From contig JAFUCG010000057.1 in the NCBI GenBank assembly GCA_017459795.1, forward strand, positions 1-32,726: a DNA stretch of 32,726 nucleotides, given 5' to 3'. Of this stretch, positions 1 to 32,726 are shown one piece after another. The notes beneath the pieces are model-generated. The model was not told the DNA's origin. It was given only the letters and a program-made list of their open reading frames with translations, and ran no database searches. The translations under genes were made by a program, and so were the position numbers. Position 1 is the first letter of the stretch, and every line of letters begins with the position of its first letter. Origin of the DNA: Erysipelotrichaceae bacterium (GTDB lineage Bacteria; Bacillota_I; Bacilli_A; Erysipelotrichales; Erysipelotrichaceae).

Positions 1-45
1 ATACAGGCCAAGAAAGGAGTTTATTATCTAACCGGACCTAATTAG
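1..45 (+). CDS. C-terminal tail of an upstream gene, possibly EtfB (partial)
   Basis: From the left edge one frame stays open for 14 codons and ends in TAG at 43-45, 14 bases before the etfA start. The other two plus frames close earlier, at about 29-31 and 39-41. The tail reads IQAKKGVYYLTGPN, which I do not recognise as a diagnostic EtfB ending. The call rests on context: the electron-transfer flavoprotein beta gene normally lies directly upstream of the alpha gene, and in lctBCD clusters lctB precedes lctC. Too little is present to be sure. Confidence 0.35.
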   Translation: MQAKKGVYYLTGPN

Positions 46-59
46 ATAATACGTGGCAT

Positions 60-1244
60 ATGGGATTAGTTATTAATCAGAAACTGGTAAACGATGAGAC
101 CGGTAAACAGTTAGTAGAATTATGTCCGTTTAATGCCATTTCCTATGAGAACGGCAAGTTAGACATCGGTGTCGGCTGTAAGCTGTGTAAGATGTGTGTC
201 CGTAAGGGACCTCAGGGTGTCGTAACCTTCCAGGAAGATGAGATCGTTAAGGTCAATAAGGATGAATGGAATGGTATCTGCGTATATGCGGACAGTGACC
301 ATGGCGTTCTTCATAAAGTAACCTTTGAGTTAATTGGTAAGGCTAAGGAACTGGCAAGTGTCATTAATCATCCGGTATATGCCTTGTTAATTGGCAATAA
401 CTGTGATGAGGATATTAAGGAATTACTGTCATATGGTGTGGATAAGGTATTTGTCTATGAACACGAGGAGTTAAAAGATTTCGACATTGAGAAATACGCC
501 AACTGTTTCAGTGATTTCATAGAAACCGTAAAACCTTCAAGCATATTGGTTGGTGCTACTAATGTTGGTAGATGCTTAGCTCCTAGAGTAGCCGCCAGAT
601 TCCATACCGGTTTAACAGCTGACTGTACAAGACTGGAAATGAAGGAAAATACAGACCTGGTTCAGATCAGACCTGCCTTTGGCGGTAATATCATGGCTCA
701 GATCGTTAATCCAAACAGAAGACCGCAGTTCTGTACGGTAAGATATAAGATATTCAATTCACCTGAAAAGGTTGAAGAGCCTAAGGGTGAGGTAGTAAGA
801 GTAGAAATCAAAAAGGAATGGCTTAAGAGCAATACTGAAATATTGAAGATAGAAGAAAAGCCTAGAGAGTTGGACATCTCTGAAGCCGATGTAATCGTAG
901 CCGTTGGCAGAGGCTTGAAATCAGTTGATGATCTGGCAATGGTCAATGAACTGGCTGAGCTGTTGGGTGGGGTAGTAGCCTGCTCAAGACCAATGGTAGA
1001 AGCTGGGATATTCGACGCCAAGCATCAAATCGGCTTAAGCGGCAAGACAGTTAAGCCAAAACTGATAATTACTCTTGGCATATCCGGAGCAATTCAGTTC
1101 ACGGCCGGCATGAACGGTTCTGACTGCATCATCGCCGTAAATAGTGATCCGGAAGCACAGATATTTGACGTATGTAACTATGGAATAGTTGGCGACATGT
1201 ATGAAGTCATTCCACAGTTAATTAAACAGATAAAGGGGGAATAA
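60..1244 (+). CDS. etfA: Electron transfer flavoprotein alpha subunit with N-terminal ferredoxin-like domain (LctC-type)
   Basis: Alpha subunit of an electron-transferring flavoprotein, 394 residues, longer than the roughly 320-330 of a plain EtfA because of an extra N-terminal domain. Residues 1-60 look like a bacterial ferredoxin fold with Cys22 (in CPFNAIS) and Cys40, Cys43 and Cys46 in CxxCxxC, enough for one [4Fe-4S] cluster; the place of the second cluster's cysteine is Gly50. The EtfA N-terminal domain follows, then the C-terminal FAD domain with SRPMVEAG (309-316), QIGLSGKTVKP (323-333) and GISGAIQ (340-346). Ferredoxin-like extensions of this kind occur in LctC of Acetobacterium woodii and in caffeyl-CoA reductase EtfA (established knowledge). 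The GlcD-like gene three bases downstream points to the lactate dehydrogenase complex. The ATG at 60 has only a weak ribosome site; no better in-frame start lies upstream. Confidence 0.9.
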   Translation: MGLVINQKLVNDETGKQLVELCPFNAISYENGKLDIGVGCKLCKMCVRKGPQGVVTFQEDEIVKVNKDEWNGICVYADSDHGVLHKVTFELIGKAKELASVINHPVYALLIGNNCDEDIKELLSYGVDKVFVYEHEELKDFDIEKYANCFSDFIETVKPSSILVGATNVGRCLAPRVAARFHTGLTADCTRLEMKENTDLVQIRPAFGGNIMAQIVNPNRRPQFCTVRYKIFNSPEKVEEPKGEVVRVEIKKEWLKSNTEILKIEEKPRELDISEADVIVAVGRGLKSVDDLAMVNELAELLGGVVACSRPMVEAGIFDAKHQIGLSGKTVKPKLIITLGISGAIQFTAGMNGSDCIIAVNSDPEAQIFDVCNYGIVGDMYEVIPQLIKQIKGE

Positions 1245-1247
1245 GTG

Positions 1248-2639
1248 ATGTATAAGAAAGTTGATAATAAGGACATTGAATACTTAAAGTCAGTTATTCC
1301 TGCCAATAGAATACTGGTTCATGATGAGATTTCTGATGACTATGCTCATGATGAATTAGGCGGAATTGAAGTAAAGCCTGAAGTACTGATCTATGTCAGA
1401 AGTACTGAAGAAGTTTCTAAAGTCATGAAGTATGCCTATGAAAATGAAATACCGGTAGTAGCCAGAGGCTCAGGTACTGATTTGGTTGGGGCAGCCGTTG
1501 CCTTGGAAGGCGGCATCATGATCTGTACCAAACAGATGAACCACATTCTGGAAGTTGATGAAACCAACTTAACCGTAACGGTAGAGCCTGGTGTACTGTT
1601 AATGGAATTACAGGCTTATGTCGAAGAAAGAGATCTGTTCTATCCACCTGATCCAGGTGAAAAGAGCGCAACCATCGGCGGCAACATTTCCACTAATGCC
1701 GGTGGCATGAGAGCGGTAAAGTATGGCGTTACCAGAGACTATGTCAGAGGTCTGACAGTCGTAATGCCGAATGGCGAAATTGAACACTTTGGCGGCAAGG
1801 TAGTTAAGAACTCTTCAGGTTATGACATCAAGGATCTGATCATCGGTTCAGAAGGAACCTTATGTATCATTACTGAAGCCATCTTGAAGCTTGTACCGAA
1901 ACCTGCTTATTCAGTTTCAATGTTACTGCCGTTCATGACCATGGAAAAAGCCATAGAAGTTGTTCCTGAAATCATCAGGTCAAAGGCATCACTTACCGCA
2001 ATTGAGTACATGTCTCTGGATACGATCATTTCAGCTGAACAGTTCTTAGGCAAGAAGTTCCCTGATACAAATTATGAAGCATACATTCTGTTAACCTTTG
2101 ACGGTAACTCAATGAAAGAAATACAGGATGAATATACCAAGGTAGCCAACTTATGCATCGAAAAGGGTGCCATTGACGGTTACTTCGTTGATACTGATGA
2201 AAGAAAGAAATCAGTATGGAATACCAGAGGAGCCTTCTTGGAAGCTATCAAGGCTTCAACCGACTTAATGGATGAATGTGATGTTGTAGTACCAAAGGGC
2301 AAGGTAGCTGATTTCATTAAGTATACTCATGAGGTTGGTAAGGAAGTAGGTTTGAGAATTCCTTCATTCGGTCATGCCGGTGACGGTAACCTGCACATCT
2401 ATCTGTGTAAGGATTCAATGGCTGAGGACATCTGGAAAGAAAAGGCTGATAAGGCATTTGAACTGTTATATGCCAAGGCCAGAGAATTCGGCGGCATGGT
2501 ATCAGGTGAACATGGCATTGGTTATGCCAAGAAGCCATACCTGGCAAAGCAGGTTGGGGAAAACCAGATTGAATTAATGAGAAGCATCAAGAAGGTATTT
2601 GATCCAAAGAATATCCTCAATCCGGGAAAGGTATGTTAA
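1248..2639 (+). CDS. lctD: FAD-linked 2-hydroxyacid (lactate/glycolate) dehydrogenase, GlcD/LctD-type
   Basis: FAD-binding oxidoreductase of the GlcD/D-lactate dehydrogenase family, 463 residues, predicted to oxidise lactate (possibly glycolate) to the 2-oxo acid and pass electrons to the Etf encoded upstream. The PCMH-type FAD domain shows [11 protein letters not shown] (73-83), [17 protein letters not shown] (144-160) and GSEGTL (200-205). The C-terminal FAD-oxidase domain shows DECDVVVP (342-349), GHAGDGNLH (375-383) and SGEHGIG (419-425), and the protein ends with [10 protein letters not shown], typical of the family. A GTG at 1245 is in frame, but ATG 1248 is preferred because AGGGGGA lies about 8 bases before it. 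The gene follows etfA by three bases and is followed at once by a hairpin terminator, so the operon ends here. Substrate choice between lactate and glycolate is inferred from the ferredoxin-type EtfA partner. Confidence 0.85.
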
Positions 2640-2662
2640 AGGTCAGTTATCTGGCCTTTTTT
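2640..2662 (+). terminator. Rho-independent terminator of the lct operon
   Basis: AGGTCAG pairs with CTGGCCT (7 bp, one G-U) around a TTAT loop, followed by six T. It starts one base after the lctD stop codon. Confidence 0.8.
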
Positions 2663-2709
2663 CATATAATAGAATAATATGGATATATAAGGAAAGAGAG
2701 ATAAACAAT

Positions 2710-3939
2710 ATGATAATTCATTCCAAGAGAATATACATGGAGAATGTATGTCGCAGTGGATATCTGGAAATAAAGGACGGTAAGTTTGTCCGCTTTTATG
2801 AGGAAGGCAGTGATGTTACGGCCTGTGTTGACTACGGTAACTTAAGAATAATACCGGGCATCATTGATACGCACAACCATGGCTGTTACGGCTATAGCAT
2901 GGCTTCACCTCGTACTCCTACTCTTGATGAGGTAAAGGGCTATGTAAAGGGTCTGGCTTCAAGTGCTGTTACCGGCGTATTACCGACAACTACCTATCCT
3001 GATTCAATGAGATTCATTGTTGATCACATGAATGACGGGCTGGAGGGTGCTCAGATACTGGGCATTCACAGTGAAGGTCCTTGGGGTTCAAGAGTAGGTG
3101 AAAAGGGCGTAAACACCGGTTACCCGGCCGTTGACATGAAAGTAGCTGAGGAAATGGTTAAGGCCGGCCAGGGACATTTATTATTGGTCGACATTGCCCC
3201 GGAAGTAGATAATGCGATAGAAGCCATTAAGTATTTCGCAGATCAGGGCATTAAGGTAGGTGCTTACCATACCAATGCCAACTTTGAAGAAGCCAATAAG
3301 GGCATTGATGCCGGCATAACGGTAGCCACTCATTTAGGTAATGTCATGACGGGCTTACACCACAGAGACATCGGTACCTTGGGAGCATGCATCTTAAGAG
3401 ATGAAGTTGATTGTGAAGTAATATGTGATGGCATGCATGTTTCCCTGGAAATGATCAAACTGTACTTCAAGATGAAGGATAAGAGCCGTTTCATGATGAT
3501 ATCTGATAACGTTGCCTATGCTGGGTTACCGGCAGGTCATTATAAGGGCTCTGAAATAAATCAGGGCAAGAATAAGGATGGCATTGTTTCAGACCGAAAG
3601 ACCATCTATGTAAATGAGGAAGGCTTTGTCTTAAGTGAAACCGGCAGACTTTCCGGCAGCAGTAAGCCTGTACTATATGGCGTTAAGAACCTGGTTGAAA
3701 AGCTTGGCATTCCATTAGAGGAAGTTGTTAAGATGTCGTCCCTAAACCCAGCCAGAAAGTATGGCTTTGGTGATACAAAGGGCAGCATCGCCATCGGCAA
3801 GGACGCTGACTATGCGGTAATCGATGATGACTACAACTGTCTGTACACCTATTGCAAGGGCAGGGAAGTATACGATTACTTAAAGGATACTGAACTGTTC
3901 AATAAGGAACTGTACGAACAGATCAAGCTGGACGAATAG
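2710..3939 (+). CDS. nagA: N-acetylglucosamine-6-phosphate deacetylase
   Basis: Cytoplasmic amidohydrolase that converts GlcNAc-6-phosphate to glucosamine-6-phosphate and acetate, feeding amino-sugar catabolism and cell-wall recycling. 409 residues, close to the family norm. Visible active-site features: HNHG (metal-site histidines 55 and 57), Glu122 in GIHSEGPW, His187 in GAYHTNA, His208 in VATHLGN, the GLHHRD segment at 215-220, and Asp266 in MMISDN as the likely catalytic base. The frame is open upstream to 2599 inside lctD, but ATG 2710 is preferred: it follows a GGAAAGAGAG purine run and gives the standard N-terminus. A TATAAT at 2665-2670 just after the lct terminator could be its -10 box, though no good -35 is visible. 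Terminators on both sides suggest a single-gene unit; no nagB is in the window. Confidence 0.92.
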   Translation: MIIHSKRIYMENVCRSGYLEIKDGKFVRFYEEGSDVTACVDYGNLRIIPGIIDTHNHGCYGYSMASPRTPTLDEVKGYVKGLASSAVTGVLPTTTYPDSMRFIVDHMNDGLEGAQILGIHSEGPWGSRVGEKGVNTGYPAVDMKVAEEMVKAGQGHLLLVDIAPEVDNAIEAIKYFADQGIKVGAYHTNANFEEANKGIDAGITVATHLGNVMTGLHHRDIGTLGACILRDEVDCEVICDGMHVSLEMIKLYFKMKDKSRFMMISDNVAYAGLPAGHYKGSEINQGKNKDGIVSDRKTIYVNEEGFVLSETGRLSGSSKPVLYGVKNLVEKLGIPLEEVVKMSSLNPARKYGFGDTKGSIAIGKDADYAVIDDDYNCLYTYCKGREVYDYLKDTELFNKELYEQIKLDE

Positions 3940-3960
3940 TGAAGTATTTATGTAGTGGAA

Positions 3961-3992
3961 AGTGAACTTCCGAAATTGGAGGTTCGCTTTTT
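3961..3992 (+). terminator. Rho-independent terminator after nagA
   Basis: An 11-bp stem, AGTGAACTTCC with GGAGGTTCGCT (two G-U pairs), loop GAAATT, then five T. It lies 21 bases after the nagA stop. Confidence 0.8.
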
Positions 3993-4040
3993 ACGTGTTT
4001 TAATGACTTTGTAAATATTCCACTATAAACGGTTTTACTG

Positions 4041-4046
4041 TATAAT
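4041..4046 (+). promoter_or_regulatory. Probable -10 box of the glycogen operon
   Basis: A perfect TATAAT sits 18 bases before the glgB start and after the nagA terminator. No convincing -35 hexamer is visible at 16-18 bp, so the full promoter is not defined. Confidence 0.5.
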
Positions 4047-4064
4047 TATCATGGTGATTTAAAT

Positions 4065-5885
4065 ATGAATAATAAGGAATTACAATCTTACTACGACGGC
4101 TATTCTTTAAAGGCCTACGACATATTCGGAGCTCACTTTGTTGAAGGTGGAGTTGTTTTCAGATTATATGCTCCTAACGCCAAAAGCGTAAGGCTGATTG
4201 GCGACTTCAATAACTGGGACAGGGAAGCCACATTCTTAAAAAAGGTCACAAATGAGATCTGGGAAACAACTGTGGAAGGCTTACAGGAATATGCCCAGTA
4301 TAAATATGCAATAGAAAGCCAGGACGGCAAGTTAATGGAAAAGGCTGATCCATATGCCTTTTACAATGAAATGAGACCTGGCTGGGTCTGTAAGGTCGTA
4401 AATCTTGATGAATATAAGTGGACTGATCAGGATTGGATGAAGAGCCGTACGCTGAACTTTGACAAACCAATGAACATTTATGAGGTTCATCTAGGCGGTT
4501 TTAAGCATCATGGTGCCGGCAGATGGTTCACTTATTATGAAATGATTGATGAACTCATTCCTTATGTCAAGGAAATGGGCTATACACACATAGAGTTAAT
4601 GCCATTAAACGAATATCCGTTTGACGGTTCATGGGGTTATCAGCAGTACGGTTACTTCAGTGTCACATCCAGATATGGTAACTGTTATCAGCTGATGATG
4701 TTCATCGATGCCTGCCATAAGAATGGCATAGGAGTCATCATGGACATCGTAATGGCTCACTTTGTCAAGGACAGCTTTGGCCTTATCAAGTTTGACGGTA
4801 CCTGTGTTTATGAAAACAGTGACCCGTCAAAGTCAGAAAGCCAGTGGGACACTCATTACTTCGACTTTGCCAAAAATGAAGTAGTAAGCTTCTTAATGAG
4901 CAGTGCCGGCTTATGGCTGGATAAGTATCACATGGACGGCTTAAGAGTTGATGCCGTAAGTAACCTTATCTACTACAATGGAGATTCTAGAAAGGGTGAA
5001 AATGATGGAGCTATTGCGTTCATTAAGCGCTTCAATTATCACTTGCACGCCAACTATCCTGGCGCCATGATCATTGCCGAAGATTCAACCAGCTATCCAA
5101 GAGTAACCGAAAAGGTTGAGTATGGCGGACTTGGTTTTGACTATAAATGGGACTTAGGCTGGATGAATGATACCTTAAGGTACTATAAAATGGACCCAGA
5201 GTATAGAAAATATCATCATAATTTGATAAACTTCTCAATGGCATATTTCTATTCCGAGAAGTTCATTTTGCCGTTCTCACATGATGAGGTTGTTCATTCA
5301 AAGGGCACCATTGTTGATAAAATGTGGGGCAATTACGAAGAAAAGTTTGCACAATGCCGTAATTTAATGGTATATATGTATACGCATCCTGGTAAGAAAT
5401 TGAATTTCATGGGAAATGAAATTGCCAGTTTCCGCGAATTCGATGAGCAGAAGGAATTAGACTGGTTCTTACTAAGCTATCCTGCTCACGATTCATTCAA
5501 GCGCATGATCAGAGACCTCAATGAGATCTACAAGTCAGATGAGGCTTTCTGGAAGGATGATTACAGTTGGGACGGTTTCAAGTGGATTGATGCCGATAAC
5601 AACGAGCAACGTATCTACAGTTATGTCAGATTTGGCAGGGAGCATGTTTATGTCGTCGTACTCAACATGGCTCCTGTATCTTATGAGGAATTTGAACTTG
5701 GTGTACCAACCTACGGTTATTACACTGAAATACTGAATTCAGAAAAAGATATCTACAGTGGATGCAACATGTGCAATTTCACGAAGGTTCAGGCCAAGAA
5801 GCCTGGAAAGAATGGCATGCACTATAGCATGAAGATCAGATTGGCACCTTACGCTGGAGTTATCCTGAGGGCCAAGAGGAAGTAG
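4065..5885 (+). CDS. glgB: 1,4-alpha-glucan branching enzyme
   Basis: GH13 branching enzyme that cuts alpha-1,4 glucan and re-joins the piece as an alpha-1,6 branch during glycogen synthesis. 606 residues, a short form with one CBM48/E-set domain (about 20-105), the catalytic barrel and a C-terminal beta domain. The four GH13 regions are present: DIVMAHF (227-233), GLRVDAV with nucleophile Asp296, IIAED with acid/base Glu339, and FSHDE with His406-Asp407. The usual Asn of region I (DVVxNH) is Ala here, as in many branching enzymes. ATG 4065 is preceded by GGTGAT at about 8 bases. First gene of the glycogen operon; glgP starts 12 bases downstream, so making and degrading enzymes are probably co-transcribed. 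Confidence 0.95.
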   Translation: MNNKELQSYYDGYSLKAYDIFGAHFVEGGVVFRLYAPNAKSVRLIGDFNNWDREATFLKKVTNEIWETTVEGLQEYAQYKYAIESQDGKLMEKADPYAFYNEMRPGWVCKVVNLDEYKWTDQDWMKSRTLNFDKPMNIYEVHLGGFKHHGAGRWFTYYEMIDELIPYVKEMGYTHIELMPLNEYPFDGSWGYQQYGYFSVTSRYGNCYQLMMFIDACHKNGIGVIMDIVMAHFVKDSFGLIKFDGTCVYENSDPSKSESQWDTHYFDFAKNEVVSFLMSSAGLWLDKYHMDGLRVDAVSNLIYYNGDSRKGENDGAIAFIKRFNYHLHANYPGAMIIAEDSTSYPRVTEKVEYGGLGFDYKWDLGWMNDTLRYYKMDPEYRKYHHNLINFSMAYFYSEKFILPFSHDEVVHSKGTIVDKMWGNYEEKFAQCRNLMVYMYTHPGKKLNFMGNEIASFREFDEQKELDWFLLSYPAHDSFKRMIRDLNEIYKSDEAFWKDDYSWDGFKWIDADNNEQRIYSYVRFGREHVYVVVLNMAPVSYEEFELGVPTYGYYTEILNSEKDIYSGCNMCNFTKVQAKKPGKNGMHYSMKIRLAPYAGVILRAKRK

Positions 5886-5897
5886 AAGGGATAATAT

Positions 5898-8297
5898 ATG
5901 TTTACTAACAAAGAAGAATTCATTAAACAGTACGAAGAAAGATTCATTCAGACATATGGTCGTTCATATAAATACGCTGACGATTCAGAAAAGTTCCTTA
6001 CTTTAGGTGAGCTGGTCAGAGACTATGCTTCTGAAAACTGGATGAATACCAAGGAGGCTATTTCTCAGAATGGTCAGAAGCAGCTGTTCTATTTCTCAAT
6101 GGAATTCCTGATTGGCCGTTTACTGACCAACAACTTAATGAACATGGGTATTTACGAAATCGTCAGAGACGGTTTGGCTGACATGGGCATTGACTTAAAT
6201 GATATGGAAGAAATGGAAACTGATGCAGGATTAGGTAACGGCGGCTTAGGCAGACTGGCAGCCTGTTTCCTTGATTCATTAGCTACATTAGGCTTACCTG
6301 GCCATGGCAACACCATCCGTTATGAATACGGTCTGTTCAAGCAGAAAATTGAAAACAACAAGCAGGTAGAAGTACCTGACATCTGGTTAAAATACGGTAA
6401 CCCATGGGAAGTTAGAAAGACAAAGCATGCCGTAGACGTTAAGTTCTATGGTGAAATGATCACCAAGTGGGAAAGTGACGGCAAGCTTTCTGTTAAGCAC
6501 GTTAATGCTGAAACAATCAGAGCCGTACCATATGATGTACCAATCGTAGGTCATGGTAATAAAGTTGTTAATACCCTGAGATTATGGAAGCCTGAAGCTT
6601 CTGAAGACGGTCCGGTTAACCGTGACTTCATCAGATATCTGAATGACGTTGCCAAGATCTCTCAGAACGTATATCCGGACGACAGCACTGAAAAGGGCCG
6701 TGAATTAAGAGTTAAGCAGGAATACTTCTTTGTTTCTGCCGGTGCTCAGACTTTGATCAGAAGCCATCTGGATAACTACCACACTCTTGATAACTTACAT
6801 GAAAAGGTAGTAATTCAGTTAAATGATACTCATCCAATCATGATCGTCGCTGAATTAATGCGTATCATGCTTGATGAATACAAGTATGATTGGGATAAGG
6901 CCTGGTATATCGTTTCTCATACCGTTGCCTATACAAACCATACCATCATGCAGGAAGCTCTGGAAAAGTGGCCTGAAAGCATGATCATGAAGCTGTTACC
7001 TAGAATTCATTCACTGATCAGAGAAATTGACAGACGTTTCAAGAATGACGTACTCGCCAAGACAGGTGACTACAACCTGGCTGAAAGAGTTGCCATCATC
7101 AAGGACGGTCTGGTACACATGGCTCACATGGGCGTTGCCAGCAGTTTCTCAGTTAACGGTGTAGCAGCCATTCATACCGAAATTCTGAAGAAAGACGTAA
7201 TGAAGGACTTCTATCAGATTTTCCCTGAAAAGTTCAATAACAAGACAAATGGTGTAACTCACAGAAGATGGCTGGCTTATTCCAACCCTCAGTTACGTGA
7301 CATGATCATCGATCTGATCGGTGATGACTTCATTGAAAAGCCATTTGAATTATGCAAGTTGGCAGAGTTCGCCGATGATAAGAACGTTCAGGCCAGATTT
7401 GCTCAGGTTAAACTGGAAAGAAAGAAGATCTTAGCCAAGTATGTTAAGGAAACATTGAATATTGATGTTAACCCTAACTCAATTTTCGATGTACAGGCTA
7501 AGAGATTACACGCATATAAGAGACAGATGCTCAACTGCATGCATCTGATCTACATGTATCAGTACATTAAGGAACATCCTGATTTCAACATGGTTCCTCA
7601 CACCTATTTATTCGGTGCCAAGGCAGCTCCTGCCTATGTATACGCCAAGAAGGTAATTGAACTGATCAACGCAATCGCTGACAAAATCAATAATGATCCT
7701 GTTGTTAATAAATACATGAAGGTCGTATTCATTCCTAACTACTGTGTATCAATCGCTGAGATCCTGCTTAACGCAGCTGATGTAAGTGAACAGATCTCAA
7801 CAGCCGGTAAGGAAGCCAGCGGTACAAGCAACATGAAGTTAATGATGAACGGTGCCATTACCTTAGGTACATTAGACGGTGCCAATGTTGAAATCAAGGA
7901 ACATGTTGGTGAAGAAAACATCGTCATCTTCGGTAATACCGTAGAAGATCTGAGAAAGTTACGTTTCGATGGCTATAACGCCATGATGATTTACCAGTCA
8001 GATCCAACCATTAAGAAGATCATGGATTCTCTGATTGACGGTACCTGGGATGTCAACAAGGATGAATTTAGAGCCATCTATGATGAATTATTATACGGTA
8101 ATGATGAATACTTCCACTTCGCAGACTTCTATCCATACTTACAGGCTCATCAGAAGATCGACCAGATGTATAAGGATCAGGAAAAGTGGAATAAGATGTG
8201 CTTACTGAACATTGCTTCAAGCGGCTACTTCAGCACAGACAGAACAATCGAAGAATATAACAGAGACATCTGGCACTTAGATAAGGTAAAGATGTAA
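5898..8297 (+). CDS. glgP: Glycogen/maltodextrin phosphorylase
   Basis: GT35 alpha-glucan phosphorylase using pyridoxal phosphate to release glucose-1-phosphate from non-reducing ends of glycogen. 799 residues, normal full length. GLGNGGLGRLAACFLDS lies at 112-128 and the PLP site GTSNMKLMMNGA gives Lys647 as the Schiff-base lysine; ISTAGKEASG precedes it and GTLDGANVEI follows. The start at 5898 has AGAAGGGA about 8 bases upstream. pulA begins four bases after the stop. In this operon GlgP would shorten outer chains until PulA is needed at branch points. E. coli-type allosteric sites cannot be judged by eye. Confidence 0.95.
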   Translation: MFTNKEEFIKQYEERFIQTYGRSYKYADDSEKFLTLGELVRDYASENWMNTKEAISQNGQKQLFYFSMEFLIGRLLTNNLMNMGIYEIVRDGLADMGIDLNDMEEMETDAGLGNGGLGRLAACFLDSLATLGLPGHGNTIRYEYGLFKQKIENNKQVEVPDIWLKYGNPWEVRKTKHAVDVKFYGEMITKWESDGKLSVKHVNAETIRAVPYDVPIVGHGNKVVNTLRLWKPEASEDGPVNRDFIRYLNDVAKISQNVYPDDSTEKGRELRVKQEYFFVSAGAQTLIRSHLDNYHTLDNLHEKVVIQLNDTHPIMIVAELMRIMLDEYKYDWDKAWYIVSHTVAYTNHTIMQEALEKWPESMIMKLLPRIHSLIREIDRRFKNDVLAKTGDYNLAERVAIIKDGLVHMAHMGVASSFSVNGVAAIHTEILKKDVMKDFYQIFPEKFNNKTNGVTHRRWLAYSNPQLRDMIIDLIGDDFIEKPFELCKLAEFADDKNVQARFAQVKLERKKILAKYVKETLNIDVNPNSIFDVQAKRLHAYKRQMLNCMHLIYMYQYIKEHPDFNMVPHTYLFGAKAAPAYVYAKKVIELINAIADKINNDPVVNKYMKVVFIPNYCVSIAEILLNAADVSEQISTAGKEASGTSNMKLMMNGAITLGTLDGANVEIKEHVGEENIVIFGNTVEDLRKLRFDGYNAMMIYQSDPTIKKIMDSLIDGTWDVNKDEFRAIYDELLYGNDEYFHFADFYPYLQAHQKIDQMYKDQEKWNKMCLLNIASSGYFSTDRTIEEYNRDIWHLDKVKM

Positions 8298-8301
8298 CTT
8301 T

Positions 8302-10269
8302 ATGAAAGACCATGTTAAGGCTTATCTCGATGACTATGACAAAATAGTCATCGAGATTGACAATACTTTCTGTGGGGGCAAAAGCGACAGATTTTATCTT
8401 TTGGATAACAATCTGGTTTTTCCTTTGGAAATTCTTACCTCTTACAGACTGGATAAGGTTACCAGATATGAAACTAAGCTCAATGATGAAATAACCATTG
8501 GCCGTGAATATCAGGTAATGGCCGTAAATGGCTACAGAACGATATTACAATACAGATTCATTGTTAAGACTGCCCGTTTTAATGATGAATTTTTCTATGA
8601 TGGCGATGACCTGGGAAGCACATTGAATGACAAGTTTACCCGCTTTGTCTTATGGGCTCCTACCGCCAGTCAGGTAAAAGTGGAAATTGAACACCATGGC
8701 AGTGTAAAGACATTGGACTTGCACCGTGGTGAAAAGGGAACCTTCCGCATTTCCATTGGACCAAGGATCATTGGGGCATTATACCGTTATCTGATCAGAG
8801 TCAATGGCAAGTGGCACTATTCACTTGATCCTTATGGCAAAGCTTCCAGCGCCAACAGTGAAAAGAGTGTTGTGGTTGATGTTGATGAATACAGGGCATC
8901 AGAGTATGAATTACCAAAACTGGAAAAATACAGTGATGCCATAATATATGAAATCAGTGTCAGAGACTTCACTGATGAAGGCACCTTTGAGGCCATGAGT
9001 GAGAATCTTGATTATGTCAGTGAACTTGGAGTTACACACTTGCAGTTAATGCCGGTTAACGACTTTGGCAGCGTTGATGAACTGCATCCTGAACTGTTCT
9101 ATAACTGGGGATATGACCCGGTACAGTATCAGGCACTGGAAGGAAGTTATTCAACCAATGTCATCAGTGCCATTCAGGTACTGTCAGACTTCCGTAAACT
9201 GGTCAACGCAATTCATGAGAAAGGGCTAAAGGTCAATCTTGATGTAGTATTCAATCATGTCTACATCATGCACAGACACAGCTTTGAATTATGCGTACCG
9301 TATTACTATTTCAGATATTATCCTGATGGCAATCTGTCTGACGGCTCATTCTGCGGTAATGACGTTGACACTTCAATGCCTATGTGCCGTAAGTATATCA
9401 TTGATACTCTTAAGTACTACGTAGATGTATTTAAGATAGACGGTTTCCGCTTTGATCTCATGGGCTTAATTGACATTACAACCATGAACAGGGTCGTTGA
9501 GGAACTGAGGAGTCTCAATCCAGATATCATGATCTATGGTGAAGGCTGGAACATGAATACGGCCCTGATGGAAAGTGAAAGATGCTGCAAGGACAATGCT
9601 GAAGCGGTTAAGGACATAGCGTTCTTCAATGATCAGTTTCGTGATAAGATCAAGGGCAGCACATTTGAACCTGAAAAGAAAGGTTACGCTAGCGGAGATG
9701 TTGAGTATATTGATGCTGCAAGTGAGCTGTTGCTTGGTCAGGCTCTGGGCAGTGAACAGAGCATTAACTATGTTGAGTGCCATGATGATATGACCTCATT
9801 TGATAAGTTAAGGTTATGTTGCAGAAACGAAGATGTTATAGCCAGACAAAAACTGCTGATTGCCTTTGTAGTATTAGCTCAGGGCATACCATTCATTCAC
9901 AGCGGCCAGGAATACTGCCGAAGCAAGAACTTCGTTTCTAACAGTTACAACCAGCCTGATGAAATAAACAAGTTAAGACCGGAAGATAAGTTAAACCATC
10001 AGGATGTCATTGACTTTACCAGGGAAATGATCAGGATCAGGAAGGAATACAGTCTGGCTAAGCCGGCTGACAGAGTATTGGAAGAAACTGATGTTGTTAA
10101 AATCGGTGATTGCCTTGTTTATGATTTAAGAGAATGTAACGGTAAGGATGTTAAGATCATATTCAATCCTACGGACGAGGATGTTGATCTGAATTTCAAT
10201 AACTATAAATACATATATGGTGAAGGATTCAAGGCAGTTTCCGTTACCATATTAGAAAGAGAACAATAA
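8302..10269 (+). CDS. pulA: Type I pullulanase (glycogen debranching enzyme), cytoplasmic
   Basis: GH13 debranching enzyme hydrolysing alpha-1,6 branch points. 655 residues with no signal peptide, so it should act inside the cell on glycogen limit dextrins. The type I hallmark YNWGYDP is at 267-273. GH13 regions: DVVFNH (314-319), GFRFD with nucleophile Asp385, IYGEGW with acid/base Glu414, and VECHDD around His494-Asp495, where most relatives have HDN. An N-terminal region of about 100 residues precedes the CBM48-like segment (about 110-200). It starts four bases after the glgP stop with a weak ribosome site, which suggests translational coupling. It fills the role that GlgX has in enterobacteria; there is no glgX here. 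Confidence 0.92.
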   Translation: MKDHVKAYLDDYDKIVIEIDNTFCGGKSDRFYLLDNNLVFPLEILTSYRLDKVTRYETKLNDEITIGREYQVMAVNGYRTILQYRFIVKTARFNDEFFYDGDDLGSTLNDKFTRFVLWAPTASQVKVEIEHHGSVKTLDLHRGEKGTFRISIGPRIIGALYRYLIRVNGKWHYSLDPYGKASSANSEKSVVVDVDEYRASEYELPKLEKYSDAIIYEISVRDFTDEGTFEAMSENLDYVSELGVTHLQLMPVNDFGSVDELHPELFYNWGYDPVQYQALEGSYSTNVISAIQVLSDFRKLVNAIHEKGLKVNLDVVFNHVYIMHRHSFELCVPYYYFRYYPDGNLSDGSFCGNDVDTSMPMCRKYIIDTLKYYVDVFKIDGFRFDLMGLIDITTMNRVVEELRSLNPDIMIYGEGWNMNTALMESERCCKDNAEAVKDIAFFNDQFRDKIKGSTFEPEKKGYASGDVEYIDAASELLLGQALGSEQSINYVECHDDMTSFDKLRLCCRNEDVIARQKLLIAFVVLAQGIPFIHSGQEYCRSKNFVSNSYNQPDEINKLRPEDKLNHQDVIDFTREMIRIRKEYSLAKPADRVLEETDVVKIGDCLVYDLRECNGKDVKIIFNPTDEDVDLNFNNYKYIYGEGFKAVSVTILEREQ

Positions 10270-10928
10270 TGATTAATAGAAGCTGGGATGATTTTCTACA
10301 GAATGAATTCAGGCAGGATTACTTTAAGAAGCTTTCAGTGTTTCTGAAACAGGAATACGCTGAAAAGACAATATACCCGCCAAAGCAGGAGGTCTTCGCA
10401 GCTTTTTATTATACTGACCTCGATAAGGTAAAAGTTGTCATATTGGGTCAGGATCCATATCATGAACCAAATCAGGCCTGTGGCCTGTGTTTTGCCATCA
10501 AGCCTGGTAATCCATTACCAAAATCCCTGCAGAACATCTACCGGGAAATTCATGATGATCTGGGCTTACAGATGAGTAACAGCGGTTACCTGGTCAAATG
10601 GGCCAAGCAGGGTGTACTGTTACTGAATACGGTCATGACCGTAGAAAGAGGCAAGGCAAATTCACATAAGGACCATGGCTGGGAACAGTTTACCGATCAT
10701 GTCATTAGTAAGATAAATGAGCTTGATCAGCCAATAGTGTTCTTACTTTGGGGCAATAACGCCAAAAGTAAGCGCAGTTTATTAAATAATCCGAAGCATC
10801 TGGTGCTCACCGCAGCCCATCCGTCACCGTTAAGTGCCTATAACGGTTTCTTTGGCTGCCGTCATTTTTCCAAGGCCAATGAGTTTCTGAGTAAAAACGG
10901 CGTAAAACCTATAGATTGGAAAATGTAA
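10269..10928 (+). CDS. ung: Uracil-DNA glycosylase, family 1
   Basis: Base-excision repair enzyme that removes uracil from DNA. 219 residues, full length. Key motifs: GQDPYHEPNQACGLCFA with catalytic Asp62, LLLNTVMTV (117-125), and HPSPLSAYNGFFGCRHFS with His184 and the minor-groove intercalation loop. Its ATG shares one base with the pulA TAA (TAATG), so it is translated as part of the glycogen operon, although its function has no obvious link to glycogen. A separate promoter for glgC follows in its 3' flank. Confidence 0.96.
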   Translation: MINRSWDDFLQNEFRQDYFKKLSVFLKQEYAEKTIYPPKQEVFAAFYYTDLDKVKVVILGQDPYHEPNQACGLCFAIKPGNPLPKSLQNIYREIHDDLGLQMSNSGYLVKWAKQGVLLLNTVMTVERGKANSHKDHGWEQFTDHVISKINELDQPIVFLLWGNNAKSKRSLLNNPKHLVLTAAHPSPLSAYNGFFGCRHFSKANEFLSKNGVKPIDWKM

Positions 10929-10931
10929 AGG

Positions 10932-10960
10932 CTTACATATTAAGGTAATGATGATATAAT
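10932..10960 (+). promoter_or_regulatory. Promoter upstream of glgC
   Basis: CTTACA (4 of 6 to TTGACA) at 10932-10937 and TATAAT at 10955-10960 with a 17-bp spacer, just after the ung stop. It would let glgCDA be expressed apart from the upstream glgBP-pulA-ung part. Confidence 0.6.
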
Positions 10961-11011
10961 GATATTAAGGGAATTGACAGATAAATAACATCTTAGAGAG
11001 GAGTGGTTTTC

Positions 11012-12142
11012 TTGAAAACAGAGATGTTAGCTATGATCTTAGCTGGAGGTCGTGGAACAAGATTACTGGATCTGACCAGTAAGGTAGCGAAGCCAGCTGT
11101 TTATTACGGTGGGAAATACAGAATCATTGACTTCCCATTAAGCAACTGCGCCAACAGTAACATTGGCATCGTTGGTGTTTTAACACAGTATGAATCAATT
11201 TTATTAAACGCCTATGTAGCCCAGGGTTCAATTTGGGGCTTAAACGGTAAGAACAAGGGTGTTTTCGTCTTACCACCTAGAGAAAAGAACGATGGTTTCG
11301 GTAAGTACAGAGGTACAGCTGATGCCATTTACCAGAACATTGACTTCATGGACATCTATGATCCTGAATATGTTCTGATCTTGTCAGGTGACCATATTTA
11401 CAAGATGGACTATTCAGAAATGCTGGCATTCCATAAGGCACAGCACGCAGACGTTACCGTTGCCGGTCTGGAAGTAAGCTGGGAAGAAGCTAAGCGTTTC
11501 GGTATCATGAATACAAACGAAAAGGATGAAATCATTGAGTTTGAAGAAAAACCAGCTCATCCAAAGAACAATCTCGCCAGCATGGGTATTTACATCTTCA
11601 GTTACAAGGCCTTAAGAAAGGCATTGATCGCTGACGCTGACAACGACAAGTCAGATCATGACTTCGGTAAGAACGTCATTCCTTCATTCCTAGAGCAGGG
11701 CAAGAAGATCTGTGCTTACAGATTCAAAGGATATTGGAAGGACGTAGGAACAATAGATTCATTATGGCAGGCTAACATGGACCTGTTAGATGACAATGAT
11801 GTTCTGAACATGGCTGATGATGACTGGAAGATTTATACAGAAGACATTCCAACAACACCACAGTTCATTGGTAAGAAAGCCAGAATCAAGAGAGCTTACA
11901 TTAACCAGGGCTGTGTAGTTAACGGAACGATCGAGAATTCAGTTCTGTTCAGGGACTGCCGCATTCATAAGGGTGCTAAAATCATCGACAGTGTTCTGAT
12001 GCCAGGTGTAATAGTTGATGAAGGTGCAGTTGTCAGAAACTGCATTGTCGCAGAAGGTCTGGAGATTCCAGCCAATGCCAATATCGGAACAAAGGAAAAG
12101 ATTGAATTAATAGCCAGGAAAGAGCAGGTGGAAGAACAATGA
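11012..12142 (+). CDS. glgC: Glucose-1-phosphate adenylyltransferase, catalytic subunit
   Basis: Makes ADP-glucose from glucose-1-phosphate and ATP, the committed step of bacterial glycogen synthesis. Numbered from the TTG start (376 residues): nucleotide loop AGGRGTRL (11-18), [14 protein letters not shown] (33-46), GTADAIYQN (101-109), [11 protein letters not shown] (124-134), then [25 protein letters not shown] and GYWKDVGTI, and a C-terminal left-handed beta-helix. Start choice: TTG 11012 lies 8 bases after AGGAG and gives the usual short N-terminus ([12 protein letters not shown]). GTG 11003 overlaps the ribosome site and ATG 11024 is too far from it. It overlaps glgD by four bases (ATGA), as expected for two subunits made together. 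Confidence 0.93.
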
Positions 12143-13254
12143 TAAACGCAATCGGTATCGTTAATTTTGAAGATAGCAGTGTCAATGTAAAAGGCATGAG
12201 CGATTTCAGAAGCATTCCTGCCATGTCATTTTTAGGCCGTTACAGAATCATTGACTTCACATTAAGTAACATGGTTAATTCAGGTATTGATGAACTGTCA
12301 GTACTGGTAAAGAATAAGCCACGTTCATTAATCGAACATTTAGGTAACGGAAGTAACTATAACATTAACTTAAAGAGCGGTTATCTGAACATCCTCTATA
12401 CAGATAACAATACAATGAATGATGCATATTTTCATGACATTTATGTCATGAATGCCAACCTGGAAAAATTCCAGGAAAGCAAGGCTAAATATGTTGTCAT
12501 TTCTTCAAGCTACATGATCTACCGTATTAATTACAATGACATCATCAGAGCTCATGAAGAAAGCGGCGCAGACATTACCTGTGTTTATCAGGAAGTTAAT
12601 AACGCTAATCAGAAGTACATTGGCTGTAAGACCATTGATCTTGATAAGAATGGCGTTGTTACCGCAATCGGCAGAAACAAGGGTAATAAGAAGAGTGCCA
12701 ACATCTTAACAGAAACATATGTAATCGAAAGAGAGCTGTTTGTTGATCTGGTTGAAAAGGCACCTGTAATCAGCCCATTATATGGCTTAATCGATGTAAT
12801 CACATCAGTAGTTGACAGTTTAAAGGTCTGCGGCTACGAACATAAGGGCTATCTGGCATGCATTAACTCATTAGAAGAATACTATGATGCCAACATGGAA
12901 ATGATCGACTATGAAAAGGCTTCAGAGCTGTTTGATCCTGATTGGCCAATCTATACAAAGACAAACGATTCTCAGCCAGCCTTCTATTCAAAGAATGCTC
13001 ATGCCAAGAACTGCCTGATTGCCAACGGCTGTGTCATTAACGGTGACCTGGAAAACTGCATTTGCGGCCGTGGCGTAACCGTAGGCAAGGGTGCCGTAAT
13101 CAAGAACACATTACTGTTACCTGAATGCTACATCGCTCCAATGGCTCACATTGAAAATGCGATCATTGATAAACACTCAAGTGTTGAACGTAAGCTGGAA
13201 ATCATCGGTAAGGATGGCAAGCTGGCTTATGTAAAGAGAAGAGACAGGGTATAA
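12139..13254 (+). CDS. glgD: GlgD, non-catalytic/regulatory subunit of ADP-glucose pyrophosphorylase
   Basis: GlgC paralogue of 371 residues. It keeps the fold ([17 protein letters not shown] near residues 33-49; C-terminal beta-helix with [22 protein letters not shown]) but lacks the AGGRGTRL nucleotide loop, which is replaced by [11 protein letters not shown]. It also lacks the GTADA and SGDH motifs, so it is unlikely to be catalytic alone. In Firmicutes GlgD associates with GlgC and changes its activity (established for Geobacillus). The ATGA overlap with glgC fits fixed co-production. glgA follows after two bases. Confidence 0.92.
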
Positions 13255-13256
13255 CT

Positions 13257-14678
13257 ATGAAAAAAGTATTATTTGTTGCCGGAGAGGGTTTACCTTACTG
13301 CAAGAGCGGTGGCCTGGCTGATGTCATTGGTTCACTGCCGCAGGCTTTATGTAAGCAAGGTGACGAATGTGCAGTAGTACTGCCAATGTACAAGGTAATC
13401 ATTGATAAGCATCCAAACATGGAAAAGGTCGCAGACTTCCATGTTCAGTCAGGCATTATCAATAAGGATGCCTCAATCTATACTGACAAGGTAGGAAACG
13501 TTGTCTACTACTTCATCAGACAGGATGACTATTTCTACCGTGATGGCCTGTACAGCTTCCATGATGACGGTGAAAGATTCGCCTTCTTCTGTAAGGCTGT
13601 TCTGGATATGTTACCACATATTCCATTCAAACCTGAAATCATCCATACCAATGACTGGCAGACCGGCATGATTCCAATCATCTGCAAGCAGGAATACCAG
13701 GATCCGGAATATAGGAAGTATAAGCACATTTATACAATTCATAATCTGTTATTCCAGGGTAATTTCCCTAAGGACATCTTAAGATGCTTCAACCTGTCAG
13801 AATACTATTACAATAACGGTGACATCAAGTTTGATAACGGCATCAGCTTCATGAAAGCCGGTATCATCTACGCCGATGAAGTTACAACTGTTTCTGAACA
13901 GTATGCCAGAGAAATCGTTACTAGCGAATACGGTGAAAGAATGGAAAGAGTTCTGGCCGACAAGGGAGACAGACTGACCGGTATCGTTAACGGTATTGAT
14001 ACTGTTAGTTGGAACCCGGAAACAGATAAGGCTCTGTACAAGAATTATACTGAACATGACATCAGAGGCAAGAAGGCCTGCAAGCGTTCATTACAGTATC
14101 AGTTAGGCTTAAGAGTAGCTGACGACGTAATGTTGATCGGTATCGTTTCAAGATTAACCTGGCAGAAGGGAATGTTACTGTTATTGGAAAAACTGGGTCA
14201 GATCATGAACCAGGATGTACAGTTAGTCATCTTAGGTACAGGTGACAGCTACATTGAAAATGAATTAAAGAAGATTGAGTCAACATATCCTCACCGTGCA
14301 GTATTCTATTGCGGATACAATGAAGAACTGTCACACAGAGTATATGCCGGCTGTGACTTATTCTTAATGCCATCATTATTCGAACCATGCGGAATCAGCC
14401 AGCTGATCTCAATGAGATATGGTACAATTCCACTGGTAAGAGAAACAGGTGGCTTAAAGGATACTGTCATTCCTTATAACCAGTATGAAGAAACAGGTAA
14501 CGGCTTCTCATTCAGATACTTCAGCGGTGATGAAATGATGTACATCATTGCCTACGCAATTCATGTATATTATGAAAACAAGGCAGCTTGGAGAAAACTC
14601 ATCAAGCATGCCATGACTACTGATGTAAGCTGGGACTTATCAGCTAAGAAGTACGCAGACCTGTACGAAAGAATCTAG
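13257..14678 (+). CDS. glgA: Glycogen synthase (ADP-glucose-dependent)
   Basis: GT5 glucosyltransferase adding glucose from ADP-glucose to the growing alpha-1,4 chain. 473 residues, normal length. The N-terminal sugar-nucleotide motif KSGGLADV is at 16-23. The C-terminal Rossmann domain has SRLTWQKG, then SLFEPCGISQLISMRYGT and RETGGLKDTV, the family's nucleotide and acceptor motifs. It starts two bases after glgD and is followed within seven bases by a strong terminator, so it ends the glycogen operon. Confidence 0.95.
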   Translation: MKKVLFVAGEGLPYCKSGGLADVIGSLPQALCKQGDECAVVLPMYKVIIDKHPNMEKVADFHVQSGIINKDASIYTDKVGNVVYYFIRQDDYFYRDGLYSFHDDGERFAFFCKAVLDMLPHIPFKPEIIHTNDWQTGMIPIICKQEYQDPEYRKYKHIYTIHNLLFQGNFPKDILRCFNLSEYYYNNGDIKFDNGISFMKAGIIYADEVTTVSEQYAREIVTSEYGERMERVLADKGDRLTGIVNGIDTVSWNPETDKALYKNYTEHDIRGKKACKRSLQYQLGLRVADDVMLIGIVSRLTWQKGMLLLLEKLGQIMNQDVQLVILGTGDSYIENELKKIESTYPHRAVFYCGYNEELSHRVYAGCDLFLMPSLFEPCGISQLISMRYGTIPLVRETGGLKDTVIPYNQYEETGNGFSFRYFSGDEMMYIIAYAIHVYYENKAAWRKLIKHAMTTDVSWDLSAKKYADLYERI

Positions 14679-14684
14679 TTAGTC

Positions 14685-14710
14685 AAAAGGGTGGGTAACC
14701 ACCCTTTTTT
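14685..14710 (+). terminator. Rho-independent terminator of the glycogen operon
   Basis: A 10-bp perfect stem AAAAGGGTGG/CCACCCTTTT with loop GTAA, ending in six T. It is the strongest terminator in the window. Confidence 0.92.
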
Positions 14711-14728
14711 AGTGGTCAAGGGCCAGGT

Positions 14729-14757
14729 TTCACATTTGATGGTAAATGTTATATAAT
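14729..14757 (+). promoter_or_regulatory. Promoter for the membrane-protein gene at 14787
   Basis: TTCACA (5 of 6) at 14729-14734 and TATAAT at 14752-14757, spacer 17 bp. It lies between the glycogen terminator and an AGGAGGT ribosome site. Confidence 0.75.
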
Positions 14758-14786
14758 ATCAATAATCTATAACAGGAGGTAACAGG

Positions 14787-15593
14787 ATGACACAGTCCAA
14801 TCGTAAAGGGGTTAATAAACTGGCCCTGGGAATGATCTTGTTAAGCTTAGGGGGATTAATACTGGGTGCCGCAATAGGCTATATAGGCACTCACATGTAT
14901 CTTAACAATAAGGTACTGGCAGATCTGAAGAAGGATGGCTATGTCCTGACTTCTGACGCTACGGCATCTGCCGAAGACATCACCAAAGGTAAGACAGCTT
15001 ACATTGACGGTGAGCTGGTTACCGGTACCATGGATGTACTTGATACTTCTGATGCCACAGCTATGAGTGAATACATCACCAAGGGCAAGACTGCCTACAT
15101 CAATGGTGAACTCGTTGTTGGTACAATGAAGGTAATACCTGGTCAGGAAATCAAGACCAAGGGTACCTCAATCGATATTTCAGGTGATGCCTATATTGAA
15201 GGAGACATTATCATTAAGGGTGACAGTAATCTGACAAACGACAACATCAAGGTCGGTGTCAGTATTTTTGGTGTCACCGGTACATATAAGGCTGAAGAGC
15301 CTAAGTATACGATAAGTTATGACTTTGACGGTGGACGTGAAGATACTTCCGTTACTTTGATCAGAAGCTACCGTAAGTCTGAAACACCTATAACAATTAC
15401 CGGCAGAGCCGTAAAAGAAGGTTATACATTCTTAGGCTGGTCAAATGGCGGTAACATTCCAACAGGTTCGGCTGAAGATCTGACATTTACGGCTTTATGG
15501 GAAAAGAATCCTGAACCGGAGCCAGAGCCAACGCCGGAGCCAACCCCAACACCTGATCCGGGTGAAGATGGTCAGCAGGAAGGAGGTCAGTAA
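14787..15593 (+). CDS. Membrane-anchored surface protein with tail-fibre-like repeats and an InlB-type repeat
   Basis: 268 residues, function unknown. A short basic N-terminus leads into a hydrophobic segment (about 12-38) that would act as an uncleaved anchor, with the rest outside the membrane. Two copies of a roughly 33-residue unit (about 51-83 and 86-115) carry DATA-x-(S/E)-x-IT-KGKTAYI-(D/N)-GEL-V-GTM. Next comes a segment ending NIKVGVSIFGVTGTY (153-167), a motif I associate with phage tail/collar proteins of Firmicutes. Residues 174-238 resemble an InlB B-repeat/Flg_new domain (YTISYDFDGG, GYTFLGWSNGG, FTALW). A Pro/Glu-rich tail closes the protein, with no LPXTG sorting signal. ATG 14787 has a perfect AGGAGGT. 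The next gene is a shorter relative, so tandem duplication is likely. Confidence 0.7.
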   Translation: MTQSNRKGVNKLALGMILLSLGGLILGAAIGYIGTHMYLNNKVLADLKKDGYVLTSDATASAEDITKGKTAYIDGELVTGTMDVLDTSDATAMSEYITKGKTAYINGELVVGTMKVIPGQEIKTKGTSIDISGDAYIEGDIIIKGDSNLTNDNIKVGVSIFGVTGTYKAEEPKYTISYDFDGGREDTSVTLIRSYRKSETPITITGRAVKEGYTFLGWSNGGNIPTGSAEDLTFTALWEKNPEPEPEPTPEPTPTPDPGEDGQQEGGQ

Positions 15594-15595
15594 TC

Positions 15596-16360
15596 ATGAA
15601 GTTGTTTTCTAAGAAGAACAAGGATTTAAAGCAGTTGGAAATGACTGATGAGATCTCTGATGAAGAGCTGACTAAGGAAGGCTATGAGGTTAATGAACCT
15701 GAAGAAACAGTTGTTTATGAGCCAATCAGTTCAGATACTAAGGAAGCAGACATTATAGAAACAAGAGAATTCTCAACCATAGCCTCTCAACAAACCAGAC
15801 CTGTTGTTTATCAGAACATTTCTGATGAAGAAGAGGAAGATGATGAGGAATATGAGTACATCACACCGCACTATGGCTTAAACGCCTTCATGATCACGGT
15901 GCTGTTCATATTGATAGGTGCAGGTCTGACATTCTTATTAACCAGAAACATCCTGACTGAATCAATCAGACAGGGTTACATTGATGCCGGTTATATTAAT
16001 ACAAGAGATGCCACGGCAACGGCAGCTGATGTTGCCTTTGGTAAGAAGGCTTACAGCTATCTGGGCGAAGTTGACGGTTCATATGTTGAAATAGATACTT
16101 CAAATGCGACTGCCACACCTGAAGACATTCTTCTAGGATATACGGCATACGTTGACGGTAAGAAGATCACAGGTTCAATTCCAACCTTTACGCCTGCCAC
16201 TACTTATTCACCAGGCAGTAAGGATACGATCATACCAAAGGGTTATTACCTGAAGGGCAGTATTTTCATCAAGGCTGAAAATAACCTTAAACCTGAAAAT
16301 ATCAGAGATGGTGTATCAATCTTTGATGTTAAGGGAACATATAAGTATGAAGGGAACTAA
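15596..16360 (+). CDS. Membrane protein with acidic cytoplasmic domain and tail-fibre-like repeats (relative of preceding protein)
   Basis: 254 residues, function unknown. The first 90 or so residues are very acidic (including an EEEEDDEEYEY run at 78-88) and should lie in the cytoplasm. One transmembrane segment spans about 95-116. The outer part has two degenerate copies of the repeat seen in the upstream protein (GYINTRDATATAADV near 132; DTSNATATPEDILLGYTAYV near 167) and the same closing motif NIRDGVSIFDVKGTY (235-249). It lacks the InlB-like domain and Pro/Glu tail. Its ribosome site (GGAGG) lies in the 3' end of the upstream gene and its start is two bases past that stop, so the two are probably translated as a pair. 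Sensing or cell-surface attachment are possible roles; neither can be shown here. Confidence 0.65.
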   Translation: MKLFSKKNKDLKQLEMTDEISDEELTKEGYEVNEPEETVVYEPISSDTKEADIIETREFSTIASQQTRPVVYQNISDEEEEDDEEYEYITPHYGLNAFMITVLFILIGAGLTFLLTRNILTESIRQGYIDAGYINTRDATATAADVAFGKKAYSYLGEVDGSYVEIDTSNATATPEDILLGYTAYVDGKKITGSIPTFTPATTYSPGSKDTIIPKGYYLKGSIFIKAENNLKPENIRDGVSIFDVKGTYKYEGN

Positions 16361-16706
16361 AAGAGCAGTCATAATCGGCTTAGCCGTTATTGCGGTCATC
16401 TGTTTCCTCATATACTACTTCTTCTTTGATATCAGCCATTTCAGCGGTCAGGAAACAATGAAAATCATTGAATCGGACAATGGCAGTTTATCAGTTTATG
16501 TGTATAGGAATAACGGTGGTGCTACAACCGATTATGCCTTACTCTGCACCGTTAAAGCAGATAACAGCGGTTTTGAAAGAAATATTTACTGGGATTATCC
16601 TTATAAAGATCCTGAAGTATCATGGCTGGATGATGATACCGTCATAATTAACGGAAAGACATTGAACATCTATGAAGACCATTATGATTTCAGGAGAAAT
16701 CGATAG
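16347..16706 (+). CDS. DUF5412-like small membrane-anchored protein
   Basis: 119 residues. The N-terminus MKGTKR followed by a hydrophobic stretch (about 7-27) predicts one membrane segment with a small outer domain. The C-terminal part, with NNGGATTDYALLCTV, NIYWDYPYKDPEVSWLDDDT and INGKTLNIYEDHYDFRR, matches what I remember of DUF5412 proteins of Bacillus (role unknown). The frame is open from 16308, but ATG 16347 is chosen because the membrane segment starts directly after it and AAGGGAA lies just upstream. It overlaps the preceding gene by 14 bases and ends that operon before a hairpin. Confidence 0.65.
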   Translation: MKGTKRAVIIGLAVIAVICFLIYYFFFDISHFSGQETMKIIESDNGSLSVYVYRNNGGATTDYALLCTVKADNSGFERNIYWDYPYKDPEVSWLDDDTVIINGKTLNIYEDHYDFRRNR

Positions 16707-16711
16707 AAAAG

Positions 16712-16733
16712 AAGGGAGCTAAGGTTCCCTTTT
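16712..16733 (+). terminator. Probable terminator after the DUF5412-like gene
   Basis: AAGGGAGC pairs with GGTTCCCTT-side bases around a TAAG loop (8 bp including one G-U), followed by TTTTAGTTT. Moderate strength. Its 3' arm overlaps a second hairpin at 16727-16749. Confidence 0.5.
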
Positions 16734-16749
16734 AGTTTGCCTAAAAGGG
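16727..16749. promoter_or_regulatory. Inverted repeat over the moxR promoter (possible operator or anti-terminator)
   Basis: A perfect 9-bp inverted repeat CCCTTTTAG-N5-CTAAAAGGG. Its 5-base centre contains part of the -35 hexamer of the moxR promoter, and its left arm shares bases 16727-16731 with the upstream terminator stem. It could be a repressor operator or an RNA hairpin competing with the terminator. Confidence 0.4.
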
Positions 16750-16765
16750 ATAAAAAAGGCATAAT
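16737..16765 (+). promoter_or_regulatory. Promoter for the moxR operon
   Basis: TTGCCT (4 of 6) at 16737-16742 and CATAAT (5 of 6) at 16760-16765, spacer 17 bp, 25 bases before the moxR start. Confidence 0.6.
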
Positions 16766-16789
16766 AGTAGTATATTTTTGGAGGCCTTT

Positions 16790-17725
16790 ATGATTACAGT
16801 TAAAGATTACGCTGAAAGAATAATAAATAATGTTAATAAGGTCATCGTTGGCAAGGATGATGTCATTAAGCAGGTCATCATCTGTTTCATGGCTAAGGGT
16901 CATGTACTGTTGGAGGATTTACCGGGAACCGGTAAGACAATGTTACTAAGAGCGTTTGCCCAGACCATTGGCGGACAGTTCAAACGTATACAGTTTACAC
17001 CTGACTTATTGCCATCAGATCTGACCGGCATTAACTTCTATAATCAGAAGGAAGGAGAGTTTACTTTCCGTAAGGGACCTGTTTTCAGTAATGTTGTACT
17101 GGCTGATGAAATAAACAGAGCTACACCACGTACCCAATCTGCTCTTTTAGAAGCGATGGAAGAAAAGCAGGTAAGCGTTGACGGTAATACCTATAAGTTA
17201 GAGGAACCTTTCTTTGTCATGGGAACCCAGAATCCAATTGAATCCTATGGTACATTCCCGTTACCGGAAGCTCAGCTTGACCGTTTCTTCATGAAGCTTT
17301 CAATGGGCTACATGGACAGAGATCAGGAAATGAGTGTTTTGGGCAGAGAAGATTCCAAGGTCATAATCAATGATCTGAAGTGTGTGGTAAATAATGAAGA
17401 TCTTAGTGAAGCATTAAGGGAAGTTGAGAAGGTCTCTGTATCTGATGACATTTTAAATTACATAATGGATATCGTAGAAGCTACCAGAAACAATCCATCA
17501 TTGGCTGCCGGTGTTTCTACCAGAGGCTCTTTGACTTTATATAAGGCAAGTCAGATAAGCGCCGCCATGAGTGGGCGTAACTTTGTAATACCGGAAGATG
17601 TCAAAAAAGAGGCAGTATATGTATTGCCGCACAGAGTTCTGGTAACTGTTGGTTCCCACGCTGATGCGGACAGAATAATTGAAAGAATATTAAATGATGT
17701 AAAGGTACCATTAGAAACATTATGA
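16790..17725 (+). CDS. MoxR-family AAA+ ATPase
   Basis: Cytoplasmic AAA+ ATPase of the MoxR family, thought to act as a chaperone for metal insertion or complex assembly. 311 residues from ATG 16790. Walker A DLPGTGKT (43-50), Walker B VVLADEINRA (102-111), sensor 1 GTQNP (145-149), PLPEAQLDRF (157-166) and a C-terminal STRGS/arginine-bearing segment. The start has GGAGG five bases upstream; an in-frame TTG at 16778 lies before that ribosome site and is rejected. It overlaps the DUF58 gene by ATGA. MoxR + DUF58 + membrane protein is a widespread conserved arrangement, usually with envelope or stress roles. Confidence 0.92.
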   Translation: MITVKDYAERIINNVNKVIVGKDDVIKQVIICFMAKGHVLLEDLPGTGKTMLLRAFAQTIGGQFKRIQFTPDLLPSDLTGINFYNQKEGEFTFRKGPVFSNVVLADEINRATPRTQSALLEAMEEKQVSVDGNTYKLEEPFFVMGTQNPIESYGTFPLPEAQLDRFFMKLSMGYMDRDQEMSVLGREDSKVIINDLKCVVNNEDLSEALREVEKVSVSDDILNYIMDIVEATRNNPSLAAGVSTRGSLTLYKASQISAAMSGRNFVIPEDVKKEAVYVLPHRVLVTVGSHADADRIIERILNDVKVPLETL

Positions 17726-18738
17726 TTGCCCTGATTTTTGTCGGGTTGGCAATTGTCATAGGTTTCATTCAGGTAAAACTGGCACCAACCGTACTGCAGA
17801 ATCTGTTCTGTGAATATAAATTTGACATGAAACTGGCTGAGCCGGGCGAGATAATAACCTGCCGTAACAAGCTGTTAAATGCCTGGCGTTTTCCTGTGGC
17901 ATACATCAATTACATCATTCACTTACCGGAGGGTGCCGAAATCGTTAATGGTAAGGGTAAGGCAGAAAGACACAGACTGTTTCTGATGCCTGAACAGAAG
18001 TTTGAAAATGACATCAGGTTTACCTTACCGAAAAGAGGAGTATATAAGAGTGGAAAATATTACCTGGAAACAGGTGATTTCCTGGGCTTTAATTCCAAGG
18101 TTGTTTCTGAGGATATAAAGGCAGATATCGTAATAATGCCTGAAAAAAGCCAGAATGAACATATCATAAAGACCTTAGGCGGCTACATCGGTGATATTTC
18201 GGTCAGAAGATTCATCATTGAAGATCCGGTTTTAACTGTGGGATTCAGAGAATACACGGGAAAGGAACCAATGAAGAGCATTTCCTGGAATCAGAGTGCC
18301 AAGCGAAATGAACTGATGGTTAAGAATAATGACTATACCACTGATACCAATGTCGCAGTTGTATTAAACATGCAGGGTAATGATAGGGAAAAGCTGGAAG
18401 AGTGTTTCCGCATCAGCCGTACGGTATGTGAACAGTTAGAGGAAAAGAGAATCCCATATGAGTTCATCTGTAATGGTGATGTCGGTAACTGTAATGAAGG
18501 TTATGGCCGAAATCATCTGAACTACATCATGAAGCGATTGGGCAGATCAAACCTGTTTTCTTATTATTCATTTGATGAACTTATCGACAGATGCATTGAA
18601 AAAAGAAAGAACAACAGAAGTTACATTGTCATAACTTCCGGTTCTTCAAAAAATGAAATGAGCTGTTTAAACAGATTACAGGCAGCCAGTAATCAGGAGA
18701 TATGTGTATTACAGGCAGGAGGAAATGACAATGGTTAG
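17722..18738 (+). CDS. DUF58 domain-containing protein
   Basis: 338 residues. A single N-terminal hydrophobic stretch (about 1-18) suggests a membrane anchor. The DUF58 core is GFREYTGKEPMKSISWNQSA (174-193) followed by KRNELMVK, matching the family's R-x-Y-x-x-G...I-x-W-x-x-SA-(R/K) pattern. DUF58 proteins resemble VWA-type folds and are usual partners of MoxR. The gene is joined to moxR by a 4-base overlap and overlaps the following gene by 8 bases, so all three are probably made in step. The binding partner or client is not known. Confidence 0.88.
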   Translation: MIALIFVGLAIVIGFIQVKLAPTVLQNLFCEYKFDMKLAEPGEIITCRNKLLNAWRFPVAYINYIIHLPEGAEIVNGKGKAERHRLFLMPEQKFENDIRFTLPKRGVYKSGKYYLETGDFLGFNSKVVSEDIKADIVIMPEKSQNEHIIKTLGGYIGDISVRRFIIEDPVLTVGFREYTGKEPMKSISWNQSAKRNELMVKNNDYTTDTNVAVVLNMQGNDREKLEECFRISRTVCEQLEEKRIPYEFICNGDVGNCNEGYGRNHLNYIMKRLGRSNLFSYYSFDELIDRCIEKRKNNRSYIVITSGSSKNEMSCLNRLQAASNQEICVLQAGGNDNG

Positions 18739-19921
18739 TTTGTTCAAGACTGTCTGTGACATTTTACTGTACTTTACCTTCATCAGTTTTCTGCCTGCCT
18801 TTGATAGTGCGTGGTTGTTATTAGGAGTATTACTGGTAACGGGAAGTGTGGCAGCTTTCATAAATGACAGGTTAAACAATACGGTCGGTAAGATCATTTC
18901 CGCATTGCTGGTTTTACCTGGTTTATTCTTGGTTGGGGAAGGACAGCTGTTCTTTGTGGTAATACTGGTTGGCTATCTTTTCATTACCATGATCACCGGC
19001 AATAATGACATTTCCTACCAGCAGTACCGCTACTACTTTGGCTTACCGGCTGTAGTGGTACTGGCAGCGTTGTTTGTCTGTATTACTTCTTCTTTGGAAA
19101 ATAAGTTACCGTTATTATTTGGCTCACTGTATCTTCTGATTGGAACGATCGTATTAAGAAGAAAGAGAATGGGTGTTAAGGCTGATGGCAAGGCTGCTTT
19201 ATACAATGGTATTGAGATAATTAGTGTTGTGTTTGTGACGGCGGCGGTATTTGGTTTATTATTTGTCATCATTTCTCATTCAAGGGGAATATTTGAGATA
19301 GTAACCTTACCGATTGGCATGGTAATAAGAGGATTAATTGCCATATTGGTATTCTTAGGCAGGATAGTGGTTAAGGCCCAGCCTGATGAGAAGATCGATA
19401 GTAATCCTCAGAGTGCTGATGAAATATACAATGAGATATTCAATCCAGAAGAAAACGTCATTGATAATGTGGATAATACCAATGTTAATATCATTAATCT
19501 GTTACAGAGAATAATACTGATAGTACTGGCCATTGCCATTATTGTGCTGGTACTGTATCTCTTATATAAGTTAGTAAGAAACTTCATCAGAAATAATGAC
19601 AATGAAGAATATGAAGATGCCACAGGTGTTGAAGCTGTTAAGCGTAAGAAGAAAAAGAAAGTAAGAGAAGATCTTTCCAACAGGCAACAGATCAGAAAAA
19701 TCTACCGAGACTTCCTGTTCAGCGCCAATAGAAAAGGTGTTCCTGTTGAAAAGCAGACCACCTCTGAAGACATCTTGAATAATGAACTGTATGTTAATAA
19801 CGCTGATGCGATAAAACTAAGAGAAATATACATCAAAGCCAGATATCAGACTGATTCCCTGGTTACTGAAGAAGACATCAGAATGGCTAGGGAAGCCGAA
19901 GAGAGACTGGCTCAACTTTGA
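18731..19921 (+). CDS. Polytopic membrane protein with DUF4129-like C-terminal domain
   Basis: 397 residues. The first half has about six or seven hydrophobic segments (roughly 5-21, 27-44, 55-69, 72-89, 105-120, 126-142, 161-182, 194-213). Another follows near 258-281, then a very basic KRKKKKK stretch (304-310). The end (about 315-395), with IYRDFLFSANRKGVPVEKQTTSEDIL and IKARYQTDSLV, resembles DUF4129, the tail of transglutaminase-type membrane proteins in MoxR-DUF58 operons. No transglutaminase core (Cys-His-Asp) is visible, so this looks like a reduced version. ATG 18731 lies 8 bases after AGGAGG; ATG 18725 is only two bases from it. Its stop directly abuts the convergent thioesterase gene. 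Confidence 0.75.
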   Translation: MVSLFKTVCDILLYFTFISFLPAFDSAWLLLGVLLVTGSVAAFINDRLNNTVGKIISALLVLPGLFLVGEGQLFFVVILVGYLFITMITGNNDISYQQYRYYFGLPAVVVLAALFVCITSSLENKLPLLFGSLYLLIGTIVLRRKRMGVKADGKAALYNGIEIISVVFVTAAVFGLLFVIISHSRGIFEIVTLPIGMVIRGLIAILVFLGRIVVKAQPDEKIDSNPQSADEIYNEIFNPEENVIDNVDNTNVNIINLLQRIILIVLAIAIIVLVLYLLYKLVRNFIRNNDNEEYEDATGVEAVKRKKKKKVREDLSNRQQIRKIYRDFLFSANRKGVPVEKQTTSEDILNNELYVNNADAIKLREIYIKARYQTDSLVTEEDIRMAREAEERLAQL

Positions 19922-20311
19922 TCATTCTTCAATCTTGGCAATGAAGAACATTGTGAAAGATGAGGAACAGATCAACTGGTTTTTCTGGTTGGTTAGTTCA
20001 ACATTAATGACCTTGGTCTTATTGCCGTTATGGATGCACTTGCCATTGACGGTTAGAATGTCATCTTTTCTGGCAGGCTTAATGTAATTGATGTTGCCCT
20101 GTAAGGAAACGGTATAGTCACCTAATGTAGCGGCTGTAGCACCGGCTGCGGTATCACATAAGGTATAAAGAAAACCGCCATGCGCTGTCCCATATGGGTT
20201 AAGCGCATTTTCTGTGACCTTGATTTCCATTACGAAGTTACCTTCAACATTGGTAATAACCTTATGATTGTCGAATATCGTGATCTGTTTGAATAAATCA
20301 TTTTCTGTCAT
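19922..20311 (-). CDS. PaaI-family hotdog-fold thioesterase
   Basis: 129-residue acyl-CoA thioesterase-like protein. The hotdog signature NPYGTAHGG (38-46) followed by Asp53 in LCDTAAG is typical of PaaI/YbgC-like enzymes that hydrolyse acyl- or aryl-CoA; the substrate cannot be told. Three in-frame starts exist (GTG 20320, ATG 20317, ATG 20311); ATG 20311 sits six bases after AGGTG and is preferred. It runs against its neighbours: its stop touches the stop of the membrane-protein gene at 19921, and its promoter region is shared divergently with the ABC transporter operon. Confidence 0.85.
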   Translation of the reverse strand: MTENDLFKQITIFDNHKVITNVEGNFVMEIKVTENALNPYGTAHGGFLYTLCDTAAGATAATLGDYTVSLQGNINYIKPARKDDILTVNGKCIHNGNKTKVINVELTNQKNQLICSSSFTMFFIAKIEE

Positions 20312-20328
20312 GTTCATCACCTGTGTTG

Positions 20329-20357
20329 ATTATAATAATAAATCAGTATATTCACAA
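20329..20357 (-). promoter_or_regulatory. Promoter for the thioesterase gene
   Basis: On the minus strand, TTGTGA (-35, 4 of 6, plus positions 20352-20357) and TATAAT (-10, 20329-20334) with a 17-bp spacer. Confidence 0.6.
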
Positions 20358-20385
20358 GCATATTAAACATTTTAATTCAATGGAG

Positions 20386-20391
20386 TATAAT
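20386..20391 (+). promoter_or_regulatory. Probable -10 box of the ABC transporter-map operon
   Basis: A perfect TATAAT 22 bases before the ATPase start and its AGGGGTGA ribosome site. The -35 region is AT-rich with no clear hexamer. Confidence 0.45.
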
Positions 20392-20412
20392 AGGCATCAA
20401 AGGGGTGATTTT

Positions 20413-21129
20413 ATGCTCAAAATAAATAATCTGACAAAAAAGTATGGTGACAAGGTCGCTGTTGACAATATTTCCCTGGAAATAAAGCCAGGTGAAATCT
20501 ATGGCTTCATTGGCCATAACGGTGCCGGTAAGACAACAACCATCAGATGTTGTTGCGGATTACTGAACTTTGACAGTGGTGAGATCCTCATCAACGGTAA
20601 ATCCATTAAGGACGACCCATTGGCCTGCAAGATGGAATTTGCCTACATTCCAGATAATCCGGTTCTTTTTGAATACTTAAGCGGCATTGAATATCTGAAC
20701 TTCATTGGCGATGTTTATAAAGTTGGAAAAACCGAAAGAGAAGAAAGAGTCAGAAAATACGCTGATCAGTTTGAACTCACTCAGAACCTGGCACAGCCAA
20801 TCAGTTCTTATTCACATGGTATGAAACAGAAGATAGCCATCATTGCGGCCTTGATTCATAATCCAAAGCTGATCGTTCTTGATGAACCGTTTGTCGGTCT
20901 TGATCCTATTGCGGCTTTCAAGTTCAAGGAAATCATGAGGGAAGTATGTAATAACGGCGGTGCCGTATTCTTCTCTACTCATGTTCTTGATGTTGCCGAG
21001 AAGCTGTGTGACAAAGTGGCAATCATTAAGGGCGGTAAGCTGATTAAGACTGGAACCATGGAAGAAGTAAAGGGAGATGCTTCATTGGAAGAAACCTTCC
21101 TGGAACTGGAGATGGAGAAAGATGCTTAA
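20413..21129 (+). CDS. ABC transporter ATP-binding protein (ABC-2 exporter type)
   Basis: 238-residue cytoplasmic ATPase that would power the permease encoded next. Walker A GHNGAGKTT (34-42), signature SYSHGMKQK (132-140, the ABC-2-type variant of LSGGQ), Walker B LIVLDEP (153-159) and the H-loop STHVLD further on. Three successive cysteines follow Walker A (IRCCCGL), which is uncommon. The frame is open from 20323, but ATG 20413 with AGGGGTGA upstream gives the standard start MLKINNLTKKYG. It overlaps the permease gene by 8 bases. Substrate unknown. Confidence 0.93.
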   Translation: MLKINNLTKKYGDKVAVDNISLEIKPGEIYGFIGHNGAGKTTTIRCCCGLLNFDSGEILINGKSIKDDPLACKMEFAYIPDNPVLFEYLSGIEYLNFIGDVYKVGKTEREERVRKYADQFELTQNLAQPISSYSHGMKQKIAIIAALIHNPKLIVLDEPFVGLDPIAAFKFKEIMREVCNNGGAVFFSTHVLDVAEKLCDKVAIIKGGKLIKTGTMEEVKGDASLEETFLELEMEKDA

Positions 21130-22729
21130 GCAGTTAACTGTAATCGCTGTTAAGCAGCTGTTTGGCGGCACAAGAAAAAATGGTAAGAAGAAATTCAAAT
21201 TGCCTCCTTGGGCAACCATTCTGCTCATAGGGGTAGTTCTGTGTGCTTCTTTCTATGTTTTCTTCAGTGAGTTTGCCAATTTCCTATATGGGGCAGGCTT
21301 AGGCTGGGTTTACTTTGCCTTAGTTGGAGCCATGGTATTTACCCTCATTCTATTGACTGACATTGCCATGGTGCAGGGGCAGTTATTTGAATCAACGCAC
21401 AATGACATTCTGTTAGCCATGCCAATCAAGTCAAGTGACATTCTCATAAGCAGATTGATTTCAATGCTGGTATATGACTATGGTTTTGAATTATGTCTTT
21501 TAGGTACAGGCATGGTTGCCTGGATCGTAAGAGCCGGCCGAATTGGAACATTCTTACCGGCAGGGATAGTAGTATTCTTCTTCTGGCCGTTATTGCCACT
21601 GGCCTTAAGCTGTCTGGTTGGCTTCTTATTAACCAGATTTACTTATAAGCTCAAGAATAAGAATCTGGTAAAAACATTATTAGTATTTGGCTTCGTTGCG
21701 TTTTATTATTATATAACCTTTACTCTTGAAGCCAAGATGGCTGATCTTGATAACAACGCCGCTGAAATTGTCCGTACCTTCAGCATGCTTAAAATCACTG
21801 AATGGTTTGGTAAGGGCATAATGCACACTAACATCAAGTACATTCTTTACATCATCATTACCGGCGTAATATCCATGGGCATCATGGTATTCATTCTCAA
21901 TAAGAGTTTCATAAAGATCATTACATCTAACCAGGGTGTAATTTCAACCAAGGAATACAAGGAAAAACCGGTTAAGGAAAGAAGTGTAATTACCGCCTTA
22001 TGGTACAGGGAATTCAAGAGACTTGGGGCATATTTTAACTATCTTATCAATGCCTTAATGCCAATTGTCTTAACTGCTGCCGGCATAATCTTCGTAGTCT
22101 TTAAGGGTGGGGAATTCATTGAATCATTATCAGATGAGGTCACCATGAATTCTGAACTGACAAGAGGTATTGCCGTTACCTTCATCATAGGCATGAGCTG
22201 TGCAATGATGACGACCTACATGCCATCAGCTGCTTCAATATCCCTGGAAGGCGCCAGCATGGAAACATTGAAGTCATTACCAATCGATAATAAGACGATC
22301 ATTCACAGTAAGCTGTTATTCCATTATTCACTAATGGCACCGTTACAGCTGTTCGTTTCAATCGTCTGTGTAGTATTAAGCAAGGCAGACTTCATAAGCT
22401 GTCTGGGCATTCTTTTACTGCCGCAGGCATTCCTTATCCTGACTGATGAGATCGGATTGTGCTATAATCTGTTATATCCGAAGTTAGCCTGGACTAACGA
22501 AGCAGAGGTAGTAAAAAGAGGAGCTTCAATCATCCTCTACATGTTCACAAGCATGATCATTGGCGCAATCATCGTTGCGGTATACTTCTTCGTTCTTGAC
22601 AAGGTCTCTCTCGGATTCTATACTTACATGCTGATAGTAACAGGTGGATTGGGCTTATTAAGCGTAATATTATATCTGGTACTTAGAACAGCAGGAGCAA
22701 GAAGACTTTCTGTCATAGGAGGAGAATAA
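21122..22729 (+). CDS. ABC transporter permease, large polytopic type
   Basis: 535 residues with about ten to twelve hydrophobic segments, including regions near residues 30-50, 62-82, 130-175, 190-210, 245-265, 305-330, 355-375, 400-450 and 475-525. No recognisable substrate-binding domain. The pairing with the ABC-2-type ATPase by an 8-base overlap identifies it as the membrane partner. ATG 21122 has GGAGATGGAGAAAG upstream and is preferred over an in-frame start at 21077 inside the ATPase gene. The permease class resembles putative exporter subunits of Firmicutes, but transport direction and cargo cannot be read from the sequence. Its last base pair overlaps map (TAATG). Confidence 0.82.
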   Translation: MLKQLTVIAVKQLFGGTRKNGKKKFKLPPWATILLIGVVLCASFYVFFSEFANFLYGAGLGWVYFALVGAMVFTLILLTDIAMVQGQLFESTHNDILLAMPIKSSDILISRLISMLVYDYGFELCLLGTGMVAWIVRAGRIGTFLPAGIVVFFFWPLLPLALSCLVGFLLTRFTYKLKNKNLVKTLLVFGFVAFYYYITFTLEAKMADLDNNAAEIVRTFSMLKITEWFGKGIMHTNIKYILYIIITGVISMGIMVFILNKSFIKIITSNQGVISTKEYKEKPVKERSVITALWYREFKRLGAYFNYLINALMPIVLTAAGIIFVVFKGGEFIESLSDEVTMNSELTRGIAVTFIIGMSCAMMTTYMPSAASISLEGASMETLKSLPIDNKTIIHSKLLFHYSLMAPLQLFVSIVCVVLSKADFISCLGILLLPQAFLILTDEIGLCYNLLYPKLAWTNEAEVVKRGASIILYMFTSMIIGAIIVAVYFFVLDKVSLGFYTYMLIVTGGLGLLSVILYLVLRTAGARRLSVIGGE

Positions 22730-23547
22730 TGGAACCATCACAGGAATTAAGAGAAAAAGTAGACGCTTATAGAAGACAAGGATATAAGGTTCCACAGTGG
22801 AAATATGTTAAGACACCTGAACAGATCGAAGGCATCAGAGCTGCAGGTGTAATCAATGCCGGTGTACTTGATCTGGTAGCTGAAAGAATCAGAGCAGGCA
22901 TTACCACTCAGGAAATCGATGACTGGGTAGCTCAGTATACTGAAGAACACAATGCGATCTGTGCACCATATCATTATGAAGGTTTCCCAAAGCATGTCTG
23001 TGTTTCAATAAATGATGTCGTATGTCATGGCATACCTAGCAAGAAGAGAGTGTTGATGGATGGCGACATCGTTAATGTCGACGTAACAACCATTTACAAC
23101 GGTTACTACGCTGATGCTTCAAGAATGTTCATCATTGGTAAGACATCCTCAGAAAACGAAAGAATCGTCAGAGTTGCCAAGCAGTGTCTGGATTTAGGCC
23201 TGGAAGCTGTTAAGCCTTGGGGCTTTCTAGGTGATGTAGGTTACGTAATCGAGCAGCATGCCAGCCGTAATGGCTTCAAGGTTGTCAGAGACTTTGGTGG
23301 CCATGGCGTTGGCCTTGAATTCCATGAAGATCCATTTGTCTATCATTACGGTAAGAAGGGAACAGGTTGTCTGATCGTTCCGGGCATGGTATTCACCATT
23401 GAGCCAATGCTTAACTTCAAGAAGTCAGGTGTCAGGATCAGTAATCTGGATGGCTGGACCGTCTATACAAAAGACGGCTTACCAAGTGCCCAGTGGGAAT
23501 ACACGGTAGCCGTATTTGAAGATCATGTTGAAGTATTAACAAAGTAA
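22729..23547 (+). CDS. map: Methionine aminopeptidase, type I
   Basis: Removes the N-terminal methionine from new proteins; a metalloenzyme. 272 residues, about 20 more than the minimal E. coli form because of an N-terminal extension (1-25) containing a basic YRRQGYKVPQWKY segment. All five metal ligands are visible: Asp118 and Asp129 (NVDVTTIYNGYYADASRMF), His192 (GGHGVGLEFHE), Glu225 (FTIEPM) and Glu257 (QWEYTV). It shares one base with the permease stop and is followed by a terminator. In many Firmicutes map lies in the ribosomal secY-adk operon, so this may be a second copy with a separate role. That is inference, since the rest of the genome is unseen. Confidence 0.95.
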   Translation: MEPSQELREKVDAYRRQGYKVPQWKYVKTPEQIEGIRAAGVINAGVLDLVAERIRAGITTQEIDDWVAQYTEEHNAICAPYHYEGFPKHVCVSINDVVCHGIPSKKRVLMDGDIVNVDVTTIYNGYYADASRMFIIGKTSSENERIVRVAKQCLDLGLEAVKPWGFLGDVGYVIEQHASRNGFKVVRDFGGHGVGLEFHEDPFVYHYGKKGTGCLIVPGMVFTIEPMLNFKKSGVRISNLDGWTVYTKDGLPSAQWEYTVAVFEDHVEVLTK

Positions 23548-23571
23548 AATCTCCTGTAAAGGAGATTTTTT
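23547..23571. terminator. Terminator between map and the DUF3592 gene, possibly bidirectional
   Basis: Perfect 9-bp stem AAATCTCCT/AGGAGATTT, loop GTAA, followed on the plus strand by further T (six in all). The opposite strand has four T after the hairpin, so it may serve both converging genes. Confidence 0.85.
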
Positions 23572-24062
23572 CATAGGAATAAGGTGGCTGCGCCGGCTGC
23601 CAGCAGTATTATACCGATTACCTGAAATACTCTTTGCAACAATTGGATTGTTTTCTGATAATCAGCTATGTAAGAGTCTTCCGGATCATCCGGATTAAGG
23701 AAGATCTCAACTTCATCACCAATTCTTTTCCTTATCGTAGAATCAGTAGTGGAAGAAACGGTAGTGTATTCTTTTCCGGCATAAGTGTAGGTGTATACAG
23801 GATAATATGATGTGGAGCCATTACTGTCAGTCTTAGCTGACTGGCCTGTAATTGTGGCGAATGTTGTATAGCTGCAGCGTTCTTTCTTATCAATGTTAAG
23901 TGTTTCTATGATTCTGGCTACGATCATGAAAATGAGACCTATAGTCATTAGTACGATCTGGGTTATGTGATCTGTGAAGATGAAACTTCCTGCGACTGCC
24001 GCAAAGATAAGGGCCACGCAGATCAGAATGTTTTTCAGTATAAATCCGTTTTCGTTATTCAT
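23571..24062 (-). CDS. DUF3592 domain membrane protein
   Basis: 163 residues, function unknown. Two hydrophobic segments near the start (10-29 and 34-53) and one at the end (141-162). Between them lies a soluble domain with SYYPVYTYTYAGKEYTTVSS and IGDEVEIFLNPDDPEDSYI, the typical DUF3592 pattern. ATG 24062 has GAAAGGAAA just upstream. It lies directly behind the terminator of the Fic-like gene with no clear promoter, so it may depend on read-through. Confidence 0.75.
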   Translation of the reverse strand: MNNENGFILKNILICVALIFAAVAGSFIFTDHITQIVLMTIGLIFMIVARIIETLNIDKKERCSYTTFATITGQSAKTDSNGSTSYYPVYTYTYAGKEYTTVSSTTDSTIRKRIGDEVEIFLNPDDPEDSYIADYQKTIQLLQRVFQVIGIILLAAGAATLFL

Positions 24063-24074
24063 GAGTTTCCTTTC

Positions 24075-24102
24075 AAAAAAGAAATAATCAGATGATTATT
24101 TC
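24075..24102 (-). terminator. Rho-independent terminator of the Fic-like gene
   Basis: On the minus strand a perfect 10-bp inverted repeat GAAATAATCA/TGATTATTTC with a two-base centre, followed by six T. It begins at the Fic-like gene's own stop codon. Confidence 0.85.
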
Positions 24103-24701
24103 TAGTAGTATACTTTCTTTCCCTTAATGCAATATTTGAACAGCCAGTCCTTGAAACTGTTGCCTTCATGAGTTTCATTATACTCTTTCAGTTTTTCTCT
24201 GAAGGTAGGGCAGTTATCTGGGGTAACGGTAATGAAGCCATTGCCGTTATCAACCATTATCTTATTGGCAAACATCAGTGCCACACGGACGTCACCATCC
24301 ACAAACAGTCTCTTGTCTAAAATGTGAATCATTACATCCAGGGCAATTTCCGTATTGGCCTTGGCAGGCTGGTTGATCATGACATTAAGCTCTTCAATCT
24401 GTTCATCAGTAAGGTGATTCTGGAAACCATCTAAAAGGCCTTTCATTAAGATGGTGTGTAATTCAATAAGTACTGAATAACTGGCTTCTTCCTTCGATTC
24501 AAGAAGGTAGTTATAAGCCTCGATGAAATTAGCTAAGGCAATCTCTTCCTCAGTGGCATCAGAATTGTTTTCATGATTTTCACAGAATTCCCTGGTTACA
24601 TCGTAACGGGCTAAGATCATGCTGTTAAAGACAAAATCAGACAGATTCTTTTGGACAAAATTAATCGTCTGTCTAGGGGTCATCACAAACTTATTTTTCA
24701 T
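24102..24701 (-). CDS. Fic/DOC-like protein with degenerate active-site motif
   Basis: 199 residues. The layout recalls Fic-domain proteins: an N-terminal helix NFVQKNLSDFVFNSMILARYDVT (15-37), a middle helical part (SVLIELHTILMKGLLDG, 76-92) and a C-terminal core RLFVDGDVRVALMFANKIMV (131-150) followed by DNGNGFITV. In Fic AMP-transferases this core reads HxFx(D/E)GN(G/K)R. Here the catalytic His is Arg131, Asn is Asp137 and the next position is Val138, while Phe133, Asp135-Gly136 and Arg139 are kept. If homologous, it should lack ordinary AMPylation activity. It has its own promoter and terminator, with AAGGTGAT before the start. No antitoxin-like neighbour is seen. Family assignment is by motif memory only. 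Confidence 0.55.
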   Translation of the reverse strand: MKNKFVMTPRQTINFVQKNLSDFVFNSMILARYDVTREFCENHENNSDATEEEIALANFIEAYNYLLESKEEASYSVLIELHTILMKGLLDGFQNHLTDEQIEELNVMINQPAKANTEIALDVMIHILDKRLFVDGDVRVALMFANKIMVDNGNGFITVTPDNCPTFREKLKEYNETHEGNSFKDWLFKYCIKGKKVYY

Positions 24702-24721
24702 ACTAAATCACCTTTTTTCTT

Positions 24722-24727
24722 ATTATA
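24722..24727 (-). promoter_or_regulatory. Extended -10 promoter of the Fic-like gene
   Basis: On the minus strand TGCTATAAT, a TGnTATAAT extended -10, 21 bases before the start. The -35 region overlaps the terminator of the upstream parAB-DUF1893 unit and shows no good hexamer. Confidence 0.6.
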
Positions 24728-24743
24728 GCACACAAGAATTAAG

Positions 24744-24763
24744 AAAAACCCATAAAGGGTTTT
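24744..24763 (-). terminator. Terminator of the parA-parB-DUF1893 unit
   Basis: On the minus strand AAAACCC/GGGTTTT (7 bp) with a five-base loop, then TTTTTCTT. Confidence 0.7.
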
Positions 24764-24774
24764 AAGTTTATAAG

Positions 24775-25152
24775 TTATTTAATGAATATAGGCTTAAGGG
24801 TCTGGAATGCTTCTTCAGGTTCATTCAGGTCCTTGACCTTCTTTTCCATTGGACACATGTCTGTCTTGTCCTGGTTAAGAATGTAGTCTGTCATTACATC
24901 CCAACTGTGTTCAATGCCATGGGCATTTAAGAAGTTGTCGGCTGTCTTGCTCATGAGTTTGCCGTGAATCTTTCTGACCTTGCCATATGTTAATAACATG
25001 GCACTGGCCTTACCTACGACCTTGTCGATTACTTCACTGCCTTCCAGTAATTCAGGCTCTTCATTAAGCCATTTCATTAACGGTCTTAATCCGCCTAAGT
25101 CTGACTGATATGTCTTACCGTCCTTGATGACGGTACAGGTAACATTTTCCAT
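24775..25152 (-). CDS. DUF1893 (TM1506-like) protein
   Basis: 125 residues. CTVIKDGKTYQSDLGGLRPLMKWL (6-29), DKVVGKASAMLL (43-54) and the C-terminal CPMEKKV (100-106) are the marks of DUF1893. The Thermotoga maritima member TM1506 has a cytidine-deaminase-like fold without the usual zinc site (established, from memory). Function unknown. Its ATG shares one base with the parB stop (TAATG), so it is translated with parAB and is the last gene of that unit before a terminator. Confidence 0.8.
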   Translation of the reverse strand: MENVTCTVIKDGKTYQSDLGGLRPLMKWLNEEPELLEGSEVIDKVVGKASAMLLTYGKVRKIHGKLMSKTADNFLNAHGIEHSWDVMTDYILNQDKTDMCPMEKKVKDLNEPEEAFQTLKPIFIK

Positions 25153-26039
25153 TAAATCTCCTCGCTGTCGTAGCCTAACAGATCAAGTATTCTGTTCAAG
25201 TCAGCGGTATCAGAATAATTAATTGTTATGGCGTTGTTGGTTATCTTTACTTTTGTCGCAAATCTGTTCTGTAATCTCTTCTGTACATCCAGAATGTTTG
25301 AATCGGCTACCGGTGATGGTTCCAGATGCATTCTAGGCTGCTTGAAGCTCTTTACCAGTTTTTCTACGGCTCTTACTGATAAGCCGTCCTTCATTGTCTT
25401 AGTGGCAATGGTCTTTACCGTATCTTCTGAATCAATGGTGATCAGAGGTCTTACCTGTCCCATTGAAAGCTTACCGTCTTCAACCAGCTTCTGGACATAT
25501 GGAGGCAGTTTCAATAATCTCAAGGTATTGGCAATGTATTCTCTTGACTTGCCGATGCGGTTACTTAACTGCTCCTGGGTATAGCCCATGTTTTCCATTA
25601 ACTGCTTATAGGCCTGGGCTTCTTCAATAGCATTAAGGTTTTCACGCTGAATGTTTTCCAGAAGGGAAACTTCCATCATCTGCTCATCATTGAAGTCAAC
25701 GATGATGGCCGGGATCTCTTCCTTACCGGCTAAGCTTGAAGCTTTTAATCTTCTTTCACCGGCAATTAATTCATAACCTCTGGCGCTCGCTCTTACCAAT
25801 ATTGGAGTGAACACACCGTGTTCCTTAATGGAATCAGCGAGCTCCTGTAACTTAGTCTGGTCAAATACGTGACGAGGCTGATATGGGTTGCGTCTGATTT
25901 CGCTTATCTTCAGAGTTGTCTTACGGCCATACTGTTCGGCAGCTGTGCTGTTGTTCTGAATGTCATCGATGATGTCGCTGAGATTGTCAGAACCGAATAT
26001 GGCAGCTAAACCTGTTCCTAAATGTTCATCTTTTGGCAT
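25152..26039 (-). CDS. parB: Chromosome-partitioning protein ParB/Spo0J
   Basis: CTP-binding DNA clamp that loads at parS and organises the origin region. 295 residues. The N-terminal GTGLAAIFG (8-16) is the ParA-stimulating segment typical of Spo0J. The ParB/CTPase domain has NPYQPR (51-56), GERR (94-97) and ENIQREN (128-134). The helix-turn-helix YTQEQLSNRIGKSREYIANT lies at 153-172, followed by linker and C-terminal dimer domain. Its start codon shares one base with the parA stop. By eye I found no parS-like palindrome in the window. Confidence 0.93.
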   Translation of the reverse strand: MPKDEHLGTGLAAIFGSDNLSDIIDDIQNNSTAAEQYGRKTTLKISEIRRNPYQPRHVFDQTKLQELADSIKEHGVFTPILVRASARGYELIAGERRLKASSLAGKEEIPAIIVDFNDEQMMEVSLLENIQRENLNAIEEAQAYKQLMENMGYTQEQLSNRIGKSREYIANTLRLLKLPPYVQKLVEDGKLSMGQVRPLITIDSEDTVKTIATKTMKDGLSVRAVEKLVKSFKQPRMHLEPSPVADSNILDVQKRLQNRFATKVKITNNAITINYSDTADLNRILDLLGYDSEEI

Positions 26040-26815
26040 TATTTTACCTCCGGTGCATTTCTCTCAATTACTTCCTTGGCTAAGGCAACATATGCTCTGG
26101 AACCAGGGCACTTGATGTCATACTGGAAGATGCTCCTGCCATGTGACGGAGCTTCGGAAAGCTTTACGTTACGTGGAATTGATACTTTATATACTCTTTC
26201 CTTGAAGTATTTGCGGACTTCCTGCTGAACTTCAGTGGAAAGATTGTTACGGATGTCAAACATTGTCAGTAATACGCCTTCAATGTGTAACTGCGGGTTA
26301 AATAATTTCTGGACTAAGCGGATGGTTGACAGTAACTGGGTAAGTCCTTCAAGAGCATAGTATTCACACTGTACAGGAATGATGACAGAATCAGCGGCTG
26401 TTAAGGCATTGGTATTTAGTAAGCCTAATGATGGTGGGCAGTCAATGATGATGAAATCATAATCATCTCTGATCTGATCCAGTTTATTCTTAAGCAGTTT
26501 TTCTCTGCCGTCCTTATACGATAACATTTCCAGATCACTGCCAGCCAGATCAATGGTGGCTGCGATGAGATCCATTGGCGGAATCTTCAAAGACCTGACA
26601 CATTCCTTAGCGTCAGTATCTCTGAGCAACAGATCATAAGTGCTCTTTGTTATGTTGTTTCTGGCACCTAAACCCTGGGTTGTATTACCCTGAGGGTCTA
26701 AGTCGATCAACAGTATTTTCTTGCCCAGAAAAGCCAGGCCGGCTGCCAGGTTAATACTGGTCGTTGTCTTACCGACACCGCCTTTCTGATTGGCCACTGC
26801 CATTATTTTACCCAT
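26039..26815 (-). CDS. parA: Chromosome-partitioning ATPase ParA/Soj
   Basis: 258-residue deviant-Walker ATPase that works with ParB in origin segregation and DnaA control. Deviant Walker A KGGVGKTT (11-18), switch region LLIDLDPQGNTTQGLG (35-50), and Walker B FIIIDCPPSLG near 120-130. The protein is of the Soj size, with no N-terminal DNA-binding extension, as for chromosomal rather than plasmid ParA. Its ribosome site is AAGGATGTG. An extended -10 lies in the short gap to noc, so parA-parB-DUF1893 may be expressed separately from rsmG-noc. Confidence 0.95.
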   Translation of the reverse strand: MGKIMAVANQKGGVGKTTTSINLAAGLAFLGKKILLIDLDPQGNTTQGLGARNNITKSTYDLLLRDTDAKECVRSLKIPPMDLIAATIDLAGSDLEMLSYKDGREKLLKNKLDQIRDDYDFIIIDCPPSLGLLNTNALTAADSVIIPVQCEYYALEGLTQLLSTIRLVQKLFNPQLHIEGVLLTMFDIRNNLSTEVQQEVRKYFKERVYKVSIPRNVKLSEAPSHGRSIFQYDIKCPGSRAYVALAKEVIERNAPEVK

Positions 26816-26853
26816 ATGTTCACATCCTTGTTTTAGTCATCTATGCATCAAAA

Positions 26854-26859
26854 ATTATA
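26854..26859 (-). promoter_or_regulatory. Extended -10 promoter for parA
   Basis: On the minus strand TGGTATAAT (TGnTATAAT) 39 bases before the parA start. The -35 would fall in the 3' end of noc and is weak. Confidence 0.55.
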
Positions 26860-26870
26860 CCATAAACGGC

Positions 26871-27635
26871 CTACTTTTTGATACTTATTGTTATTACGTA
26901 GTCCTCTGCATTGTCCTGTTCACTGACCCCGATGTCCATGTTTACCTTCTTTAAAGAATTGATCGCCTGATGAATTGTGTTGATGGCAATGCGGGTACTT
27001 ACGCCGAAACACTTGATGTTGTCATTGCGGCGTCCTGGATTTAGAGTATAGTGATTCTTGATGTATTTTTCCGTATCCTTTACGGTAAGATCGTTTTCTG
27101 TTATGTGCGTCAGAACTCTCTTCTGCTGTTCATTGCTTAAGCCTAGCATTGCCCTGCCATGTCTTTCGGAGATCTGGTGAGAGACAAGGGCCTGTTTAAC
27201 TTCTTCTGAGAGGTTTAACAGTCTTAGCTTGTTGGCGATGGAAGACTGGCTCTTACCCATCTTGTCGGCTAACTGCTCCTGAGTAATGTGACCTCTGGAA
27301 AGAAGTTCCTGGTAAGCGTTGGCTTCTTCAATGGCTGAAAGATCTTCTCGCTGAATGTTTTCTATTAAAGCTAGCTGAGCCATTTCATCATCATCGGCTT
27401 CAATGATTACGGCCGGTATGGTTTCCCAGCCTAATAACTGGCAGGCTCTGAATCTTCTTTCACCGGCTATTAATTCAAAGTGGTCCCCGTTCTTTCTGAC
27501 GGTAACCGGCTGAATCAGGCCGTTTTCTCTGATGGAAGCGGTCAGTTCCTGTAAGGCCTCAGTATCAAACTGCTTTCTAGGCTGATAAGGGTTCGGAACT
27601 ATGCGTTCAGTTCTTAATAATTCTGTAAATGCCAT
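26871..27635 (-). CDS. noc: ParB-like nucleoid occlusion protein Noc
   Basis: 254-residue ParB paralogue placed between rsmG and parA as in Bacillus subtilis, where Noc stops division over the nucleoid. PNPYQPRKQFD (14-24), GERR (58-61), IENIQRE (91-97) and a helix-turn-helix ITQEQLADKMGKSQSSIANK (117-136) are clear. The N-terminus before the ParB domain is only about a dozen residues (MAFTELLRTERI), much shorter than the B. subtilis leader with its membrane-binding amphipathic helix. The start is well set: AGGAGG lies six bases before ATG 27635. It could equally be a second Spo0J-type ParB; gene order favours Noc. Confidence 0.85.
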   Translation of the reverse strand: MAFTELLRTERIVPNPYQPRKQFDTEALQELTASIRENGLIQPVTVRKNGDHFELIAGERRFRACQLLGWETIPAVIIEADDDEMAQLALIENIQREDLSAIEEANAYQELLSRGHITQEQLADKMGKSQSSIANKLRLLNLSEEVKQALVSHQISERHGRAMLGLSNEQQKRVLTHITENDLTVKDTEKYIKNHYTLNPGRRNDNIKCFGVSTRIAINTIHQAINSLKKVNMDIGVSEQDNAEDYVITISIKK

Positions 27636-27645
27636 CTGACGCCTC

Positions 27646-28332
27646 CTATAGTGGTTTCTTCTTTATCTGTCCGTAATTACGCGGGTATTTCGCGTCGTGG
27701 TTCTTTATCTTTTCAATGTCAACAAGTATTCTGGTCTGTTCGTCATCCAGTCTGATTTCTTCAGTACGTACGCACTTCCCGGACAGTGTCTTTATCGCAT
27801 TGTCTGCGTTTTCTATTTCCTGATAGGCCTTTGGTCCCTTCATGACGATGAAGTGACCGCCTTTCTTAACTAATGGCAGACACAGTTCACTTAATACGTT
27901 TAATTCTGCCACGGCTCTGGCGGTAACGATGTCAAACTGATGACCTTCTCTTGCGTAGTCTTCGCTTCGCTTATTGACGACTTCAATGTCCTTGAGGTTC
28001 AGCTGGCTTATTACTTCTCTAAGGAATGTACATCTCTTGCCGGTTGGCTCAATCAGGGTTACCTTGAGGTCAGGTTTAAAGATCTTTAAGGGAATGCCTG
28101 GGAACCCAGCTCCTGAACCGACATCGGCCAAGCTTCCCTGCACATCAAAACATATGGCAGGTAATAAGCTGTCATAAAAATGCTTGAGATAGATGTCTGA
28201 GCGCTCAGTAATGCTGGTGAGATTGAATTTCTGGTTCCATTCAATAAGAAGGTCCGCATACTTTTCAAAGGCATTAAGCTGCTGCTCAGATAAGCTGATG
28301 TCGTGTTGTTTCAGAATGTTATTTAAATCCAT
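27646..28332 (-). CDS. rsmG: 16S rRNA (guanine-527-N7)-methyltransferase RsmG (GidB)
   Basis: SAM-dependent methyltransferase that modifies G527 of 16S rRNA. 228 residues, standard length. NLTSI (37-41), HFYDSL (51-56), the SAM loop LADVGSGAGFPGIPLKI (68-84), IEPTGKRCTFL and ARAVAEL are all present. It leads the minus-strand block with noc 10 bases downstream. In many Firmicutes mnmG (gidA) lies upstream of rsmG; here that place is taken by the divergent tldD. It has its own extended -10 promoter. Confidence 0.96.
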   Translation of the reverse strand: MDLNNILKQHDISLSEQQLNAFEKYADLLIEWNQKFNLTSITERSDIYLKHFYDSLLPAICFDVQGSLADVGSGAGFPGIPLKIFKPDLKVTLIEPTGKRCTFLREVISQLNLKDIEVVNKRSEDYAREGHQFDIVTARAVAELNVLSELCLPLVKKGGHFIVMKGPKAYQEIENADNAIKTLSGKCVRTEEIRLDDEQTRILVDIEKIKNHDAKYPRNYGQIKKKPL

Positions 28333-28350
28333 AAACTGCCCTCTTAATCA

Positions 28351-28380
28351 ATTATAACAGACTGCTTATATTATAGTTAA
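28351..28380 (-). promoter_or_regulatory. Promoter for rsmG-noc
   Basis: On the minus strand TTAACT (4 of 6) at 28375-28380, an 18-bp spacer and TGTTATAAT (extended -10; hexamer at 28351-28356). Confidence 0.65.
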
Positions 28381-28407
28381 AAATAAAAAGAGGCAAGTGG
28401 CATTTGC

Positions 28408-28436
28408 TTGTTAGTGAGGGCTAATCAGTATAGAAT
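28408..28436 (+). promoter_or_regulatory. Promoter for tldD-tldE
   Basis: TTGTTA (4 of 6) at 28408-28413 and TAGAAT (5 of 6) at 28431-28436, spacer 17 bp, followed by an AGGAGGAGT ribosome site. Confidence 0.6.
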
Positions 28437-28457
28437 TAATTACAGGAGGAGTTTATT

Positions 28458-29882
28458 ATGATCGCAAAACAATCAGAGTATCTGTTAAGTGTTAAACCTG
28501 AACTCAAGAAACTGATTGAAGCATTAGAGCCATATTATGAATATGTATCAGTATTGGCTACTGATGTCAGTGGTACTAGTTTTGGTGTTTCACAGCGCAA
28601 TACTTCAATTAATGAATTCGGTGATGGTGAAAGAGGCTTCGTAGTTAGAGTATATAAGAACGGCGGCTACAGTGAATACTCTTTTTCAACAATAGGAAAT
28701 GTTGATGAACTGGCTGAAAAGATCAGAACAGAACTGGATAAGCAGACGGAATTATTAGACTCATTAGGCATCAGAAAACTGGAAACACCGGTTGTCTATG
28801 AAGAAAAGATGGAAAAGGAATTCGCTGGTGAAGTAGCTGAAGAACTGTATCATCTTGATAATGATGAGATCTTAAAGAAAATGAAGAGACTTTCTGACAA
28901 GGTCGCTTCCTGGGATAACATAATAGACTGTCAGGTTTCATATCAGGCTGAACTCAACAGCAAGATGTTCTTATCAAAGAACAAGGATCTGATCCAGGCC
29001 TGGGGCGTATCATTTGTCAACTGCGCAATGTTGGCCTTCAAGGATGGCGAAACCCAGTATAACATGGTCGGTGATACCGGCTGGTTTGGTTCTGAAATAA
29101 TTGACAGACAGGAAGAAAAACTTGAAGAAGCATATAAGGATTTAATGGACATGTTTGGAGCACCAAACATTGAACCTGGTGAATATGAAGTCATCTGTAC
29201 TCCAGAGGCTACCGGCTTAATTGCCCATGAGGCATTTGGCCATGGCGTTGAAATGGACATGTTCGTTAAGGACAGAGCCATTGCCAAGCAGCATATGAAT
29301 GAAAAACTTGCTAGCACCATTACTGACATGTATGACGGTGCCCGCGGTGGGGTAGAACAGACCGCTTCCTACTTCTTTGATGATGAAGGAACCATCAGCG
29401 GCTGTACTCAGATATTGGATAAGGGTTATCTGGTAAGTGGCATCTGTGATGCCTTAAGCGCTGCCAGACTAAATGTAAAGCCTACAGGTAACGGCAGAAG
29501 AGAATCGTTTGAAAGAAAGGCCTATACCAGAATGACAAATACGTATTTCGGTGAAGGAACCAATACCGTTGATGAAATGATCAAGTCCGTTAAGTACGGT
29601 TTTTTAGTAGATGGCATGAACTCAGGCATGGAAGATCCAAAGCACTGGGGCATTCAGTGTGTCTTATCAAGAGCCAAGGAAATCAAGGATGGCAAGTTAA
29701 CAGGTAAGATGTTTACACCGGTAATTCTGACAGGTTATGTACCTGACTTATTAAGCAACATTACGATGATCGGTACTGATGCCGTATTAAACGGTAACGG
29801 TCATTGCGGTAAGGGTTATAAGGAATGGGTCATTGTATCAGATGGCGGACCTTACATTAAGACGAAAGTGAGATTAGGATAA
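28458..29882 (+). CDS. tldD: Metalloprotease TldD
   Basis: Catalytic subunit of the TldD/TldE heterodimeric zinc protease, which degrades unfolded peptides and matures some modified peptides such as microcin B17. 474 residues. The zinc motif HExxxH is HEAFGH (257-262), in AHEAFGHGVEMD, and the third ligand is Cys450 in GNGHCGKG. The start has AGGAGGAGT eight bases upstream. tldE follows after one base. No peptide-antibiotic modification genes are nearby, so a housekeeping role is more likely. Confidence 0.93.
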   Translation: MIAKQSEYLLSVKPELKKLIEALEPYYEYVSVLATDVSGTSFGVSQRNTSINEFGDGERGFVVRVYKNGGYSEYSFSTIGNVDELAEKIRTELDKQTELLDSLGIRKLETPVVYEEKMEKEFAGEVAEELYHLDNDEILKKMKRLSDKVASWDNIIDCQVSYQAELNSKMFLSKNKDLIQAWGVSFVNCAMLAFKDGETQYNMVGDTGWFGSEIIDRQEEKLEEAYKDLMDMFGAPNIEPGEYEVICTPEATGLIAHEAFGHGVEMDMFVKDRAIAKQHMNEKLASTITDMYDGARGGVEQTASYFFDDEGTISGCTQILDKGYLVSGICDALSAARLNVKPTGNGRRESFERKAYTRMTNTYFGEGTNTVDEMIKSVKYGFLVDGMNSGMEDPKHWGIQCVLSRAKEIKDGKLTGKMFTPVILTGYVPDLLSNITMIGTDAVLNGNGHCGKGYKEWVIVSDGGPYIKTKVRLG

Positions 29883-29883
29883 T

Positions 29884-31167
29884 ATGATCAGACGTTTGGA
29901 AGAATTAGTCAGACAGTGCAATGTCGATGACTATAGAATCGTTGAATGTACAACAGTATCTCATCAGGCCTTCTTTGTTAAGCAGGACCTTGATCAGCAC
30001 CGTATTTCCGATACAACTCACGTTACTTTATTCTTATATGTTGATAAGGAAGAAGAGGGCAGGAAATTACGTGGTCAGGCTTCAAGAGAATTCTATGAAA
30101 GTCAGAGCGACGAAGAAATTCTGAAGCAGATTGAAGGCATGAAGTTTCAGGCATCCTTAGCCATGAACCCATATTTCGAAATCCCGGCTGATTATAAATA
30201 CGCTGAGGAAAGAAAAGACTATCAGCTGCTTGATGTACTCAAGACACTGGTAAGTGCCATTCAGAATGTTAAGGATACGGAAACAGAAAAGATCAATTCA
30301 TATGAACTGTTCGTTAATGAATACTACTATCAAATCGTAAACTCAAGAGGTGTTGATGTTTCATTCAATACCATGGATGAAGAGGCAGAAGTAATCATTA
30401 ACTCAATTGACGGTGACCATGAAATTGAACTCTATCACAGAGTTAAGTTCGCAAATCAGCCGTTAAATGAAATAACAGATGGCATTCTGGAAGTGTTCAG
30501 ATATGCCAAGGACAGAACCAAGGCAAAGCCAACTAAGAAAATGAATAATGTCACTGTATTAATGACAAGTTTGGATAACGGCGACTTCTTCCGTTATTTC
30601 CTGGCTAAGACAAATGCCGGCATGGTTTATAACAGAAGATCACAGACCAAGGTTGGCGATGACTGTCAGGAAAACTCAAAGGGTGATAAGGTTACTTTGG
30701 AATTAAAGAAGGAATTACCTTATTCAGCCAATAATCTGCCATTTACAACAGAAGGTGTACCGGCTAAGGATATCACCATTGTTAAGGATGGTGTATATCA
30801 AAGCTATTGGGGTGATCAGAAGAACAGTTATTACCTTGGCTTAAAGGAAGCCATCCCGGCTAATAACTACGTCGTATTACCTGGCAGTAAGAGCATTGAA
30901 GAAATGAAGCATGACCCATATCTGGAAATCATTCAGTTCTCAAGCTTCATCATGAATCCGATGACAGGTGACTTCGGCGGTGAAATCAGACTGGCTTACT
31001 ATTTTGACGGTAAGGAAGTAACTCCTGTAACAGGCGGTTCAATTACCTGCAACATGGGTGAGTCATTAAAGCACATCTATCTTTCAAAGGAAACAAGACA
31101 GATCAATAACTGCGTAGTACCAAAGACTGTTCAGATATTTGACGTCGCCGTTGCCGGTGAAGAGTAG
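29884..31167 (+). CDS. tldE: TldE/PmbA, non-catalytic partner of TldD
   Basis: 427 residues, the same fold as TldD but without an HExxxH motif. It shows NNVTVLMTSLDNGDFFRYFL, GVPAKDITIVKDGVYQSYWG and the C-terminal ITCNMGESLKHIYLS. TldE pairs with TldD and closes the proteolytic chamber (established for E. coli). One base separates it from tldD, so they are translated together. The sequence after its stop has no ordinary terminator; a long imperfect hairpin starts 27 bases on. Confidence 0.9.
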   Translation: MIRRLEELVRQCNVDDYRIVECTTVSHQAFFVKQDLDQHRISDTTHVTLFLYVDKEEEGRKLRGQASREFYESQSDEEILKQIEGMKFQASLAMNPYFEIPADYKYAEERKDYQLLDVLKTLVSAIQNVKDTETEKINSYELFVNEYYYQIVNSRGVDVSFNTMDEEAEVIINSIDGDHEIELYHRVKFANQPLNEITDGILEVFRYAKDRTKAKPTKKMNNVTVLMTSLDNGDFFRYFLAKTNAGMVYNRRSQTKVGDDCQENSKGDKVTLELKKELPYSANNLPFTTEGVPAKDITIVKDGVYQSYWGDQKNSYYLGLKEAIPANNYVVLPGSKSIEEMKHDPYLEIIQFSSFIMNPMTGDFGGEIRLAYYFDGKEVTPVTGGSITCNMGESLKHIYLSKETRQINNCVVPKTVQIFDVAVAGEE

Positions 31168-31194
31168 TTTTCTTAAGATAAATTAAGATAACAT

Positions 31195-31271
31195 TAAAGG
31201 ATCCTCTATGTGATCATTAGCCATTATGAATTAACATGATGGTGAGGTGATGACATGAGAAGGATCCTTTA
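31195..31271. repeat. 77-nt long imperfect hairpin/palindrome
   Basis: Outer arms TAAAGGATCCT (31195-31205) and AGGATCCTTTA (31261-31271) pair over 11 perfect bp. Inward, CT/AG, ATGT/ACAT and ATCA/TGAT continue the stem with single-base bulges and one G-G mismatch. After a small internal loop, CCATTATG (31221-31228) pairs with CATGATGG (31235-31242) around AATTAA. Nearly the whole element folds on itself. It covers the ribosome site and start codon of the micro-ORF at 31255. There is no T tract after it, so it is not an ordinary terminator. It could be a regulatory RNA structure or a small mobile palindrome. Confidence 0.75.
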
Positions 31272-31353
31272 CTTGTTTCTGAATATAATAGTTATGATGT
31301 GTTTCTTTCTGTCGGTAATGTGGCGCGTAATGCTTAAGGCCTTTCGATGGTAA
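31255..31353 (+). CDS. Possible 32-residue single-span membrane micropeptide
   Basis: A short frame, ATG to TAA, 33 codons. The peptide begins MRRILYLFLN, has an unbroken hydrophobic stretch (about 4-23) and ends with a basic-aromatic tail (RVMLKAFRW). That is the general shape of type I toxins and other small membrane peptides. GAGGTGA (31244-31250) lies about four bases before the ATG, a good ribosome site, but both are buried in the long hairpin. Its 3' end overlaps the 3' end of the convergent SRAP gene by 20 bases. I recognise no family. Chance remains possible, as any 33-codon frame in such DNA is cheap; the ribosome site and membrane-helix layout are the only support. Confidence 0.35.
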   Translation: MRRILYLFLNIIVMMCFFLSVMWRVMLKAFRW

Positions 31354-31879
31354 ATACCGGTGCAGTACTGAACAAAGAAGCCAGGTCAGCCCTGTTGAGG
31401 TAGTTGGCTGCCTGTTTCCTGTCTAATACAATTGGAATGCGGTCATGGATGTTACTGGTTGAAGTGGCTTCCTTAGTCAGAATTGAACAGTTATTCATTG
31501 TCTCATTATTCTGATATATGCCCGCAAGATAAATGATGTTTTCTTCCGTATGGAAGTAGCACTTGTTTTTCTGGCTGTCCCATTCAAAGAACCCAGAGGC
31601 AGGTATAAGACAGCGGTTATTCTTAAAGTCGGAGGTATAGATTCGCTTGTCTCTGATTGATTCTATTCTGGTATTGATTACCTTGCGGTTAAAGAGTTCG
31701 TAACCCCATTTCATTAAGGTGATTTCATTCTTATTATCAATGGTTAGAATGATGTCTGAAGGGAAGAATTCTCCAGTCCTTTTCCACAGCTTCAAAGTTT
31801 CCTGATTGAACTTATCAGCCAGGATTTTTTCATAGATGGAAAGATCCAATTCTTCACTTAATACGTATCTGCCGCACAT
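31334..31879 (-). CDS. SRAP-domain protein (SOS response-associated peptidase, YedK/HMCES family)
   Basis: 181-residue protein that, in this family, forms a thiazolidine crosslink with abasic sites in single-stranded DNA through Cys2, shielding them. Seen: MCGRY at the N-terminus with Cys2 exposed after Met removal, VINTRIES (67-74), RCLIPASGFFEW with Glu99, and the active-site His145 in HDRIPIVL. It is a little shorter than the roughly 220-residue E. coli YedK. GAGGTA sits eight bases before the start, and a TGTTATAAT extended -10 lies upstream. Its end overlaps the convergent micro-ORF. Confidence 0.9.
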   Translation of the reverse strand: MCGRYVLSEELDLSIYEKILADKFNQETLKLWKRTGEFFPSDIILTIDNKNEITLMKWGYELFNRKVINTRIESIRDKRIYTSDFKNNRCLIPASGFFEWDSQKNKCYFHTEENIIYLAGIYQNNETMNNCSILTKEATSTSNIHDRIPIVLDRKQAANYLNRADLASLFSTAPVFTIERP

Positions 31880-31897
31880 GTTAAATACCTCAGAATT

Positions 31898-31903
31898 ATT
31901 ATA
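31898..31903 (-). promoter_or_regulatory. Extended -10 promoter of the SRAP gene
   Basis: On the minus strand TGTTATAAT (hexamer at 31898-31903), 19 bases before the start codon. The -35 (TTTAAG) is weak. Confidence 0.55.
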
Positions 31904-31940
31904 ACAGAGTGAAGTGGCCGCTTAAATGCGTATGGCTTGT

Positions 31941-31965
31941 AAAAAAATCATGCAATTTGCATGAT
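31941..31965 (-). terminator. Terminator of the Rpn-like gene
   Basis: On the minus strand ATCATGCA/TGCATGAT (8 bp) with a three-base loop, followed by a run of T. The stop codon of the gene lies inside the 3' arm. Confidence 0.8.
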
Positions 31966-32583
31966 GTTGTAAGATTGTTTATCGTTAATGATTTGGTTGA
32001 TGCTTTCAATAGTGAGTCCGGTAGCCAGGCTAATCTGTTCAATGGAGAAGCTGGCTTTACGCATGCGTAAGACGGTTTGCCTTAAGGCGTCATTCATGCC
32101 GTCCTTAAGACCTTGTATTCTACCTTCTTTTAAACCTTCAGTTTTTCCTTCTTGAAGTCCCTGTAATTTGCCTTCTTCCAGACCCTGTAATTTACCTTCT
32201 TGAAGACCTTGCAGTTTACCTTCTTCTAGTCCTTGAAGTTTCCCTTCTTTGAATCCCTCTGATCTTCCTTCCTCCAAGCCAATTTTTCTGCCTTCTATTT
32301 TGGCCTTTTCAAGATTATATTCATGGATTCTCTGCCTTTCTTCTTCGCTCCATTCTGTAAGAATCATATTGATCACCTCAGCTTTGTGAGCAATCAGTAA
32401 TGGTTTAATTTCGAATGTATCCGGCATTTCCTTTAAAACATTATTGACGATTTCTTCATCAACTGCACCAGCCAGATGATATTCATTGCACATATCAACG
32501 AACCAGCTGTATTCATAGAGCGGGCCGCATTTTTCCATTAACTGTTTGTTCTTTCCCTTACTGATATTAAACATCGTTACCAT
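31948..32583 (-). pseudogene. Rpn-family (PD-(D/E)XK transposase-like) nuclease gene, 5' half lost at an IS insertion
   Basis: The readable 211 residues match only the C-terminal half of Rpn/PDDEXK_2 proteins, which are usually about 280-350 residues. LMEKCGPLYEYSWFVD (15-30) and PDTFEIKPLLIAHKAEVINMILTEW (54-78) are what normally follows the nuclease core. A run of eight EGK/EGR octads (97-160) and a helix-turn-helix-like end (about 175-205, SIEQISLATGLTIESINQII) complete it. The N-terminal PD-(D/E)XK catalytic domain is absent. The frame begins exactly where an IS3-type end starts (32584), so the present ATG is probably an internal codon. The rest of the gene would lie beyond the IS, outside the window. 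No ribosome site is visible. Confidence 0.7.
32104..32295 (-). repeat. 24-bp coding tandem repeat (8 octads, EGKLQGLx)
   Basis: Eight in-frame copies of an 8-residue unit; the four central ones are EGKLQGLE or EGKLQGLQ in alternation, and the outer ones are degenerate (EGRKIGLE, EGRSEGFK, EGKTEGLK, EGRIQGLK). Such C-terminal EGxxxG repeats are common in Rpn proteins and can change copy number by slippage. Confidence 0.85.
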
Positions 32584-32726
32584 TGTGAAGTGAACCCCTA
32601 AAGTTGGACCAACTTAAAGGAGGTTCACTTTTATTATGAAGTATTCAAAGGAATTCAAACTGGAGTGCGTTAGAAAGCGAAAAGAAGGAATATATATCGA
32701 GACGCCACCGGGATTTAAAAGCAGAG
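32584..32726 (+). mobile_element. Left end of an IS3-family (IS150-like) insertion sequence, cut by the window edge
   Basis: The end begins 5'-TG and contains CCCCTAAAGTTGGACC, the type of terminal repeat found on IS3-family elements, then an AGGAGG ribosome site and the start of an orfA-type transposase gene. The exact tip (32584, or a few bases on at 32591) is uncertain because the other end and target duplication are outside the window. The tip forms a hairpin: AAGTGAACC...GGTTCACTT outside and AAGTT...AACTT inside. Confidence 0.7.
32636..32726 (+). CDS. IS3-family transposase OrfA-type protein, N-terminus only (partial)
   Basis: Thirty codons from ATG 32636 to the right edge, starting MKYSKEFKLECVRKRKEG, the usual first helix of the helix-turn-helix protein of IS3/IS150 elements; TPPG a few residues later fits the same group. 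AGGAGG lies 12 bases upstream, inside the 3' arm of the terminal hairpin. The remainder, and the orfB integrase, would lie outside the window. Confidence 0.75.
   Translation, partial: MKYSKEFKLECVRKRKEGIYIETPPGFKSR

What the first reader, a model, noticed from the sequence alone, without database searches (positions are those of the whole stretch)
31195..31353. A 77-nt hairpin buries the ribosome site and start of a 32-residue membrane micropeptide
Seen: 11-bp perfect outer arms (TAAAGGATCCT/AGGATCCTTTA), further paired blocks inward and an 8-bp inner stem, together folding almost all of 31195-31271. GAGGTGA and the ATG at 31255 are both in the 3' side. The ORF encodes a short basic start, one hydrophobic helix and a basic-aromatic end. 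Known: type I toxins are small membrane peptides whose mRNAs hide the ribosome site. Inference: this could be a structure-controlled membrane peptide or toxin whose 3' end is antisense to the SRAP transcript, or else a small mobile palindrome with a chance ORF.
Basis: partly seen in the sequence, partly recalled or inferred. Interest (0 to 1): 0.6.

Follow-up and report, generated by a model that had tools for sequence, protein, structure and literature searches.

The report
Hairpin-locked membrane micropeptide gene candidate
A gut bacterium carries, between two converging genes, an unusually strong RNA hairpin that hides a textbook ribosome site and start codon of a 32-residue membrane peptide; it may be a small locked (possibly toxin-like) gene found in only two genomes, or a transcription stop signal with a lucky reading frame.

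Summary
31195-31271 folds at -38.7 kcal/mol (z -7.8). The Shine-Dalgarno GAGGTGAT (31244-31251) and the ATG (31255) of a 32-codon ORF lie in its 3' side. It is the strongest 80-nt fold in about 397 kb of this genome and its nearest relative. The ORF is one of four small noncoding-region ORFs there with an 8-nt Shine-Dalgarno match, and the most hydrophobic together with its ortholog. Two independent extremes coincide, which argues against pure accident.

It is single-copy and found only in this MAG and one sister genome (goat jejunum RGIG2567): hairpin 0/77 changes, ORF 1/96 (M14I). It is absent from the other 313 genomes of the order searched. So it is not a mobile palindrome family in what was searched, but there is no covariation and no codon-level selection signal. 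Codon usage looks non-coding, and no own promoter or antisense RNA is evident.

It sits between convergent tldE and SRAP, where relatives carry plain terminators, so a bidirectional terminator is a serious rival. Best reading: a lineage-specific, hairpin-locked membrane micropeptide that works like a type I toxin mRNA. Membership in any type I toxin-antitoxin family is not shown.

The parts
31195..31271 (+). 77-nt hairpin, 32 pairs, four of them G-U on the + strand
   Evidence: -38.7 kcal/mol, z -7.8; minus strand only -26.9; rank 1 of 98,492 windows
31213..31218 (+). anti-Shine-Dalgarno strand of the hairpin (ATCATT), pairs with 31246-31251
   Evidence: pairing
31244..31251 (+). Shine-Dalgarno GAGGTGAT, 8-nt match to the assumed 16S tail, good spacing to the ATG, buried in the 3' arm
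31255..31353 (+). 32-codon ORF MRRILYLFLNIIVMMCFFLSVMWRVMLKAFRW*: basic start, one hydrophobic helix, basic-aromatic end, net charge +5
   Evidence: 1 nonsynonymous change (M14I) in the sister genome
31179..31364 (.). block with 1 change in 186 nt against the sister genome
   Evidence: third codon positions 14.4%, other intergenic 5.8%; four other clusters of equally unchanged 186-nt windows exist in the contig
29884..31167 (+). tldE/pmbA-like metalloprotease subunit, ends 27 nt before the hairpin
   Evidence: Pfam PmbA_TldD_3rd 9.5e-22
31334..31879 (-). SRAP gene, convergent; its stop lies about 63 nt from the hairpin and its 3' end overlaps the ORF by 20 nt
   Evidence: Pfam SRAP 1.8e-30

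Best explanation
A lineage-specific small gene. RNA that crosses 31195-31271 (read-through from tldE or an unrecognised local promoter) folds into a long hairpin that pairs the Shine-Dalgarno sequence and most of the start codon, so the 32-residue single-helix cationic membrane peptide is normally not made. Opening or cutting the hairpin (RNase III, another RNA, or a transcript starting inside the 5' arm) would release the peptide, which would insert in the cell membrane. Shown: the sequence, the predicted fold, the strong ribosome site, single-copy status and presence in two genomes. Inferred: transcription, translation, the locking, the release step and any toxicity. It works like a type I toxin mRNA; that it is part of a toxin-antitoxin pair is not shown. 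The hairpin may also stop transcription of the two converging genes.
For: The hairpin is the strongest 80-nt fold in 397 kb of the two genomes. The small ORF is one of four with an 8-nt Shine-Dalgarno match in about 47 kb not covered by long ORFs, and with its ortholog the most hydrophobic. The two features sit on the same 160 nt, which would be a rare coincidence if unrelated. In the contig, 8-nt or longer Shine-Dalgarno matches ahead of a start otherwise mark a gene, an IS transposase-like start and one in-frame site inside a gene. The site has the lowest folding energy around a start (-45.4 against -33.9 or weaker for 31 genes) and the second-lowest accessibility. Two of the four G-U pairs are at the GG of the Shine-Dalgarno, and the plus strand folds 12 kcal/mol better than the minus, as expected if the plus-strand RNA is what is selected. 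Hairpin 0/77 and ORF 1/96 changes in the sister genome while third codon positions differ by 14.4%. Peptide size, hydrophobic helix and cationic C-terminus match the general description of membrane type I toxins (PMC8309996), and a non-translatable primary transcript with a hidden Shine-Dalgarno is called a hallmark of type I loci (PMC6733600).
Against: Codon choice is like wrong-frame sequence: only 0.3% of real 32-codon stretches, and 2 of 31 membrane-like ones, score lower. No synonymous change is seen, so conservation is at nucleotide, not codon, level. Only two genomes have it and their hairpins are identical, so there is no covariation test. No promoter reaches the consensus threshold near it. 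No family match beyond noise. The position between convergent genes suits a terminator. Other stretches of the contig are equally unchanged between the two genomes.
Confidence: 0.45

Rival explanations
1. A bidirectional intrinsic terminator shared by the convergent genes tldE and SRAP; the ORF and its Shine-Dalgarno are accidental.
For: It lies in the 166-nt gap 27 nt after the tldE stop and about 63 nt after the SRAP stop, with no other terminator called in the gap. Relatives carry plain terminator hairpins after tldE and/or SRAP. Both strands fold (z -7.8 and -6.8). The tail after the last G-C pair is moderately U-rich (TTTACTTGTT on +, TTTAATGTTA on -; read). ORF codon usage is non-coding-like.
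Against: At 77 nt it is far larger than the 24-nt terminator-like hairpin at another convergent junction of the contig (23546-23569). The tail is interrupted and the scan does not call it. The outstanding Shine-Dalgarno plus membrane ORF would be coincidence. Four G-U pairs on one strand only are not expected of a two-way terminator.
Confidence: 0.32
2. A conserved noncoding or antisense RNA element: the constraint is on the RNA, for instance the 3' UTR of SRAP or tldE mRNA protecting or pairing with a target, and no peptide is made.
For: 1 change in 186 nt extends across hairpin, ORF and the SRAP 3' end with no synonymous change.
Against: No Rfam match. The Shine-Dalgarno and membrane ORF would be coincidence. 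The unchanged block may be recent recombination, since similar blocks occur elsewhere.
Confidence: 0.13
3. A small mobile or decayed palindrome (MITE-like) with a chance ORF.
For: Near-palindromic 77 bp with outer arms ending in TA.
Against: One copy in the genome; none in other species of genus, family or order; none in viral contigs, plasmids or phages.
Confidence: 0.05

Closest known systems
bsrG/SR4 type I toxin-antitoxin of Bacillus subtilis (PMC8309996)
   Same: Small hydrophobic peptide (38 residues) with cationic C-terminal part; Shine-Dalgarno made inaccessible; a neighbouring transcript overlaps the 3' end on the opposite strand.
   Different: Here the hidden Shine-Dalgarno is in a closed 5' hairpin; no antitoxin RNA or toxicity is known; no sequence relation was found in the family libraries.
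aapA/IsoA type I toxin-antitoxin of Helicobacter pylori (PMC6733600)
   Same: Toxin of about 30 residues (AapA1: 30) with one helix; Shine-Dalgarno-sequestering hairpins and a non-translatable transcript.
   Different: There the lock is a 5'-3' long-distance pairing plus transient short hairpins, released by 3' trimming; here one long 5' hairpin includes the start codon.
ISPpu9 transposase mRNA 5'-UTR of Pseudomonas putida (PMC8450116)
   Same: Stable 5' structure that buries the ribosome site, proposed to be opened by an antisense RNA.
   Different: Transposase gene in a multicopy IS; here a single-copy micropeptide without transposase.
Bidirectional intrinsic terminators between convergent bacterial genes
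   Same: Position and two-strand folding.
   Different: Much longer hairpin, interrupted U-tract, strong Shine-Dalgarno and start codon in the stem.

Membership tests
Type I toxin-antitoxin (membrane toxin class) | Peptide under 60 residues, hydrophobic, one putative membrane helix, cationic residues | tested here: met
   32 residues, 19-residue Kyte-Doolittle maximum 2.53, net +5
Type I toxin-antitoxin (membrane toxin class) | Shine-Dalgarno sequestered in the toxin mRNA | tested here: met
   Predicted fold only
Type I toxin-antitoxin (membrane toxin class) | Antisense RNA antitoxin with its own transcript | tested here: inconclusive
   No consensus promoter on the minus strand near the ORF; SRAP read-through could be antisense but needs RNA data
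Type I toxin-antitoxin (membrane toxin class) | Toxicity on overexpression, relieved by the RNA | not testable with these tools
   Needs an experiment
Known toxin families in Pfam, NCBIfam, PHROGs, PADLOC | Sequence match | tested here: not met
   No significant match
Intrinsic terminator | G+C-rich stem directly followed by a U-tract | tested here: inconclusive
   Stem present; 7 of 10 U on + and 6 of 10 on - after the last G-C pair by eye; not called by the scan
MITE / mobile palindrome | Several copies at unrelated sites | tested here: not met
   One copy, same site in two genomes

The most novel reading that the evidence does not exclude
A new type of locked micropeptide gene: the peptide mRNA is sealed by a single long 5' hairpin that contains the start codon. 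The convergent SRAP transcript (a DNA-damage-associated protein) supplies the antisense strand, so that peptide release is tied to the balance between tldE read-through and SRAP transcription.
Probability: 0.08. Interest if true: 0.6.

Novelty: new member of a known kind. Interest (0 to 1): 0.38.

Why it matters
Species-restricted micropeptides with sealed mRNAs are missed by annotation: size cut-offs drop them and homology searches find nothing. If real, this is a compact example in uncultured ruminant-gut Erysipelotrichaceae, with a simple recipe for finding others: coincidence of an extreme hairpin and an extreme ribosome site. If it is only a terminator, it is ordinary.

Tried and rejected
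Mobile palindrome family: rejected, single copy. Rfam element: no hit. Weak peptide and hairpin hits elsewhere in the genome (G000:C45, C178, C90): all inside ordinary coding sequence, a signal peptide among them. Covariation: impossible, the two known hairpins are identical. Synteny in relatives: after tldE or SRAP they have plain terminators or other genes and no peptide; minus-strand loci were first read unoriented and redone. Conservation of the block as proof of function: weakened, because four other clusters of 186-nt windows in the contig are as unchanged.

Full report
Setting. The window is the whole contig C95 of a fragmented genome (2.0 Mb, 212 contigs). The closest relative found, G001, appears to be the Erysipelotrichaceae MAG RGIG2567 from goat jejunum (contigs of the same length, 57,716 bases). 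The finding lies in the 166-nt gap between tldE/pmbA (29884-31167, +) and SRAP (31334-31879, -), which converge.

Observation. The hairpin is real as sequence and prediction: 77 nt, 32 pairs, -38.7 kcal/mol, z -7.8. It persists in a longer transcript. The minus strand folds less well (-26.9, z -6.8) because four pairs are G-U on the plus strand, two of them at the GG of the Shine-Dalgarno. The Shine-Dalgarno GAGGTGAT and the ATG are in the 3' side as stated.

How unusual. Two independent backgrounds were made. Folding every 80-nt window (step 8, both strands) of 396,598 bases from the two genomes put this hairpin and its ortholog at ranks 1 and 2; rank 3 was -36.0. Among ATG ORFs of 18-70 codons lying mostly outside long ORFs (about 47 kb), four had an 8-nt Shine-Dalgarno match: this ORF, its ortholog, a 56-residue peptide that looks bacteriocin-like, and a 24-residue one. 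In shuffles of the region, an ORF of at least 30 codons with an 8-nt match occurs at 0.015%, and with a 7-nt match and a membrane helix also at 0.015%. Among 31 genes of the contig the folding energy around this start is the lowest by 11 kcal/mol and accessibility the second lowest. The 16S tail was assumed to be of the usual Bacilli type, not read from this genome.

Distribution. DNA, peptide and covariance-model searches found the element only in the window genome and G001, at the same place. It was not found in the rest of the genus (7 genomes), the family (272 searched), the order (315) or a draw of 392 genomes of the phylum. Phages and plasmids gave no convincing match, viral contigs none. 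Rfam, Pfam, NCBIfam, PHROGs and PADLOC gave nothing significant for the peptide.

Conservation. Against G001 the hairpin has no change and the ORF one (ATG to ATA at codon 14, M to I). 31179-31364 has one change in 186, while third codon positions of three neighbouring genes differ by 14.4% and other intergenic sequence by 5.8%. This is suggestive only: four other clusters of 186-nt windows in the contig are as unchanged, and absence of synonymous change means that the constraint, if any, is on nucleotides. Codon choice resembles wrong-frame sequence, with rare TCG, CGA and CGC; membrane peptides and young genes often look so (own knowledge), but it counts against.

Neighbourhood. G004 has after tldE a perfect stem followed by T's; G006 and G007 have a short G+C-rich hairpin with TTTT after tldE; G005-G008 have short hairpins with T-runs after SRAP. 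Terminators are therefore expected here, and the 77-nt hairpin is the only structure in the gap that could serve. Its tails are moderately U-rich. Another convergent junction of this contig (23546-23569) uses a 24-nt terminator-like palindrome. The terminator reading is the main rival and could be true together with the gene reading.

Mechanism. The best single account is that RNA crossing the gap is translationally sealed: the hairpin hides the Shine-Dalgarno and start codon, and opening or cutting it would allow a cationic one-helix peptide to be made. RNA beginning at 31220 or later would leave the site about half open, against about a quarter in the full hairpin. No consensus promoter was found for such an RNA or for an antisense RNA. 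By eye there is a weak TTGCCG-17-TAAGAT at 31151-31179, damaged in G001 (A31178C). Membrane type I toxins share size, hydrophobicity, cationic C-terminus and sequestered Shine-Dalgarno (PMC8309996; PMC6733600). A 5' structure that buries a ribosome site and is proposed to be opened by an antisense RNA is known for the ISPpu9 transposase (PMC8450116). Antitoxin and toxicity are untested, so this locus is described as working like a type I toxin mRNA, not as a member of the family.

Verdict. Observation confirmed; interpretation partly supported; candidate locked micropeptide gene (0.45), terminator with chance ORF (0.32), noncoding RNA element (0.13), mobile palindrome (0.05).

Noticed in passing
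L075:6581-6751 (-), G000:C45: 56-residue ORF with an 8-nt Shine-Dalgarno match, MLLDERQCAELSGGSFTAGKLFLYMAITAMGAAIFKILFSSRGKVSFAGLNLTWGN, with a GG motif before a hydrophobic part: looks like a bacteriocin-type peptide.
   Followed up: no
window 32097-32288: 24-bp repeat array inside the gene at 31948-32583 (-), encoding GLQEGKLQ-like repeats; weak C-terminal match to Rpn family nuclease (TIGR01784). The alignment with the sister contig stops at 31908, just before this gene.
   Followed up: partly
window 32590-32726: Probable start of an IS transposase gene with an IS-end-like repeat; the terminator-like hairpin at 3955-3994 carries a similar GTGAAC...GGAGGTTC motif.
   Followed up: no
L053:19657-19736 (G001:C55): Another strong near-palindrome (CTCTAAAATAATTGGTGGG...CCAACTATTTTAGAG) in the sister contig, -34.7 kcal/mol.
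   Followed up: no
window 23546-23569: 24-nt palindromic terminator-like hairpin between convergent genes 22729-23547 (+) and 23571-24062 (-).
   Followed up: partly
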